The translations under genes and the position numbers were made by a program. Shown here in pieces: positions 1 through 64,000 of a stretch of DNA of 64,000 bases. Every line of letters begins with the position of its first letter. Position 1 is the first letter of the stretch. The notes beneath the pieces are model-generated. The model was not told the DNA's origin and did no database searches. It saw only the letters and a list, made by a program, of their open reading frames with translations. The DNA is from Microvirga arvi (GTDB lineage: Bacteria; Pseudomonadota; Alphaproteobacteria; Rhizobiales; Beijerinckiaceae), in contig NZ_JAFEMD010000002.1 of the NCBI RefSeq assembly GCF_016892765.1, forward strand, positions 62,001 to 126,000, read 5' to 3'.

Positions 1-790
1 CGACGGACACGAGGTTGTCGTCGAAATGGTAGAGCCAGGAGCCGCCGCCGGCATTGTTCGGCAGCGGCCAGCCCATGGAGTGGCGCACCAGCCCTGGCCG
101 GAAGTGCTCGGGCTTGACCTGCCACAGCTCCTTGATGCCGATGCCGTATTTCTGGTGGTCGCGGTCCTGGTTGAGGCCGAAGCGCTCGACCATCTGCTTG
201 GTGAGCGAGCCCCGCGCCCCTTCGCCGAAGATCGTGTACTTGGCGCGCAGCTCCATGCCGCGGGTGAAGTTGGCGTTGGGCTCGCCATTGCGGCTGATGC
301 CCATGTCGCCGGTGGCCACTCCCACCACCTTGCCGTCGTCGATCAGGACCTCGGCGGCCGGGAAGCCCGGATAAATCTCGACGCCGAGCTCCTCCGCCTT
401 GCGGCCGAGATAGCGGGCAACGTTGCCGAGCGAGCCGACGAAGTTGCCGTGGTTGTTCATGAGCTTGGGCATGAACACGTTGGGCAGCTTCACCCCGCCG
501 GCATGGCCCAGATACATGAACTCGTCGGCGGTGACTTCCGTCTTGAGGGGACGGTCGGGATCGGAGCGCCACTCGGGCAGAAGACCGTCGAGGCCGATCG
601 GGTCGATCACCGCGCCGGACAGGATGTGCGCGCCGACCTCGGAGCCCTTCTCGACCACGACCACGGAGAGGTCCGCTCCTGCCTCGGCCGCCTGCTGCTT
701 GAGCCGGATGGCAGTCGCCAGGCCCGCAGGACCTGCGCCCACGACGACGACGTCGAATTCCATCGATTCACGGGCGGGCAGATCGGCCAT
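1..790 (-). CDS. Electron transfer flavoprotein-ubiquinone oxidoreductase, N-terminal part (runs off left edge)
   Basis: ETF-QO is an inner-membrane FAD and 4Fe-4S protein that passes electrons from ETF (fatty-acid, amino-acid and choline oxidation) to ubiquinone. The 263 codons present begin MADLPARESMEFDVVVVGAG. They carry an N-terminal dinucleotide-binding motif (VVVGAGPAGLATAIRLKQ) and the family-typical stretches GAHILSGAVIDPIGLDGLLP and YGIGIKELW. The ATG at 790 is preceded by GGAGGAAG at a normal distance. The Fe-S-binding C-terminus lies outside the window. A plausible sigma70 promoter lies just upstream. Family assignment is confident; only the end is missing. Confidence 0.93.
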   Translation of the reverse strand, partial: MADLPARESMEFDVVVVGAGPAGLATAIRLKQQAAEAGADLSVVVVEKGSEVGAHILSGAVIDPIGLDGLLPEWRSDPDRPLKTEVTADEFMYLGHAGGVKLPNVFMPKLMNNHGNFVGSLGNVARYLGRKAEELGVEIYPGFPAAEVLIDDGKVVGVATGDMGISRNGEPNANFTRGMELRAKYTIFGEGARGSLTKQMVERFGLNQDRDHQKYGIGIKELWQVKPEHFRPGLVRHSMGWPLPNNAGGGSWLYHFDDNLVSV

Positions 791-836
791 GGCTTCCTCC
801 TGATACGCAGTTCAACGCTTGAGCGGATGGATGGTT

Positions 837-866
837 TACATATGAACTATCTGTCCGATTTCTCAA
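837..866 (-). promoter_or_regulatory. Candidate sigma70 promoter for the ETF-QO gene
   Basis: Read on the minus strand there is TTGAGA (861-866), an 18-base spacer and TATGTA (837-842), about 45 bases before the start codon at 790. Both hexamers resemble the consensus. No experimental support; low GC compared with its surroundings. Confidence 0.35.
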
Positions 867-990
867 GCCGTTCTTATCAACTCACTCTCCTAGCTGCATT
901 GCCGCGATGCTGAAAGTTCCCTTTCCGCATAAGGTTATGCTCAAACCCGATCATCGTCTGATTTGAGGGAGAATCGTCAGCTCGCTCTGG

Positions 991-1092
991 CGCACCGTGC
1001 GGACCCGAAGGGCCGCGCTCAACGATGCGCCGCTTAAGAATGAGCATCGGATGGATCCCAAAAGTGCAAGTCCACTTTTGGGTCCGAGGCTC
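991..1092. repeat. Palindromic MITE-like repeat, copy R1
   Basis: Member of the intergenic family described in the findings. It starts GCGCACCGTGCGGACCCG, continues through GATGCGCC and ends with the hairpin core AGCATCGGATGGATCC, CAAAAGTG / CACTTTTG, GGTCCGAGGCT. It sits between the divergent ETF-QO and ogt genes, about 75 bases before ogt. The rest of the 791-1166 gap shows nothing else beyond the candidate promoter. Confidence 0.8.
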
Positions 1093-1166
1093 AAGCAGGG
1101 CAGTTGTATCAGTGGGAAAAGACCATCTCGAGTTGTTCGACAGCGACGGGAGGTTTACAAAAGGGC

Positions 1167-1733
1167 ATGCAGGATCAGCCGTCCCACCACGCAGCGTTCT
1201 ATACGCTTTTCGAGACTTCCATCGGCCTTTGTGGGCTGGCCTGGAACGAGCGTGGCGTGGTCGGCTTTCAGCTCCCCGAGGACAGCCCATCCAAGACCCG
1301 TGCCCGCCTTGCCAGGCGCTTTCCCGGGATCGTCGAAGCCCCGCCGCCATCGGACATCCAGGGCATCACCGCCGATGTGACGGCCCTGCTCCAGGGCGAT
1401 GCGCGGGATTTGTCTGCCGTGCCGCTGGACATGGACGGCGTGCCGGATTTCGACCGCCGTGTCTACGAGATTGCCCGCGGGATCCCACCGGGCCGCGTGC
1501 TGACCTATGGTGAGGTTGCCTCCCGACTGGGCATCAACAACGCTCGCGCCATAGGCCAGGCTCTCGGGCGCAATCCGTTTGCCATCATTGTGCCCTGTCA
1601 CCGGGTCGTTGCAGCGGACGGCAAGCTCGGAGGTTTCTCGGCCAATGGCGGCGCCGCGACCAAGCGTCGGCTCCTTGCCATTGAAGGTGCCAGACGTGAC
1701 GAGAACCCGACACTCTTCGATCTGATTTCGTGA
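1167..1733 (+). CDS. ogt: Methylated-DNA--protein-cysteine S-methyltransferase
   Basis: Suicide repair enzyme that removes O6-alkyl groups from guanine onto its own cysteine. The 188-residue protein has the C-terminal DNA-binding helix segment (GRVLTYGEVASRLG), a ring of family residues (NNARAIGQALGRNP) and the active-site motif PCHRVVAADGKLGGF. The ATG at 1167 is chosen because GGGAGG and AAGG lie just before it; an upstream in-frame ATG at 1104 lies next to repeat R1 and adds 21 residues unlike the family. The next gene, a uracil-DNA glycosylase, is on the same strand 69 bases away, forming a small repair pair. Confidence 0.93.
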   Translation: MQDQPSHHAAFYTLFETSIGLCGLAWNERGVVGFQLPEDSPSKTRARLARRFPGIVEAPPPSDIQGITADVTALLQGDARDLSAVPLDMDGVPDFDRRVYEIARGIPPGRVLTYGEVASRLGINNARAIGQALGRNPFAIIVPCHRVVAADGKLGGFSANGGAATKRRLLAIEGARRDENPTLFDLIS

Positions 1734-1802
1734 GAATAGGACCCATTGGGTTCTTCGCAGACCTGAGTTGTCCACAGCCCCTTGAATGCTTACATACGGA
1801 TC

Positions 1803-2627
1803 ATGCAGGATCTCCCCTCCGACCGTGACGCTCTCCAGGCGCTCCTCGACTTCCATGTCGAGGCGGGGGTGGACCTTGCGCTCGACGAAACTCCGCACAA
1901 CCGCTTCGCCGAGCCGAAATCCAAGCCTGCTCAGCCAAAGGTTTCCCCGCCCAAGGCCGAACCGGCCAAACCCACCTCTCCTCCCCGCGCCCTTCCGAAG
2001 GCGGCTGCGAGCGCTCCCGAGGAGGTGGCGAGCCTCGCTCGCGAGCAGGCGCGCCATGCACAATCGCTGGAGGAGCTTGAGGCGATCCTGGCGGGCTTCG
2101 ACGGCTGCACGCTGAAGTTCTCCGCCAAGAACCTCGCTTTTGCCGACGGCAACCCGGAAGGCCGAGTGATGCTGGTGGGCGAGGCTCCCGGTGCGGACGA
2201 GGACCGGATCGGCAAGCCGTTCATGGGCCGGTCGGGGCAGCTGCTCGACCGCATGCTCGCCACGATCGGGCTCGACCGCTCCCAGGTTTATGTGGCCAAC
2301 ATCGTGCCCTGGCGTCCGCCTGGCAACCGCACGCCGACACCCCAGGAAATCGCCATCTGCAAGCCCTTCATCACGCGGCAGATCGAATTGGCGAGCCCGG
2401 AACTCCTGCTCTGCCTCGGCGGGCCTGCGGCTCAGAACCTGCTCGGCATCAAGGAGGGAATCCTGCGCACGCGCGGACGCTGGTTCACCTACAAGACCGA
2501 GGACGGACGCGAGATCCGGGCGCTTCCGACCCTGCACCCGGCCTATCTCCTGCGCCAGCCCCTGCAGAAGCGCCTTGGCTGGCGGGATTTCCAGGCCCTG
2601 CGGCGGGCATTGGACGGCAAGGAGTAG
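1803..2627 (+). CDS. Uracil-DNA glycosylase, family 4 type (Fe-S)
   Basis: Removes uracil from DNA in base-excision repair. The 274-residue protein has a proline/alanine-rich N-terminal tail (about residues 30-80) and then the UDG superfamily fold, with motif 1 GEAPGADEDRIGKPF and the following GRSGQLLDRML, a central VYVANIVPWRPPGNRTPTP, and C-terminal motif TLHPAYLLRQP. Cysteines around FDGCTLK, ICKPF and LLCLGGPA fit the family 4 cluster pattern. A TTG at 1782 would add seven residues; neither start has a strong ribosome-binding site. Family clear, exact start uncertain. Confidence 0.9.
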   Translation: MQDLPSDRDALQALLDFHVEAGVDLALDETPHNRFAEPKSKPAQPKVSPPKAEPAKPTSPPRALPKAAASAPEEVASLAREQARHAQSLEELEAILAGFDGCTLKFSAKNLAFADGNPEGRVMLVGEAPGADEDRIGKPFMGRSGQLLDRMLATIGLDRSQVYVANIVPWRPPGNRTPTPQEIAICKPFITRQIELASPELLLCLGGPAAQNLLGIKEGILRTRGRWFTYKTEDGREIRALPTLHPAYLLRQPLQKRLGWRDFQALRRALDGKE

Positions 2628-2715
2628 GCTACCCCATCAACCGTCTTCGGAACCGGTTGATATGCTCACGCCTTAAGATCCTGCGGCATCCTGTGCTGCG
2701 GCTGGAAGGTGAATC

Positions 2716-3582
2716 ATGCGCTGGGAAGACTTTCGAACCTCGTCCAATGTGGAAGACCGTCGCGGCATGGGCATGGCGGGCGGCGGGGGCCTCGGAATAG
2801 GAGCGATGGTGATCCTCGGCCTCGTCGGCTGGGCCCTCGGGATCGACCCCCGCATCCTGATCGGCGGCGCCGAGATGATGACGGGCGGCGGCTCCGGCTA
2901 CCAGCAGCAACAGCAGGGCCGGCAGGGCGCACCGCAGGACGAGGCCGGGCGCTTCGCCTCTGCCATTCTCGGCAACACGGAAGACGTGTGGAACACGGTC
3001 TTTCCCCAGCAGGTCAATCGGCAGTACCAGGCACCGAAGCTCGTGCTCTTCTCGGATGCCACCCGCTCAGGCTGCGGCGGCGCGCAATCGGCCATGGGGC
3101 CGTTCTACTGCCCGCTCGATCAGACCGTCTACATCGACCTTTCCTTCTTCCAGGAGATGCAGCGCCGCTTCCGCGCCGGCGGCGACTTCGCCTATGCCTA
3201 TGTGCTCGCCCACGAGGTCGGCCACCATGTGGAAAACCAGCTCGGCATCCTTCCGCGGGTACAGGAGCGCCAGCAGCAGGTCAGCCGGACGGAGGGCAAC
3301 CAGCTCTCCGTGCGCGTCGAGCTGATGGCCGATTGCCTCGCCGGTGTCTGGGCGCACCATTCCGACCAGCGCTGGAAATCGCTTGAGCAGGGCGACATCG
3401 AGGAAGCCATTCGGGCGGCGGAAGCCATCGGCGACGACAGGCTGCAGAAGCAAAGCCAAGGCCGCGTGATGCCCGATTCCTTCACCCACGGCTCGTCCGA
3501 GCAGCGCGTGCGCTGGCTGACGACCGGCTTGAAGAGCGGGACGATCCAATCCTGCGACACGTTCCGGGCAAGCCGGCTTTAA
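2716..3582 (+). CDS. Neutral zinc metallopeptidase, YpfJ family
   Basis: Membrane-anchored protein of 288 residues with a predicted zinc protease fold (PF04228). After a glycine-rich start there is one hydrophobic segment (GIGAMVILGLVGWALGI, about residues 27-45), a glutamine-rich linker, then the periplasmic domain. Zinc-binding HEVGHHVEN is near residue 171, with a downstream ELMADCLAGVWAHH likely supplying the third ligand. The C-terminal FTHGSSEQRVRWLTTGL is typical. Good SD (GGAAGGTGA) before the ATG. The physiological substrate of the family is not established. Confidence 0.9.
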   Translation: MRWEDFRTSSNVEDRRGMGMAGGGGLGIGAMVILGLVGWALGIDPRILIGGAEMMTGGGSGYQQQQQGRQGAPQDEAGRFASAILGNTEDVWNTVFPQQVNRQYQAPKLVLFSDATRSGCGGAQSAMGPFYCPLDQTVYIDLSFFQEMQRRFRAGGDFAYAYVLAHEVGHHVENQLGILPRVQERQQQVSRTEGNQLSVRVELMADCLAGVWAHHSDQRWKSLEQGDIEEAIRAAEAIGDDRLQKQSQGRVMPDSFTHGSSEQRVRWLTTGLKSGTIQSCDTFRASRL

Positions 3583-3675
3583 GAGCGCTGAACGAACCTA
3601 TCTCCGGATAGAGCCGGAGCCGTGCGGGCAGATCTGCGGATCGCCCTTCCAGGATAGACTCTTGGACAACGTACC

Positions 3676-4269
3676 TCAGTGGAGGTGAGCCGGTGATGAG
3701 AACGGCTTGGTCGAATCCACCACGAACAGCGCGAACTCCTTCAGTTCGGCTGAGCCGCTGCTCGACACTTCCATAGGTACGTCGCCTCCATGACCCACCA
3801 GCGTCTGACCGCTGGAGACCCGTGCCACGCCGTGTGGGGTCTTCTGGGTCAATTCCCCGGAGAGCACGTAAAACGCCTCCGAACCCGGATGGGTGTGTAC
3901 GGACGTGACACTGCCGGGAGGACCGCCTGCCTCGTTGATGCGGAGAAGATACTGCGCGGCATTGATCCGAGGGAGCGGCCCGATTTCGGCGACCCGCTTG
4001 CCGCCTTTGGGGTCTTCTCCTGCGCGGCCAAGTTCGAAGAGCCAAACCTTGCCTTCTGACTCGGCGACGAGTCCGAATGGACCTGCGGCCGCTTGCGCCT
4101 GATCCTTGCTCTCGAAGGTGTCGATGCGCCAGAACAGGTCGCCTGCCGGCAACTCCGCCACCTTCTTCTCGACCAGCGGCTTGACGGAGAAGGCTTGCTG
4201 CGCGGTTGCCGGTGAGGACAGAATGAACAACCCTGGGACCAATGCTGCGATGAGCTTGCGTTTCATCAT
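3676..4269 (-). CDS. Exported cupin-domain protein
   Basis: 197-residue secreted protein with a Sec signal peptide (MMKRKLIAALVPGLFILSSP, cleavage near ATAQQA). The cupin metal-binding motif 1 appears as VHTHPGSEAFYVLSGELTQ (H, H, E), and motif 2 as GHGGDVPMEVSSSG, without the usual histidine. Start at 4269 has GGAGAGGTTGT upstream. It converges on the zinc peptidase gene; the 93-base gap shows no clear terminator. Substrate unknown; the periplasmic location and cupin fold suggest small-molecule binding or oxygenase chemistry but nothing more can be said. Confidence 0.8.
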   Translation of the reverse strand: MMKRKLIAALVPGLFILSSPATAQQAFSVKPLVEKKVAELPAGDLFWRIDTFESKDQAQAAAGPFGLVAESEGKVWLFELGRAGEDPKGGKRVAEIGPLPRINAAQYLLRINEAGGPPGSVTSVHTHPGSEAFYVLSGELTQKTPHGVARVSSGQTLVGHGGDVPMEVSSSGSAELKEFALFVVDSTKPFSSPAHLH

Positions 4270-4484
4270 ACAACCTCTCCAATGCTGGACGTGCTGCGGC
4301 ACGAGTTTACGGATGCCCGTCAGGGCTCCGTTCGACTAAGTTGTACGCAATCTTCTGGTCGCGTTGGGTCAACGACCGGATGGTTTTCACGATGCGCCTT
4401 TTAAACCTCAAAATCCAGATGAAATAGGCTGCCAGAGGCTCTGGCTTCTTGCTTCGCTCACGCCAAAATGACGAGGCGGCGCCA

Positions 4485-4530
4485 GGCGGATATTGGCGAC
4501 CCGGCAGCAAGCCGGGTATGACAGGGACGC
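4485..4530. repeat. Small intergenic palindrome before moaB
   Basis: ACCCGGC (4499-4505) pairs with GCCGGGT (4511-4517) and is followed by ATGACAGG. This is the common rhizobial intergenic hairpin style, also seen at 7759-7794 and 49135-49217. The 4270-4560 gap otherwise shows no gene. Confidence 0.5.
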
Positions 4531-4560
4531 TAATGCCTCCCTTAAGAATAGGCCCTCTCC

Positions 4561-5115
4561 ATGCCCGGCATCGACGACACACTCCCCTTCGTTCCGCTCG
4601 GCATCGCCGTGCTGACCGTTTCCGACACGCGCTCGCTCGATGAGGACAAGTCCGGCGCGACGTTGGCGGAGCGGCTGGCGAAGGCAGGACACAGGCTCGC
4701 CGACCGCGCCATCGTGACGGATGACGTGGAGGCGATCCGCGGCAAGGTGCGGGCTTGGATCGCAGACGCAACCGTGGATGTGATCATCACCACGGGCGGC
4801 ACGGGCTTTACCGGCCGCGACGTCACGCCCGAGGCCATCGAGCCCCTGTTCGACAAGCGCATGGAAGGCTTCTCGGCCGTCTTCCATCGCATTTCGTATG
4901 ACAAGATCGGCACCTCGACGATCCAGTCGCGGGCCACCGCCGGCGTTGCAGGAACGACCTTCATCTTCGTGCTGCCGGGCTCGCCCGGCGCCTGCAAGGA
5001 TGCCTGGGACGGCATCCTGTCCACGCAGCTCGACTACCGCTACCGGCCCTGCAACTTCGTCGAGATCATGCCGCGCCTCGACGAGCACCTGAAGCGTGGC
5101 AAGCTGAAGCGTTGA
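4561..5115 (+). CDS. moaB: Molybdenum cofactor biosynthesis protein B (molybdopterin adenylyltransferase family)
   Basis: MoaB/Mog-family protein of 184 residues acting at the molybdopterin adenylylation step. Family motifs: LTVSDTRSLDEDKSG near the N-terminus, ITTGGTGFTGRDVTPEAIEP in the substrate-binding loop, FDKRMEGFSAVFHRISYDKIG and the C-terminal LPGSPGACKDAW. The length is normal. It stands alone on the plus strand, convergent with the unknown gene that follows. No other Moco genes are nearby. Confidence 0.93.
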   Translation: MPGIDDTLPFVPLGIAVLTVSDTRSLDEDKSGATLAERLAKAGHRLADRAIVTDDVEAIRGKVRAWIADATVDVIITTGGTGFTGRDVTPEAIEPLFDKRMEGFSAVFHRISYDKIGTSTIQSRATAGVAGTTFIFVLPGSPGACKDAWDGILSTQLDYRYRPCNFVEIMPRLDEHLKRGKLKR

Positions 5116-5133
5116 GCAGACAAGCCCGCTGCC

Positions 5134-5895
5134 TCATGTCAGCGAGACGGTCTCCGCAATCATGGAGTCGAGAACAAGGTCGTCACAGGCTCCCATGAGC
5201 CAGAGATGATCGATGTCGAACTGTAGGATCGTGCGATCCCACCAGCTTTCGATCAGCGAGGCGAGCGCCGCAGTCTCGTCGGCATCGAGATCGTCCGTCA
5301 TGTTGTAGAAACCGACGACATAGAGATCGGTTTCGCGGCAGCCCAGGATGCCCTGAATCCGGCGGAAGACGTTCTCTCCCCTTCGGCTTTCGGGATAGGC
5401 TCGAAGGTACAGCCGGCCGCGATTGACGCTGCCGGAAAACAGCCCTCGCAGCTCGACATGAACGGGGCCGAGCGCGGCCAAGTCCTGCCGTTGCGATGGA
5501 GCAAGCACGGGCGGCTCTCCGGTTGAGAGCGAACCGCAGATCGTCGCATGCAGCTTGTCCTGGCGTCTGCCCAGCAGATCCCAGGCGATCTTGCGGGCAA
5601 ACGGCGATGCTCTCATGGCCTCGTCCAATTCGCGGTAGGAGGGAGATCGCAGGAGAAGATCGCCTGGGATCGGCAGCACGAGGGAGAACACCCGCTCGTG
5701 CCGGCCCATGACGTAGGATGAGCCCTCGCGCGTCCTGATAACGCGCGGATGATCGGGAGCGACGAGCGGCAGGTGCGCGAGCCGATAGGTTTCGTCGAGA
5801 ACGAGCCCCTCGCCGGAGGTGAAACGCGTCCGGCTGCGCTCGTAGCCAAGCTCGGGATCCTGGCAGAACAGGCGTGCAGGAGGGGAATGATTCAT
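5134..5895 (-). CDS. Hypothetical protein, possibly phosphoesterase-like
   Basis: 253 residues, soluble, no signal peptide or membrane segment. I do not recognise the family. One HATI sequence (KLHATICGSL, near residue 115) resembles a single 2H-phosphoesterase motif, but the second HxTx motif expected of that superfamily is not seen, so this is weak. C-terminal half is acidic with aromatic stretches (DLYVVGFYNMTDDLD). It starts seven bases after the stop of the upstream glycosyltransferase-like gene, so the two are almost certainly co-transcribed and may work together. Confidence 0.7.
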   Translation of the reverse strand: MNHSPPARLFCQDPELGYERSRTRFTSGEGLVLDETYRLAHLPLVAPDHPRVIRTREGSSYVMGRHERVFSLVLPIPGDLLLRSPSYRELDEAMRASPFARKIAWDLLGRRQDKLHATICGSLSTGEPPVLAPSQRQDLAALGPVHVELRGLFSGSVNRGRLYLRAYPESRRGENVFRRIQGILGCRETDLYVVGFYNMTDDLDADETAALASLIESWWDRTILQFDIDHLWLMGACDDLVLDSMIAETVSLT

Positions 5896-5902
5896 GGAGG
5901 GC

Positions 5903-6394
5903 TCAGCCGAAGACGGGATCGCGTTCGATGGTGGCGGAGAGCCGCACGGGCATGCGCGCCCTCACCTCGTTCGTCAACACCTGACGATGCACGAGATCGC
6001 CGCCGCGCACCCGTGATCCGGCAACCAGAGCGTTGAATGCGCTCAACAAGCCCGCCTGCCGACGCCGCATCCGCGCGAGCCCCTGCTCGGGGCTGGACAG
6101 GGCCACGAACCGGTCGAGCACCCGGATCCAGCCCTCCTGCGGAATGTCGCCGTCGTCGAGGCACAGGAGCCAGTCGCGCCGCGCGACCCGCGCACCCTCC
6201 GTCCAGGAGCCGCGCTCGGCCACGACCAGGGTCGCGCCGACGGCGTCGGCCACCTTCGCCAAGGTGTCATCCGGCCTGTCGGCCAGAATGACGGCGTCGC
6301 CGACGAGACCGGCGGCAACGGCGGGCACAAGGGCGCTCAAGGTAGCGGCGAGGGCCTCGGGCCCATGGGTCACGCGGATGAGAACGGTAATCAT
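5903..6394 (-). CDS. Glycosyltransferase-like (GT-A fold) protein
   Basis: 163 residues beginning MITVLIRVTHGPEALAATLS, followed by alternating strands and helices as in a family 2 nucleotide-binding domain. An acidic cluster LCLDDGDIPQEGW around residue 80 sits where the DXD metal site would be. Unlike normal family 2 enzymes it is short and has no acceptor or membrane domain, so it may be a minimal or degenerate transferase. The ATG at 6394 is preferred over a longer form that reads into repeat sequence. First gene of a two-gene unit with the unknown protein downstream. Confidence 0.6.
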   Translation of the reverse strand: MITVLIRVTHGPEALAATLSALVPAVAAGLVGDAVILADRPDDTLAKVADAVGATLVVAERGSWTEGARVARRDWLLCLDDGDIPQEGWIRVLDRFVALSSPEQGLARMRRRQAGLLSAFNALVAGSRVRGGDLVHRQVLTNEVRARMPVRLSATIERDPVFG

Positions 6395-6433
6395 ACGAAC
6401 AGTATAGCTCCAGTTTTCCGGTCCGTCGCCAGG

Positions 6434-6468
6434 GCATCGTGCTGAAAAGTGGATCCGGTTTCTGCGCG
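6434..6468. repeat. Partial MITE-like repeat, copy R2
   Basis: Only the left part of the family is present: GCATCGTGCTGAAAAGTGG followed by ATCCGGTTTCTGCGC. The hairpin core found in the other copies is missing, so this looks like a truncated remnant in the divergent region between the glycosyltransferase and radical SAM genes. Confidence 0.6.
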
Positions 6469-6561
6469 AGGCTCTCACACATTCATTCAGGCTCTCTTGA
6501 TTTTGTTCCTGTTTTGTTCTTAAGCTTGCAGCCTCCGTCGACAGATTCGCTCGAGGCTGCC

Positions 6562-7743
6562 ATGACTGCCCGCCCCAAGGATCAAGGCTATGATCCCGCC
6601 CGTTCCAGGCCTGCGAAGCGAACGCCCCTGGAGGCGGCGGAGGCTGCCCGGCGGCGCATGGACGATCCGGCTTACCGCGTCGAGGTGGATCGCCGCCGCG
6701 GCCGTGGCGCTTCGGCCAACCCGACGGGGCGCTACGAGCCGGCGCAGCGCGAGACCTTCGACGATGGCTGGACCATCGAGGAGGAGCTGCCCTCCCTCCC
6801 CACCGAAGTGATCGTCGAAAAGCCGCGCACGATCATCACCAGGAACGATTCGCCCGACATCCTCTTCGAGAAGTCGATCAATCCGTATCGCGGCTGCGAG
6901 CACGGCTGCTCCTATTGCTTCGCCAGGCCCACCCACGCCTTCCAGGGCCTGTCCTCGGGTCTCGATTTCGAGACCAAGATCTTTGCCAAACCCAACGCGG
7001 CGGAGCTTCTGGAGAAGGAGCTGCGGGCCGCGAAGTACCAGCCGACCACCATTGCGCTCGGCTCGAACACCGACCCCTACCAGCCGGTGGAGCGGCGCTT
7101 CCGCATCACCCGCTCCATCCTCGAAGTGCTGAACCGGATGAATCACCCGGTCGGCATCGTGACGAAATCGGCCCTCGTCACCCGCGACATCGATATCCTG
7201 AGCCAGATGGCGGCAAGGCAGCTCGCCAAGGTCGCGATTTCGGTCACGACCCTCGACCCGAGGCTCGCCCGCCGCATGGAGCCCCGCGCCGCCACGCCCG
7301 CCAAGCGGCTCGAGACGATCCGCAGCCTCACCGGGGCGGGAATTCCTGTGACGGTGCTGGTCGCCCCCATCATTCCGGCGATCAACGATCACGAGATCGA
7401 GGCCATCCTGAAGGCCTGCACGGAGGCCGGCGCGCAGGAGGCCGGCTATGTGCTCCTGCGCCTGCCGCACGACCTCAAGGACCTGATGCGCGACTGGCTC
7501 GTCGAGCATTACCCGGACAAGCTCAAGCACGTCTTTACGCTGCTGCAGGAGGCGCGCGGCGGCAAGGATTACGATGCCGAGTGGAGCACCCGCCAGTCAG
7601 GCGTCGGCCCCTATGCCTGGATGCTCGGCCGCCGCTTCGAGACCGCGGCCGAGCGGCTCGGGCTCAACAAGCGGTCCTTGAGGCTGCGCACGGACCTGTT
7701 CAATGTGCCGCCGAAAGAGACGGGTCAGCTGAGTTTGTTTTGA
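6562..7743 (+). CDS. PA0069-family radical SAM protein
   Basis: 393-residue radical SAM enzyme. The SAM-cluster motif is YRGCEHGCSYCFARPTH (CxxxCxxC, near residue 115), preceded by a basic, disordered N-terminal 60 residues. The domain continues with a TIALGSNTDPYQPVE loop, VGIVTKSALVTRDID and GIPVTVLVAPIIPAINDHEI, matching the PA0069/Rv2578c group distantly related to spore photoproduct lyase. The substrate of the family is not established to my knowledge. ATG at 6562 is chosen because upstream codons read through repeat R2. It ends with a typical C-terminal QLSLF. Confidence 0.88.
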   Translation: MTARPKDQGYDPARSRPAKRTPLEAAEAARRRMDDPAYRVEVDRRRGRGASANPTGRYEPAQRETFDDGWTIEEELPSLPTEVIVEKPRTIITRNDSPDILFEKSINPYRGCEHGCSYCFARPTHAFQGLSSGLDFETKIFAKPNAAELLEKELRAAKYQPTTIALGSNTDPYQPVERRFRITRSILEVLNRMNHPVGIVTKSALVTRDIDILSQMAARQLAKVAISVTTLDPRLARRMEPRAATPAKRLETIRSLTGAGIPVTVLVAPIIPAINDHEIEAILKACTEAGAQEAGYVLLRLPHDLKDLMRDWLVEHYPDKLKHVFTLLQEARGGKDYDAEWSTRQSGVGPYAWMLGRRFETAAERLGLNKRSLRLRTDLFNVPPKETGQLSLF

Positions 7744-7758
7744 GGCTTCGCCCTTGCT

Positions 7759-7794
7759 GTCATCCCAGGGCTGCGGAGCAGAGCCCGGGATGAC
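7759..7794. repeat. Intergenic palindrome after the radical SAM gene
   Basis: GTCATCCCAGGGCT pairs with AGCCCGGGATGAC around a nine-base loop. There is no T-tract, so it is more likely a dispersed REP-like palindrome than a simple intrinsic terminator. Confidence 0.55.
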
Positions 7795-7866
7795 GCGGGA
7801 GGCTGCGACTCTTCTGAACGCTCCTAAGGGGTGACAGGGCGTCCGCCTTACCGCTTTGATCTGCCT

Positions 7867-8508
7867 ATGACCGCACCGATTCGCGCTCCTCGACTTCCTG
7901 ACCTCGGCCTCAGCCGCGAGCTTTGTGCCCGCGCTGAGGGCTACACATGCATCGCCGGGCTCGACGAGGTCGGGCGCGGGCCGCTGGCGGGGCCGGTGGT
8001 GTCGGCGGCGGTGGTGCTCGATCTCGACAATGTCCCTCAGGGCCTCGCCGATTCGAAGGTGCTCACGGCAGCCAGGCGCGAGGCGCTGTTCGCCGAGATT
8101 CTGGCGACGTCGCGAGTGGGCATCGCCTCGGTGTCGCATCAGGAAATCGATACCATCAATATCCGGCAGGCCTCGCTGCTTGCCATGTGCCGGGCGCTGG
8201 CGGCGCTCCCCTGCAAGCCGGATATGGCCCTCGTCGACGGCAACGACCCGCCGTGCCTTCCCTGCGCGACTGAAGCCGTGATCAAGGGTGATTCGAGCAT
8301 CGCATCCATCGCAGCGGCCTCGATCGTCGCAAAAGTGGTCCGCGACCGCATGATGGCGAGGCTTGGGAACGCTTATCCTGCTTATGGTTTTGCCAGCAAC
8401 GCGGGCTACAGCACCAAGGCGCATCTCTCGGCAGTCGCGAACGAGGGTCCTTGCCCCTTCCACCGCATGAGTTTTTCACCCTTGCGCCAAGGGTTACCGG
8501 ACCTGTAA
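7867..8508 (+). CDS. rnhB: Ribonuclease HII
   Basis: Cleaves RNA of RNA-DNA hybrids and single ribonucleotides in DNA. Catalytic motif GLDEVGRGPLAGPVV (first Asp and Glu, near residue 35), LVDGNDPPCLP with the next Asp, and IAAASIVAKVVRDRMM are all present in a 213-residue protein of normal length. The ATG at 7867 is preferred to a GTG 36 bases upstream. Adjacent to ccrM downstream, a conserved arrangement in rhizobial genomes. Confidence 0.95.
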   Translation: MTAPIRAPRLPDLGLSRELCARAEGYTCIAGLDEVGRGPLAGPVVSAAVVLDLDNVPQGLADSKVLTAARREALFAEILATSRVGIASVSHQEIDTINIRQASLLAMCRALAALPCKPDMALVDGNDPPCLPCATEAVIKGDSSIASIAAASIVAKVVRDRMMARLGNAYPAYGFASNAGYSTKAHLSAVANEGPCPFHRMSFSPLRQGLPDL

Positions 8509-8514
8509 CCGAAC

Positions 8515-8529
8515 TTAACGCCCGTTAAC
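8515..8529 (+). promoter_or_regulatory. CtrA-like TTAAC direct repeat upstream of ccrM
   Basis: Two TTAAC units start ten bases apart (TTAACGCCCGTTAAC). The CtrA recognition sequence is TTAA-N7-TTAA; here the gap is six. The site lies in the rnhB-ccrM gap, 139 bases before the ccrM start, and ccrM is a known CtrA target in Caulobacter. The spacing mismatch keeps confidence low. Confidence 0.35.
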
Positions 8530-8572
8530 TCAAAAAAATCCAATCTTATCAATGGGTAGGCAAGTTTTGCCG

Positions 8573-8589
8573 ATCCAAAATATTTGGAT
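8573..8589. promoter_or_regulatory. AT-rich palindrome upstream of ccrM
   Basis: ATCCAAA-ATA-TTTGGAT is a perfect 7-base inverted repeat 79 bases before the ccrM start, in an AT-rich stretch unlike the surrounding DNA. It could be an operator; no regulator is identifiable. Confidence 0.35.
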
Positions 8590-8661
8590 TTCATCGGGTT
8601 TGGAAACCTCCTCTTTACCCTATCCCATCATGATCCTGAGTGTCAGTTGCGTAACCGGTGA

Positions 8662-9864
<1,203 letters not shown>

Positions 9865-9892
9865 GGCTTCACTGCGACATCGCAAAGCTGTG

Positions 9893-9920
9893 AAAGGGCT
9901 GGCCATGCGCTGGCCCTTTT
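9893..9920 (+). terminator. Terminator-like hairpin after ccrM
   Basis: AAAGGGC (9893-9899) pairs with GCCCTTT (9913-9919), followed by a short T run. It lies 29 bases after the ccrM stop codon. Confidence 0.5.
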
Positions 9921-10008
9921 CGCTATCTGCACTAGTCTTTTCGTCACGGAGGCGTCACTCAAGGCCGCTAGCGCAGGGACAGCCTTATCAGAAGCGAGGA
10001 ACTGACCC

Positions 10009-10992
10009 GTGCCCATGAAGCGGATTCTTCTCACCCTGTTCGCCGCCCTCGTGCCTGCCTTCGCGCAGGCTCAAGGGGTTTCCGGCAACCTGGTGCTCTA
10101 TACGAGCCAGCCCAACACCGACGCGCAGCAGACCATCGACGCCTTCAAGGCGAATCATCCGGGGGTCAACGTCACCTTCGTCCGCGACGGCACGCCGAAG
10201 ATCCTCGCCAAGCTCAGCGCCGAGTTCGAGGCCGGCCAACCCCAGGCCGATGTGCTCCTGATCGCCGACAGCGTGACCATGGAGGGCCTCAAGAAGGACG
10301 ACCGCCTGCTGGCGCATGAAAAGGCCGACACGTCCGCCTACCCCGCCGGCATGCATGATTCCAAAAAGTTCTGGTTCGCCACCAAGCTGATCACCACCGG
10401 CATCGCCTACAACACGAAGGCAGGCTTCAAGCCCTCCTCCTGGCTCGATCTCACGAAGCCCGAGGTCAAGGGCCAGCTTGTGATGCCGAGCCCCCTCACC
10501 TCGGGCGCAGCCCTCATCCACGCCGCGACTCTGACCGGCAATATCGAAGGCGGCTGGAAATATTACGAGGATCTCAAGGAGAACGAGGCGGTCGCCGGCG
10601 GCGGCAACGGCGATGTGCTGAAGCAGGTGGCTGGAGGCCAGAAGCTCTACGGCGTCATCGTCGACTACATGCCGATCCGCGAGAAGGCCAAGGGCGCGCC
10701 GATCGAGTTCGTGTTCCCGAAGGAAGGCGTTTCCGCCGTGTCCGAGCCCGTCGCCATCCTCAAGACCACGAAGAACCCCGACGCTGCCCGCGCCTTCGTC
10801 GATTTCATGCTCTCGAAGGAGGGGCAGGAGCTCGCGCTCAAGCAAGGCTACATCGCCGCTCACCCGGCCGTCGCGTTGCCGGCGGGCTACCCGCCGCGCG
10901 AGCAGATCAAGGTCATGGGCTTCGACGCGGCAAAGGCGCTTTCTGACGAGACCAAGAACAAGGCGGCCTTCGCCGATATCTTCGGACAGTGA
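10009..10992 (+). CDS. ABC transporter periplasmic substrate-binding protein (iron/phosphonate-type family)
   Basis: 327-residue exported binding protein: signal peptide ILLTLFAALVPAFAQAQG, then a type II periplasmic-binding fold starting GNLVLYTSQPNTDAQQTIDA. Sequence style (SAEFEAGQPQADVLLIADS, EPVAILKTTKNPDAARAFVDF) matches the FbpA-like cluster that binds ferric ions, phosphonates or polyamines; the ligand cannot be told. The GTG at 10009 has GAGGA eight bases upstream; an ATG at 10015 is also possible. Its stop codon overlaps the start of the permease by four bases. Confidence 0.88.
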   Translation: MPMKRILLTLFAALVPAFAQAQGVSGNLVLYTSQPNTDAQQTIDAFKANHPGVNVTFVRDGTPKILAKLSAEFEAGQPQADVLLIADSVTMEGLKKDDRLLAHEKADTSAYPAGMHDSKKFWFATKLITTGIAYNTKAGFKPSSWLDLTKPEVKGQLVMPSPLTSGAALIHAATLTGNIEGGWKYYEDLKENEAVAGGGNGDVLKQVAGGQKLYGVIVDYMPIREKAKGAPIEFVFPKEGVSAVSEPVAILKTTKNPDAARAFVDFMLSKEGQELALKQGYIAAHPAVALPAGYPPREQIKVMGFDAAKALSDETKNKAAFADIFGQ

Positions 10993-12800
10993 GACAGCAC
11001 ATATCGACCAAGTCGTTCCTGGAGCGGGGAGGTTTCGGCCTCCTCGCTTTTGTCGCTCTGACCGTCCTCGCCTTCGACGTTCTGCCCGCGGCGCGACTGC
11101 TGCTGCAAGCACTGGCTCCGGGCGGCAGCTTCAATCCCGACGCGGCGCTCTCCGCCTTGTCGAGCCGCTCCGCCCTCAATGCCGCGCGGGCGAGCCTCGA
11201 GACCGCCTTCCTGTCGAGTCTGATCGCGCTGCCCCTCGGCGGCGCCGTGGCGCTGGCGCTCAGCGTCACCGACTTGCGCGGGCGGCGCATCGTCTCGTTC
11301 CTGTTCGTCCTGTCCGTGATGATCTCGCCGCAGGTGATGGCGCTGGCCTTTCTGCATCTCGCCGGTCCCGCCTCGCCGATCCTCAATACGCTGGGCCTCG
11401 CGCCTGAGGCCGGCAGCGCCAATCCGATGCTCGGGCGCGGCGGCATCGTCCTGGTCATGGGTCTTCACCACGCGCCCCTCGTCTATGTGGTCATGAGCGC
11501 CGGCCTGAAGCGCATCCCTTCCGCCGTCGTCGAGGCCGCCTGCATCGACGGCGCGCATCCGATGCGGATCGTCACCGATCATCTACTGCCGCTGCTGCGC
11601 CCGCATCTCGTCGGCGCAGCGCTGCTCGCCTTCGTCGCCGGCATCGGCAATTTCGGCATTCCCGCGCTGCTCGGCGCACCGGTGAACTACCTGACGCTGC
11701 CTGTTCTGATCTACCGCCGCCTGTCGAGTTTCGGCACCGGCGTTTTAAGCGACGTGGCGGCGCTCGGCCTCCTCGTGGCCATCATCGCCATCGTCTGCGT
11801 CGCAGCGAGTCAATTTCTGACGCGCCGCGGGGAAGTTCATCTGGAACAGGACGTGCCTCTTCAGCCCTTCTGGAAGCTCGGACGCGCGGGCGCGGCAGCC
11901 GAAGCTTTCGCCGGCATGGTGATTGCCGTCACCCTGATCCTGCCGATGCTGTCGCTCTTCACGGCCGCCCTCGTGCCGTCCTACGGCATGCCTCTGACCC
12001 TTTCGACGATCACCCTTGACAATTTCGTCGAGGTGCTGGCACGGCAGGACGTGACTGTCCGAGCCTTCCTGAACTCACTGCTTTACGCAGGCGGCGCGGC
12101 CTGCCTGCTGGCGACCTTCTCGATCCCGGTGGCCTACGGTCTCGTGAGGCTGATGGGGCCGGCGCGGATTCTGGCGACAGCGCTCCTCGAGATTTCCTAT
12201 GTGCTGCCGGGCATCGTGCTCGCCATCGCCTGCATCCTGCTGTTCCTGAAGCCGCTGCCGCTCGTCGGCGTTTCGCTTTATGCGACCCCCTGGATCATCG
12301 TCTTCGCCTATCTGGCCCGCTTCCTGTCCGTGACGCTCAAGCCCGTGCTTGCGGGAATGGAGCAGATCGACATGGCGCAGGAGGAAGCGGCCGCCATCGA
12401 CGGCGCCCGCCTGACGCAGCGACTCGTCGACATCGTCCTGCCGTCGCTGCTTCCGGCGGCCATTGCTGGCGGGTTGATGGCGTTCCTGCTCGCCTTCAGC
12501 GAACTGACCGTCTCGGCCCTGCTCTGGTCGGCAGGAACGGAAACCATCGGCGTCGTGCTCTACAACCTCGAAGAGGCGGGCCTTGGGAGCCAGGCCTCCG
12601 CCGTTGCTATCGTCACCGTCACCGTCGTCACGCTTGCCATGTTCACACTGAATGCATTGGGCCGGTACTTGCCCTCGGGAACCCTGCCCTGGCATTGCGA
12701 GACGGAAGGCGCGTTGGTCCCGGGCCACAGGCTGGGCCGAACCGGAATTCAGTCTGAGCCTACCGGACAAATTGAACCGAGGCCGGTTTTGAGCACATGA
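10989..12800 (+). CDS. ABC transporter permease, fused two-domain type (FbpB-like)
   Basis: Inner-membrane channel of the importer, 603 residues, made of two repeated permease domains of about six helices. Each has an EAA coupling loop: EAACIDGAHPMRIV (near residue 184) and EEAAAIDGARLTQR (near residue 465). GTG start overlaps the binding-protein stop (GTGA), implying translational coupling. Homologues usually end near a sequence like LPSGTLPWH (about residue 569); here 34 more polar residues follow that look non-native. No ATP-binding subunit follows, which is unusual for this operon type. Confidence 0.85.
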   Translation: MRQHISTKSFLERGGFGLLAFVALTVLAFDVLPAARLLLQALAPGGSFNPDAALSALSSRSALNAARASLETAFLSSLIALPLGGAVALALSVTDLRGRRIVSFLFVLSVMISPQVMALAFLHLAGPASPILNTLGLAPEAGSANPMLGRGGIVLVMGLHHAPLVYVVMSAGLKRIPSAVVEAACIDGAHPMRIVTDHLLPLLRPHLVGAALLAFVAGIGNFGIPALLGAPVNYLTLPVLIYRRLSSFGTGVLSDVAALGLLVAIIAIVCVAASQFLTRRGEVHLEQDVPLQPFWKLGRAGAAAEAFAGMVIAVTLILPMLSLFTAALVPSYGMPLTLSTITLDNFVEVLARQDVTVRAFLNSLLYAGGAACLLATFSIPVAYGLVRLMGPARILATALLEISYVLPGIVLAIACILLFLKPLPLVGVSLYATPWIIVFAYLARFLSVTLKPVLAGMEQIDMAQEEAAAIDGARLTQRLVDIVLPSLLPAAIAGGLMAFLLAFSELTVSALLWSAGTETIGVVLYNLEEAGLGSQASAVAIVTVTVVTLAMFTLNALGRYLPSGTLPWHCETEGALVPGHRLGRTGIQSEPTGQIEPRPVLST

Positions 12801-12995
12801 ATTTTGACTTAGAGACCTGTCACAGCATCTTATCGTCGCCGGCTCGCTCCGACACGACGTGTGCGTCTTCATCGGTGCACCAACAGCAGCGGAAGATCGG
12901 GGCGGATCACATCTTATCCGTCTCCTGACGACCGAAGCGTGCTTGATGGCTGCAGAATACAAATCGACGATGCCAACTCTCTGCAGAGACTTCTT
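12801..12995. other. Intergenic gap between permease and racemase genes, no gene seen
   Basis: I see no coding signal, hairpin or repeat here. This is where the ATPase gene of the importer would be expected, but no Walker or signature-motif remnant can be recognised. Confidence 0.4.
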
Positions 12996-13727
12996 TTACT
13001 TCGCTCCGAGTGCAAAGGTGGCGATCGCGTCCACATGCAAAGCCGTGGTATCGAAAACAGGCAATTCGGGCAGATCACTCTGGTCAATCAGCAGGAAGAT
13101 CTCCGTGCAGCCCAAGATCACGCCTTGGGCGCCGGCGCGGCGCATTTCGTCAACGGCTCGCAGGTATTCCCTCTTCGATTCAGGCCGCAGATCCCGCCGC
13201 ACCAACTCGTCGAAGATGATCCGGTCGACAATCGTCATGTCCGCGGCGGAGGGGGCCACGATCTCCACTCCGAAGCGCTCCTTGTAGCGCTGCTTGAGTT
13301 CGGCCGAGCGCATGACCGACAGAGTCCCAAGCAGCCCGGCACGCGTGAGCCCCGCTCGCTTAATGGCCTCACCTGTTGGATCGGCAATGTGTATGAAAGG
13401 TGTTGCTCGGTCGGCCATGATCGGTTCGACAACACGGTGCATGGTGTTCGACACGCATGCGATCACATCCGATCCCGCCCGTTCCAGGCGCTCGATCTTT
13501 TCGGTCAGATAAGCCTTTGCTTCGTCCCAGAGATCGTTTCGGACGAAATGCTCGATATTTCCGAAATTGACCGAGACCATCACAATTTCTCCATTGTCCC
13601 AACCGCCGAGAGAAGCGTTCAGACGTTCGTTGAGGAGGCGGTAGTACTCGCCGGTGGCCTGATTGCTCATGCCACCGAGCACGCCAATGGTCTTCTGAGG
13701 GAGGGGCCGAGGATATGTCTGCGGCAT
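12996..13727 (-). CDS. Aspartate/glutamate racemase family protein
   Basis: Cofactor-independent two-cysteine racemase family, 243 residues. N-terminal GVLGGMSNQATGEYYRLLNE is diagnostic, with the first catalytic cysteine in IACVSNTMHRVV and the second in VILGCTEIFLLI. Probably interconverts D- and L-aspartate or a related amino acid, though members also include maleate isomerases and hydantoin racemases. Divergent from the LysR gene 272 bases away, so that regulator may control it. Confidence 0.88.
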   Translation of the reverse strand: MPQTYPRPLPQKTIGVLGGMSNQATGEYYRLLNERLNASLGGWDNGEIVMVSVNFGNIEHFVRNDLWDEAKAYLTEKIERLERAGSDVIACVSNTMHRVVEPIMADRATPFIHIADPTGEAIKRAGLTRAGLLGTLSVMRSAELKQRYKERFGVEIVAPSAADMTIVDRIIFDELVRRDLRPESKREYLRAVDEMRRAGAQGVILGCTEIFLLIDQSDLPELPVFDTTALHVDAIATFALGAK

Positions 13728-13815
13728 CGCTAACCTATCGCTGAGAAGGGCTCATGGAGACGGCGAAGAGTCGGCCCAGAGCGGTCAAGCATGCGCATGA
13801 GCCCGCCCCATCATA

Positions 13816-13828
13816 GATATAGTGTATC
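13816..13828. promoter_or_regulatory. AT-rich dyad between racemase and LysR genes
   Basis: GATA-TAGTG-TATC is an imperfectly spaced palindrome within the AT-richest part of the 13728-13999 gap. LysR regulators often bind such dyads between themselves and a divergent target. Rest of the gap shows nothing recognisable. Confidence 0.25.
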
Positions 13829-13999
13829 ATAATTTAGCTGAAGGCTAGTCTCGGCGGCCCTGCTCTCATCAGAACTGAAGAGGTCCCCTACGCGTCTGCC
13901 GGGCTGCCTGATGATGATATCTGCGCGATGGTGCGGCTTGTCCCCCAGGCCGGAACATTCCCCTATGCCGAACCCGGTTCAGCGATTTAGCATCCTCTC

Positions 14000-14896
14000 A
14001 TGGCTCCTTCGTCTCTCGATCCCTTCCGCCTCGCCCTCACCGAACCATCCTGGGACGATCTGCGGATCTTTCTCGCCGTGGTGGCTCATGGATCGATGAA
14101 CAGCGCCGCCAAGGCCCTGGGCCAGAGCCAGCCGACCATCGCGCGGCGCATCAAGGCGCTGGAGGAAACCTTCGGCCTATCGCTCTTCCAGCGCGGGCCC
14201 AACAACCTTGAGCTGACAGAAGCAGGGCACGCCGTTCTCGAAGCGGCGGCTCCCATGGGCAAAGCAGCCGCCATCGTGTCGCGCACGACCGCGGCCTACC
14301 GGCCCGATCCCGACGCACCGGTGCGGATCACGGCGACCGCCTCGGTCACCCTGTTCCTCTCGCTTCATTCGGCGGAGCTGCACGAGGCGGCGGCTCCCGT
14401 GGAGATCGCCTATATCCCGACCCGCCACAGGCTCGATCTCGCCTCCGGAGAGGCCGATATCGGCCTGAGGATGCGCACCTTGCCGGAGGGCACGGACGAT
14501 CTCGTGGCGCGCAAGATCGGCCAGATCGCCTTCGCCATCTATGCCCGTACCGGGAACCCCACCGCTGTCATCGCCCCGCCGGAAGACCCGACCCTGTCGC
14601 GGCAGGCCGCCTACGTGGCCGAGTTCGCGCAAGGCCGCACCATCGCGGCCCGCATCGGCGACATGCCGATCCGCTATCAAGCCGCGAAGGCGGGTCTCGG
14701 AGCAGCCTTCCTACCGTGCTGGCTCGGCGACTCGGATCCCGATCTCGTCCAGGTGATGAAGCCGGAGGGCGACCTGATCGAGGATGTCTTCCTCGTCATG
14801 CACCGCCGCAGCCGAAACCGCCCTAACGTGACGCGGGTGGCGAATGCACTGGCGGCACTGTTCAAGCGAAATCAGAAGGCCCTTGTGGGCGGGTGA
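14000..14896 (+). CDS. LysR-family transcriptional regulator
   Basis: 298 residues. The winged helix-turn-helix spans about residues 17-75 (DLRIFLAVVAHGSMNSAAKA, then LGQSQPTIARRIKALEETFG), followed by the linker helix and a periplasmic-binding-like effector domain (ADIGLRMRTLPEGTDDLVAR, KAGLGAAFLPCWLGD). Divergent to the racemase gene. The effector is unknown. Followed by a GC-rich hairpin and the convergent mutY. Confidence 0.9.
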   Translation: MAPSSLDPFRLALTEPSWDDLRIFLAVVAHGSMNSAAKALGQSQPTIARRIKALEETFGLSLFQRGPNNLELTEAGHAVLEAAAPMGKAAAIVSRTTAAYRPDPDAPVRITATASVTLFLSLHSAELHEAAAPVEIAYIPTRHRLDLASGEADIGLRMRTLPEGTDDLVARKIGQIAFAIYARTGNPTAVIAPPEDPTLSRQAAYVAEFAQGRTIAARIGDMPIRYQAAKAGLGAAFLPCWLGDSDPDLVQVMKPEGDLIEDVFLVMHRRSRNRPNVTRVANALAALFKRNQKALVGG

Positions 14897-14910
14897 GACG
14901 GACATCTCTT

Positions 14911-14931
14911 CCCTCCCCCTTGCGGGGAGGG
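14911..14931. terminator. Bidirectional hairpin between LysR and mutY genes
   Basis: CCCTCCCC pairs with GGGGAGGG across a five-base loop, between two convergent stop codons. It belongs to the same CCCTC/GAGGG hairpin style as 24660-24683 and 51715-52030, so it may be a REP-type palindrome that also limits read-through. Confidence 0.5.
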
Positions 14932-14958
14932 AATCTCAGCCGCTCAGCGGAATGGATT

Positions 14959-16077
14959 TCACGCACTCTCCGCCGGCTTCCACCCCGAAGCTTTCCCCTT
15001 TGCACCCGGCAGCTCGCCGAGCGCATGCGCCAGCACCTTCTTCATGGCGCCAGGCAGCGCTTCCTCGTGGAGTTGCAGGCGCGGCGTCCAGCGCATGTCC
15101 TCGGGGGCGGGCGTGCCCTTGGCGACCTTGGCGAAGAGCACCGTCAGCTCCAGCGGGAAATGGGTGAAGACGTGGCGGACCGTGCCGGGCAGGCGCTGCC
15201 AGCGGGCTTCGATCGGCGCGTCGAGGACGGCGCGGGAGGATGCGTAATCGGGCAGCCACTCGCTCGTCGGCGGCTCGGCCATGCCGCCGAGAAGCCCTTG
15301 CGGCGGGCGGGTGCGCAGCAGGATCGTGTCGTCGGCGCGAAGAACGACGAAGGCCGCGCCCTTGCGCAGCTGACCGGTTTCCTTCTTCTGCTTTTTCGGA
15401 AAGGTCTCCTGCAGGCCCTCGGCGCGGGCGCGGCAGGGCATCATCCACGGGCAGAGGGCACAGGCCGGGCGTTTGGGCGTGCAGATGGTGGCGCCGAGGT
15501 CCATCACCGCCTGGGCGAAGTCGCCTGGCCGATCGCCGGGCACCAGCTCCTCCGTGAGGGAGCGGATGAGGGGCTTTGCCTTCGGCAGCGGCTCCTCGAC
15601 CATGAACACGCGGGACATGACCCTTTCCACATTGCCGTCCACAGCCGCCGCCTGCTCGTTGAAGGCGATGGCCGCCACGGCCGCAGCCGTATAGGCCCCG
15701 ACGCCCGGAAGCTTCAGCAGTTCAGCCTCCGTCGCGGGAAAGCGGCCGCCATGCTTATCCACAACGGCCTTGGCGCAGGCGTGGAGGTTGCGGGCGCGGG
15801 AATAATAGCCGAGACCGGCCCAGGCATGCATCACGGCATCCGTAGGCGCCTCGGCCAGAGCCTCGACGCTCGGGAAACGCTCCAGGAATTTCAGGTAATA
15901 GGGTTTGACCGCCGTCACCGTCGTCTGCTGGAGCATGATCTCGGAAAGCCAGACGCGGTAAGGGTTTGCGGTCTCGCCCGGCCTGGCGCGCCACGGCAGG
16001 TCGCGCCGGTGACGGTCGTACCAGGCAAGAAGATCCTGCGGGTCGGGCTTGGTCGCGCTCGAAGCGGGCGTTAACAT
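14959..16077 (-). CDS. mutY: A/G-specific adenine glycosylase
   Basis: Removes adenine opposite 8-oxoguanine. 372 residues: helix-hairpin-helix domain with SEIMLQQTTVTAVKPYY, catalytic Asp region LPGVGAYTAAAVAAIAF and AVDGNVERVMSR, then the 4Fe-4S loop CTPKRPACALCPWMMPC, and a C-terminal NUDIX-like domain that recognises 8-oxoG (RTRPPQGLLGGMAEPP, TVRHVFTHFPLEL). Start at 16077 is back to back with a possible start (16078) of the divergent DUF721 gene; no strong SD is visible for this ATG. Confidence 0.95.
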   Translation of the reverse strand: MLTPASSATKPDPQDLLAWYDRHRRDLPWRARPGETANPYRVWLSEIMLQQTTVTAVKPYYLKFLERFPSVEALAEAPTDAVMHAWAGLGYYSRARNLHACAKAVVDKHGGRFPATEAELLKLPGVGAYTAAAVAAIAFNEQAAAVDGNVERVMSRVFMVEEPLPKAKPLIRSLTEELVPGDRPGDFAQAVMDLGATICTPKRPACALCPWMMPCRARAEGLQETFPKKQKKETGQLRKGAAFVVLRADDTILLRTRPPQGLLGGMAEPPTSEWLPDYASSRAVLDAPIEARWQRLPGTVRHVFTHFPLELTVLFAKVAKGTPAPEDMRWTPRLQLHEEALPGAMKKVLAHALGELPGAKGKASGWKPAESA

Positions 16078-16134
16078 ATGACGTGGAATAACGGTCCTGA
16101 TCGCATATTCCAACGTGGCTTTTGGACATTCAAC

Positions 16135-16644
16135 ATGAGACGCCCGAGGCCCTTGGCCCGCCCCCTCGCCGAATTTCTCGACGTCTGCCTGTCCCCCAGC
16201 CTGGCGGCGCAGGGTTTTGCCACCGCCGATATCATCATGGCCTGGCCGGAGATCGTCGGCGAGCGGCTCGCCGCCTTCACCCAGCCGCTCAAGATCGAAT
16301 GGAAGCGAAAAGCTCCCCATTCCGACCCGGAGGCGAGACCCGATCCGGCCACCCTCGTCATTCGGGTCGAAGGCGCCTTCGCCCTGGAACTCCAGCACCT
16401 CGCGCCCACCGTCATCGACCGGGTGAACACCTATTACGGCTGGCGCTGCATCGGGAAGATCGTGCTGAAACAAGGGCCCGTGCGGCGGGTTGAGAAGAAG
16501 CGTCCGACTTCTCCCGTTCTCACCCCGGCGGATCGGGAAAAGGTCGACAAGGCCGTCCAGCCCATCGAAGAGGAAGCCCTCAAGGCAGCCCTCGACCGGC
16601 TGGGCCAAGCGATCGTCAGCTCCGGTTCACGCACGAAAGCGTGA
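16135..16644 (+). CDS. DUF721 (DciA-like) protein
   Basis: 169 residues. The N-terminal domain (RPLARPLAEFLDVCLSPSLA ... IIMAWPEIVGERLAAFTQPL) matches DUF721, the family of the replicative helicase loader DciA that replaces DnaC in many bacteria. The domain continues with a KH-like strand-helix region (LVIRVEGAFALELQHLAPTV) and a charged C-terminal tail. ATG at 16135 fits family N-termini; an in-frame ATG at 16078 would add 19 residues and abut mutY. A DnaB-loading role is inference from the family. Confidence 0.82.
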   Translation: MRRPRPLARPLAEFLDVCLSPSLAAQGFATADIIMAWPEIVGERLAAFTQPLKIEWKRKAPHSDPEARPDPATLVIRVEGAFALELQHLAPTVIDRVNTYYGWRCIGKIVLKQGPVRRVEKKRPTSPVLTPADREKVDKAVQPIEEEALKAALDRLGQAIVSSGSRTKA

Positions 16645-16715
16645 GATGGTGGCGCTTGCCTCGCAGGCCAAGGCATTCTACCGCAGAACGAAATCTCTTC
16701 AGGAGTTCCCTCACG

Positions 16716-17354
16716 ATGATCACCCGGCGTCAGACGCTTCAGCTTCTCGGAACCGCAGCCGTCACCGCTTACCTTGCCGCGAGCCTGCCAGCCTTCGCCC
16801 AGAACGTGGCCGTCCAGGATCTCGCGGTTCAGGGTCCCCTCGGCGATGTGGCCTTAGGTCCCGAAAACGCCAAGGTGACCATCATCGAATATGCCTCGAT
16901 GACCTGCTCCCACTGCGCCAACTTCCACAAGACCACCTGGCCGGAGCTGAAGAAGCGCTACATCGACACCGGCAAGGTGCGCTTCGTCCTGCGTGAATTC
17001 CCGCTCGACCCCCTCGCCACGGCCGGCTTCATGCTCGCCCGCTGCGACGGCAACGACAAGTACTACCCGATCACGGACCTGCTCTTCGAGCAGCAGCGGA
17101 ACTGGGCCTTTGTGGACAAGCCGCTCGATGCCCTGCGCGGGCTCATGCGCCAGGCTGGTTTTTCACAGGAAAAATTTGATGCTTGCCTCAAGGACCAGAA
17201 ACTATATGACGCAGTCAACGCGGTGAAGAACCGGGGTATGGAGCAGTTCCGTGTAGACTCCACGCCGACTTTCTTCATCAATGGTGAGCGTCATCCTGGA
17301 AGCCTGTCGATCGATGAGATTGAAAAGGTCATCAAGCCTCTGCTGGGAGAGTAA
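16716..17354 (+). CDS. DsbA-family thiol-disulfide protein with Tat-like signal
   Basis: 212 residues. N-terminus MITRRQTLQLLGTAAVTAYL has the twin-arginine pattern and a hydrophobic stretch, so export by Tat is likely. The thioredoxin-fold active site is SMTCSHCANFHKTTW (CSHC), with the DsbA-type helical insert (LRGLMRQAGFSQEKFDACL) and cis-Pro region VDSTPTFFINGE. It probably oxidises or isomerises periplasmic proteins. AGGAG lies ten bases before the ATG. It sits 45 bases before smc, a conserved neighbour pair in this order. Confidence 0.9.
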   Translation: MITRRQTLQLLGTAAVTAYLAASLPAFAQNVAVQDLAVQGPLGDVALGPENAKVTIIEYASMTCSHCANFHKTTWPELKKRYIDTGKVRFVLREFPLDPLATAGFMLARCDGNDKYYPITDLLFEQQRNWAFVDKPLDALRGLMRQAGFSQEKFDACLKDQKLYDAVNAVKNRGMEQFRVDSTPTFFINGERHPGSLSIDEIEKVIKPLLGE

Positions 17355-17399
17355 GTTCTCTCAACCTGCCCTCCCCGGGCGGGACGGGAAGGCGCGTCC

Positions 17400-20300
17400 A
17401 TGAAGCTGACGCGCCTTCGCATCGCAGGCTTCAAGACCTTCGTCGAGCCCACCGACTTCCTGATCGAGCCAGGGCTGACCGGCGTCGTCGGGCCCAACGG
17501 CTGCGGCAAATCCAACCTTGTCGAGGCCCTGCGCTGGGTCATGGGGGAAAACTCCTTCAAGAACATGCGCGCCACGGGGATGGACGACGTCATCTTCTCC
17601 GGCTCCGGCGGGCGGCCCGCCCGCAACTGGGCCGAGGTGATGCTCACCATCGACAATGCGGAGCGCACGGCTCCAGCCGCCTTCAACGACACAGATCTCC
17701 TTGAAATCTCCCGCAAGATCGAGCGCGAGGAAGGCTCGACCTACCGGGTCAACGGCAAGGAAGTGCGCGCCCGCGACGTGCAGATCCTGTTCGCGGATGC
17801 TGCGACCGGGTCCCGCTCGCCGGCCCTTGTCCGCCAGGGCCAGATCAGCGAAATCATCTCCGCCAAGCCCCAGGCCCGCCGCCGCATCCTGGAAGATGCC
17901 GCCGGCATCGCGGGCCTTCATGCCCGCCGGCACGAGGCGGAGCTGCGGCTCAAAGCTGCCGAGGACAATTTGGTTCGCGTCGAGGACGTGATCCGTGAGC
18001 TTGAGAGCCAGATCGAGAGCCTCAAGCGCCAGGGACGTCAGGCCTCCCGCTACAAAAACCTCTCCTCCGAGATCCGCCGGCTCGAGGCGCTGATGTACGC
18101 CATCAGCTTCGCCGAGGCGCGGGAGCAGGCCGCGACCGCAGAACGCCAGGTCGCCGAAGACCTCAAGGCGGTTGCCGATGCCACCGAGGAGCAGACCCGG
18201 GCGGCCACCGCCCAGGCCGTTGCCGCCCACGCTCTTCCGGGACTGCGTCAGGCGGAGGCCGCAGCCGCAGCCGCCCTGCAGCGCCTGACCCATGCCCGCA
18301 ACGAGCTCGAATCGGAGGAACGCCGCTCCAAGGAGCGCGTGACCGAACTGGAGCGGCATATCGGGGACCTCAACCGCGACATCGCCCGGGAGGCCGCCCA
18401 GCGCATGGACGCGGAGGCCACCATCGAGCGCCTCCAGGCCGAAGCCGCCGAGATCACGCTCACCACCGATGGGGCGGACGAGGCCCGCGCCGAGGCTGAG
18501 GAGAGGCTCCACAGCGCCGAGGCGGCGTTGCACGAGGCCGAGGCAGCCTTGAGCGCGCTCCAGGCCCAGACTTCCGATCTCAATGCCCGCCGCGCCGCCC
18601 TCGAGCGGGCCGTGCGCGAGGAGATGGAGCGCGCCACCCGTTTCCGATCCGAGAAGGAGCGGCTTGAGCGCGAGATCGCCGCCCTCTCCGCTTCACCCGA
18701 GGACGGCCCGTCCCTCGAGGACCTGCGCGAGAGCATGGCGATCGCCGAGGAAACCGCCCAATCCGCCGAAGAGGCTGTGATCGAGGCGCGCGAGACCCTG
18801 GCGGCGGCCCGCGAGGCCGAGAGCCGCCTGCGCCAGCCCCTCAACGAGGCCGAGCGCAAGGCGCAGCGCCTCGAGACCGAGGCCCGCACCCTCGCCAAGC
18901 TCGTCACCTCCGCCACCGGCGATCTCTGGCCGCCGGCAGTCGATCAGATCACGGTGCAGAAGGGCTACGAGACCGCGCTGGGCGCAGCTCTCGGCGACGA
19001 TCTTGAAGCCTCGATCAATTCTTCGGCTCCCCACCACTGGGCCGAAACCACCTTGGGAGAGGGCGATCCGGCCCTGCCGGAGGGTGTCCGCTCGCTGGCG
19101 GATCTTGCCCAGGCCCCCGCTGCCCTTCAGCGCCGCCTGCGCCAGATCGGCGTGGTCGGCAAGGGCGACGGACTGCGACTGCGCAGCATGCTGAAGCCCG
19201 GCCAGCGGCTGGTTTCCATGGAAGGCGACCTGTGGCGCTGGGACGGCTTTACCGCCGCGGCCGAAGCGCCCTCGCCCGCCGCCCGCCGCCTCGTCGAAAA
19301 GAATCGCCTCGGCGACCTGGAGCGCGAAGCCGCCGAGGCTCGCGAGCAGGCCGAGCACCTGCGCCACGAGGCGGAAGCCGCGCTTGAATCCGTCCGCAAG
19401 GCGGCCGCGCACGAGATGCAGGCCAACGAGGCGGCCCGGCAGACCCGGCAGGCGCTCGATGCTGCCCGAACCCGTCTGACGGCTGCCGAACGCAAGGAAG
19501 CCGAGCTCGGCCAGCGCCGCTCAGCCCTGCAGGAAGGCCTGACCCGTCTCTCGGAGAGCGAGGCGGAGGCGCTGGAGCGTGTGCAGGATGCGCAAGAAGC
19601 CCTGCAGGATCTTGCCCCTGCGCCAGACCTCGAAAGCCGCCTGCTCGAAGAGCGCACCCGCGTGGCCGAGCGCCGGGCTGCCGCCTCCGAGGCGCGGGCC
19701 GCCCTGCAATCCCTCATGCACGAGGCCGAGCTGCGCCGTCGCCGGCAGGAGGCTCTTGCGGCCGATATCCGGCTCTGGACCGAGCGTGCCGCCCGTGCCG
19801 CCAAGGCCTTCGAGGATCTCGGCGAGCGTCTCGAGCGGGCCCAGGACGAGCACCAGCGCCTGCTGGAGGCTCCCGACACCTATCTCCAGCGCCGCCGCGC
19901 CCTCATCAGTGAGGTCGAGGAAGCCGAGGCAAAGCGCAAGGAAGCCGCCGACCGGCTCGCCGATGCGGAGACGAACCTGTCCGAGACGGACCGCGCCGCC
20001 CGCGCCGCCCTGGAGGCCATGTCCGCTGCCCGCGAATCCCGTGCCGGGTCCCAGGCCCGCCACGAGGCTGCCGTCGCGCGCCTGGCCGAAATCACCCGCA
20101 CCATCGCGGAGAATCTCGAGACGACCCCAGCCGGGCTCATCGAGCTTGCCGGCTTGAAGGAAGCGACCGAGCTTCCCCCGCATGCGGAAATCGAATCGAA
20201 GCTCCATTCGCTCAAGAACGACCGGGAGCGCCTCGGCGCCGTGAACCTGCGCGCCGACGAGGAACTCTCTGAACTCGAAGCCAAGCACAACAGCATCGCC

Positions 20301-20858
20301 GGTGAGCGGGACGACCTCGTCGAAGCCATCAAGCGCCTGCGCCAGGCCATCGGCAGCCTCAATCGCGAGGGCCGCGAGCGCCTGCTCGCCGCCTTCGACG
20401 TCGTGAACGACCATTTCAAGCGCCTCTTCGCCACCCTCTTCGGCGGCGGCACGGCCGAGCTGACCCTGGTCGATTCGGACGATCCGCTGGAGGCAGGCCT
20501 CGAGATCCTTGCCCGCCCGCCGGGCAAGAAGCCTCAGAGCATGACCCTGCTCTCAGGCGGCGAGCAGGCACTCACCGCCACCGCGCTGATCTTTGCCGTG
20601 TTCCTCACCAATCCCTCGCCGATCTGCGTGCTCGACGAGGTGGATGCGCCGCTCGACGACGCCAACGTGGAGCGCTATTGCGCCCTTCTCGAAGACATGG
20701 CCCGCCAGACCGAGACCCGGTTCGTGGTCATCACCCACAACCCGATCACCATGGCACGGATGGACCGGCTGTTCGGCGTCACCATGGCCGAGCGCGGCGT
20801 CTCGCAACTGGTCTCCGTCGACCTGCAGAGCGCAGAGCGCATTCTTGAAGTGGCCTAG
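17400..20858 (+). CDS. smc: Chromosome segregation protein SMC
   Basis: Full-length condensin ATPase, 1152 residues. Walker A VGPNGCGKSNLVEALRWV near residue 30; long coiled coil rich in Ala, Glu and Arg to about residue 500; hinge about 505-635 (GDLWPPAVDQITVQKGYETA onward); second coiled coil; C-terminal signature TLLSGGEQALTATALIF near residue 1048 and Walker B/D-loop CVLDEVDAPLDDANVERY. It forms the head-engaging dimer that compacts and segregates chromosomes. The TAG stop codon coincides with the left end (TAGCGC) of repeat R3. Confidence 0.97.
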   Translation: MKLTRLRIAGFKTFVEPTDFLIEPGLTGVVGPNGCGKSNLVEALRWVMGENSFKNMRATGMDDVIFSGSGGRPARNWAEVMLTIDNAERTAPAAFNDTDLLEISRKIEREEGSTYRVNGKEVRARDVQILFADAATGSRSPALVRQGQISEIISAKPQARRRILEDAAGIAGLHARRHEAELRLKAAEDNLVRVEDVIRELESQIESLKRQGRQASRYKNLSSEIRRLEALMYAISFAEAREQAATAERQVAEDLKAVADATEEQTRAATAQAVAAHALPGLRQAEAAAAAALQRLTHARNELESEERRSKERVTELERHIGDLNRDIAREAAQRMDAEATIERLQAEAAEITLTTDGADEARAEAEERLHSAEAALHEAEAALSALQAQTSDLNARRAALERAVREEMERATRFRSEKERLEREIAALSASPEDGPSLEDLRESMAIAEETAQSAEEAVIEARETLAAAREAESRLRQPLNEAERKAQRLETEARTLAKLVTSATGDLWPPAVDQITVQKGYETALGAALGDDLEASINSSAPHHWAETTLGEGDPALPEGVRSLADLAQAPAALQRRLRQIGVVGKGDGLRLRSMLKPGQRLVSMEGDLWRWDGFTAAAEAPSPAARRLVEKNRLGDLEREAAEAREQAEHLRHEAEAALESVRKAAAHEMQANEAARQTRQALDAARTRLTAAERKEAELGQRRSALQEGLTRLSESEAEALERVQDAQEALQDLAPAPDLESRLLEERTRVAERRAAASEARAALQSLMHEAELRRRRQEALAADIRLWTERAARAAKAFEDLGERLERAQDEHQRLLEAPDTYLQRRRALISEVEEAEAKRKEAADRLADAETNLSETDRAARAALEAMSAARESRAGSQARHEAAVARLAEITRTIAENLETTPAGLIELAGLKEATELPPHAEIESKLHSLKNDRERLGAVNLRADEELSELEAKHNSIAGERDDLVEAIKRLRQAIGSLNREGRERLLAAFDVVNDHFKRLFATLFGGGTAELTLVDSDDPLEAGLEILARPPGKKPQSMTLLSGGEQALTATALIFAVFLTNPSPICVLDEVDAPLDDANVERYCALLEDMARQTETRFVVITHNPITMARMDRLFGVTMAERGVSQLVSVDLQSAERILEVA

Positions 20859-21011
20859 CGCGTCGTGCGGACCCGGCGGGCCGCGTCAGCGACCCGAAGG
20901 GCCACGTGAGTGAAAAGTGGTTTCGGTTTTCCGCTCCGAGCAATGCGCCAGCTTAGGAAATGAAGCATCGGATGGATCTTCAAAGGGGAATCCGCTTTTA
21001 GGTCCGATGCT
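20855..21011. repeat. Palindromic MITE-like repeat, copy R3
   Basis: Longest copy, about 157 bases: CTAGCGCGTCGTGCGGACCC at the left, GTGAAAAGTGG with TTTCGGTTTTCCGC in the middle, and GCATCGGATGGATC to GGTCCGATGCTGTAAG at the right. The left terminus overlaps and supplies the smc stop codon. Confidence 0.8.
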
Positions 21012-21131
21012 GTAAGGGTTTCAGACCCTGCCATGCTTCAGCCTCAAAAACGTGTGCGCTTTCCGCCTCAGGCTGCGCAAAACCAATCATAAGATAACGA
21101 TATCAATTACTTAGTTCTTTTCAGACGGTCC

Positions 21132-21160
21132 TTGACAGGGGGGACCCCCGCTCATATGGT
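21132..21160 (+). promoter_or_regulatory. Sigma70-type promoter of the F0 ATP synthase operon
   Basis: Consensus TTGACA (21132-21137), exactly 17 bases, then TATGGT (21155-21160), 62 bases before atpI. The spacer is an unusual GC palindrome (GGGGGGACCCCC). Just upstream is an AT-rich tract (about 21080-21120) that could act as an UP element. Confidence 0.6.
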
Positions 21161-21222
21161 GCGCCCGGCTTTCGGGGCTGGTTTTCCGGTCATTTTCCCG
21201 CAACGCTTTACAGGAGATCGCA

Positions 21223-21594
21223 ATGGCGGACCCTCAAGAGCGGAACGGTGGAAATGAGCGGGAACCGGGCAGCGCCGATGATGCCGACCTGTCAGCGAGA
21301 CTGAAGTCACTCGATGCGCGGATCTCTCAAGCATCCGTTCACCGAGCCGAGTCGGAACCTCGCGCCCGCCCGACGTCCAATTCCACTGCCCTTGGCCAAG
21401 CCTTCAGGCTCTCGGCCGAATTCGTTGCAGGGGTTGCCGCCGGCGTGATCCTGGGTCTGCTCGTCGACCACCTGTTCGGATCTTCCCCTTGGGGTCTGAT
21501 CGTTTGTCTGATACTCGGCTTCTGCGCCGGGATGCTCAATCTGATGCGAGCAGCTGGGGTGGTCAAACCCGCCCGGCATGACGGCAAGCGGTGA
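21223..21594 (+). CDS. atpI: ATP synthase protein I
   Basis: Small F0 assembly protein, 123 residues: charged N-terminal half (SARLKSLDARISQASVHRAE) and two membrane segments (FVAGVAAGVILGLLVDHLF, WGLIVCLILGFCAGMLNL) of the AtpI/alphaproteobacterial ZnpI-like type. Thought to help assemble the c-ring or transport Mg. First gene of atpI-atpB-atpE-b'-b, 59 bases before atpB. Confidence 0.88.
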   Translation: MADPQERNGGNEREPGSADDADLSARLKSLDARISQASVHRAESEPRARPTSNSTALGQAFRLSAEFVAGVAAGVILGLLVDHLFGSSPWGLIVCLILGFCAGMLNLMRAAGVVKPARHDGKR

Positions 21595-21653
21595 CGGACC
21601 GGACTTTCGAACGCCGAACGGCATTGGCAACAGCGAACTTTTGAGAGCGGATC

Positions 21654-22382
21654 ATGGCGAGCCCGATCGAACAATTCCAGATCAAGCCCATCATTCCGGT
21701 CATCAACTTCACCAACTCGTCCCTGTTCATGATCGGCGCTGCCGCCGTGATCGTGGGCGGCCTCCTGTTGGCGACGCGCAGGCGTGCCGTCGTTCCCGGA
21801 CGCGCCCAGTCGATGGCCGAGGTGCTGCATGACTTCGTGGCGAACACGCTGGTCGATGCCACAGGCAAGGAGGGGATGAAGTTCTTCCCCCTCGTGTTCT
21901 CCCTCTTCATGTTCGTGCTGACGGCGAACCTGCTCGGCATGATCCCGGGTTTCTTCACGGTCACCAGCCACATCATCGTCACCTTCGCCCTCGCGATGCT
22001 GGTGATCGGTACCGTGGTGGTCTACGGTTTCATCAAGCACGGCACCCATTTCCTCGGCCTTTTCGTGCCGTCAGGCGTGCCGGCTTGGCTCTTGCCCTTC
22101 ATCGTCGTGATCGAGCTCATCTCCTTCCTCTCCCGCCCGATCTCGCTGTCCCTGCGTCTTTTTGCGAACATGCTCGCGGGACACATCGCGCTGAAGGTTT
22201 TCGCAGGCTTCGTCGTCAGCCTCCTGGCGGCCGGCGGTGCCCTGACGATCCTCGCTCCGCTGCCGCTTCTCATGGCGGTTGCTCTCATGGCGCTCGAGTT
22301 CCTCGTCGCCGCTCTGCAGGCCTACGTCTTCACGGTGTTGACCTGCATCTACCTCAACGACGCGCTGCACCCGGGCCACTAG
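21654..22382 (+). CDS. atpB: ATP synthase F0 subunit a
   Basis: Proton-channel subunit, 242 residues, five to six membrane helices. The essential arginine lies in the family motif [39 protein letters not shown] and the C-terminal [18 protein letters not shown] are also typical. Partners the c-ring encoded by the next gene. Confidence 0.97.
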
Positions 22383-22437
22383 GTCTGCGCTGAGTTACAC
22401 CTTCCCTCCCGATCACGTTATTCCCAAGGAGATCACA

Positions 22438-22662
22438 ATGGATCCGGTTGCTTTCAAGTTCCTCGGCGCGGGCCTCGCCTGCATCGGCATGGGTCTCGCC
22501 GCCATGGGCGTCGGCAACATCTTCGGCAACTTCCTCTCGGGCGCCCTGCGCAACCCGTCGGCGGCCGACGGCCAGTTCGCCCGCGCCTTCATCGGTGCGG
22601 CGCTCGCGGAAGGTCTCGGCATCTTCTGCCTCGTCGTCGCTCTCGTTCTGCTCTTCACCTAA
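22438..22662 (+). CDS. atpE: ATP synthase F0 subunit c
   Basis: Proteolipid of the rotor ring, 74 residues, two membrane helices. Glycine-rich first helix ([20 protein letters not shown]), polar loop with ALRNPSA, second helix with the proton-carrying glutamate in [17 protein letters not shown]. Strong SD (AAGGAG) upstream. Confidence 0.97.
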
Positions 22663-22777
22663 TCTCAAGACGGTGATCGGGAGGTCGGGGCGTCCAACCG
22701 CTTCGCCTCGACACGAGTGACGGCGGATCCACCGCCGTCATTCATTGTTTTCAGGATCGTTCTTCAGGATCTGCTCC

Positions 22778-23326
22778 ATGGCTCAGGCTCAGACGACCCA
22801 TGCCACAACAGAGGCCCCCGGCGGCGCTCACGAGGATATCGGCTTTCCGCCCTTCGAGACGGAAACCTATGCCGGTCAGCTCCTCTGGCTGGCAATCACC
22901 TTCGTGGCGCTCTACATCCTGCTCTCACGGCTGGTCCTCCCGCGCCTGAGCGGAATCATCGAGAACCGCCGCGCGATGATCGCCAGCGATCTCGACGATG
23001 CGGCGGCCATGAAATCCCGCGCGGAAGAAGCCGGCACCGCTTACGAGACCGCTCTCGCCGAGGCCAAGGGCCGCGCACAGGCTCTCGCGCAGGAAACGCG
23101 CGCCAAGCTCTCGTCTGAGAGCGACGTGAAGCGCAAGGCGCTCGAGGCCGACCTCAACCAGCGTCTCGCCGATGCGGAGGCGACGATCACGGCCAAGAAG
23201 ACCGAGGCCATGAGCCACGTGGACGCCATCGCCCGCGACACGGCATCCGCCATCATCGAGCGCCTCACCGGCAAGGCTCCGGCCCCGCAGAAGGTCGAAG
23301 CCGCTCTCAACCAGATCAAGGCCTGA
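22778..23326 (+). CDS. atpG: ATP synthase F0 subunit b'
   Basis: 182 residues; one N-terminal membrane helix (LLWLAITFVALYILLSRLVL) followed by a long alanine/glutamate-rich coiled coil forming half of the peripheral stalk. Divergent b' copies paired with b are characteristic of alphaproteobacteria and phototrophs. ATG at 22778 follows an AGGAT motif; an upstream frame extension is not family-like. Followed 13 bases later by the b subunit gene. Confidence 0.92.
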   Translation: MAQAQTTHATTEAPGGAHEDIGFPPFETETYAGQLLWLAITFVALYILLSRLVLPRLSGIIENRRAMIASDLDDAAAMKSRAEEAGTAYETALAEAKGRAQALAQETRAKLSSESDVKRKALEADLNQRLADAEATITAKKTEAMSHVDAIARDTASAIIERLTGKAPAPQKVEAALNQIKA

Positions 23327-23339
23327 TCAGGAGATCCGC

Positions 23340-23825
23340 ATGTTCCAAAGCGCTGAATTCTGGGTTGCGGTCGCCTTCGTCATCTTCTGGGGCATCCTGT
23401 TCTATAACGGCGTCCCCGGGAAGATCCTCAACCAGCTCGACTCCCGCGGCAAGCGCATCGCCGATGAACTGGCCGAGGCCAAGCGCCTGCGCCAGGATGC
23501 CGAAAGGCTCCTCAAGGAATTCGAGGCCAAGCGCTCCGCCGCCGAACGCGAGGCCGCCGAGATCGTCTCCAACGCCCGCGAGGAGGCCGAGCGCCTGGCT
23601 CGCGAGGCCCAGGAGAAGATGGCCGACTTCGTGAAGCGCCGCACCGCGACGGCCGAGGCGAAGATCGCCCAGGCGGAGGTCCAGGCTTCGGCTGAAGTCC
23701 GCGCCGCCGCCATCGACGCCGCGATCAAGGCGTCCGAGCGCGTGCTGCGCGACGAGATCACAGGCCCCGCCGCCGCGTCCCTCGTGACGTCGAGCCTCAA
23801 CGACGTGCGCACCAAGATGCAGTAA
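23340..23825 (+). CDS. atpF: ATP synthase F0 subunit b
   Basis: 161 residues; membrane helix EFWVAVAFVIFWGILFYNGV then a charged coiled coil (DELAEAKRLRQDAERLLKEF). Heterodimerises with b' to hold F1 static. Last gene of the operon; AGGAG precedes the ATG and an intrinsic terminator follows. Confidence 0.94.
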   Translation: MFQSAEFWVAVAFVIFWGILFYNGVPGKILNQLDSRGKRIADELAEAKRLRQDAERLLKEFEAKRSAAEREAAEIVSNAREEAERLAREAQEKMADFVKRRTATAEAKIAQAEVQASAEVRAAAIDAAIKASERVLRDEITGPAAASLVTSSLNDVRTKMQ

Positions 23826-23853
23826 GAGCCTTCACAAGCTGAAAGATAGCAAA

Positions 23854-23878
23854 GGCCGCCCTCCGAGGCGGCCTTTTT
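23854..23878 (+). terminator. Intrinsic terminator of the F0 operon
   Basis: GGCCGCC (23854-23860), six-base loop, GGCGGCC (23867-23873) and five Ts. Classic Rho-independent structure 28 bases after the atpF stop. Confidence 0.8.
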
Positions 23879-23891
23879 GCTGGAGAGAGAT

Positions 23892-24548
23892 ATGCTGCTG
23901 ATCTTCGATTGTGACGGTGTACTGGTCGATTCCGAGGTGCTCGCCTGCGAGATCGATGCCCGGATTCTCACACGCATAGGCCTGCCCTACTCGGCCCAGG
24001 ACATTGCGCGAAAGTTCGTCGGGGTCAGCTTCAAGGACATGGTGGCGCGCCTCGAGGCGGAGCATGCCTGCACCCTTCCCGCCGATTTCGGCTCGCAGAT
24101 CGACAGCGATCTCTTCGCCAGCTTCGAGACGGATCTGAAGCCGATCGCGGGTGTCCGCGAGGCGATTCTCTCCCTCCCCCATCCGCGCTGCGTCGCATCC
24201 TCATCCACGCTCGATCGCATCGCCCTGTCATTGCGCATCACGGGATTGTCGGACCTGTTCGACCATGTCTTCAGCGCGACGCAGGTCGCACGCGGCAAGC
24301 CGGCACCGGATTTGTTCCTCCATGCGGCCGCGCACATGAAAGCAAGCCCTGAGGATTGCCTGGTGATCGAGGATTCCGCGGCTGGCGTTCAGGCGGCGCT
24401 TGCTGCCGGCATGCGCGTCATCGGCTTCGTCGGCGGCGGTCATTGCGGACCGGAGCATGCGGAGAAGCTGAGGCAGGCAGGAGCGCCGCTGATTCTTCTG
24501 CGGATGGAAGAACTGACCGGCGCCGTTCGAAGCATGATGTGCGCCTAA
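23892..24548 (+). CDS. HAD-superfamily hydrolase (phosphoglycolate phosphatase-like)
   Basis: 218 residues. Motif I FDCDGVLVDSEVLACEID at residues 5-22, helical cap, motif II ASSTLDR (Ser/Thr), motif III Lys in VARGKPAPDLFL, motif IV VIEDSAAGVQAALAAGMRVI. Subfamily IA with a C1 cap; sugar phosphate or phosphoglycolate substrates are typical. GGAGAG precedes the ATG and it starts just after the F0 terminator, so it has its own expression signals. Confidence 0.88.
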   Translation: MLLIFDCDGVLVDSEVLACEIDARILTRIGLPYSAQDIARKFVGVSFKDMVARLEAEHACTLPADFGSQIDSDLFASFETDLKPIAGVREAILSLPHPRCVASSSTLDRIALSLRITGLSDLFDHVFSATQVARGKPAPDLFLHAAAHMKASPEDCLVIEDSAAGVQAALAAGMRVIGFVGGGHCGPEHAEKLRQAGAPLILLRMEELTGAVRSMMCA

Positions 24549-24639
24549 CCCTTTCCACTTTAGCGGGAGAGGGGCTGTGTACGGCACAAAAAAGCAGCGC
24601 TGCCAGACCATTCATGACTCTCCAAGGCTTCCCCTCTCC

Positions 24640-24684
24640 CGGCTTGCTGTCGCAAGCCACCCTCTCCCGCGAAGGGGAGAGGGT
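24640..24684. repeat. Double hairpin in the gap between HAD and gcvPB genes
   Basis: GGCTTGC/GCAAGCC (24641-24658) is followed by CCCTCTCCC/GGGAGAGGG (24660-24683). It lies between convergent genes and belongs to the CCCTC-type palindrome style also present at 14911 and 51715-52030. Confidence 0.55.
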
Positions 24685-24692
24685 TAGGCGCT

Positions 24693-26264
24693 CTACTCCG
24701 CCGCTTCCGCCACCGGCGCCGGCGGCGTCCACTTGAGGACCGGGTTGCGAGCGGCACGGGTCTCGTCGAGGCGGCGGCGCGGAGCGTGATAAGGCGCGCC
24801 GATAAAGCGCTCCTTGTCGCCGTTCTTCGCAGCCATGGCGAGGTCGCGCAGCATCGCGATGAAGAGATCGAGCGACGCCTTCGATTCGGATTCCGTCGGC
24901 TCGATCAGCATGGCGCCATGCACCACCAGCGGGAAGTACATGGTCATCGGGTGGTAGCCCTCGTCGATCATGGCCTTGGCCACGTCCAGCGTGGTCACGC
25001 CCGTGTCCTTGAGCCACGCATCGTCGAACAGCACCTCGTGCATGCAGGGCTTGTTGCCGAAGGGCAGCGACATCAGGTCGGCGAGACCCGCACGGATGTA
25101 GTTGGCATTGAGCACCGCATCCTCGGAGGCCTGCTTCATGCCGTCCGAACCATGCGAGAGCATGTAGGACAGGGCGCGCACATACATGCCCATCTGGCCA
25201 TGGAACGCGGTCATGCGGCCGAAGGGCTTTTCCGCCGCATCGCTTTCCTGCTCCACCAGCTCGAAGCCGTCCTGGCCAGCCCGCACGAACGGCACCGGCG
25301 CGAAGGGCGCGAGGCGTGCGGAGAGCACCACCGGGCCGGAGCCCGGACCGCCGCCGCCATGCGGCGTCGAGAAGGTCTTGTGCAGGTTGATGTGCATGGC
25401 ATCGACGCCGAGGTCGCCCGGCTTCGCCTTGCCGACGATGGCGTTGAAGTTGGCGCCGTCGCAGTAGAAGTAGGCGCCTGCATCGTGGATCGCCTTGGCG
25501 ATCTCCGCCACCTGCGGCTCGAACAGGCCGCAGGTGTTCGGGTTCGTGAGCATGATCGCCGCCACATCGGGGCCGAGGCGCTCCTTCACGTCCTCGACGT
25601 GCACCCAGCCGTCATCGCGCGCCGGCACCGGCTTCACCTTGAAGCCGATGAGAGCGGCGGTCGCCGGATTCGTTCCATGGGCGGAATCGGGCACCAGAAC
25701 CACGTTGCGGGTCGCGTCCTCGCCCTTTGCCTCGATGGCGGCCTTGATCGCCATCATGCCGCAGAGCTCGCCATGGGCACCGGCCTTCGGCGAGAGTGCC
25801 ACAGCCGTCATGTTGGTAAGCGTGATGAGATAGCGGCCGAGCTCGTTCATCAGCTCCAGCGCGCCCTGCACGGTGGAGACCGGCTGCAGCGGGTGCACGT
25901 CGGAGAAGCCGGCTAAGCGCGCCATGCGCTCGTTGAGCCGCGCATTGTGCTTCATGGTGCAGGAGCCGAGCGGGAAGAGGCCCGTGTCGATGCCGTAGTT
26001 CTGCTGGCTGAGGCGCACGTAATGGCGCATGGTCTCGGGCTCGGAGAGGCCCGGCAGGCCGATAGGCTCCTTGCGCCCAAGCCCGCCGAGGCGCGGCTTG
26101 AAATCCTCCGGCTCGTCGAGATCCACGCCGGTGGTGTCATAGCGCCCGATCTCGAACAGCAGCGGCTCGACCTGCGCCAGCGCCTTGTTGCCGGTGAAGG
26201 TCGGATGCGCGGTGGTGCCGGCCTCGCCGGCGGAAGAGGGGCGTCCCTGGCGGTTCAACATCAC
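24693..26264 (-). CDS. gcvPB: Glycine dehydrogenase (decarboxylating) subunit 2
   Basis: P-protein beta-type subunit, 523 residues; PLP-dependent decarboxylation of glycine, passing aminomethyl to lipoyl-GcvH. The PLP lysine is in [20 protein letters not shown]. Other family segments: [19 protein letters not shown] and [12 protein letters not shown]. In a two-subunit P-protein this chain holds the cofactor. Overlaps the gcvPA stop by four bases (translational coupling). Last gene of the gcv operon. Confidence 0.96.
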
Positions 26265-27601
26265 AGAACCTCCTTCAAGGCGGCGACAAAGGCCGCGCGG
26301 TCATCATCGGTGTTCACTTCGGTGGAGGCGACGAGCAGCAGGTTGTCGAGGCCGGCGCCGGGCAGGAGGCGCGACACGGGCACGCCGGCGAGCACGCCGT
26401 TTTCGGCAAGACGCTCCACCACTTCGGCCGCAGGCTTTGCGAGCTTCAGGGTGAATTCATTGAAGAACGTCTTGTTGAGCACCTCGACGCCCTTCACGGC
26501 GCTGAGCCGATCCGCCAGCTTCACAGCATTGGCATGGTTGATGCGCGCAAGCCGCGAGAGGCCCGCCTCGCCGAGCAGCGTCATGTGAATGGTGAAGGCG
26601 AGCGAGCAAAGCCCTGAATTGGTGCAGATGTTCGAGGTCGCCTTGTCGCGGCGGATATGCTGCTCGCGGGTGGAGAGCGTCAGCACGAAGCCACGGTTGC
26701 CGTCCGCATCCACCGTCTCGCCGCAAAGGCGGCCCGGCATCTGACGGATGTATTTCGACTGCGTGGCGAAGAGGCCCACATAGGGCCCGCCGAAGTTCAA
26801 CGCGTTGCCGATCGACTGCCCCTCACCCACCACGATGTCGGCGCCCTGGCTCCCTGGCGAAGCCACGAGGCCGAGCGACACCGCTTCGGTGAACACGGCA
26901 ATCAGTAGCGCACCGTGCTTGTGAGCTTTCTCGGCGATAGGCTTCAGATCGCGCAGGTTGCCGAACACATCCGGCGACTGCACCACGACACAGGACACGC
27001 TGTCGTCGATCTGGGACAGGATGTCTTCCGTGCCGCCCACGTCGGGCGCCATGGTGACGACGTCGTCGCTCGACATCTCGGACAGGGTCCTCACCACATC
27101 GGCGTAATGCGGATGCAGACCGCCCGAGAGCACGGCCTTGCGGCGCTTGGTGACGCGGTGCGCCATCAGCACCGCCTCGCCCGTGCCCGTGGAGCCGTCA
27201 TACATGGAGGCGTTCGCCACCTCCATGCCGGTGAGCGCCGCCACCTGGGTCTGGAACTCGAAGAGATATTGCAGCGTCCCTTGCGCGATCTCCGGCTGGT
27301 ACGGCGTGTAGCTCGTCAGGAACTCGGAGCGCTGGATCAGGTGATCGACGGTCGCCGGCACATGGTGCTTGTAGGCGCCCGCGCCGACGAAGAACGGCAC
27401 GGACGAAGCCGAGATGTTCTTCGCGGACATGCGGGAGAGGATGCGCTCCACTTCCCATTCGCCCTTGCGGCGCGGCAGGTCGACCGGCTCCTTCAGGAGC
27501 AGGTTTTTCGGCACATCGGCGAACAGCTCATCGACGTGATTGACGCCGATCCGCGCGAGCATCTCGCTCCGGTCGGTGTCGGACAAAGGCAAATAGCGCA
27601 T
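26261..27601 (-). CDS. gcvPA: Glycine dehydrogenase (decarboxylating) subunit 1
   Basis: P-protein alpha-type subunit, 446 residues, a PLP-fold chain without the cofactor lysine that completes the active site with gcvPB. Family stretches [40 protein letters not shown] and [16 protein letters not shown] are clear. Follows osmC by 22 bases and overlaps gcvPB. Confidence 0.95.
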
Positions 27602-27623
27602 CGGCGAAAAGACCTTGGTTCAG

Positions 27624-28100
27624 TTAGTGCGAGGGGATGCCTGCCACCACGATCTCCGTCAGGACAGAGTTGGCGATGAAGCATTCCTTGTGGGCGAGGT
27701 GATGCATGTCGGCGATCTGCTCAGGCGTCGGGAGCTTGTCGCCTGAGAATTCGATGGCAGGATCCAGGGTGACCTTGGAGACGAAGAGCTTGCCGTTCCC
27801 GTTTTTCGTCATGATCCCAAGCGCCTTGTCCTCGTAAGCATCGACGACGAAACGCTTCTTGGCGGCGATCGACAGGAAGGTGAGCATATGGCAGCTCGAC
27901 AAAGCCGCCACGAACGCCTCTTCCGGATCGACCGCGTCCTCCCGCGATTGAGGCAATGGCACGACGGAAGGTGACGCGGAGCCCGGCACTTCGACGCCGC
28001 CGTCGAAAGCCCAGATATGGCCGCGGCTGTAACGGTTGTCGGAGAAGCTTTCGCCCTCTCCCCGCGTCCAGCGGATCGTCGCTCTGTATTCGTGCGCCAT
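27624..28100 (-). CDS. OsmC-family peroxide reductase within the gcv operon
   Basis: 158 residues of the OsmC/Ohr superfamily: thiol peroxidases that reduce organic hydroperoxides. The two catalytic cysteines appear in VAALSSCHMLTFLSIAAKK (near residue 70) and HKECFIANSVLTE (near residue 138), and the conserved Arg/Glu region near the N-terminus is present. It lies between gcvH (15 bases upstream) and gcvPA (22 bases downstream), so it is transcribed with the glycine cleavage system. OsmC/Ohr enzymes can be re-reduced by lipoylated proteins, making the neighbouring GcvH a candidate partner (inference). Confidence 0.88.
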   Translation of the reverse strand: MAHEYRATIRWTRGEGESFSDNRYSRGHIWAFDGGVEVPGSASPSVVPLPQSREDAVDPEEAFVAALSSCHMLTFLSIAAKKRFVVDAYEDKALGIMTKNGNGKLFVSKVTLDPAIEFSGDKLPTPEQIADMHHLAHKECFIANSVLTEIVVAGIPSH

Positions 28101-28115
28101 GCCGTGTTCTCTCGC

Positions 28116-28490
28116 TTACGAGATCGACTTCACGAATTCCTGGTATTGCTCTTCGGTCATGAGGCCGTCGAGCTCGCTCTGGTCCGTGAGGCGGATCTTC
28201 ATGAACCATCCGCGACCAGCGGCATCCTCGTTCACCGTGCCCGGGGAAGACTCGAGCTCGCTGTTGACCTCGACCACCTCGCCGGAGACCGGCGCATAGA
28301 CTTCGCTTGCCGCCTTCACGCTCTCGACGACAGCCGCCTCGTCACCCTTCGACAGGGTCTTGCCGACGCTGGGCAGCTCCACGAACACGACATCGCCGAG
28401 CTGGCCTTGGGCGTAGTCGGAAATGCCGACGATGCCGGCATCGCCCTCGACGCGGATGTATTCGTGATCCTTGGTGTAGCGCGTGGTCAT
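28116..28490 (-). CDS. gcvH: Glycine cleavage system H protein (lipoyl carrier)
   Basis: 124 residues. Lipoyl-attachment lysine in [21 protein letters not shown]-terminal [20 protein letters not shown] and [20 protein letters not shown] are standard. Shuttles the aminomethyl group between P, T and L proteins. Second gene of the operon, 25 bases after gcvT. Confidence 0.97.
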
Positions 28491-28515
28491 GATGAATTCC
28501 CTCTTGATAGTGATG

Positions 28516-29664
28516 TCAGCGCTTGTAGCGATGGGGAGCGAACGGCATGGCCGCGACCTTGGCCGGCAGCGGCTTGCCGCGAACGATGAGATGAAGGTCG
28601 GTTCCGACAGCGGACGCGTCCTTCGAAACGTAGCCCATGGCGACCGGGCCGTTGACGGTGGGGCCGAAGCCGCCGGAGGTCACGATACCGATCTCGCGTC
28701 CGTCGGGTGTGGTGATGACGCTGCCCTCGCGGGCGGGAGCGCGGCCCTCCGGCTTGATGCCGACGCGAACGCGCGCAGCACCGTCCTTGATCTCGCGCTG
28801 AACGCGCTCGGCGCCCGGAAAGCCCCCCTCTTCGCGGCGGCGCTTCTGGATCGACCAGATCAGGCCCGCCTCGATGGGTGACGTCGTGGTATCGATGTCG
28901 TGGCCATAGAGGCACAGGCCCGCCTCGAGCCGCAGCGAATCGCGCGCGCCGAGGCCGATGGGCTTCACCTCCGGATCGGCGAGCAGCGTGGTCCAGAGCT
29001 TGGCCGCATCCCCGGCGTGGCAGGAGATCTCGAAGCCGTCCTCGCCGGTATAGCCGGAGCGCGACACATGGCTCCAGATGCCGTCGATCTGCACGTCCGC
29101 GGACATCATGAACGGCAGATCGGCCGTCTCTGGCGCGAGCTTGGCGAGAACCGCGGCAGCCGAAGGCCCCTGCAGGGCCATGAGCGCCAGGCCGTCCTTG
29201 CGGTTGAGGGAAACGCCCTTGGGCAGGCGAGCCTCGATATGGGCGTAGTCGGCATCTTTCATGGAGGCGTTCACCACCAGATAAAGCCAGCCTTCATGGC
29301 CGGGGGCTCCGACGCGCGTGACCATGAGGTCGTCGAGGATGCCGCCGTCATCCGCCAGAAGCTGCGAATAGCGCTGCTGGTTCGGCTTCAGGTTCAGCAC
29401 GTCGGCGGGGATCAGGGCCTCGAGGGCTCTCGCCACGGTCTCGTGGCTCTTGTCCTCGGCGACGAGGAAGGCCTGGCCCATGTGGGAGACGTCGAACAGG
29501 CCCGCATGCTCGCGGGTCCAGTTGTGCTCGGTCAGGATGCCCGTGGGATACTGCACCGGCATGTCGTAGCCGGCGAAGGGCACCATGCGGGCACCGACGG
29601 CCACATGCTCGGCATGAAGCGGGGTTTTCAGGAGCGGCTCGTCGCTATGCGCTGGCTCGGCCAT
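28516..29664 (-). CDS. gcvT: Aminomethyltransferase (glycine cleavage T protein)
   Basis: 382 residues; transfers the methylene group from aminomethyl-GcvH to tetrahydrofolate. Motifs: [33 protein letters not shown], the folate-site segment [15 protein letters not shown] and [20 protein letters not shown]. First gene of the operon, with GAGGGAC before the ATG and a tandem glycine riboswitch in the leader. Confidence 0.96.
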
Positions 29665-29715
29665 CGGTGTCCCTCAAAGGTGCGCGTTCCATCGAGCCTT
29701 GCGGCCCGTTGCTCT

Positions 29716-29912
29716 GCGCCCCCTCTGTCCCGAGACCTGAGAGATTTCCCTTGGCGCCGAAGCCCCAGGTTACGCCCGTCGGTGGACGACGTTTGCAAAA
29801 ACGTCGCCGCTTTCCAGAGTGCCAGCTCCCGCGCGGTCCTTTGGCCTGAGCGTTTCCGGGGCGGTTGCGCCTTCGGCGCCGGACGCTGAGGTCCGGTCTC
29901 TTCCGCGGGGAT
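29716..29912 (-). promoter_or_regulatory. Tandem glycine riboswitch controlling the gcv operon
   Basis: Read on the minus strand from 29912: aptamer 1 has GGAAGAGACCGG, GCGCCGAAGGCGCAA, CGGAAACGCTCAGGCC, AAAGGACCGCG and GGCACTCTGGA. Aptamer 2 follows after a short linker with GGGCTTCGGCGCCAAGGG, AAATCTCTCAGG and GGGACAGAGGGGGC. These are the conserved cores of the two-aptamer glycine riboswitch, and it lies directly upstream of gcvT, its classic target. The aptamers are separated by a perfect GACGTTT/AAACGTC-type hairpin region. No clear terminator follows, so translational control is possible. Confidence 0.93.
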
Positions 29913-29921
29913 CATCGGCTG

Positions 29922-29957
29922 GGATTTAGCTCTGAAGAGGAATTGCGATCCTGTCAA
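29922..29957 (-). promoter_or_regulatory. Candidate promoter upstream of the glycine riboswitch
   Basis: Minus-strand TTGACA (29952-29957) with a weak -10 such as GCTAAA or TAAATC around 29922-29932, just before the first aptamer. -35 is perfect; the -10 is ambiguous. Confidence 0.4.
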
Positions 29958-29964
29958 CAAAGCA

Positions 29965-30015
29965 GGTCCATGGAGCACAGCTGCTTGTTTACGCAACTCG
30001 CACAATTCATGGACC
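29965..30015. repeat. Inverted repeat at the edge of the low-GC islet
   Basis: GGTCCATG (29965-29972) and CATGGACC (30008-30015) are perfect inverted copies 35 bases apart, between the gcv promoter and the Cas2/SinR-like gene. Function unknown. Confidence 0.4.
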
Positions 30016-30039
30016 TTCCACCACCTGTGCGCGATCATA

Positions 30040-30069
30040 TTGCAATTCCACACCTTATAGTAGTATAGA
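30040..30069 (+). promoter_or_regulatory. Candidate promoter of the Cas2/SinR-like gene
   Basis: TTGCAA (30040-30045), 18-base spacer, TATAGA (30064-30069), 33 bases before the ATG, in AT-rich DNA. Confidence 0.3.
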
Positions 30070-30101
30070 TATAACGTACTGCTACTTCAATGAGGGTAAG
30101 T

Positions 30102-30404
30102 ATGGCTGTCTATACGGTAAGCTTTGAACTCAAGTATGATGACGAATACCGCAAGCGGTATGATAGCTTTATGGAGCAAATAAAGAAAACCACGCCTTGG
30201 TGGGCAGAAAACACCTCATACGTTGTAGTAGAAACAACAGAGGACATCGATGCGTTTTGTAGCAGGATCTATACAAAAAGCCTGTTTAACGCTACTAAGG
30301 ACCGATATTTGGTCCTCGACGCCGATGTGAAATCGGGTCGCGTAAGAGGACCAGTAGTTGATAACGACTTGTTCAAACTGCTCCCGTTCGTAAAAAAGCT
30401 CTGA
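30102..30404 (+). CDS. Small Cas2/SinR-like protein in a low-GC islet
   Basis: 100 residues with strand-helix-strand-strand-helix pattern: MAVYTVSFELKYDDEYRKRY, a tryptophan pair (TTPWWAENTSYVVVETTED), then SLFNATKDRYLVLDADVKSG. This resembles the SinR/Cas2-like ferredoxin-fold family of small proteins found outside CRISPR loci; no cas gene or array is nearby. Codon use is markedly AT-rich compared with neighbours, pointing to horizontal origin. GAGGG lies five bases before the ATG. Followed by a long hairpin. Function unknown. Confidence 0.65.
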   Translation: MAVYTVSFELKYDDEYRKRYDSFMEQIKKTTPWWAENTSYVVVETTEDIDAFCSRIYTKSLFNATKDRYLVLDADVKSGRVRGPVVDNDLFKLLPFVKKL

Positions 30405-30410
30405 GGATTT

Positions 30411-30446
30411 ATTGTGCGTGGAGGTTGAAGAACTCCCACGCACAAT
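30411..30446 (+). terminator. Long stem-loop after the Cas2/SinR-like gene
   Basis: ATTGTGCGTGG (30411-30421) pairs with CCACGCACAAT (30436-30446) around a GAGGTTGAAGAACT loop region. Probably the transcription terminator of the islet gene, or a boundary palindrome. Confidence 0.6.
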
Positions 30447-30549
30447 CTCACCCTTTAATTGACGGCGGCCCCGCCACGCTCCATTTTAGGCGCATCTGTC
30501 ACAGAAGGGGAGAAGCGCGGCCTGATCCGGTCAGCAGCTCCATGCATCG

Positions 30550-31854
30550 TTGCTCGAACTGATCATCGCTCTCGCTCTCGTCGCCCTCAACGGCATCTTT
30601 GCCCTCTCCGAACTTGCCATCGTCTCCGCCCGGCGGCCCCGTCTCAAGGCCATGGCCGAGCAGGGCCGCTCGGGGGCCAACACGGCCCTGACCCTCATGG
30701 AGGATTCGGGCCGCTTCCTGTCCACGGTCCAGATCGGCATCACCCTGGTCGGTATCCTGGCCGGCGCCTTCTCGGGCGCGGCGCTGGGCGGCAAGCTGAG
30801 GGACATCTTCCTGGCCCAGGGCATGCCCGCGGGCGCGGCCGAGCCTCTCGGCTACGGCATCGTCATCGGCCTCATCACCTACCTGTCCATCGTCATCGGC
30901 GAGCTCGTGCCCAAGCAGCTCGCCCTGCGCCATCCCGAAGGCATCGCCTGCGCCATGGCGCCGATGATGCTGATCGTCTCGAAGGTCGCGGCCCCCGCGG
31001 TCTGGCTTCTGAACGCCTCCACCACCCTGATCTTCAGCCTGCTCGGGACCAAATCCGACGACAGCGCGACCGTCACCGAAGAGGAGATCAAGATGCTCGT
31101 CGGCGAGGCCGAGAGCGCCGGCGTGATCGAGGAGGAGGAGCGCCGCATGATCTCGGGCGTGCTGCGCCTCGGGGACCGGACGGTTCGCGGTCTCATGACG
31201 CCGCGCACGGACGTGGACTGGATCGACCTCGACGATGACGAGGAGGCGATCCGCCAGCTGCTGATCGCGACGCCGCATTCGCGCCTGCCGGTCAGCGAGA
31301 AAACACCCGACAACGTGATCGGCGTCGTTCAGTCGCGCGAGATCCTGGCGGCCATGCTGTCCGGCCAGCCCCTCGACATCCGCAAGCACATGCAGCCCGC
31401 GCCGGTCATTCCGGACACGCTCTATGCCCTGGACGCGCTGGCGATCCTGCGCGACTCGGAGGTGCCGATGGCCCTCGTTCACGACGAGTACGGCCATTTC
31501 GAAGGAGTCGTGACCCCGGCCGATGCCCTGGAGGCCATCGTCGGCGCCTTCCGCTCCGACGGCGAGGCGCCGGAACCCGACGCCGTCCGGCGCGAGGACG
31601 GCTCCTGGCTGCTCGCGGGCTCCATGCCCGTGGACGAGATGGCCGAGATCCTGGGCGTCACCCTGCCGGAGAGCCGCAGCTATCATACGGTCGGCGGCCT
31701 CGTGATCAGCGAGCTGCAGCATCTGCCGACCACGGGCGAGCATGTGGAGACCTTCGGCTGGCGCTTCGAGGTCATCGATCTCGACGAGCGCCGGATCGAC
31801 AAGGTCCTGGCCGCCCCCCTCAACCAGAGAGCGGGCGCTGCCGCTCTCTATTGA
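30550..31854 (+). CDS. CNNM/CorC-type transporter-like protein (DUF21-CBS pair-HlyC/CorC)
   Basis: 434 residues: N-terminal DUF21 with about four membrane helices (LELIIALALVALNGIFALSE, LSTVQIGITLVGILAGAFSG), a CBS pair (LMTPRTDVDWIDLDDDEEAI, then VPMALVHDEYGHFEGVVT) and a C-terminal CorC/HlyC domain (LAGSMPVDEMAEILGVTLPE). The family (often called hemolysin C-like) is linked to Mg/Co efflux. The TTG start at 30550 is the only one keeping the first helix; its SD is weak. Confidence 0.88.
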   Translation: MLELIIALALVALNGIFALSELAIVSARRPRLKAMAEQGRSGANTALTLMEDSGRFLSTVQIGITLVGILAGAFSGAALGGKLRDIFLAQGMPAGAAEPLGYGIVIGLITYLSIVIGELVPKQLALRHPEGIACAMAPMMLIVSKVAAPAVWLLNASTTLIFSLLGTKSDDSATVTEEEIKMLVGEAESAGVIEEEERRMISGVLRLGDRTVRGLMTPRTDVDWIDLDDDEEAIRQLLIATPHSRLPVSEKTPDNVIGVVQSREILAAMLSGQPLDIRKHMQPAPVIPDTLYALDALAILRDSEVPMALVHDEYGHFEGVVTPADALEAIVGAFRSDGEAPEPDAVRREDGSWLLAGSMPVDEMAEILGVTLPESRSYHTVGGLVISELQHLPTTGEHVETFGWRFEVIDLDERRIDKVLAAPLNQRAGAAALY

Positions 31855-31857
31855 ATT

Positions 31858-32436
31858 TTAGCCGCGACGCCCCGCGGGCGCGCGGCTGCCCAGCCCGACT
31901 TCGATCTCGAAGCTGTTGGCATAGGCCGCCGGAACCACGATGCCGTCCTCGATGATGGACACGTTCGTCTGGGTCTGACCCGCCGGGATCGCGGCCGCCA
32001 CGCGGCGGGAGCGGTTGGCGAACACGGTCGAGCCGTCCTTCACCACGATCTGGACCGGGATGTCATAGCGGCCGGACGATCCGCCGACGCCCAGGAGCGC
32101 CCGGGCTTCGACCCCGATCTTGACCAGGGTCGAGCCGTCCGGCTGGCCGATGCATTCGCGGGCGACCTCACCTAGCGTAATCTGACTGCGGACGGAGCCG
32201 GCCTCGCCGCCGCCGCGAACCTGAAGCGCCGCGCCGCCATCGGTGACGTCGACGGTCGGGCAGTAGACGTCCTCGATGGCAGTGGATTGGGCCGGGGGCT
32301 GCGTGGTTCCCGCCGTGAGCAGCATGTCGCCCACGCCGAAGCCGCCCTCGCCCGGCGCGCCGCAGCCGGCCAGCGCCGTCACGCCGAGCACCGCGAGCGC
32401 CCGCGCGGCTCTGCCGTTCAATCCCTTGGTCATCAT
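31858..32436 (-). CDS. Hypothetical lipoprotein
   Basis: 192 residues with a lipoprotein signal: MMTKGLNGRAARALAVLGVT followed by lipobox LAGC. The mature part (EDVYCPTVDVTDGGAALQVR) has beta-rich periplasmic character, two further cysteines and an acyl-chain anchor implied. Two starts are possible (32454 and 32436); the latter has GGTGGGGGA just upstream. It is transcribed with the IalB gene above it. I cannot assign a function. Confidence 0.75.
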   Translation of the reverse strand: MMTKGLNGRAARALAVLGVTALAGCGAPGEGGFGVGDMLLTAGTTQPPAQSTAIEDVYCPTVDVTDGGAALQVRGGGEAGSVRSQITLGEVARECIGQPDGSTLVKIGVEARALLGVGGSSGRYDIPVQIVVKDGSTVFANRSRRVAAAIPAGQTQTNVSIIEDGIVVPAAYANSFEIEVGLGSRAPAGRRG

Positions 32437-32457
32437 GTCCCCCACCTTCTTCATCGT

Positions 32458-32982
32458 TTATGGAAGAGCATCGAACCCGGTCGCGAACCCATTCAGGGAT
32501 ACGGGAATTCCGATGCCTTCCTCCGGCGTCTGGAACACGATGAAGGTGGCCTGCTGGCCTGTCTTCATCTGGCTGATCAGACTGTCCTCCATCACGACCT
32601 CCGCGACGCAGCCGGAAGCCAGGCAGCGGACGAATCCCGCCCGGCCGATATCCGTCTGGTCGATCTTGAGACCGAGACCCGAGGGCAGCAGAATACCCAG
32701 GGGCGCCACGACGCGAAGGAGGCGGCTTTTGCCGTCGGCGGTTTTCAACATGATAATCACGAGGGTGACGTTGGGGCGGTCCTCTGCAACGACGTTCTGC
32801 ACCAGGGCGCATTGCTCGGCCGTTGCCCCCGCCGGCGTCTCACAGCGCATCTGCCAGTCGCCGAAGGTGTTTCTGACCATTCCCTGAGCATCGGCGCCGA
32901 TGGCCCCGAACAGGGCCGACAGCCCCAGGAATGCGGCCGCGCCATGGCGAACCCACTGCGATGCGCCCATCGGTGTCTCCAT
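32458..32982 (-). CDS. Invasion-associated locus B (IalB) family protein
   Basis: 174 residues, signal peptide ending FGAIGADAQG, then the IalB fold: NTFGDWQMRCETPAGATAEQ, CALVQNVVAEDRPNVTLVII, RCLASGCVAEVVMEDSLISQ. Periplasmic or membrane-associated proteins first named for Bartonella erythrocyte invasion but widespread in free-living alphaproteobacteria. An alternative start lies at 32970. Followed after four bases by the lipoprotein gene region. Confidence 0.88.
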   Translation of the reverse strand: METPMGASQWVRHGAAAFLGLSALFGAIGADAQGMVRNTFGDWQMRCETPAGATAEQCALVQNVVAEDRPNVTLVIIMLKTADGKSRLLRVVAPLGILLPSGLGLKIDQTDIGRAGFVRCLASGCVAEVVMEDSLISQMKTGQQATFIVFQTPEEGIGIPVSLNGFATGFDALP

Positions 32983-33167
32983 TCGTTAACCCTCATGAAG
33001 GGTCGCGGCGTACCGCCGCTGCGATCCATCTTTGGCCCGTTGGGACCATGGCAGGGGGCGCAATGTCAAGCGAGAGCGGCGATTTGGGGACCTGAAACGG
33101 TTTTTGGCGGTTATGACGCATAAATTGCGACGACTGCACCGTTGCGCTTGGGGCAATCCTGTGGTCT

Positions 33168-33181
33168 TTGACGCAGATCAA
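33168..33181 (+). promoter_or_regulatory. FNR/FixK-type box upstream of coxB
   Basis: TTGAC-GCAG-ATCAA matches the FNR/FixK/FnrL consensus TTGAY-N4-RTCAA exactly. It lies about 100 bases before the chosen coxB start in the 33000-33282 non-coding stretch, as expected for oxygen-dependent control of an aa3 oxidase operon. Confidence 0.6.
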
Positions 33182-33282
33182 AGGTGATGGCGCAAGCTGG
33201 GCGCCGCTATTCGCACGCCCGCGCCTTCCCCGATGCTTTCATGGCCCTGGGCCATCACATCTTTAGGAGCTTTGGAACACCG

Positions 33283-34140
33283 ATGCGGATCGAGAATGCA
33301 CGTCGATCGGTGACCGCCCTCTCCACGGCAGCGGTCGCACTTGTGTTGGGCATCAATGTGGCGTCGGCCGCCGCCGGGCAGCCCTCCCCCTGGGAAACCG
33401 GCATGCAGGAAATGGTGACCGAGCTGGGACAGAGCGTGTCCAGCTTCCACACCTACCTGGTCTGGCTGATCACGGCGATCTGCCTCTTCGTGCTGGCTTT
33501 GATCCTGGTGATCATCGCCCGGTTCAACGAGACCAAGAACCCGACCCCCTCGAAGACCACTCACAACACCCTGCTCGAAGTGGCCTGGACCATCGTCCCG
33601 GTCCTGATCCTCGTGGCGATCGCCATCCCGTCCTTCCGCCTCCTGCGCGAGCAGCTCGTGCCGCCGCAGGCTGACCTGGTGGTGAAGGTGACCGGCTATT
33701 CCTGGTACTGGGGCTACGAATACCCGGCCGATCAGGGCGGCGGCTTCAAGTTCGACTCGAACATGATCACCGAGGACAGCGCCCGCAAGCCGGATCAGCC
33801 TCGCCTGCTCGGCGCCGACAACGCGATGGTGGTACCGGTGGGCAAGGTGGTTCGCGTTCAGGTCACCTCCGCCGACGTGCTGCATGCCTTCGCTATGCCG
33901 TCCTTCTACATCAAGATCGACGCCACCCCCGGCCGCCTGAACGAGACCTGGTTCAAGGCCGAGAAAGAGGGCGTGTATTTCGGCCAGTGCTCGGAGCTCT
34001 GCGGCAACGGCCATCCCTACATGCCGATCGAAATCCGCGTCGTCAGCGAGCAGCAATATGCCGCTTGGCTGACCGAGGCGAAGCAGCGTTATGCTTCAAC
34101 GGACAGCCCGGCTCCGACCAAGTTCGCGACCGCTCAGTAA
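33283..34140 (+). CDS. coxB: Cytochrome c oxidase subunit II
   Basis: 285 residues: signal peptide (VALVLGINVASAAAG), two membrane helices (HTYLVWLITAICLFVLALIL, WTIVPVLILVAIAIPSFRLL) and the CuA domain. YSWYWGYEYP and the copper ligands in FGQCSELCGNGHPYMPIEI are intact, as is HAFAMPSF. ATG at 33283 is preferred; ATGs at 33241 and a GTG further up would place extra residues before the signal peptide. First gene of the aa3 oxidase cluster. Confidence 0.94.
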   Translation: MRIENARRSVTALSTAAVALVLGINVASAAAGQPSPWETGMQEMVTELGQSVSSFHTYLVWLITAICLFVLALILVIIARFNETKNPTPSKTTHNTLLEVAWTIVPVLILVAIAIPSFRLLREQLVPPQADLVVKVTGYSWYWGYEYPADQGGGFKFDSNMITEDSARKPDQPRLLGADNAMVVPVGKVVRVQVTSADVLHAFAMPSFYIKIDATPGRLNETWFKAEKEGVYFGQCSELCGNGHPYMPIEIRVVSEQQYAAWLTEAKQRYASTDSPAPTKFATAQ

Positions 34141-34145
34141 TCTGA

Positions 34146-35789
<1,644 letters not shown>

Positions 35790-35797
35790 AAATTAGC

Positions 35798-35867
35798 GAG
35801 CCGGGCGGCTTTCGCCGCCCGCTCCTCCCCGGAAGGCTTGGGATGCCCAAGCCTTCCGGCGAGGAGC
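35798..35867 (+). other. Two strong hairpins between coxA and ctaB
   Basis: Hairpin A: CGGGCGGC (35802-35809) with GCCGCCCG (35814-35821). Hairpin B: a perfect 14-base stem (35829-35842 with 35846-35859) around a three-base loop, extended by GCTCCTC/GAGGAGC after one mismatch. No T-tract follows. Likely an mRNA processing or stability element inside the cox transcript. Confidence 0.65.
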
Positions 35868-35917
35868 CGACACTCCTGAGGCCTTCTGGCCTCGTCCCGG
35901 CATTTCGGAAGTTTGTG

Positions 35918-36874
35918 ATGAGCCCCATGTCGAACAGTTTGGTCGAACCCCAGGTCGAGAGCCTTGCCACGGCGGGACTGTCGCAGGGAGACGTGTCCGA
36001 CTTCTTCGCGCTGCTGAAGCCCCGCGTGATGTTTCTCGTGGTCTTCACAGCGCTCGTCGGCATGGTCGTGAGCCATCCGGACGTTCACCCGGTCGTGGCC
36101 TTTGTCTCGCTCCTGATGATCGCCGTCGGCGGAGGCGCCTCCGGCGCCCTGAACATGTGGTGGGACGCGGATATCGACGCGGTCATGACCCGCACCCGCA
36201 AGCGCCCGATCCCGGCCGGCAAGATCCAGCCCGGCGAGGCCCTAGCTTTCGGCGTGACGCTCGCCTTCGGCTCCGTCATCATCCTGGGACTCGCCAGCAA
36301 CTGGCTCGCCGCCGGCCTGCTCGCCTTCACGATCTTCTTCTACGTGGTCATCTATTCCATGTGGCTGAAGCGCTCGACGCCGCAGAACATCGTCATCGGC
36401 GGTGCGGCAGGCGCCCTCCCCCCGATCGTGGCGCAGGCGGCCGTGACCGGGCATGTGGCCTGGGACAGCGTCGTTCTCTTCGCTATCATCTTCATGTGGA
36501 CGCCGCCCCATTTCTGGGCTCTGGCCCTCGTGAAGTCGAGCGATTACGAGCGCGCCGGCATCCCCATGATGCCGAACGTGGCCGGCCCCGACTCCACCCG
36601 CTTCCAGATCCTCGCCTACACGATTCTCCTGGCTCCCTTGGGGCTGGCCCCGGTGGCCCTCGGCTTCGGCGGCCTGGCCTACGCCATCATGGCGCTGATC
36701 GGCGGCTTCGGCATGCTGGCGCTCGCCGTTCAGGTCTACCGCTTGCGACAGGGCGAGCCTGCCATGCGGGTGGCTCAGCAATTGTTCGGCTTCTCGATTC
36801 TCTATCTCTTCCTGCTCTTCGCGACCCTGCTTGTGGAGCACGGCTTCGGCTTCTTCCGGCCGGTATTCAGGTGA
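35918..36874 (+). CDS. ctaB: Protoheme IX farnesyltransferase
   Basis: 318 residues, UbiA-type prenyltransferase making heme O for the oxidase. First aspartate-rich motif region [20 protein letters not shown] and the second around [17 protein letters not shown]; about nine membrane helices. ATG at 35918 has GGAAG upstream; longer frames run back into coxA. Overlaps no neighbour; coxF starts four bases after its stop. Confidence 0.94.
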
Positions 36875-36878
36875 TCTG

Positions 36879-37040
36879 ATGCTGGACCGCAAACCGCCCC
36901 AGAGCCTGACGCCCGAGGAACAGAAGCGCCGCCGCAAGCGTTCGCTGGCCCTGGCGCTCACCCTCGGCGCCCTCGTGCTGCTGTTCTATGTGGTCACGAT
37001 CGCAAAGCTCGGACCGGGCGTCCTGCAGCGCCCCATGTGA
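36879..37040 (+). CDS. coxF: Small CoxF-like membrane protein
   Basis: 53 residues: charged N-terminus LTPEEQKRRRKRSLALALTL, then one membrane helix (LALTLGALVLLFYVVTIAKL) and a short tail. Small one-helix proteins in this position between ctaB and ctaG are called CoxF in rhizobia; their role is unclear, probably oxidase assembly or stability. Packed tightly between ctaB and ctaG. Confidence 0.8.
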   Translation: MLDRKPPQSLTPEEQKRRRKRSLALALTLGALVLLFYVVTIAKLGPGVLQRPM

Positions 37041-37049
37041 GGTTTTGAC

Positions 37050-37640
37050 ATGGCTGAGAACCCGCACATCCAACGCAAGATGCACCGCACGGCTTTCGCC
37101 TGCGTCGGCATCGTCGTGGGTATGGTCGGCTTGGCTTACGCCTCCGTGCCCCTCTACGACCTTTTCTGCAAGGTCACCGGGTTTGGCGGCATGCCGGTCG
37201 CTGTCGACAGCAACGGTTCGCAGGTGATGGACAGGACCATCTCCGTCCGCTTCGACTCCAATGTCGCGCCCGGCCTGAACTGGCGCTTCGCTCCGGAGAC
37301 GCCCGAGGTCAAGGTCAAGCTCGGCGAGACCACGACGGTCCTCTACAAGGTCACCAACAAGGGCGACAGGCCGAGCACGGGCATTGCCACCTACAACGTG
37401 CAGCCCGACCTCGCGGGCACCTATTTTTCGAAGCTCGAATGCTTCTGCTTCACCGAGCAGACCCTGCAGCCGGGCGAAACCCTGGAATCCGCGGTCGTGT
37501 TCTACGTCGATCCCCGTCTCGTGCAGGATCGCGACGTGAAGGACCTCACATCCATCACCCTCTCCTACACCTACTTCCCCTCCAAAGGGGGCAAGCCGGT
37601 GGCGGAAGTGACATCATCCACCAAACCCATCGCTCAATAA
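37050..37640 (+). CDS. ctaG: Cytochrome c oxidase assembly protein CtaG (Cox11)
   Basis: 196 residues: one N-terminal membrane helix (AFACVGIVVGMVGLAYASVP), then a periplasmic copper-binding domain with the Cox11 motif KLECFCFTEQTLQPGE. Inserts CuB into subunit I. Family features PLYDLFCKVTGFGG and YFPSKGG are present. Confidence 0.96.
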   Translation: MAENPHIQRKMHRTAFACVGIVVGMVGLAYASVPLYDLFCKVTGFGGMPVAVDSNGSQVMDRTISVRFDSNVAPGLNWRFAPETPEVKVKLGETTTVLYKVTNKGDRPSTGIATYNVQPDLAGTYFSKLECFCFTEQTLQPGETLESAVVFYVDPRLVQDRDVKDLTSITLSYTYFPSKGGKPVAEVTSSTKPIAQ

Positions 37641-37708
37641 GGGACGTGACAACTTAAGCGGAAACGTCTTAAAGCGAGTTCACATTCGAGGCACGGAGAC
37701 GACACGAA

Positions 37709-38572
37709 ATGGCCGAGGCCCACGCCAAGAACCACGACTACCACATCCTTGAACCGAGCCCGTGGCCGCTGATCGGCGCAGTCAGCGCCTTCCTGCTGAC
37801 ATCAGGGTTCGTGACGTGGTGGAAGGATATCCACATCGCCGGGATGGATCTCGGTCCCTTCATCTTCGGCGCGGGCATCATCGGCGTTCTCTATACCATG
37901 CTGTCCTGGTGGACCGACGTGGTGAAGGAGGCAAATACCGGCTCTCACACCCGCGTGGTCCAGCTTCATCACCGCTACGGCATGATCATGTTCATCGCCT
38001 CCGAGGTGATGTTCTTCGCTGCCTGGTTCTGGGCCTATTTCGATGCGGCTCTCTATGCCGGCGACCCGCAGCTCTACTCGCGTGTCGAGACGCTCGGCGG
38101 CGTGTGGCCTCCGAAGGGGATCGAGACCTTCAACCCCTGGCACCTGCCGCTTCTCAACACCCTGATCCTGCTCACCTCGGGCACCACGGTCACCTGGGCG
38201 CACCACGCGCTCCTGGAGAACGACCGCCAGGGCCTCAAGATGGGCCTGTGGCTCACGGTGCTCCTAGGGTTCATCTTCACCTGCGTTCAGGCCTACGAGT
38301 ACAGCCATGCGGCCTTCGGGTTCAGCGGCAACATCTACGGCGCCACCTTCTTCATGGCGACGGGCTTCCACGGCGCGCACGTGATCATCGGCACGATCTT
38401 CCTGGCCATCTGCCTGCTGCGCGCCTATCGCGGCGACTTCACGCCCAAGCAGCATCTCGGCTTCGAGTTCGCCGCCTGGTACTGGCACTTCGTCGACGTG
38501 GTGTGGCTCTTCCTCTTCGCCGCCATCTACGTGTGGGGCTACGGCGGACCGGTGGCCGGCGGCGGTCACTGA
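37709..38572 (+). CDS. coxC: Cytochrome c oxidase subunit III
   Basis: 287 residues, seven membrane helices. [20 protein letters not shown] at the N-terminus, [18 protein letters not shown] with the conserved Glu, [19 protein letters not shown] and [20 protein letters not shown] at the C-terminus are standard. Followed by an intrinsic terminator-like hairpin. Confidence 0.97.
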
Positions 38573-38597
38573 CCGCGCCCATCGCGAAAAATCCGGC

Positions 38598-38628
38598 AAG
38601 GGCGGCTTCAAGGCCGCCCTTCGCTTTT
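38598..38628 (+). terminator. Terminator-like hairpin after coxC
   Basis: AAGGGCGGC (38598-38606), six-base loop, GCCGCCCTT (38613-38621), then CGCTTTT. Nine-base perfect stem. Downstream genes DUF983 and surf1 may therefore be partly separate from the main cox transcript. Confidence 0.65.
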
Positions 38629-38684
38629 CGGGAGACCGTCACCATGTGTCGGTCAGCCCCGCCGCCCCATTCTGGAGAAAAGCC

Positions 38685-39056
38685 GTGGCTCACGATCCTT
38701 CCGCGCCCTCGCCCATCACCACCGGCCTCAAGGGCCTATGCCCCCGCTGCGGCAAGGGACATGTGTTCGACGGCTTCCTCAAGGTTCGGCCGAAATGCGA
38801 GGTCTGCGGCCTCGATCTCGCCTTTACCGACACGGGCGATGGCCCTGCCTTCTTCGTCATGTCGTTCGTCGGTATCGTGGTGGTGGCTCTCGCCCTCTGG
38901 ACCGAGTTCACCTACGAGCCGCCGATCTGGCTCCATCTCGTCATGTGGACGGTTCTGAGCATTGCCCTGAGCCTCCTCCTGGTGCGGCCGCTCAAGGGCG
39001 TTCTGATGAACCTGCAATACCACCACAAGGCCGAGGAAGGGCGCTTCGAGAAGTGA
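38685..39056 (+). CDS. DUF983 membrane protein
   Basis: 123 residues. A zinc-ribbon-like pair CPRCGKGHVFDGFLKVRPKC with CEVCGLD opens the protein, followed by two membrane helices (FFVMSFVGIVVVALALW, LVMWTVLSIALSLLLVRPL). DUF983 genes accompany cox operons in rhizobia and are thought to help oxidase assembly, but the role is not established. GTG at 38685 has GGAG seven bases upstream; a GTG at 38646 is an alternative. Stop overlaps the SURF1 start (GTGA). Confidence 0.85.
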   Translation: MAHDPSAPSPITTGLKGLCPRCGKGHVFDGFLKVRPKCEVCGLDLAFTDTGDGPAFFVMSFVGIVVVALALWTEFTYEPPIWLHLVMWTVLSIALSLLLVRPLKGVLMNLQYHHKAEEGRFEK

Positions 39057-39814
39057 CCGCCTCCGGCCTGCACAAGGGGCGCTCCCTCGTCCTCCCGGGA
39101 CTCGCGACCCTGATCGCCCTTGCCATCCTGATCGGCCTCGGCACCTGGCAGCTCCAGCGCAAGGCCTGGAAGGAAGACCTGATCTCACAGATCGAGACCC
39201 GCGCCTATGCCGAGCCCGGCGCCATCCTGCCGGAAGCGGATTGGCCCACCTGGCGCGCCGACCAGGACGAGTTCAGGAAGGTGCGGGTGTCGGGCGCCTT
39301 CCTTCATGAGTTCGAAGCCCCGGTCTACGGCCTTGCCCGCGGCGAGCGGCAGGGCGCGCCGATCCAGGGCTATTATCTGATCACGCCGCTGAAACTGGCG
39401 AGCGGCGCCATCGTGATGGTCAACCGCGGTTTCGTGCCGACCGACCTGCGCGATCCGGCCCGCCGCTCCGAAAGCCAGCCCGCAGGCGGTGTCACGGTCA
39501 CCGGCCTCGTGCGGGCGCCCGAAGTCCGCAACTCCTTCACTCCCAATGACGATCCGGCCCGCAATCAATGGTTCGCCCGCGATCCTCAAGCAATCGCGGC
39601 AGCCCATAACCTGGAGCGCGTCGCGCCCTTCCTGATCGATGCCGATGCGAGCCCCAATCCCGGCGGCTGGCCCCGCGGCGGGCAGACGCCGCTGACCCTG
39701 CCGAACAATCACCTGCAATACGCGATCACCTGGTACGGCATCGCGCTGACGCTTATCGGGGTCTTCGCGACCTTTGCCTGGCGTCGGCTGAAGGAGCCGG
39801 CTCAGCCGAGCTGA
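39053..39814 (+). CDS. SURF1-family oxidase assembly protein
   Basis: 253 residues with a helix at each end (LVLPGLATLIALAILIGLGT; YAITWYGIALTLIGVFATF) and the SURF1 signature GTWQLQRKAWKEDLI and VNRGFVPTDLRDP. Helps insert heme a into subunit I. The GTG start overlaps the DUF983 stop by four bases, showing translational coupling. Confidence 0.93.
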   Translation: MTASGLHKGRSLVLPGLATLIALAILIGLGTWQLQRKAWKEDLISQIETRAYAEPGAILPEADWPTWRADQDEFRKVRVSGAFLHEFEAPVYGLARGERQGAPIQGYYLITPLKLASGAIVMVNRGFVPTDLRDPARRSESQPAGGVTVTGLVRAPEVRNSFTPNDDPARNQWFARDPQAIAAAHNLERVAPFLIDADASPNPGGWPRGGQTPLTLPNNHLQYAITWYGIALTLIGVFATFAWRRLKEPAQPS

Positions 39815-40158
39815 AACTGGAAGAATAGACCGAAGCCGAGGATGATCAGGCCCGCGCTGACGACCTTGGCGACGAACAGATATTTCAGGAGCGACTCATT
39901 CTCCGCCTTTCGCTCCGCCCTCTCGGCGCGAGTCATGTTCGCCTGTGCCTTGAACTGCTCAGCGTAGAGCGAGGTCGTCATGGTGTGGCCCACGGCGCCG
40001 TCCTTCTCCAGCTCGATGCGCTGGGCCATGACGCCGATGATGAGACCGAGAACACCCAGGCCGATGAAGCCCGCGAGCAGGAACGATCCCACCGCAACCC
40101 CTGCCAGCACGCCCACCAGGACGGGGAGCAGGATCCAGTCGATCCGTCTCATGCGCAT
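39802..40158 (-). CDS. Hypothetical small membrane protein
   Basis: 118 residues, three membrane helices: WILLPVLVGVLAGVAVGSFL with LAGFIGLGVLGLIIGVMAQR, a charged cytoplasmic stretch rich in Arg/Glu (MTRAERAERKAENESLLKYL), then VVSAGLIILGFGLFFQF. Convergent with surf1 and overlapping its end by 13 bases. AGGAC precedes the start. Function unknown. Confidence 0.7.
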   Translation of the reverse strand: MRMRRIDWILLPVLVGVLAGVAVGSFLLAGFIGLGVLGLIIGVMAQRIELEKDGAVGHTMTTSLYAEQFKAQANMTRAERAERKAENESLLKYLFVAKVVSAGLIILGFGLFFQFQLG

Positions 40159-40171
40159 GAACCCGGTCCTC

Positions 40172-40312
40172 TTTAGCGCGTCCTGCGGACCCAGAGGGCC
40201 ACGTCAGTGAAAAGTGGACCCGGTTTTCCGCCCGAACGATGCGCTCATCCAAAAAGGGAGCATCAGATGGATCCTAAAAGTGCAAGTCCACTTTTAGGTC
40301 CGATGCTCTAGT
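40172..40312. repeat. Palindromic MITE-like repeat, copy R4
   Basis: Begins TTTAGCGCGTCCTGCGGACC, includes GTGAAAAGTGGACCCGG and TTTTCCGC, and ends TTTTAGGTCCGATGCTCTAG. Nearly complete copy between the membrane protein and GNAT genes. Confidence 0.85.
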
Positions 40313-40460
40313 GGAAGGCGAGCTTGGCTTGTAATCCTATCTATTGTACCATGCCTTCCATGTTCACGCTTCTCATGACCGTAACCCATCTCACGATGCG
40401 CCTTGCAGGGCGCACGGGAGAGGCTTTGCGCGTCTAGAACAAGCGTCGAGCATTCCCGGC

Positions 40461-40486
40461 AAGCCCTGCGGAGACGAGCAGGGCTT
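40461..40486 (+). other. Hairpin in the GNAT leader
   Basis: AAGCCCTGC (40461-40469) pairs with GCAGGGCTT (40478-40486) across an eight-base loop, 45 bases before the GNAT start. A leader structure or attenuator is possible. The rest of the 40313-40530 stretch shows nothing else. Confidence 0.4.
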
Positions 40487-40530
40487 CTTCGCAGTTCCGT
40501 TCGCCTCCGCCTCATCCAGAGGAGAGCGAC

Positions 40531-41067
40531 ATGAACCTGCAATCAGCATCCGATCCACCCAATTCCGCGGCGGCCGACGAGATCGTCATCCGCGCGGCGC
40601 GGCCATGCGACTGCGAAGGCATCGCAGCGCTCGGTGACAACCCGGGTTACCGATGGGGCACCTTGCGCCTGCCCTATCGGACACCCGAAGCGATCCGGAA
40701 ATGGCTTGAGAGCATCGATCCAGCCAACAACATCAGCCTCGTGGTCGAGCATTCCGGCCGGATCATCGGCAACGGCGGCTTCGAGCGCCAGCAAGGCCGA
40801 CGCGCTCACGTCGCCTATCTCGGCATGGGCCTGCACGACGATTTTCACGGCCGGGGCATCGGCTCGCGGCTGATGCGCGAGCTCATCATGATCGCCGACG
40901 ACTGGCTGAACCTGAGGCGGATCGAACTGACCGTCTATGTGGACAACAAGCCGGCGATCGCCCTCTACAAGCGCAACGGCTTCGAGATCGAGGGTACCCA
41001 CCGGGATTTCGCCTTTCGGGGCGGCGCCTTCGCCGATGCCTATGCCATGGCGCGGATAAAACCATGA
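40531..41067 (+). CDS. GNAT-family N-acetyltransferase
   Basis: 178 residues. Acetyl-CoA-binding motif A HGRGIGSRLMRELIMIADD, preceded by YLGMGLHDDF and followed by the family end pattern VDNKPAIALYKRNGFEIEGT. Resembles YhhY/RimJ-like acetyltransferases acting on amino groups of small molecules or proteins. GGAGAG lies before the ATG. Threonine synthase follows 76 bases later. Confidence 0.88.
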   Translation: MNLQSASDPPNSAAADEIVIRAARPCDCEGIAALGDNPGYRWGTLRLPYRTPEAIRKWLESIDPANNISLVVEHSGRIIGNGGFERQQGRRAHVAYLGMGLHDDFHGRGIGSRLMRELIMIADDWLNLRRIELTVYVDNKPAIALYKRNGFEIEGTHRDFAFRGGAFADAYAMARIKP

Positions 41068-41143
41068 ACTCTGCGACCGGATGCGGCTTGCCGTGTCCGG
41101 TCCATAACCATAATGTCCGGCCGAATTTTCCAGGAGATCGACT

Positions 41144-42559
41144 GTGCTCCATGTCTCGACCCGGGGGGAAGCCCCCGCGCTCGGTTTCGCCGATGCCTTG
41201 CTGACCGGTCTTGCCCGGGATGGCGGCCTCTACCTGCCGGCAAGCTGGCCGACCTTGGCTGCGGACACGATCCGGGGCTTTGCCGGGCAGCCCTATGCGG
41301 AGGTGGCGAAAGCCGTGCTCGGACCGCTGGTCGACGGCGACATCCCCGCGGCCGAGCTTGGGCGCATGATCGATGCCTCTTATGCATCGTTCCGCCATGA
41401 GGCCGTCTGCCCCCTGACCCAGCTTGGCGACAACCTCTTCGTGCTCGAGCTCTTCCATGGCCCCACCCTTGCCTTCAAGGACGTGGCCATGCAGCTGCTC
41501 GGCCGCCTGATGGACCATGTGCTCAAGGCCCGCGGGACGCGGGCCACCATCGTCGGCGCGACCTCGGGCGACACGGGGAGCGCTGCGGTCGAGGCCTTCA
41601 AGGGGCTCGATCAGGTCGACATCTTCATCCTCTACCCGCATGGCCGCGTCTCCGACGTGCAGCGCCGGCAGATGACGACGGTCGCCTCGCCCAATGTCCA
41701 TGCGCTCGCCGTGGAAGGCACCTTCGACGATTGCCAGACCATGGTGAAGGGCATGTTCAACCATGCCCGCTTCCGCGACGAGCTGCAGCTCTCAGGGGTC
41801 AACTCCATCAACTGGGCGCGCGTCGCCGCACAGGCCGTCTATTACTTCACCGCCGCCGTAGCGCTTGGCTCCCCTCACCGCCCCGTCTCGTTCTCGGTGC
41901 CCACGGGCAATTTCGGCGACATCCTCGCCGGCTGGGCCGCCAAGCGCATGGGCCTTCCCATCGACCGGCTGATGATCGGCACCAATGCCAACGACATTCT
42001 CGCCCGCACGCTGGGCTCCGGCGCCTACGAGATCAAGGGCGTGCACCCCACGACTTCGCCCTCCATGGACATCCAGATCTCGTCCAATTTCGAGCGCCTG
42101 CTGTTCGAAGCCTACGGCCGCAATGGCGAGGCGATCCGCCGCCTCATGGCAAGCCTCCACCAGTCCCGCGCCTTCCTGATCGAGGCCGAGCCGCTGGCCC
42201 GCATCCGCGAGGAATTCTCGGCCCAGGCCGTGAATGAGGACAATGTCGTGGAGGAGATGGCCGAGACCTATCGCAAGACCGGATACGTGCTCGATCCGCA
42301 CAGCGCCGTCGGCACCCGCGCCGGACGCGCCCTCCTGAAGCAAAACCCGGAAGTGCCCGTGGTGGCTCTCTCCACCGCGCATCCTGCGAAATTCCCGGAT
42401 GCGGTCGAGCGTGCGACGGGCGTTCGCCCCGCACTTCCGCCGCACATGGGTGATCTGATGGAGCGCAGGGAGAGCTTCACGGTTCTTCCCAACGACCAAG
42501 CTGCGGTCGAGCGCTTCATCCGCGAGCGCGCGCGGGCGGTCAAAGGCGCTGCCGCATGA
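41144..42559 (+). CDS. thrC: Threonine synthase
   Basis: 471 residues; PLP enzyme converting O-phosphohomoserine to threonine. The PLP lysine is in HGPTLAFKDVAMQLLGRLMD; GATSGDTGSAAVEAFKGLDQ and VPTGNFGDILAGWAAKRMGL form the cofactor and phosphate sites. GTG start with AGGAG upstream. Its partner thrB is about 7 kb away on the other strand. Overlaps the M16 peptidase start by four bases. Confidence 0.97.
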   Translation: MLHVSTRGEAPALGFADALLTGLARDGGLYLPASWPTLAADTIRGFAGQPYAEVAKAVLGPLVDGDIPAAELGRMIDASYASFRHEAVCPLTQLGDNLFVLELFHGPTLAFKDVAMQLLGRLMDHVLKARGTRATIVGATSGDTGSAAVEAFKGLDQVDIFILYPHGRVSDVQRRQMTTVASPNVHALAVEGTFDDCQTMVKGMFNHARFRDELQLSGVNSINWARVAAQAVYYFTAAVALGSPHRPVSFSVPTGNFGDILAGWAAKRMGLPIDRLMIGTNANDILARTLGSGAYEIKGVHPTTSPSMDIQISSNFERLLFEAYGRNGEAIRRLMASLHQSRAFLIEAEPLARIREEFSAQAVNEDNVVEEMAETYRKTGYVLDPHSAVGTRAGRALLKQNPEVPVVALSTAHPAKFPDAVERATGVRPALPPHMGDLMERRESFTVLPNDQAAVERFIRERARAVKGAAA

Positions 42560-43839
42560 ACCAGCATTTCGTCCGCGAGAAGCGGATCGACATCACCACC
42601 CTGCCGAACGGGCTGATGGTCGCCACCGAACGCATGCCCGAGATCGCGACCGCAACGCTCGGCGTCTGGGTCGGCACCGGCTCACGCCACGAGCAGCCGC
42701 ATGAGCATGGGCTGTCGCATCTGATCGAGCACATGGCGTTCAAGGGCACGGCGCGGCGCTCGGCCCGCCAGATCGCCGAGGACATCGAGAATGTGGGCGG
42801 CGACATCAATGCCGCGACTAGCGTCGAGTATACAAGCTACACGGCGCGCGTGCTCGGCGAGAACGTGGACGTCGCCCTCGACGTGCTCGGCGACATCCTC
42901 ATCCACTCGGCCTTCGATGCGGGCGAGCTCGCCCGCGAGAAGGGCGTGATCCTGCAGGAATACGCCGCTGTCGAGGACACGCCGGACGATCTCATCTACG
43001 ACGCCTTCATGGAAACGGCCTTCGCCGGCCAGGCCGTCGGCCGCCCGATCCTCGGCACGCCCGACACCATCAAGAGCTTCGACGAGGCAACGATCCGGGC
43101 TTTCCTGGCTCGGGAATACACGCCCGGCAAGATGGTGCTGGCCGCGGCCGGCGACGTGGAGCACGCCCGGATCGTCGATCTGGCCGATCGCCTGTTCGGC
43201 GCCATGCCTTCCGTCGAAGCGCGGCAGCCTGAATCCGGGCGCTATACCGGCGGCGAACGACGGATTTCCCGCAAGCTCGAACAGGCGAATCTCGTGCTCG
43301 GTCTGCCGGGGCTCTCGTTCAAGGACCCGAACTACTATGCCGCGCACCTCTTCGCCCACATGCTCGGCGGCGGCCTGACCTCGCGGCTCTGGCACGAGGT
43401 GCGCGAGACCCGCGGCCTCGCCTATTCCATTGATTCCTTCCACTGGCCTTTCTCCGATTGCGGTCTTTTCGGAATCGGTGCCGGAACGGCAGGCTCTGAC
43501 GTGCGGGAGCTGATGGACGTGACGCTCGCCTGCATGGGCCAGGCGACGCAGGACATCAGCGAGATCGAGCTGATCCGCGCCAAGGCGCAGATGAAGGTGG
43601 CCCTGCTCACGGCCCTGGAAACCCCGGGCGGCCGCATCGAGCGCGTGGCCCGCCAGCTCCTGTCCTGGGGACGGATCGTCGCCAGCGAGGAGATCGTCCG
43701 AAAGGTCGATGCGCTCGAGGTGGAGCATGTGCGCGAGGCCGGACAGCGTCTTCTCCAGGGCACGCCGACGCTCGCGGCCATCGGACCCATCAAGGACCTG
43801 CCGTCGCTGGAGAGCATCGCTTCGGGACTGCGCGGGTAG
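42556..43839 (+). CDS. M16-family zinc peptidase (processing-peptidase type)
   Basis: 427 residues, the bacterial relative of mitochondrial processing peptidase beta. Inverted zinc motif HGLSHLIEHMAFKGTA (HxxEH, near residue 54) with the distal glutamate in DIHSAFDAGELAREKGVILQ region, and a C-terminal inactive-like domain (LGGGLTSRLWHEVRETRGLA). ATGA overlap with thrC stop implies coupling. The TAG stop coincides with the left end of repeat R5. Confidence 0.93.
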   Translation: MNQHFVREKRIDITTLPNGLMVATERMPEIATATLGVWVGTGSRHEQPHEHGLSHLIEHMAFKGTARRSARQIAEDIENVGGDINAATSVEYTSYTARVLGENVDVALDVLGDILIHSAFDAGELAREKGVILQEYAAVEDTPDDLIYDAFMETAFAGQAVGRPILGTPDTIKSFDEATIRAFLAREYTPGKMVLAAAGDVEHARIVDLADRLFGAMPSVEARQPESGRYTGGERRISRKLEQANLVLGLPGLSFKDPNYYAAHLFAHMLGGGLTSRLWHEVRETRGLAYSIDSFHWPFSDCGLFGIGAGTAGSDVRELMDVTLACMGQATQDISEIELIRAKAQMKVALLTALETPGGRIERVARQLLSWGRIVASEEIVRKVDALEVEHVREAGQRLLQGTPTLAAIGPIKDLPSLESIASGLRG

Positions 43840-43948
43840 CGCATTGTGCGGAAAAGTGGCCCCGGTTTTCCGCTCCAACGATGCGCTCTTCAAAGAAGAG
43901 CATCGGATGGATCCCAAAAGTGCAAGTCCACTTTTGGGTCCGATGCCC
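43836..43948. repeat. Palindromic MITE-like repeat, copy R5
   Basis: Starts GTAGCGCATTGTGCGGAAAA, has the core AGCATCGGATGGATCC and CAAAAGTG/CACTTTTG, and ends GGTCCGATGCCCTG. It begins at and supplies the stop codon of the M16 peptidase. The remaining 43949-44149 stretch shows no gene. Confidence 0.82.
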
Positions 43949-44149
43949 TGTTTTTCCGCCGCGTCTGCCCCATGGGCATGGCGAATTCTCCTCAATCCCG
44001 CCGCAAACGGGCCGCATGGCGCGTGATAACGATAACAACCGAGTCCTGCGGACAAGTGGGAGCCTCTTGCGGCTCCACCTTGCTCTCAAGCCTCCTGACC
44101 GGTACCAATCCTGTTCCATTGTTTTAGTACCGGACGAAAGACCGAAGCA

Positions 44150-47029
44150 TTGCGGATCGTATCTTTCGCCATAACCCTTCTCTTGGCGACTTTCCTGGGG
44201 CTCGCCTGGCCGACCTCCGGCTGGGCCGTGGAATCCGTGCGCGTCGACCCCAAGATGAAGGCGATTGACCTCACCCCGGCCATCGAGCGCTACAACTCGG
44301 ATGGGGACGAGATCCGGATCTCGACCGCGCCCGGGCGCGACGGGATCGTCCGCCGTATCGCCGTGAAGGCCCGCGAGGCCGGCACCCGGCCCGACTGGAT
44401 GGTCTTCGCGCTCACCAACGACACCGACGAGCAGATCGAGCGCCTTCTGGTTGCCCCCCATTTCCATCTCACCGGATCGGGCGTTCTCTGGCCGGACCTC
44501 GGTGCCACGCGCATCGCGGCGATTACCGCGAGCCAGGGCATCAGGCCCGAGCGCGACGACAGTGCCGATGCCGACATCTTCCTCATCACCCTCGATCCCG
44601 GCACGACCGTCACCTTCGTGGCGGAGCTGCGCTCCGAGAACATTCCCCAGCTCCACCTGTGGGATGGAGATGCCTACAAGGACCGGATCAACGGGCTGAC
44701 GCTCTACAAGGGCATCATCATTGGCATCGCGGGCCTGCTTGCCCTGTTCCTCACCATCGTCTTCGTGGTGAAGGGTGCCCTGATCTTCCCAGCAGCGGCG
44801 GCACTCGCCTGGGCGGTGCTGGCCTATGCCTGCATCGATTTCGGCTTCTTCCAGCGCGTCTTTCCGATTACCGAAGGAACGGAGCAGATCTATCGTGCCG
44901 GTGCGGAAGCGGTGCTCGCGGCAACCTTGCTCGTCTTCCTCTTCGCCTATCTCAACCTCAACCGCTGGCACGTGCGCTACAGCCACGTCACGGCGTTCTG
45001 GCTCCTGTTCCTCGGGGCCTTGATAGCGCTCGCCATCGTCGACCCGCCGGTGGCATCGGGCGTGGCGCGCATGTCGATTGCGGCGGTCGCCGGCATCGGC
45101 TTCGTCCTTGTGATCCATCTGGCGACGCACGGCTACGACCGCGCCGTGATGCTCGTTCCCACCTGGCTTCTCCTGGTCGCCTGGGTCACGGCGGCGAGCT
45201 TCACGATCGTGGGCCAGCTCACGTCGGATCTCGTTCCCCCTGCCCTCGTCGGTGGCCTCGTTCTGGTGGTCATGCTCATCGGCTTTACGGTCATGCAGCA
45301 TGCCTTCGCCGGCGGCGCCTTCGCGCGCGGCTTCGTGAACGACATGGAGCGCAGGGCTCTGGCGCTTACGGGCGCCGGCGACATCGTGTTCGACTGGGAT
45401 GTGGTCTCCGACAACATCTTCGTCAGCCCGGAGGTCGAGCACCAGCTCGGTCTCAAGCGCGGCTCGCTCGAGGGTCCGGCCTCGGCCTGGCTCGATCTCA
45501 TCCACCCCTTCGACAAGGACCGCTACAAGCTGGCTCTCGATGCGGTCATCGAGCACCGTCGCGGCCGCCTGACCCAGGATTTCCGCCTGCGCTCGTCCTC
45601 CGGCGCCCATCATTGGTTCCGCCTGAAGGCGCGTCCGGTGATCGGCTCCGACGGCGAGGTTCTGCGCATTGTCGGAACGCTCTCCGACGTCATGGAAAGC
45701 AAGACGGCGGAAGAGCGCCTGCTGCACGATGCCGTGCATGACAACCTCACGAGCCTGCCGAACCGGCAGCTCTTCTACGACAGGCTGGAGGCGGCCCTCA
45801 CTTTCGCAGGCCAGGGCGACGCCTTACGCCCCACCGTCGTCGTCATCGACCTCGACAAGCTGAAGGACGTCAATGCCGCATCCGGCTACGCTGCCGGCGA
45901 CTCGATCCTGCTCACCCTGTCCCGCCGCCTCAGCCGCCTGCTCAAGCCCCAGGATACGCTGGCGCGCATTTCAGGCGACGAGTTCGCGATCATCCTTCTC
46001 TCCGAGCGGGAGACGGATCGCATCATCTCCTTCGCCGACATGATCCGGCGCGTGGTCACGACGCCGTTCACTTACGCCGAGCGGGAGTTCTTCCTCACCG
46101 CCTCCATCGGCATCGCGCTCTATGATCCGCAGATCGCAGCCCGCCGCGGCGAGGTGCTCCGGAACGCCGAGATCGCCATGGCCCATGCGCGCCGCCATGG
46201 CGGCGACCGGATCGAGGTCTTCCGCCCGACTATGCGCTCGGACCGGAGCGACCACTTCACGATGGAAACCGATCTCCGCCATGCCCTCGACCGCGGCGAG
46301 ATGAAGGTGCTGTTCAAGCCCATCGTGCGGCTTGAGGACCGGACCATCGCGGGCTTCGAGTCCATGCTGCGCTGGGATCATCCGAGGCTCGGCCGCATCG
46401 GCCCCGAGGACTTCATGTCGATCGCCGAGGATACGGGCCTGATCGTCAAGCTGAGCGTGTTTCTCCTTGAGCAGACGGGCCGCGAACTCGCCGCTTGGCA
46501 GAACGCGCTCGAAGTCGAGCCGCCGATCTTCGCCAGCGTCAACATGTCGAGCCAGCACCTGCTGCGGCATGACCTGCTGCAGGACGTGAAGACGGTCATC
46601 GCCCGCAGCGGCGTCATTCCCGGCTCGCTCAAGATCGAGATGACGGAAAGTCTCGTGATGGAGAATCCGGAATACTCGGCCCAGATGCTCTCCCGGCTGC
46701 GCGATCTAGGCGCCGGGCTGTCACTCGACGATTTCGGAACGGGCTATTCCGCCCTCTCCTATCTCCAGCGCTTCCCCTTCGACACGATCAAGGTCGACGA
46801 GTCCTTCGTGCGCCAGATGGCGGCCGGCAAGCCGGTGATCCTGCGCTCCATCGTCAAGATGGCGCACGAACTCGGCATGGAGATCGTCGCGGAGGGAGCG
46901 GAAAGCGAATCGGAGGCTATCGAGCTCTACCAGCTTGGCTGCGAATACGCCCAGGGCCCCGTCTTCGGCGAGCCGATGTCGACGCTGCAGGCGCGTCAGC
47001 TGGTCGGTGCTGCCCCCGCTGCCGCCTGA
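44150..47029 (+). CDS. Membrane-bound GGDEF-EAL protein (cyclic-di-GMP turnover)
   Basis: 959 residues: signal peptide (TLLLATFLGLAWPTSGWA), periplasmic 7TMR-DISM-like sensor domain to about residue 170, seven membrane helices (about 185-400), PAS domain (DIVFDWDVVSDNIFVSPEVE), GGDEF domain with SGDEF near residue 608 and EAL domain with ESM at 735. All EAL catalytic residues beyond the first motif are present (VNMSS, KIEMTES, DDFGTGYS, IKVDESF, AEGAES), so phosphodiesterase activity is likely; the GGDEF site is altered and lacks a clear I-site. TTG start; SD weak. Confidence 0.88.
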   Translation: MRIVSFAITLLLATFLGLAWPTSGWAVESVRVDPKMKAIDLTPAIERYNSDGDEIRISTAPGRDGIVRRIAVKAREAGTRPDWMVFALTNDTDEQIERLLVAPHFHLTGSGVLWPDLGATRIAAITASQGIRPERDDSADADIFLITLDPGTTVTFVAELRSENIPQLHLWDGDAYKDRINGLTLYKGIIIGIAGLLALFLTIVFVVKGALIFPAAAALAWAVLAYACIDFGFFQRVFPITEGTEQIYRAGAEAVLAATLLVFLFAYLNLNRWHVRYSHVTAFWLLFLGALIALAIVDPPVASGVARMSIAAVAGIGFVLVIHLATHGYDRAVMLVPTWLLLVAWVTAASFTIVGQLTSDLVPPALVGGLVLVVMLIGFTVMQHAFAGGAFARGFVNDMERRALALTGAGDIVFDWDVVSDNIFVSPEVEHQLGLKRGSLEGPASAWLDLIHPFDKDRYKLALDAVIEHRRGRLTQDFRLRSSSGAHHWFRLKARPVIGSDGEVLRIVGTLSDVMESKTAEERLLHDAVHDNLTSLPNRQLFYDRLEAALTFAGQGDALRPTVVVIDLDKLKDVNAASGYAAGDSILLTLSRRLSRLLKPQDTLARISGDEFAIILLSERETDRIISFADMIRRVVTTPFTYAEREFFLTASIGIALYDPQIAARRGEVLRNAEIAMAHARRHGGDRIEVFRPTMRSDRSDHFTMETDLRHALDRGEMKVLFKPIVRLEDRTIAGFESMLRWDHPRLGRIGPEDFMSIAEDTGLIVKLSVFLLEQTGRELAAWQNALEVEPPIFASVNMSSQHLLRHDLLQDVKTVIARSGVIPGSLKIEMTESLVMENPEYSAQMLSRLRDLGAGLSLDDFGTGYSALSYLQRFPFDTIKVDESFVRQMAAGKPVILRSIVKMAHELGMEIVAEGAESESEAIELYQLGCEYAQGPVFGEPMSTLQARQLVGAAPAAA

Positions 47030-47641
47030 TCAGGCGTGGCCGGCTTCCATGGACAGCATGGCCGGCTCGATGCCGATGCTGCGCAGGGCCATCTCGTAGC
47101 GCAGGTCGGCGGCGGTGTTGAAGACGAGCTCCGCATCGGCCGGCGTGTTGAGCCAGCCATTGGCCTGCATCTCCAGCTCCAGCTGGCCGGCGCCCCAGCC
47201 GGCATAGCCGAGCGCCAGCACCGCATTCTCCGGCCCATGGCCGGCCGCGATGGCGCGCAGGATGTCGATGGTCGCCGTCAGGCAGATGCTGTCGTCGATG
47301 GGCAGCGTCGATTGAGCGAGGTGGAAATCCGGCGAGTGGAGAACGAAGCCGCGACTCGTCTCCACGGGCCCGCCTATCAAAACCTGCATGTTCCCCACCT
47401 TCTGCGGCAGGCGGATGCGCTCAAGTTCCGGAACGATTTCGAGCTGCACGAGCAGATCGAGCATGTTCACGTTGGCGGCTGGCCGGTTGAGGACGATTCC
47501 CATCGCCCCTTCCGCCGAATGGGCGCAGATATAGATGACCGAGCGTGCGAAACGTTCGTCCATCATCCCCGGCATGGCCACAAGGATCTGACCATCCAGG
47601 TAAGGAGATTCGGTGCCGTACGGTGAAAGCTGAGAGCCCAT
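47030..47641 (-). CDS. YqgE/AlgH-family protein
   Basis: 203 residues: [20 protein letters not shown] and [20 protein letters not shown] at the start, then [20 protein letters not shown] and [19 protein letters not shown], diagnostic of the UPF0301 family. Function unknown, possibly regulatory. Its stop directly abuts the stop of the convergent GGDEF-EAL gene. Confidence 0.92.
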
Positions 47642-47747
47642 ATTCTACATTCTGCCTTGCCGGGCTTACCCGCCCGATCACAGGATCGTGGATGGCAGAC
47701 CCGAGAATAAACGCATAAGGGAAGTGCCTCAGGGAGGCGTCAGTTCC

Positions 47748-48575
47748 ATGGCATCCATGTTCCGCGCCGCTTCGGTCGCATTTTTTTTGATTTTGTCCTT
47801 TGCCGCCGCCGTCGCGCAACCCATCAAGCCATCCGCCTCGAATCAAGGATTCTATTCCCGAGCCCGCCTGATCGCCGGCGGCGAGCAGGGGGAGCATTGG
47901 CTCGCCGGGATCGAGATCACCCTCGACCAGGGCTTCAAAACCTACTGGCGCACCCCGGGCGATTCCGGTTTGCCGCCCCGGTTCGACTGGTCCGGGTCGG
48001 AGAACGTGGCCGGCGCCGAGATCCGCTGGCCGGCGCCCAAGCGGCATGAGGATGCGGCAGGGGTTGCCTATGTCTACGGCAAAAAGGCCGTGCTTCCGGT
48101 TATCGTGAAGGCCAAGGATCCGGCGAAGCCTATCAGGCTGGTCCTGGTGCTGGAATACGGGGTCTGCAAGGATATCTGCATCCCGGCCCATGCGGATCTT
48201 ACCCTGGACCTGACCGGTGCTGCCTCCGAGCGCAAGGCCATCGAGGCAGCCCTGGCCAAGGTTCCCGCTCCTCAGGCTCTGGGAGACCAGGCCGATGTGT
48301 CGGTCCTCTCCATCGCTCCCCTCGCCCAGGACAAGCCGGCCTTCTCCGTGACCGTCCGCGCGCCGTCCGGCGCAAAACCTGCCCTCTTCGCCGAAGGGCC
48401 GGAGAACTGGTTTCTCTCGACCTCCCATCCTGACGATTCCAACCGCTTCACCGTGACGGTGGAGGAGAAGCCGAAGGATGCGTCGGGTTCCGTTCCCTTG
48501 CGCCTGACGCTGGTTGCCGGGGACAAGGCCATAGAGACAGAAGTCAGCCTCGACGCCAACGGAACACCGCGCTAG
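47748..48575 (+). CDS. Exported DsbD N-terminal-domain protein
   Basis: 275 residues with a signal peptide (FRAASVAFFLILSFAAAVAQ). Contains only the DsbD alpha-like domain: LIAGGEQGEHWLAGIEITLD, YWRTPGDSGLPPRFDW and the redox pair GVCKDICIPAHADLTL. It lacks the membrane and thioredoxin domains of full DsbD, so it probably takes electrons from a separate CcdA-type protein. AGGGAGG lies upstream. Peroxiredoxin follows 39 bases later. Confidence 0.85.
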   Translation: MASMFRAASVAFFLILSFAAAVAQPIKPSASNQGFYSRARLIAGGEQGEHWLAGIEITLDQGFKTYWRTPGDSGLPPRFDWSGSENVAGAEIRWPAPKRHEDAAGVAYVYGKKAVLPVIVKAKDPAKPIRLVLVLEYGVCKDICIPAHADLTLDLTGAASERKAIEAALAKVPAPQALGDQADVSVLSIAPLAQDKPAFSVTVRAPSGAKPALFAEGPENWFLSTSHPDDSNRFTVTVEEKPKDASGSVPLRLTLVAGDKAIETEVSLDANGTPR

Positions 48576-48614
48576 GAAAGAGGCACCTACCCGCACAGTT
48601 TGGAGACCCTGCCC

Positions 48615-49097
48615 ATGCCCATCCAGGTCGGCGAACGCCTGCCCCAGGTCACCTTCCGCGTCATGACGGCCGACGGGCCTGTCGCGAAAACCACGGACGA
48701 TCTCTTCAAGGGTCGCAAGGTGGTTCTTGTCGCCGTCCCCGGCGCCTTCACGCCCACCTGCCACCGCAATCACCTGCCGGGCTACGTGCAGAAGAAGGAC
48801 GAGATCCTGGCCAAAGGCGTGGATGCGATCCTGGTGACGTCGGTCAACGACGTCTTCGTGTTAGAGGCCTGGGGCAAGTCCTCCGGCGCCGAGGGCATCG
48901 ATTTCATCTCCGACGGCAATGCGGATTTCGCCAAGGCGATCGGCCTGTCCATGGACGGTGCCGGATTCGGCCTCGGCACCCGCTCGCAGCGCTATTCCAT
49001 GGTGGTCGAGGACGGCGTGGTAAAGGCGCTCAACGTGGAGGACGCCCCCTCCAAGGCGCAGCATTCCGGCGCCGAGAACCTCCTGAAGGATCTCTGA
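48615..49097 (+). CDS. Peroxiredoxin (Prx5/AhpC-TSA family)
   Basis: 160 residues. Peroxidatic cysteine in VAVPGAFTPTCHRNHLPGYV; the trailing GFGLGTRSQRYSMVVEDGVV is typical of Prx5-type (PMP20, hybrid Prx-Grx) enzymes. No resolving cysteine is evident, suggesting a one-cysteine mechanism with glutathione or glutaredoxin. ATG at 48615 follows GGAG by nine bases. Companion of the DsbD-N-like gene. Confidence 0.94.
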   Translation: MPIQVGERLPQVTFRVMTADGPVAKTTDDLFKGRKVVLVAVPGAFTPTCHRNHLPGYVQKKDEILAKGVDAILVTSVNDVFVLEAWGKSSGAEGIDFISDGNADFAKAIGLSMDGAGFGLGTRSQRYSMVVEDGVVKALNVEDAPSKAQHSGAENLLKDL

Positions 49098-49134
49098 TCT
49101 TCTCAGGAAAAGTCGGAAAGCCGCCTGCTTGGTC

Positions 49135-49217
49135 ATCACCGGCCTTGTGCCGGTGATCCCGATTAGGAAGAGCGCGACGCTTCACTTCATCGGGATGGCC
49201 GGGACAAGCCCGGCCAT
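49135..49217. repeat. Pair of palindromes between prx and rnhA
   Basis: ATCACCGGC/GCCGGTGAT (49135-49157) and ATGGCCGGG/CCCGGCCAT (49195-49217), each with a five-base loop. Dispersed intergenic palindrome style between convergent genes. Confidence 0.6.
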
Positions 49218-49242
49218 GACATCTAAGGTTTGTGCTGGAAGG

Positions 49243-49710
49243 TCAAACGCTGGCCCTCCGGCCTTGCTTCTTGAACGGCTGCATCGCCGCGACGGCCAGT
49301 TCATCGACGCGGATATTGGTCGGGTCGTCCGCGTGACCCTTGACCCAGTGCCATGCGACATCGTGGCGGGAGGCTGCCTCATCGAGCTCCCGCCAGAGAT
49401 CCTCGTTCTTCACCGGCTTGTTGTCGGTGGTGCGCCAGCCGCGCCGCTTCCAGTTGTGCATCCATTGGGTGATGCCCTGGCGCACATATTGGGAGTCGGT
49501 GAAGAGATCGACGGCGCAGGAGCGCTTGAGGGCATTCAATCCCTCGATGGCGGCGCGGATCTCCATGCGGTTGTTGGTGGTGTGCGCCTCCCCGCCGGAA
49601 ACCTCCTTCTCACGTCCGTTGAAGAACAGGATCGCCGCCCAGCCGCCCGGCCCGGGATTTCCCGAGCAGGCGCCGTCCGTGTAGATCATCACGCGATCGG
49701 ATCCGCTCAT
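49243..49710 (-). CDS. rnhA: Ribonuclease HI
   Basis: 155 residues. [20 protein letters not shown] (first catalytic Asp), [17 protein letters not shown] (Glu), [12 protein letters not shown] (Asp) and [19 protein letters not shown] (His, Asp) complete the DEDD set. Degrades RNA in hybrids and removes primers. The start overlaps the thrB stop by four bases, so rnhA is the last gene of ispH-thrB-rnhA. Confidence 0.97.
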
Positions 49711-50672
49711 GCCTCGAGCCCGTATTCGCGCGCGTGCCTCACATGCCGGTGGAAGTTGAGCTTGCGGTCGTATTCCAGCGGGTCCTTCGGCTTCACCAGC
49801 GCACCCGGCGGCACGTTGAGCCAATCCACCAGCCGGGTCAGCATGAAGCGCATGGCCGAACCGCGGCAGAGAATCGGCAGGGCCTCGGTCTCGTCGGCGT
49901 CAAGGCGCCGGACAGCCTGGTAGCCGGCCAGCATTGCCTGACCCTTTGTGAGATTGAACGAGCCGTCGGTCTCGAAGCACCAGGCGTTCAGGCAGATGGC
50001 GACATCATAGGCGAAGGAATCCGTGCAGGCGAAGTAGAAGTCGATGAGCCCCGAGACTTCCGAGCCGATGAAGAACACGTTGTCGGTGAAGAGATCGGCG
50101 TGGATGATGCCAGTGGGCAGGCCGCGCGGCCAGGCCTCCTGCAGGTTCACCAGCTCCCGCCGCGTCCGCTCGGCCAATCCCGGAGAGACCGTATCGGCCT
50201 GGGCCTCGGCCTGCGCGAAGAGCGGCGCCCAAGCCTCCAATGAGAGGGCGTTGGGCCGGTGCATGGCAAAATCCCGACCCGCAAGATGCAGCTTCGCCAG
50301 CGCGCCGCCGAGAGCCCCGCAATGCTGGGCCGTCGGGCGGCGAACGGCGATGCCCTCCAGGAACGTGATGATGACGGCAGGCCGCCCGGCCACTCTCCCC
50401 AAGGGCTCTCCCCGGCGATTGTTCACCGGCAGCGGGCAGTTCAGCCCCTTTCGGGCCAGATGCTGCATGAGGCCGAGAAAGAAGGGCAGATCGTCCTCCC
50501 GCACCCGCTTCTCGTACAGGGTGAGGATGTAGGAGCCCCTAGTGGTGTGGAGAAAATAATTGGTGTTCTCCACGCCCTCGGCGATGCCCTTGTAGGAGAG
50601 CACCGTGCCGATGTCGTAGGTTTCGAGGAACGCCGAGAGATCCTCGTCGCTGACTTCCGTATAGACCGCCAC
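49707..50672 (-). CDS. thrB: Homoserine kinase (choline-kinase fold type)
   Basis: 321 residues of the alphaproteobacterial ThrB type unrelated to the GHMP kinases. Catalytic loop [20 protein letters not shown] and metal site [20 protein letters not shown]-terminal [20 protein letters not shown] binds ATP. Phosphorylates homoserine for ThrC. Three bases after ispH and overlapping rnhA. Confidence 0.96.
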
Positions 50673-50675
50673 CGT

Positions 50676-51635
50676 TTACTCCGCCGCCTGCTCACGCAAC
50701 TCGCGCGGCAAAGGAAAGAACACGCTCTCATCCGCTGTCGACACGCTCTCGACCGACACCTCGTAGCGCGCCGCAAAGGCGTCGATGATCTCCTCCACCA
50801 GGATCTCGGGCGCCGAGGCGCCTGCGGTGATGCCCAGGCTCCGGATGGTGCCGAACAAGCTCCAATCGATGTCCTCGGCGCGCAGGATCAACCGAACCAG
50901 GGGGCAGCCCTCCCGCTCGGCAACCTCGCGCAGGCGCTGTGAATTGGAGGAATTGGGCGAGCCCACCACGATCATCGCATCGACCTGCGGCGCCACGCGC
51001 TTGACAGCGCCCTGCCGGTTGGTGGTGGCGTAGCAGATGTCTTCCTTATGCGGGCCGACGATGGCGGGGAAGCGCTCCTTGAGGGCGTCCACCATGTCCT
51101 GGGTATCGTCGACGGAGAGGGTCGTCTGCGTCACGAAGGCGAGATTGTCGGGATCGGCCGGCTCAAGGCGGGCGATGTCGTCCACGGTTTCGACCAGGGT
51201 GACGGCCCCCTCGGGCAGCTGGCCCATGGTGCCGACGACCTCGGGATGGCCCGCATGGCCGATCAGGACGATGTGGCGGCCCCGCTTGTGATGGACCTGC
51301 GCCTCTCGGTGAACCTTGGTCACCAGCGGACAGGTCGCGTCGATGGCGAAGAGATTACGGGCATTGGCCGCCTCGGGAACCGACCTGGCGACCCCATGGG
51401 CCGAGAAGATGACCGGCGCCTGGGTATCGGGCACCTCGTCGAGTTCCCTGACGAACACCGCACCCTTACGCCTCAGGTTCTCCACGACGTATTTGTTGTG
51501 CACGATTTCATGACGCACATAGACCGGAGCCCCATGGATCGCGAGAGCCTTCTCGACGGCATCGATGGCACGGACGACCCCGGCGCAGAAGCCGCGCGGG
51601 GCACAGAGCAGAATGTCGAGGGGTGGCTTGGTCAT
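50676..51635 (-). CDS. ispH: 4-hydroxy-3-methylbut-2-enyl diphosphate reductase
   Basis: 319 residues; last step of the MEP isoprenoid pathway. Three Fe-S cysteines in [40 protein letters not shown] and [18 protein letters not shown]; catalytic Glu region [19 protein letters not shown]. Start of the ispH-thrB-rnhA unit; gap to thrB is three bases. Confidence 0.97.
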
Positions 51636-51714
51636 GATCTGGCGATGTGGCGAGACGAGGCCCTTCCTGTCAAGCGGGAGCGACGCTTATTCGCGGCAGG
51701 CCGATGAGGCGCTC

Positions 51715-52030
51715 TTCCCTCCCCCTTGCGGGGAGAGATGAAGGGTGGGGGTCGAAAAGTCGGAGCTATGTGAATGATCCAGATAGCATGAGGCTCTAAC
51801 AACGCATCCCCTCTCCCGAACGGGAGAGGGGTGAGGGTGTGGGGTTTAACCAGCTTGGCACTGTCGCCTCCGCCGCAACACGGACTCCGTCGCGCCTCCT
51901 CCGGCATTGTCCTGCCCTCACCCCAACCCTCTCCCGCCCGGGAGAGGGAGAAGCGTCATGCTGGTTTCAGGTTTCCTCCGGTCGCACCACCTCCACCCCT
52001 GCCCCTCCCCGCAAGGGGGAGGGAAGAGCG
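51715..52030. repeat. Cluster of four CCCTC-type hairpins
   Basis: Four GC palindromes in about 320 bases: CCCTCCCCC/GGGGAG near 51719, CCCCTCTCCC/GGGAGAGGGG (51808-51831), CCCTCTCCC/GGGAGAGGG (51927-51948) and CCCTCCCC/GGGGAGGG (52003-52023). They fill the 51636-52135 gap between the divergent ispH and antiporter genes; no gene is seen in it. Confidence 0.65.
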
Positions 52031-52135
52031 CGTGCGATGAGGCACGAGACGGGGCGGCCCCGTCAAGAAACACTCGCGCCTACGCCCAAGAATCCCTACA
52101 ACGGTGCAACAGCCCCTTACCTCCCCTGAAAACCC

Positions 52136-53983
52136 ATGGCATCCACGGCTTCCCACGTCAGCTTTCTCCCTCCCATTCTGACCTTCTGCGCGGCCGCGGT
52201 CGTGGCCGTGCCGGTGTTCAGGCTCATCGGCCTGAGTGCGGTTCTCGGCTACCTCGCAGCCGGCGTCGCCATAGGCCCGTCGGGCCTGAGCCTGGTGGAG
52301 GATCCGCAGACCATCGCCACCGTGGCCGAACTCGGGGTCGTGCTTCTTCTGTTCATCATCGGACTCGAGCTCAAGCTGTCCCATCTCTGGGAGATGAAGC
52401 GGGATATCTTTGGTCTTGGACTCGCCCAGCTGACCGTCACCGCGATCCTGCTCGGCAGTGCCGCCATGGCCATCGGCTTCTCGCCTCCGGCCTCCTTCGT
52501 CACCGGGGTTGCCGTCGCGCTTTCGGCTACGGCCATCGCCCTCCAGATGCTGGGGGAGCGAAACGATCTGCCGACACCCTACGGTCAGCGCTCCTTCGCA
52601 ATTCTGCTCTTCCAGGATCTGTCGGTCGTCCCCCTGCTCGCCATCCTGCCGCTTCTCGCCTCAGGGGCCGCGGAACAGGATTCTCTCCTGGACCGCGTCC
52701 TTGCCGTCGGCGAGGCCCTCCTCGGCATTGCGGCCGTCGTCCTGATCGGCCGCTACGGGCTCAATCCGTTCTTCCGCATTCTCGCCCGCAGCGGCGCCCG
52801 CGAGGTCATGACCGCCTCCGCGCTGCTTGTCGTTCTCGGCGCGGCTCTCCTCATGCAGGAGGTCGGCCTGTCTATGGCCATGGGCGCCTTCCTGGCAGGG
52901 CTCCTGCTGGCCGAGTCCAACTTCCGGCATCAGCTGGAAGCCGATATCGAGCCGTTCCGCGGCATGTTGCTGGGTCTCTTCTTCATGAGCGTGGGCATGT
53001 CGATCGATCTTGCCCTCGTTCGGGAGCAATGGGTTCTGCTGGCGATTGCCGCGCCGGTTGTGCTTGTGGGCAAGACCCTCATCATCGCCGTCCTCTCAAG
53101 GCTGTTCGGCGCAAGCTGGCGTGACGGCCTGCGGTCCGGAACGATTCTGTGCACAGCGGGCGAATTCGCCTTCGTGCTGATTCCCGTTGCGGCGGGGTTG
53201 GGTCTCATGTCGCAGGCTGAGGCGCAGCCCCTCACGGCGCTTGCCGCCATCACCATGCTGCTGGGGCCGCTCCTGTCGACCTTTGTCGAGAAGCTCCTCA
53301 GCAACAATCGTGCTAGCGAAGACGAACCGGACCTGCATGGGCTTCATAGCCCTGAGGGCGAACTCGAAAGCCGCGTTCTCGTAATCGGCTTCGGCCGGTT
53401 CGGACAGATCGTGAACCAGGTCCTCCTGGCACAGGGCATTCAGGCAACCGTGATCGACAGGGACGTCGAGCGCATCCGTGATGCGGGGCGCTTCGGCCTT
53501 CAGGTCTATTATGGCGACGGCACCCGCCTCGACGTGCTCCGCGCGGCAGGCGCCGAGAAGGCCGAGATGATCTGCATCTGCATCGACGATCAGGAAGCGA
53601 TGGTGAAGATCATCGAGATCATTCACGAGAACTTCCAGAACGCCCGCAGCTTCGTGCGCGCCTTCGACCGCATCCATGCAATCGAGCTCATGAATCGCGA
53701 CGTCGATTATCAGATCCGCGAGGTCTTCGAATCCGCCATCGTGTTCGGACGTGCCGCGCTCGAGGAGCTCGGAACCGATCCGGAAACGGCAGCTGCCGCC
53801 GCCAGCGATGTCCGCAAGCGCGATATCGCCCGCCTCGTTCTGCAAAAGGAGGTTGGCGCGATGGGCGGAGCGGAACTCGTGGTGGGCTCCAAGATTACCC
53901 CCGAGCCGCTCACCGCTCCCGCCAGCAGGGCGAGAGCCCTCAGTCCCGAGACACGCGACATCCTCGGCGAAGGGGTCATTTAA
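52136..53983 (+). CDS. Monovalent cation:proton antiporter-2 (KefB/CPA2) with TrkA-N domain
   Basis: 615 residues. About twelve membrane helices (residues 1-395) with the CPA2 stretches GYLAAGVAIGPSGLSLVEDP and MGAFLAGLLLAESNFRHQLE, then a RCK/TrkA-N Rossmann domain from about residue 410 (VLVIGFGRFGQIVNQVLLAQ, VYYGDGTRLDVLRAAGAEKA). Probably potassium efflux coupled to proton entry, nucleotide-regulated. The C-terminal tail is low-complexity. Its stop overlaps the MATE start by one base (TAATG). Confidence 0.92.
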   Translation: MASTASHVSFLPPILTFCAAAVVAVPVFRLIGLSAVLGYLAAGVAIGPSGLSLVEDPQTIATVAELGVVLLLFIIGLELKLSHLWEMKRDIFGLGLAQLTVTAILLGSAAMAIGFSPPASFVTGVAVALSATAIALQMLGERNDLPTPYGQRSFAILLFQDLSVVPLLAILPLLASGAAEQDSLLDRVLAVGEALLGIAAVVLIGRYGLNPFFRILARSGAREVMTASALLVVLGAALLMQEVGLSMAMGAFLAGLLLAESNFRHQLEADIEPFRGMLLGLFFMSVGMSIDLALVREQWVLLAIAAPVVLVGKTLIIAVLSRLFGASWRDGLRSGTILCTAGEFAFVLIPVAAGLGLMSQAEAQPLTALAAITMLLGPLLSTFVEKLLSNNRASEDEPDLHGLHSPEGELESRVLVIGFGRFGQIVNQVLLAQGIQATVIDRDVERIRDAGRFGLQVYYGDGTRLDVLRAAGAEKAEMICICIDDQEAMVKIIEIIHENFQNARSFVRAFDRIHAIELMNRDVDYQIREVFESAIVFGRAALEELGTDPETAAAAASDVRKRDIARLVLQKEVGAMGGAELVVGSKITPEPLTAPASRARALSPETRDILGEGVI

Positions 53984-55362
53984 TGGACGCAAGTCCTTCG
54001 AAAGACGATTTAGGCAGAAGGGCCGACACGCCGCGTTTTGTCACCGGCTCCACCATGCGCCACGTTCTCGTGATGACGGGAACGGGAGCGGCCGGCCTCG
54101 TTGCGATCTTCATCGTCGATCTGGTGTCGCTTCTCTACATCTCCTGGCTCAACGACCCGAGCATGACGGCAGGCGTCGGCCTTGCTACCGTCGTGATGTT
54201 CTTCACGATCTCGATCAATGTGGGTCTGATGATCCCCGTCGGAGCGCTCGTCTCGCGGGCTCTGGGAGCGCGCCGGCCGGATGACGCGCGACGTCTGGCG
54301 ACCTCATGCAGCATTCTCATGACCGCAATCGCCGCGGCGATCAGCGCGGTCGTCCTGGTCATGCTGCCTGTGATCCTGAAGGCCTTGGGTGCGCATGACC
54401 GGACCTATGACGTCGCTCTCAGCTTTCTCTGGATCGCCCTGCCGACCAATGCGGTGATGGCGCTCGGCATGGGCCTTTCCACCGTCCTGCGGGCAGCGGG
54501 CGATGCCAAGCGAAGCATGTATGCCACGCTCTCCGTTGCCGTCGTCACCGTGTTTCTCGACCCGATCCTGATTTTCGGCCTCGATATGAGGTCCGATGGC
54601 GCGGCGATGACCATCAATATCGCGCGGCTCGTCACGGCCTATGTCAGCTTCCGCTATGTTACGCGCATCCACAATCTTCTGGCGGCACCCAGCTGGAGCG
54701 GTATGCTCCATGATGCGCGTCCCTTCCTCGCCATTGCGGTTCCGGCCATCCTGACCAACATCGCCGCTCCGGCTGCGAATGCCTTCTTCACAGGCGTCGT
54801 CGCGCGGTTCGGCGATCAGATCATCGCCGCCTCCGCCATCATCGACCGCGTCACGCCGGTTGCCTTTGCCGGTTTGTTCGCGCTCGCAGGCGCCATCGGT
54901 CCCGTGCTGGGACAGAACTGGGGTGCGCAGCGCTATGACCGCATGAAGCAGATCCTGAAGGACGCCCTCAGTGTCACGGTCGTCTATGTCGCCTGCGTGT
55001 GGCTGATCCTGTTCCTCGTGCGCGGGCTGCTGACCCAGGCCTTCAACGCTCCCGCGCAGACGGCCGAGCTCGTGCAGTTCTTCTGTCAGCTCAGCGGCCT
55101 GATCTGGCTCTTCATTGGCCTTGTTCTTGTGTCGAACGCCTCCTTCAACAACCTGGGCTATCCCCTGCTCTCGACCTTCTTCAACTGGGGCCGGGCCACG
55201 CTCGGTATGATCCCCTTCGCCTATTTCGGTGCCCAGATCGCAGGCCCCAAGGGCGCCCTCGTCGGGATCGGGCTCGGCTCGGTGGCGTTCGGCATCGCCG
55301 CCGTCATTACGGCGTTCTGGACAATCCGGCGTCTTGAGAGGCAAGCTGTTCCGGTCGCCTGA
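53983..55362 (+). CDS. MATE-family efflux transporter
   Basis: 459 residues, twelve membrane helices in two MatE halves: VGLMIPVGALVSRALGARRP and GMGLSTVLRAAGDAKRSMYA in the first, AGAIGPVLGQNWGAQRYDRM in the second. Exports drugs or organic cations using H+ or Na+. One-base overlap with the antiporter gene makes a two-gene transport operon. Confidence 0.92.
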   Translation: MDASPSKDDLGRRADTPRFVTGSTMRHVLVMTGTGAAGLVAIFIVDLVSLLYISWLNDPSMTAGVGLATVVMFFTISINVGLMIPVGALVSRALGARRPDDARRLATSCSILMTAIAAAISAVVLVMLPVILKALGAHDRTYDVALSFLWIALPTNAVMALGMGLSTVLRAAGDAKRSMYATLSVAVVTVFLDPILIFGLDMRSDGAAMTINIARLVTAYVSFRYVTRIHNLLAAPSWSGMLHDARPFLAIAVPAILTNIAAPAANAFFTGVVARFGDQIIAASAIIDRVTPVAFAGLFALAGAIGPVLGQNWGAQRYDRMKQILKDALSVTVVYVACVWLILFLVRGLLTQAFNAPAQTAELVQFFCQLSGLIWLFIGLVLVSNASFNNLGYPLLSTFFNWGRATLGMIPFAYFGAQIAGPKGALVGIGLGSVAFGIAAVITAFWTIRRLERQAVPVA

Positions 55363-55371
55363 CATCCAGGC

Positions 55372-55461
55372 GTGCGCATCGTCTCGTACGATGCGTTAGA
55401 GAAAGGAACGAGCATCGGATTGCTCCCGGAAGTGCATTCCGCTTTTGAGTCCGATGCTCTG
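55372..55461. repeat. MITE-like repeat, divergent copy R6
   Basis: Weaker copy: TGCGCATCGTCTCGTACGAT, GAGCATCGGATTGCTCC, CGCTTTTGAGTCCGATGCTC. It is between MATE and DUF937 genes. The internal inverted repeat is degenerate. Confidence 0.65.
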
Positions 55462-55486
55462 ACATTTCGTTAGTGAGGAGGCTGCC

Positions 55487-56230
55487 ATGTTCAACTGGTT
55501 CGATCTGATGCGGCAGGCCCAGACCAGTGCAGCGCTGGACGCACTCGCACGGCAGTTCCACCTCTCCGGCGACCAGCCCCAGAGAACCATGGCCGCCTTC
55601 ATGCCGGCCTTTGCCATGGGGCTCCAGCACGCCATGGCATCGAGCGATCCGACCCGCGTGCTTCAATCCATGATGGGAGGGGCCTATCAGAATTTCTGGC
55701 AGGCTGCCGGAAACCCCTTCACGCCCCAGGCGCAACAGGAAGGCCGCCAGCTGCTCGACCAGCTCTTTGGCTCCGACGAGGTCAGCCGACGCGTGGCGCA
55801 CCAGGCGGCGAGCTACGCAGGCATCAACGCCGATACCATGCAGCAATTGCTGCCGGTGCTCGCCGGGATCCTGGCAGGCGGCACATCCCAGTGGATGATG
55901 GCTCACACGCAGGTATTTCAGAATTTGGCGAATTCGAAGGATAGCCAGCAGGCTACGCCAGCAGCCAATCCCTGGGCCGATCTGTGGACAAACTGGATGA
56001 AGGCCGCCTCGCCCGAGAAGAAGCCTGCAAATCCGTTCGAGGAAATGTTCGCCGGCTTCTTCCAGATGCCTCCGCCGGCAGAGCCGCCGACGCCGGAACC
56101 GCAGATCCAGGCGCCGATGTCCTCGCTTGATGAGATGATGGAAAAGGGACGCGAGATGCAGATGCAGTATCTCACGTCCCTCCAATCGATCTTCACCGAT
56201 GCCGGCAAGACCGACAGCGACAAGGCTTAG
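55487..56230 (+). CDS. DUF937 protein
   Basis: 247 residues. The N-terminal 130 residues match DUF937 (LDALARQFHLSGDQPQRTMA, AAFMPAFAMGLQHAMASSD, VAHQAASYAGINADTMQQLL, PVLAGILAGG); a proline-rich linker and helical tail (PPPAEPPTPEPQIQAP) follow. Family members are of unknown function, seen often beside regulators. GAGGAGG precedes the ATG. Convergent with the DUF1127 gene, overlapping by four bases. Confidence 0.8.
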   Translation: MFNWFDLMRQAQTSAALDALARQFHLSGDQPQRTMAAFMPAFAMGLQHAMASSDPTRVLQSMMGGAYQNFWQAAGNPFTPQAQQEGRQLLDQLFGSDEVSRRVAHQAASYAGINADTMQQLLPVLAGILAGGTSQWMMAHTQVFQNLANSKDSQQATPAANPWADLWTNWMKAASPEKKPANPFEEMFAGFFQMPPPAEPPTPEPQIQAPMSSLDEMMEKGREMQMQYLTSLQSIFTDAGKTDSDKA

Positions 56231-56553
56231 GCGCAGCGCTTTACCGGCGTCACGAATGGAACGACTGGTCGGGCCGGCTTAGCCGAGTGATCGACCATCT
56301 CACTCCGAGAATGTCGCTCCGCACTTCGAACCAACACCCAGGATGGGTTGTGGGTGAGCGGCTCGGACAAGGCGCTCGACACATCATTCCGGGTGAGTCC
56401 GATGTCCTTCAGCATGCGGTCGTCGAACTCGGCAAGATGCTTGATCTCGCGGCGATGCCTGAGAGCTTTGACAAGATTCGTGAGCGAGCGGACGAACTGC
56501 TGCAGAGCGGCCGCGCCAGAGAAGCTCACTGCGGATAGTATCGACCGGTTCAT
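56227..56553 (-). CDS. DUF1127 protein with long C-terminal extension
   Basis: 108 residues. The 40-residue DUF1127 core is RRREIKHLAEFDDRMLKDIG followed by LTRNDVSSALSEP; an N-terminal helix precedes it and a roughly 40-residue tail (VRSAERHSRSEMVDHSAKPA) follows. Most family members end near 50-70 residues; small-RNA and phosphate-metabolism roles are known for a few. Divergent from a LysR gene across the TGGAAC-rich region. Confidence 0.75.
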   Translation of the reverse strand: MNRSILSAVSFSGAAALQQFVRSLTNLVKALRHRREIKHLAEFDDRMLKDIGLTRNDVSSALSEPLTHNPSWVLVRSAERHSRSEMVDHSAKPARPVVPFVTPVKRCA

Positions 56554-56593
56554 GATTAGATCTCCTTAATCTCACTCTCAAGCCGTCGGCTCC

Positions 56594-56720
56594 TGGAACG
56601 CCGTTCCAAGGCGTTCCAGGAACGTTTCACAGGAAGAAAACCATATAAATCATTGATTTTAATGAATTATTTTCATGTTTTCTTGGAACACTATACTTGG
56701 AACGTTTCATCACTTGAAAC
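56594..56720. repeat. TGGAAC/GTTCCA motif cluster 1
   Basis: Sites: TGGAAC 56594, GTTCCA 56603 and 56613, GGAACGTTTCA 56619 and again 56699, TTGGAAC 56683, TTGAAACG 56714. Two exact 11-base copies of GGAACGTTTCA lie 80 bases apart in the DUF1127-LysR divergent region (56554-56769). Likely operator array; see findings. Confidence 0.65.
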
Positions 56721-56769
56721 GATTGTTTGAGATATGTATCATCAACGGGATTGATGATGGGGTTTGCGC

Positions 56770-57660
56770 ATGCACCTGCTCGACATTGACCAGCTGAGGA
56801 CGTTCGTCGCCATTGCCGATACCGGGTCGTTCACCCGCGCGGCGGAGATCGTGCACAAGACGCAGAGCGCCGTCTCCATGCAGATGAAGCGGCTGGAGGA
56901 CCGGGTCGGCAAGGCGATCTTCGAGCGCGACGGGCGCCTGTCGAAGCTCACCGACGAGGGCGAGCGCCTGCTCGACTATGCCCGCCGGATCGTGCGCCTG
57001 AACACGGAATGCATGGCCTCCTTCAACGACAACGAGCTCACCGGCCGCGTGCGCCTCGGCCTGCCCGACGATTACGCCGACCGCTACCTGCCGGAGATCC
57101 TGGCCCGTTTCTCGCGCTCCAACCCGAAGGCCGAGGTGACGGTGATGTGCGAGCCGACGCACAACCTGATCGAGCGGGTGCAGCACGGCGACCTCGATCT
57201 TGCGATCATCACCCATGTGGACCGGCGCGGCCCGTCCGAGATCGTGCGCATCGAGCAGTTGCTGTGGGTGACCTCCGCCCGCCACGGGGTGCACGAGGAG
57301 ACGCCGGTTCCCCTGGCGCTGGGACGCCCCAATTGCGGCTGGCGCCACTCCGCCACGGAGGCGCTGGAGAGCGCCGACCGGCCCTTCCGCATCGCCTATG
57401 TGAGCTGGCACTCCACCGCCGTGGGCGCCGCGGTGCTGGCGGGGCTCGCGGTCTCCGTGCTGCCGGAAAGCGCCGTACGCCCCGGCATGCGCATCCTGGG
57501 GCCGTCCGACGGCTTCCCGGCCCTGCCCTCGTGCAAGATCGGCCTGATCCGCGCCCGCGGCGAGGAGAACCCGCTCGCGGACGCGCTCGGCTTCCACATC
57601 AAGCAGTCCCTCGACAACCTGGGTTCGACCCGCAATGTGCAGCCGATCGCGGCCGAATAA
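56770..57660 (+). CDS. LysR-family transcriptional regulator
   Basis: 296 residues. DNA-binding domain about 1-60 (LDIDQLRTFVAIADTGSFTR, AAEIVHKTQSAVSMQMKRLE), effector domain with DLDLAIITHVDRRGPSEIV and GLAVSVLPESAVRPGMRILG. LrhA-like by overall style; effector unknown. It starts at ATG 56770, beside motif cluster 1, and its stop is four bases from the convergent DMT transporter gene. Confidence 0.9.
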   Translation: MHLLDIDQLRTFVAIADTGSFTRAAEIVHKTQSAVSMQMKRLEDRVGKAIFERDGRLSKLTDEGERLLDYARRIVRLNTECMASFNDNELTGRVRLGLPDDYADRYLPEILARFSRSNPKAEVTVMCEPTHNLIERVQHGDLDLAIITHVDRRGPSEIVRIEQLLWVTSARHGVHEETPVPLALGRPNCGWRHSATEALESADRPFRIAYVSWHSTAVGAAVLAGLAVSVLPESAVRPGMRILGPSDGFPALPSCKIGLIRARGEENPLADALGFHIKQSLDNLGSTRNVQPIAAE

Positions 57661-57663
57661 CCC

Positions 57664-58593
57664 TTATTTGGCAGTGGGCCTGCGCAGAACCAGCACGTTG
57701 CCGACGAGCGCCAGCACGACGCCGATGACGGCGAGCCACGTCCACGCATAGCCCTCAATCAAGGTCGAGACGGTGAGCGCCACGATGGGAAACAGCACCG
57801 TGGCGTAGCCCGCCCGCGCGGCTCCGAGACGCCGCAGCAGGGTGAGATACGACATGAAGGCCAGCACCGACGCGCCGATGGACAGATACAGCAGCGACCC
57901 GACATATTTGACCGTCGGCTCGATGATGAATTCGTTGCCGCGCAACAGGTTCAGCGCCAGCAGCACCGCGCAGCCATAGGTCATGCCCCAGGCGGTGGCC
58001 GAGAGCAGCGGCACGCCGCGGCGCTGCACCATGGTCGAGATCATGTTGCCCGAGCAGAAGAACAGGGTGCCCATCACACAGAGCCCCAAACCTTTCAGCG
58101 CCGCCGCGTTGAAGCCAGCACCTGTGATTTCCGGCCAGAACAGGAACACGATTCCCGCAGCCCCGATCACGCCGCCCGCCGCCACCCGCGCCTCCGGCCT
58201 CTGCCGGAAGATCGCGAACCCGAGCACGAGGTTGAAAACGGAGGCCAGCGAGAACACCACCGAGAGCAGGCCCGACGGGATGCTCAGGCCGCCGTAATAG
58301 AACGACACGAAATTGCACGAGAACAGGCAGGCCCCCACCGCCGCAAAGCGCAGATGGTCGGACGCCGCGAAGCGCACCCTGTGGCCCGTGGCGAGCACCC
58401 AGCCCCACATGAGCAATGCCGCGAGCAGGAAGCGCCACAGCACCGACATCTCCGGCGCCACGACGCCCAGCTGCGCCCGGATCCCGATCCAGCTCACGCC
58501 CCAGAGAAAGACCGTGGCGGCGTAGAGGCCGAGGCTCGACCCGTCGATCCGGTTCAGGCTCTGCGCGGGCATGGCGGCGGTGGCGTGGCTCAT
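57664..58593 (-). CDS. DMT-superfamily (EamA) transporter
   Basis: 309 residues, ten membrane helices in two EamA repeats: LYAATVFLWGVSWIGIRAQL begins repeat 1 and CVMGTLFFCSGNMISTMVQR begins repeat 2; a conserved GYATVLFPIVALTVSTLIEG is in the last part. Exports metabolites or amino acids. Start 58593 has GAGGA upstream; longer frames run into the repeat array. Convergent with LysR; divergent from the HTH gene. Confidence 0.9.
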   Translation of the reverse strand: MSHATAAMPAQSLNRIDGSSLGLYAATVFLWGVSWIGIRAQLGVVAPEMSVLWRFLLAALLMWGWVLATGHRVRFAASDHLRFAAVGACLFSCNFVSFYYGGLSIPSGLLSVVFSLASVFNLVLGFAIFRQRPEARVAAGGVIGAAGIVFLFWPEITGAGFNAAALKGLGLCVMGTLFFCSGNMISTMVQRRGVPLLSATAWGMTYGCAVLLALNLLRGNEFIIEPTVKYVGSLLYLSIGASVLAFMSYLTLLRRLGAARAGYATVLFPIVALTVSTLIEGYAWTWLAVIGVVLALVGNVLVLRRPTAK

Positions 58594-58673
58594 GGCGTCT
58601 TCGTCCTCTTGGGACCACCCGAATACGCCCGCCAAACTATGAGGACAAATGATGATATCTGATCGTTTTCCCT

Positions 58674-58761
58674 TGGAACGGTGATGGAACACGCCGATTC
58701 CGGGCTCCCGCCCTGGAACGCCCTTGGAACAAACCCTGGAACAGCCTGGAACAGCGTTCCA
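58674..58761. repeat. TGGAAC motif cluster 2 (seven sites)
   Basis: TGGAAC starts at 58674, 58685, 58714, 58725, 58737 and 58747, with GTTCCA at 58756. Intervals are about 9-12 bases (one gap of 29), close to the helical repeat, in the divergent region between the DMT and HTH genes (58594-58860). Probably a protein-binding array. Confidence 0.7.
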
Positions 58762-58860
58762 AGCTGTTACATCCCCTAAGGGCACCACCATCAACCTTGA
58801 CAATTATCCCATGAACGGCATAATGTTCTTCTTTTGTTCTAATTTGAAGAAACCATTGCG

Positions 58861-59451
58861 ATGCCGTCTTTGCCCCCTCTCCCGGCCCTGCCCTCCGGCC
58901 AGAACCCCGCCTCCACCGCGCCGGATCCTGCCGCCAGGGAGCCGGTGCGGCTGCGCGACAAGCTGAGCCCCGATGAGGTGGCCCGGATGCGGGAGCTGGT
59001 GGAGGGCACCGACTGGCCCTACCGGCGCATTGCCGGAGAGCTCGGCCTGTCCATCGCCACTGTGTCCCGCTATGTGGCGGAGGGCGGCTGGCAGCGGCCG
59101 CCTGCCCCGGCATTCTCCCCGGCCTCGACGGCCCGGTCCCGGCAGCGGCTCACCCAGAGCCTCTGGCGCCTCGCCGAGCGCCACGCGGAGGAGCTGGAGC
59201 ACCAGCCCATCGCACAGGCCCAGCGCGCCCTCCAGCCGCTCGCCCGCCTCACCCGGACGCTGGGCGAGATGGACAAGCACGCCCGCCCGCCTCAAGCCCC
59301 GCACGAATACGAGATCGACGCGCCCAAACCCCGCCGCAGCCTCAGCGAGCTACGCGACGAACTCGTGGCTCATCTGGAGCGCATCGAGCGCGAGGAGGGC
59401 CGGCACTGGGACATCCGGGAATGGTGGTTCAGCCATGGCGAAGGGATCTGA
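58861..59451 (+). CDS. Small helix-turn-helix protein, paralogue 1
   Basis: 196 residues. After a proline-rich start there is an HTH segment (DKLSPDEVARMRELVEGTDW, PYRRIAGELGLSIATVSRYV), then a helical region LWRLAERHAEELEHQPIAQA continuing RALQPLARLTRTLGEMDKHA, and a charged C-terminus. The helical region is nearly identical to the product of 60764-61087. Style resembles small terminase or packaging-like proteins in gene-transfer-agent loci, but no terminase is nearby; treat as unknown DNA-binding protein. Confidence 0.6.
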   Translation: MPSLPPLPALPSGQNPASTAPDPAAREPVRLRDKLSPDEVARMRELVEGTDWPYRRIAGELGLSIATVSRYVAEGGWQRPPAPAFSPASTARSRQRLTQSLWRLAERHAEELEHQPIAQAQRALQPLARLTRTLGEMDKHARPPQAPHEYEIDAPKPRRSLSELRDELVAHLERIEREEGRHWDIREWWFSHGEGI

Positions 59452-59482
59452 GGGGAAGGGATCTGAGGCGAAGGGATCAGAG
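59438..59482 (+). repeat. Three tandem 15-base repeats over the HTH gene's stop codon
   Basis: Units GCGAAGGGATCTGAG (59438-59452), GGGAAGGGATCTGAG (59453-59467), GCGAAGGGATCAGAG (59468-59482). The stop codon lies in the first unit. Confidence 0.9.
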
Positions 59483-59594
59483 GAACGACGAAGGTCGCCG
59501 TCGATGCCACCGGCCAGGGTCGAGGCGCCCTCGTGAGAAGCCGCCTTGGCCCGGCGAGGGTCTCCACCCTCGCCCCATCGACGGACGCTCGGCT

Positions 59595-60590
59595 CTACCG
59601 CACCGGGACCGGGATGATGTCGGGGGCGATGACCCGGATGCGCCGGCCCTCTCCAGGGGATGGCGGCGTGTTGCCTCCGATGCTCCCGGTGGTCTCCGGA
59701 TCCGCCGGGATGGACGCCTGGAGGCTCGAGGCTGCCGTCACGATCGCGCCGTCGGCCTTGTCCCGTCTGGTTCTGGGCCGCTTCAGGGCGGCGTTCGTCA
59801 TCTGCTGGGAGATGGCCGCCGTCACCAGGATGTCGCCCTTCTTGCGGTCGATCAGGCTTTCGGCCTTGCGCAGGGCCTGCGCCCAGCTCTCATCCGGCTT
59901 CTTGCACGAGCAGCTCGGATCATAAGCCTTCCGGTAGCGCAGCGCATTGGGCAGCTTCATGTACGGCTCGCCCGTCTGCGACACGGCCTCCTCGATGCCG
60001 CCTTCGCGGGGCGCAAGGAAGACCCTCACCTCCGTGTTCGGGCACAGGGCGCTGCACAGGGCCGCCTCGCCCCCATTCCGCTTCGGCTCGCCGTCCAGCG
60101 GGAAGTAGCTGCCGTCGCAGGAGCGTACGCACACGAGGCGAGAGTTGCCGTCCAGCTTGGCGGCTGGAAGGGATTCGGGCTCGGCGCCGTCGCAGGCGCG
60201 GCTGATGGCGGCCCTGAGCTGTCGCCGCCGCTCGGCGGCTGCCGACGGGTCCACGGCCTGGCCGACGAGGGATTGGTAGCTCGCCTGAAGGGCGCGGATC
60301 TGCCCGGCGATGGGGCCGCATTCCGCCGGCGCGCTGAAGAAGAAGCCGCTGCGGTCGCAGCCGATGGAACGATAGTAGCCCGCCAGGCGCTCGATCTCGC
60401 GCGCATGCCGCTGGGCATTGGCTTCGGCCTGACGGGACGAGGCGCCGCTGCGGTTCAGGGAGGCCAGTTCGGCCTTGTACCGCTCGCAGGCCTGGGCCTG
60501 GGCGAAAGCCGCCGATGGCCTGATGAACAGCAGCGGCAGGATCGCCATGCCGAGGATCAGAACGGATGCCTTGCGGCGGGTGATACGCAT
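59595..60590 (-). CDS. DUF2865 secreted protein
   Basis: 331 residues. Signal peptide (KASVLILGMAILPLLFIRPS, cleavage near AFAQAQ), helical region with a C-rich segment, and the DUF2865 core CVRSCDGSYFPLDGEPKRNG, CSALCPNTEVRVFLAPREGG, YDPSCSCKKPDESWAQALRK. Family is periplasmic, of unknown function, common in rhizobia. Good SD (AAGGA). Lies between the two paralogous small genes on the opposite strand. Confidence 0.85.
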   Translation of the reverse strand: MRITRRKASVLILGMAILPLLFIRPSAAFAQAQACERYKAELASLNRSGASSRQAEANAQRHAREIERLAGYYRSIGCDRSGFFFSAPAECGPIAGQIRALQASYQSLVGQAVDPSAAAERRRQLRAAISRACDGAEPESLPAAKLDGNSRLVCVRSCDGSYFPLDGEPKRNGGEAALCSALCPNTEVRVFLAPREGGIEEAVSQTGEPYMKLPNALRYRKAYDPSCSCKKPDESWAQALRKAESLIDRKKGDILVTAAISQQMTNAALKRPRTRRDKADGAIVTAASSLQASIPADPETTGSIGGNTPPSPGEGRRIRVIAPDIIPVPVR

Positions 60591-60763
60591 CGACGTCCTT
60601 CTCCTCCGGTGCTGAAGCATCGCATGGACGGAGCCCTGACCCTGCCCGGCGGCAGCCTATTGCGACGCTTGGTCGATCATCAAGCGGGCAACCGCTGCTC
60701 CGGTTCCAAACCTAATGCTTTTGCGTTCCCGGAAACGGGAGCGCCGGCGCAACCCCGCGCCCC

Positions 60764-61087
60764 GTGACGGGCGAGCGGCGCGAGGAGATCACAGAGAAGC
60801 TCTGGCGCCTCGCCGAGCGCCATGCGGAGGAGTTGGAGCACCAGCCCATCGCACAGGCCCAGCGCGCCCTCCAGCCCCTGGCCCGCCTCACCCGGACCCT
60901 CGGCGAGATGGACAAGCACGCTCACCCGCCCCTGCCCCCGGGAGAATACGAGATCGACAACCAGCCCCGCCGCAGCCTGCATGAGCTGCGCGACGAACTC
61001 GTAGCCCATCTGGAACGCATCGAGCGCGAGGAGAAGGAATACGACGAGCGCTATCGATGGACGTTCGAGAATGGGGCGGGGATTTGA
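60764..61087 (+). CDS. Small paralogue 2 (lacks the HTH)
   Basis: 107 residues from a GTG. Its central 40 residues (LWRLAERHAEELEHQPIAQA then RALQPLARLTRTLGEMDKHA) are identical to paralogue 1, and the tail RRSLHELRDELVAHLERIER matches with few changes, but there is no HTH segment. DNA over this stretch differs by only a few percent, so the duplication is recent or the sequence is under gene conversion. Function unknown. Confidence 0.6.
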   Translation: MTGERREEITEKLWRLAERHAEELEHQPIAQAQRALQPLARLTRTLGEMDKHAHPPLPPGEYEIDNQPRRSLHELRDELVAHLERIEREEKEYDERYRWTFENGAGI

Positions 61088-61407
61088 GGAAGATCAAACG
61101 AAGGTTTGGAACAAGAACATCAGCGAACCTTAAACACTTATCGCGTTCCCGGGAGCAGTTGAGTTCGACATTGCGTTTGCTCTGCTGCGCCACTCCTGCC
61201 GTACATTGTGCTGCTGCATTGGCGCTGGCGCTGCTGACGGGTGCGGCGATCTACGAGTTCGGCAGCATTGATGTCTTGGGCATTGGCCAATCATCGTCAT
61301 CCTCATAGCGATAAGGGCTGACGGAGCCATGAATCTGCAATCAAGCAGGGCCGGCCGATGCGGCCGGCCCCGTCAGGGAGCAATGCCCTGTCACAATCCG
61401 GCGACGC
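61088..61407. other. Gap with a strong GC hairpin
   Basis: No convincing gene. A TGGAAC site is at 61107. GGGCCGGCC (61348-61356) pairs with GGCCGGCCC (61362-61370) around GATGC, probably a terminator-like structure between convergent genes. Confidence 0.5.
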
Positions 61408-62061
61408 TCAATGGGCTGAACGGCTGTGCAGCGATCGAACCTTCACACCAGAAGGCGAGGCTTCACTGAAGAGAACATGCGCCATGATCTGAGTGAGGGC
61501 GATCGCGACGCCGAGCACCACGGCGTAGGCCAGCAGGATTGTGGTTGCCGGCACGACGAAGTTGAGCTGCGGCATAGCACCGAGAAGAAGCGGCACATAC
61601 CACGAGGTGGCCGACACGACGCCGAACGTGATCAGCAATGAGCGCTGCAGGACGGTCATTCCCTCAAACAGGCTTTGGCCGACGCGCGCCCTGACGAGCG
61701 GCAGCACGGTCCTATGAATGAAGACCCCGTTGAGGGTGAGAACCCCGACGATCGCGATCTTCGCCCATACCTTCTCATTGCCAAGTTTGGCGGGATCGAA
61801 GGCATAGTAGTGGAGCAGGAAGGCTGCGCCCGATACCCAAAGCACGAGCAGTCCAGCGGTCACGACCTTCGAGCAGAACTCGATGATCGACGCATGCTCA
61901 GGGGCGATCTTGCCCGCCGCGACAAAGCGTAAAATCACCAGATCAAGGACCGTTGCAGCGCCAAGGCCGACGACAATGCCAATCAAATGAGAAAATTTGA
62001 TCCCTGTCTTCAACAACGATGCTTGATCTGATGATAATAACACAAGGTAAAGTTGTTCCAT
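61408..62061 (-). CDS. Hypothetical membrane protein
   Basis: 217 residues, about five to six membrane helices (FSHLIGIVVGLGAATVLDLV, WVSGAAFLLHYYAF, IAIVGVLTLNGVFIHRTVLP, LLITFGVVSATSWYVPLLLG, ILLAYAVVLGVAIALTQIMA). No motif recognised; a transporter or regulator of envelope function is possible. The gene is convergent with paralogue 2. Its composition is slightly less GC-rich than neighbours. Confidence 0.7.
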   Translation of the reverse strand: MEQLYLVLLSSDQASLLKTGIKFSHLIGIVVGLGAATVLDLVILRFVAAGKIAPEHASIIEFCSKVVTAGLLVLWVSGAAFLLHYYAFDPAKLGNEKVWAKIAIVGVLTLNGVFIHRTVLPLVRARVGQSLFEGMTVLQRSLLITFGVVSATSWYVPLLLGAMPQLNFVVPATTILLAYAVVLGVAIALTQIMAHVLFSEASPSGVKVRSLHSRSAH

Positions 62062-62633
62062 CCCATAGTTCCCCTTTACTACGTGCCCCTTAATACTTGG
62101 TCACTTCTAAATGTGTTCATCCTGTGACGTCCGTAGTTGCTGACTTTGTGCCACATTTGACTGACGGAATATAATCTCTTGACTTAGGGGATTTTCCGGA
62201 GATTGGGCGGAAACTTGGCGAGTTGGTGTCGCGTCGGATCGCCGAAGTAAGGCGACTCACCCCTCCTCCCGCCATGCGGATCCTTGCCTCTCGGAGCCAT
62301 TTGCGCTGCCAAGGTTAACCTTTGTAGCAGCCAGTCCTGCTTTGTGAGGTGCATGGCAATCCGCAAGCTCTACAACCCATTGTTGCGGGATGCTCATCCT
62401 TCAGGCACCGGGGCAGTCGTAGCGGGTGTCGGACAGATGCTCGGACCTGATTGTGAATTAACGGCAGGGCGGCAAGGACTTGCCATTTGCGTCTCGAGAG
62501 CCATCATTCTCAAGCTATGAGTCTTACTGATTGATGCAACTCCACTCATCGGGCACAGGTTCTGTGTGCCGCTGCCAAGGTTAACCTGAGCGTATAAGTG
62601 TTTTTCAAGCTATGTAGTAACCCCAGCCGTCTG
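62062..62633. other. Non-coding stretch with a repeated palindrome
   Basis: The 17-base sequence GCTGCCAAGGTTAACCT occurs at 62305-62321 and 62571-62587, each containing the perfect palindrome AGGTTAACCT. The second copy lies 46 bases before the small membrane protein start. No gene is supported between them. Confidence 0.5.
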
Positions 62634-62885
62634 ATGTTTCGTTTTATTGTCATGTACATAGCCGTGGTCGAGGCCCTTCTTTTTGCCTTTCTCGGTGCCC
62701 TCTATTGGCTGGATGGCGCCTCGGCTGAGGTGACGAGCCCTCTTGCACGGTTCGCGGCAATTCTCTGCATCGTCGGAGTTGTGCCAGCACTGGTTCTTGT
62801 GGTGCTGGATCGCTGGCTGGCTGTCGCTCTGCTCCTGACGCTGGCCGTCTTGACCCTGGCTGTTTTTGGGTTCGCGTACCTGTAA
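62634..62885 (+). CDS. Small hydrophobic protein
   Basis: 83 residues from ATG 62634 (a GTG at 62598 would add 12). Three membrane helices: IVMYIAVVEALLFAFLGALY, FAAILCIVGVVPALVLVVL, LAVALLLTLAVLTLAVFGFA. Codon use is coding-like with GC third positions. No family recognised. Confidence 0.5.
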   Translation: MFRFIVMYIAVVEALLFAFLGALYWLDGASAEVTSPLARFAAILCIVGVVPALVLVVLDRWLAVALLLTLAVLTLAVFGFAYL

Positions 62886-62982
62886 CCAAGCAATGGCTGC
62901 GCTCCATCCTGGACGCTGCCACGACCCGTTTATTGCCGTTCCTGCGCATCATGTCTCGCTCATCTCGAGGGCGGTATCCTGC

Positions 62983-63103
62983 TGGCGCATCGTGCGGGAA
63001 AAGCGGATCCGGTTTTTCCGCGCTCAAAGATGCGCAACCCCAGAGGATGAGCATCGGATCAATCCCAAAAGTGCAAATCTACTTTTCACATCCGATGCTC
63101 TAG
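62983..63103. repeat. Palindromic MITE-like repeat, copy R7
   Basis: TGGCGCATCGTGCGGGAAAA, then GGATCCGGTTTTTCCGC, GAGCATCGGATCAATCC, CAAAAGTG and a right end CATCCGATGCTCTAG. Nearly complete with a few changes in the core. The rest of the 62886-63272 gap shows nothing. Confidence 0.8.
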
Positions 63104-63272
63104 TGGCACTCCTGCGACGTAAGCGCTTGGCCCGCGTCGGCGCTTAAGCGGCATTCGGCAGCAAAGACCACCAGACTTGATCCAGCCCGTCGGCTGATCT
63201 CCGCCTTCGTTCCTGGAGCCGGGACAACAAGCTGCCTTAGATTTCCGGAGTCCATCGATGGACTGTCGAGTA

Positions 63273-64000
63273 TTATTCCGGGATTCCGGCCATTCTCAAA
63301 GCCGCGAAGATCCGCTCGCGAACCTGCGGATCTCGTACCGCGTGCTGGCGGTTGGCGAGTGTGATCGTCTGCTGTGGATCTTGGGCAAGCAGCCTCTGCC
63401 CGACCACTCGCGCCTCCTCCAACCGGCCAAGCTCTACCAAAGCCACTATGAGACCCCGCAGGGCTGCTCCATACGTAGGTTTTTCTTGGATGGCCTTCTG
63501 AACCCACGGCAATGCTTCGTCAGGGCGACCACCAACCAGCAGTGCGAAGCACAGTCCGGTTTCGATCCCATACATATCGGGGTCAAGAGGGTTCAGGCGG
63601 ATCACCTTCTTAAAGTGATCGACCGAGACCTGCCAGTCACCCACCCACATGCGTACCCAGGCGCTATTCCTATAAGCAACCGCAGAGTTCGGGTCCAGCA
63701 AGAGTGCACGGTCGGTCGCGGCGAGTGCTGTCTCGTAGTCACGCGCCAGATACGCCAGCACGATCCCCACCCTGCCCAAGGTAGTCGGATCGTCGCCATG
63801 GTCCGCCCACGCCTCTCGGGCCAAGCGGATGCCCGTCTCGGCTTCCGTCTGGTCCCCCCAGTTCTGGATAACTCGAACATTATGGAGCAGTGCCGCCAAA
63901 GCCTTGGCCGAGGAATAGTTCGGGTCCAACTCCAGCGCGCGACCGAGCAGCCGCAGGGCCTCCTCATTCGCAGGTTTGGTGAGCGCATAAAAATGTGCCA
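63273..64000 (-). CDS. TPR-repeat protein, C-terminal part (runs off right edge)
   Basis: The reading frame is open to the window edge; 241 codons are present, ending MAGIPE. Tandem tetratricopeptide repeats are visible: EEALRLLGRALELDPNYSSA, YETALAATDRALLLDPNSAV, DHFKKVIRLNPLDPDMYGI, DEALPWVQKAIQEKPTYGAA. The arrangement is like the TPR tail of class III adenylate cyclases or winged-helix TPR regulators; the catalytic or DNA-binding half would lie outside. Confidence 0.75.
   Translation of the reverse strand, partial: AHFYALTKPANEEALRLLGRALELDPNYSSAKALAALLHNVRVIQNWGDQTEAETGIRLAREAWADHGDDPTTLGRVGIVLAYLARDYETALAATDRALLLDPNSAVAYRNSAWVRMWVGDWQVSVDHFKKVIRLNPLDPDMYGIETGLCFALLVGGRPDEALPWVQKAIQEKPTYGAALRGLIVALVELGRLEEARVVGQRLLAQDPQQTITLANRQHAVRDPQVRERIFAALRMAGIPE

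Follow-up and report, generated by a model that had tools for sequence, protein, structure and literature searches.

We analysed a 64,000-nt stretch of the Microvirga arvi genome (contig NZ_JAFEMD010000002.1; hereafter "the window"), in which ORF analysis and Pfam, NCBIfam and Rfam matches revealed, in minus-strand order, a glycine riboswitch followed by gcvT, gcvH, osmC, gcvPA and gcvPB (Table 1). The osmC gene is separated from gcvH by 15 nt and from gcvPA by 22 nt. The ORF and Rfam readings thus bear out the gene order, the two gaps and the riboswitch leader of the original prediction, whose coordinates, 27624-28490, span osmC and gcvH. Its placement of the lipoyl carrier GcvH beside OsmC also holds, as gcvH adjoins osmC and its product scored above the TIGR00527 cut-off; the lysine of the ESVK motif is presumably the lipoylated residue. 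Divergent from the riboswitch lies a 104-aa ORF (30090-30404) with no Pfam or NCBIfam match at E<=1e-3, and the DNA around it appears, by eye, AT-richer than its surroundings.

Table 1. Features of the glycine cleavage operon in the window, in minus-strand order.
Feature	Position	Strand	Evidence
Glycine riboswitch aptamer, RF00504	29824..29915	minus	cmscan 65.7 bits, E 5e-12, model 1-94 of 94
Second, degenerate glycine-aptamer-like stretch	about 29720..29819	minus	by eye: CTCTG...CAGAG stem, CTCTCAGG core
gcvT, aminomethyltransferase, 382 aa	28516..29664	minus	NF010093 528.7 bits
gcvH, lipoyl carrier H-protein, 124 aa, ESVK motif	28116..28490	minus	TIGR00527 155.9 bits, over cut-off
osmC, VCA0330-type OsmC protein, 158 aa, Cys70/Cys140/Arg26/Glu60/61	27624..28100	minus	PF02566 51.7 bits; PDB 2d7v E 1e-56
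gcvPA, glycine dehydrogenase subunit 1, 446 aa	26261..27601	minus	NF001696 609.1 bits
gcvPB, glycine dehydrogenase subunit 2, 523 aa	24693..26264	minus	NF003346 676.8 bits

The osmC product belongs to the OsmC/Ohr superfamily, scoring 51.7 bits with PF02566 against a cut-off of 27.5. Among the NCBIfam models, SACOL1771 alone gave a match at E<=1e-3, and its 23.2 bits fall short of the 166.15-bit cut-off. Since neither TIGR03561 (Ohr) nor TIGR03562 (classical OsmC) matched at E<=1e-3, both identities were rejected; ohr genes, for their part, are typically controlled by OhrR. Among solved structures, the only phmmer match at E<=0.01 was VCA0330 of Vibrio cholerae (2d7v; E 1e-56, residues 4-152). 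A Foldseek search with the AlphaFold monomer (pLDDT 83.6) also ranked 2d7v first (TM 0.60, rmsd 16.3, 58% identity), followed mostly by OsmC/Ohr chains down to E about 0.01; because this superposition was poor, the model was used for family placement only. Judged by its sequence and fold, the protein is a VCA0330-type OsmC, distinct from Ohr and from classical OsmC, in a subfamily that lacks a curated model.

An alignment of 133 rows, representing 131 distinct genes, retained Cys70, Cys140 and Glu60 in every row, Arg26 in 129 and Glu61 in 130, and all five positions were kept after thinning in 51/51 operon copies and 19/19 other copies. The two cysteines align with those of E. coli OsmC (1qwi) in a profile alignment, and Arg26 and Glu60/61 are, by role, taken here to be catalytic positions. 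Although we know of no measured activity in the VCA0330 subfamily, the osmC product is likely a two-cysteine thiol peroxidase. The prediction of an "OsmC-type peroxidase" therefore stands as regards the OsmC domain and the conserved two-cysteine active site, with the qualification that the NCBIfam models place the protein in neither the Ohr nor the classical OsmC family. The genome encodes three further OsmC-family genes, of which one (L001) exceeds the TIGR03562 cut-off (141.6 bits against 85.8, on a 96-aa piece), the second is nearest to PRK10738, presumably YhfA, and falls below the cut-off on a 97-aa piece, and the third carries its OsmC domain inside a 465-codon open frame.

The RF00504 aptamer precedes gcvT and shares its strand, which identifies the operon in the window as a glycine-riboswitch gcv operon, and the same arrangement was found in all 13 further osmC-bearing operons tested, drawn from 38 loci of the order sample and covering all 9 family codes. 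The adjacent aptamer-like stretch gave no Rfam report even at E<=1. A second aptamer was detected above threshold at the equivalent place in 8 of the 13 related operons, so that the riboswitch in the window is likely a degenerate tandem. The short gaps on either side of osmC, together with the riboswitch, suggest that osmC would be co-transcribed with the gcv genes under riboswitch control.

Over 81 operons, the hit-to-hit gaps measured by tblastn had medians of 17 nt ahead of osmC and 31 nt behind it, with gaps longer than 100 nt before osmC in 7 operons and longer than 80 nt after it in 15. By-eye inspection of the long gaps in 12 operons revealed no single recurrent gene; they contain palindromic repeats or small frames, one of which is GNAT-like. 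A palindromic repeat of ~110-130 nt (CCTCATCCTGAGGA...GTCTCGAAGG) separates gcvH and osmC in six Microvirga loci (L005, L011, L021, L023, L034 and L035), and a similar one lies between osmC and gcvPA in L113; the GNAT-acetyltransferase-like frame, seen in a single genome, occupies that same junction in L105 (5478-5965).

We surveyed the arrangement across Hyphomicrobiales, a question raised along with the original prediction, and it indeed recurs: osmC lies between gcvH and gcvPA in 39 of 297 genomes of the order sample, spread over 9 family codes (families were counted as anonymous codes, and the order, class and phylum sets are subsamples). An OsmC relative at E<=1e-20 was present in 52 of these 297 genomes, the window's own included, and in 13 of the 52 it lies outside gcv. 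A protein search for named loci gave 127 confirmed candidates, and among the best 80 that were kept, osmC sits just behind gcvH on the same strand in 43 and is placed otherwise in 37. The gcvPA gene is also present in 42 of the 43, and the remaining contig ends before it. The 35 closest named loci among these best 80 are all labelled Microvirga, and the slot is occupied in 35/35 Microvirga loci fetched, by which a strain-specific insertion was rejected. The eight non-Microvirga slot loci include Xanthobacter autotrophicus, Chelatococcus reniformis and Enterovirga. Some loci figure both among the named loci and in the order sample (L046 = L085 and L050 = L089, with identical osmC DNA), and a total of 81 loci, or 80 distinct osmC genes including the window's own, carry osmC, gcvH and gcvPA on the same strand. 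Together with the spread over 9 family codes and the purifying selection on osmC described below, this count shows that the arrangement is no coincidence. The whole gcvT-gcvH-osmC-gcvPA-gcvPB set occurs twice in Microvirga sp. VF16, on the chromosome and on the 1.4 Mb plasmid pMVF16-1 (L010, L017).

All 39 osmC-operon genomes possess the split gcvPA/gcvPB form, which was found in 162/297 genomes overall, with the division between split and fused gcvP set at E below 1e-160 and carried into the counts by hand. A gcvP-type gene is also present in all 13 genomes with OsmC elsewhere; this is uninformative, since 254 of the 297 genomes have one.

On the basis of the operon layout and of analogy with known systems, we propose that osmC may encode a glycine-induced thiol peroxidase that draws on lipoyl-GcvH, the likeliest of the readings considered, to which we assign a probability of about 0.5. 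According to this proposal, an ancestor within Hyphomicrobiales would have acquired osmC at the gcvH-gcvPA junction by one or a few insertions, and the glycine riboswitch would govern its expression along with that of the glycine cleavage system. Cys70, made reactive by Arg26 and Glu60/61, would reduce an organic peroxide or peroxynitrite and become a sulfenic acid, and Cys140 would then pair with it as a disulfide, as expected from OsmC/Ohr chemistry. The disulfide might in turn be reduced by the dihydrolipoyl arm of GcvH, for which the H and L proteins of Trichomonas vaginalis offer a precedent, and the arm could be charged by lipoamide dehydrogenase and NADH, or directly by glycine turnover. 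Four lipoamide dehydrogenases of the genome score above the model cut-off, and all are encoded outside the operon and off the window's contig.

The original interpretation is partly supported, by the tight spacing behind a glycine riboswitch, the recurrence across Hyphomicrobiales, the conserved two-cysteine active site and the T. vaginalis precedent. A tight pairing of OsmC with GcvH is opposed by the complete lack of gcv linkage outside the order (0/69), by the 13/52 genomes with OsmC elsewhere, by the patchy presence of osmC in the operon and by the lack of a signature in GcvH. Much of this evidence favours a different explanation, in which osmC is a general peroxide defence that is simply co-expressed with the gcv genes, its reductant being any lipoyl domain, such as the E2 of pyruvate or 2-oxoglutarate dehydrogenase, or another thiol, so that the adjacency to gcvH would have no mechanistic meaning beyond co-expression. 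We consider this explanation somewhat unlikely. In its favour, the 69 places outside the order with OsmC relatives at E<=1e-25, found in samples of the class (337 genomes) and of the phylum (397 genomes), all lie apart from gcv genes within the flanks checked, which were 1.5 kb at 47 places and about 3.2 kb at 22; a gcv link beyond Hyphomicrobiales was thus rejected. The named loci of Rhizobium, Pseudomonas and Pectobacterium likewise have OsmC apart from gcv, nine free-standing loci showed no consistent neighbour with a crude longest-frame picker, several of whose frames are shadows, and some split-gcv genomes (G059, G099, G143, G233 and G272) keep OsmC elsewhere. Furthermore, Ohr reportedly takes electrons from SucB/Lpd and, less readily, from thioredoxin. 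What speaks against a general defence is that one slot beside gcvH has been kept across 9 family codes, while other insertions of at least 240 nt are scattered across the junctions (11 gaps in 78 operons).

The GcvH sequences also favour a general defence. When 51 GcvH rows with osmC were compared with 40 without it, no position had a commonest residue differing by more than 0.45 in frequency (uncorrected for phylogeny), and a co-adaptation signature in GcvH at this threshold was therefore rejected. The corresponding scan of OsmC, also uncorrected for phylogeny, found 21 positions that differ between operon and other copies (51 vs 19 rows), whereas the five catalytic positions do not. The rows for both scans were thinned by hand, with eight divergent copies left out.

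Two of the named loci have features of their own. In Pectobacterium peruviense (L084, 7464-7991), the non-gcv OsmC gene directly follows a small gene that resembles, by eye, a MarR-type regulator. The OsmC of a metagenome-assembled genome labelled Rhodocyclaceae (L055) matches the query as closely as those of Rhizobium do (65%), and this contig is possibly a misbinned Rhizobium contig.

It is more doubtful that OsmC acts as an alternative outlet of the glycine cleavage cycle, using an organic peroxide to reoxidise the dihydrolipoyl-GcvH that arises at each turnover, in place of lipoamide dehydrogenase with NAD+. If it did, glycine would become the electron donor for peroxide removal, the cycle could run without making NADH, and the glycine cleavage system of Hyphomicrobiales would contain a built-in peroxide-linked branch.

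A further possibility is that OsmC shields the GcvH lipoyl arm or reactive intermediates from peroxide-derived damage, or repairs them, with bulk detoxification being incidental. This would suit the position of osmC behind the glycine riboswitch and the exposure of the H-protein lipoyl arm during glycine cleavage turnover, but we regard it as improbable, since no GcvH covariation was found and 123 of the 162 split-gcv genomes have no osmC in the operon, which indicates that the arm does not generally need it. In 40 osmC-free operons hand-picked from these 123 (five of the genomes have OsmC elsewhere), the gcvH and gcvPA matches are 3 to 213 nt apart in 39, too close for an osmC-sized gene, and about 895 nt apart in one.

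Turning to the history of the slot, osmC is under purifying selection, with a median dN/dS of 0.153 over 35 Microvirga pairs, and the gcv genes evolve more slowly, with medians of 0.089 to 0.107. In the OsmC tree (84 of the 133 rows, thinned by hand), the operon copies cluster largely by family, and operon and other copies do not form two clades; the location changes 8 times, at least 3 of which are forced by starred branches, with the bootstrap not fully settled. In the gcvPA tree (89 rows thinned by hand, midpoint root, short search), 16 changes are needed to account for where osmC is present or absent, well-supported (starred) branches forcing 9 of them, and none of the 15 rows outside one 74-row group has osmC. 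By these 16 changes and its patchy presence, osmC is dispensable over evolutionary time. As osmC always occupies the same slot, the trees are most simply explained by a single ancient insertion that was later lost many times and sometimes relocated; repeated gain or operon transfer could also have produced this pattern.

The flanking DNA was compared between families as well. Of 577 cross-family pairs, 457 have an ORF in common upstream of gcvT (median flank 3455 nt; the shared frames include antisense shadow frames), and a lipoprotein-like ORF (31858-32454 in the window) has same-strand counterparts there in 20/38 osmC-bearing and 14/40 osmC-free operons of the order sample. Since the upstream gene order is itself conserved, with and without osmC, conserved gene order was rejected as proof of coupling, and the persistence of the osmC linkage argues only weakly for it. 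Downstream, 10 of the 577 pairs share an ORF (median flank 2068 nt). That osmC is a neutral hitch-hiker, a single ancient insertion held in place by general gene-order inertia, would agree with this upstream synteny and with the gcvPA-tree changes, for which recurrent loss is the simplest reading, but it is very improbable in view of the purifying selection, the retained catalytic residues and the persistence of osmC beside a downstream flank that is so rarely shared.

Returning to the proposed use of lipoyl-GcvH by OsmC, lipoyl-dependent peroxidases are known, but to our knowledge the lipoyl protein that serves as their donor in the cell is mostly an open question. Here, an OsmC gene adjoins one specific lipoyl protein, behind a sensor of the pathway substrate, in at least 9 families of one order, which makes the donor question directly testable. 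If OsmC is indeed fed by GcvH, one-carbon metabolism would be linked to peroxide defence in bacteria.

Among the known systems, classical OsmC (E. coli 1nye/1qwi) shares with the window protein the fold family and the aligned cysteine pair, but is only about 15% identical in the fold search, and the genome has a separate TIGR03562 member. VCA0330 belongs to the same subfamily (E 1e-56, 58% identical in the fold search) and was deposited as an "OsmC-like Protein of Unknown Function"; the literature searched yielded no function for it, its name appearing in one genomic-island prediction paper. The Ohr proteins of X. fastidiosa, M. smegmatis and C. glutamicum are two-cysteine thiol peroxidases of the OsmC/Ohr type, as the window protein probably is, and are reduced by a lipoylated protein and lipoamide dehydrogenase, as is proposed here. 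In C. glutamicum, Lpd/SucB is reported to be the best reductant of Ohr, with the highest catalytic efficiency with cumene hydroperoxide (PMC4486171), and in X. fastidiosa, XfOhr is likewise reported to be reduced by lipoylated proteins (PMC5962072). These precedents agree with the earlier claim that Ohr/OsmC peroxidases take electrons from lipoylated proteins. The difference is that the donors tested for Ohr were E2 (SucB) or LpdA, and that the window protein has no Ohr-model match at E<=1e-3.

A bacterial osmC gene within a gcv operon was not described in the literature searched, which comprised titles, openings of abstracts and excerpts and mostly did not extend to subscription papers; in a Pelagibacter table, osmC and glycine riboswitches are separate entries. 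The closest parallel is found in T. vaginalis, where, according to a review, the glycine decarboxylase H and L proteins supply OsmC with electrons via lipoate (PMC7946386). Both systems would thus pair an OsmC peroxidase with an H-protein, a pairing read here from the gene neighbourhood. The T. vaginalis system differs in residing in a eukaryotic organelle with a glycine complex that is reportedly incomplete, as the title of a 2016 paper has it, whereas the operon in the window encodes the full T, H, PA and PB set, with osmC co-encoded behind a riboswitch. The enzyme superfamily, the lipoyl chemistry and the eukaryotic pairing were already known, and the bacterial operon version across one order appears to be new. 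With the precedent of an OsmC fed by H and L proteins, a bacterial osmC gene beside gcvH and behind a glycine riboswitch fits well.
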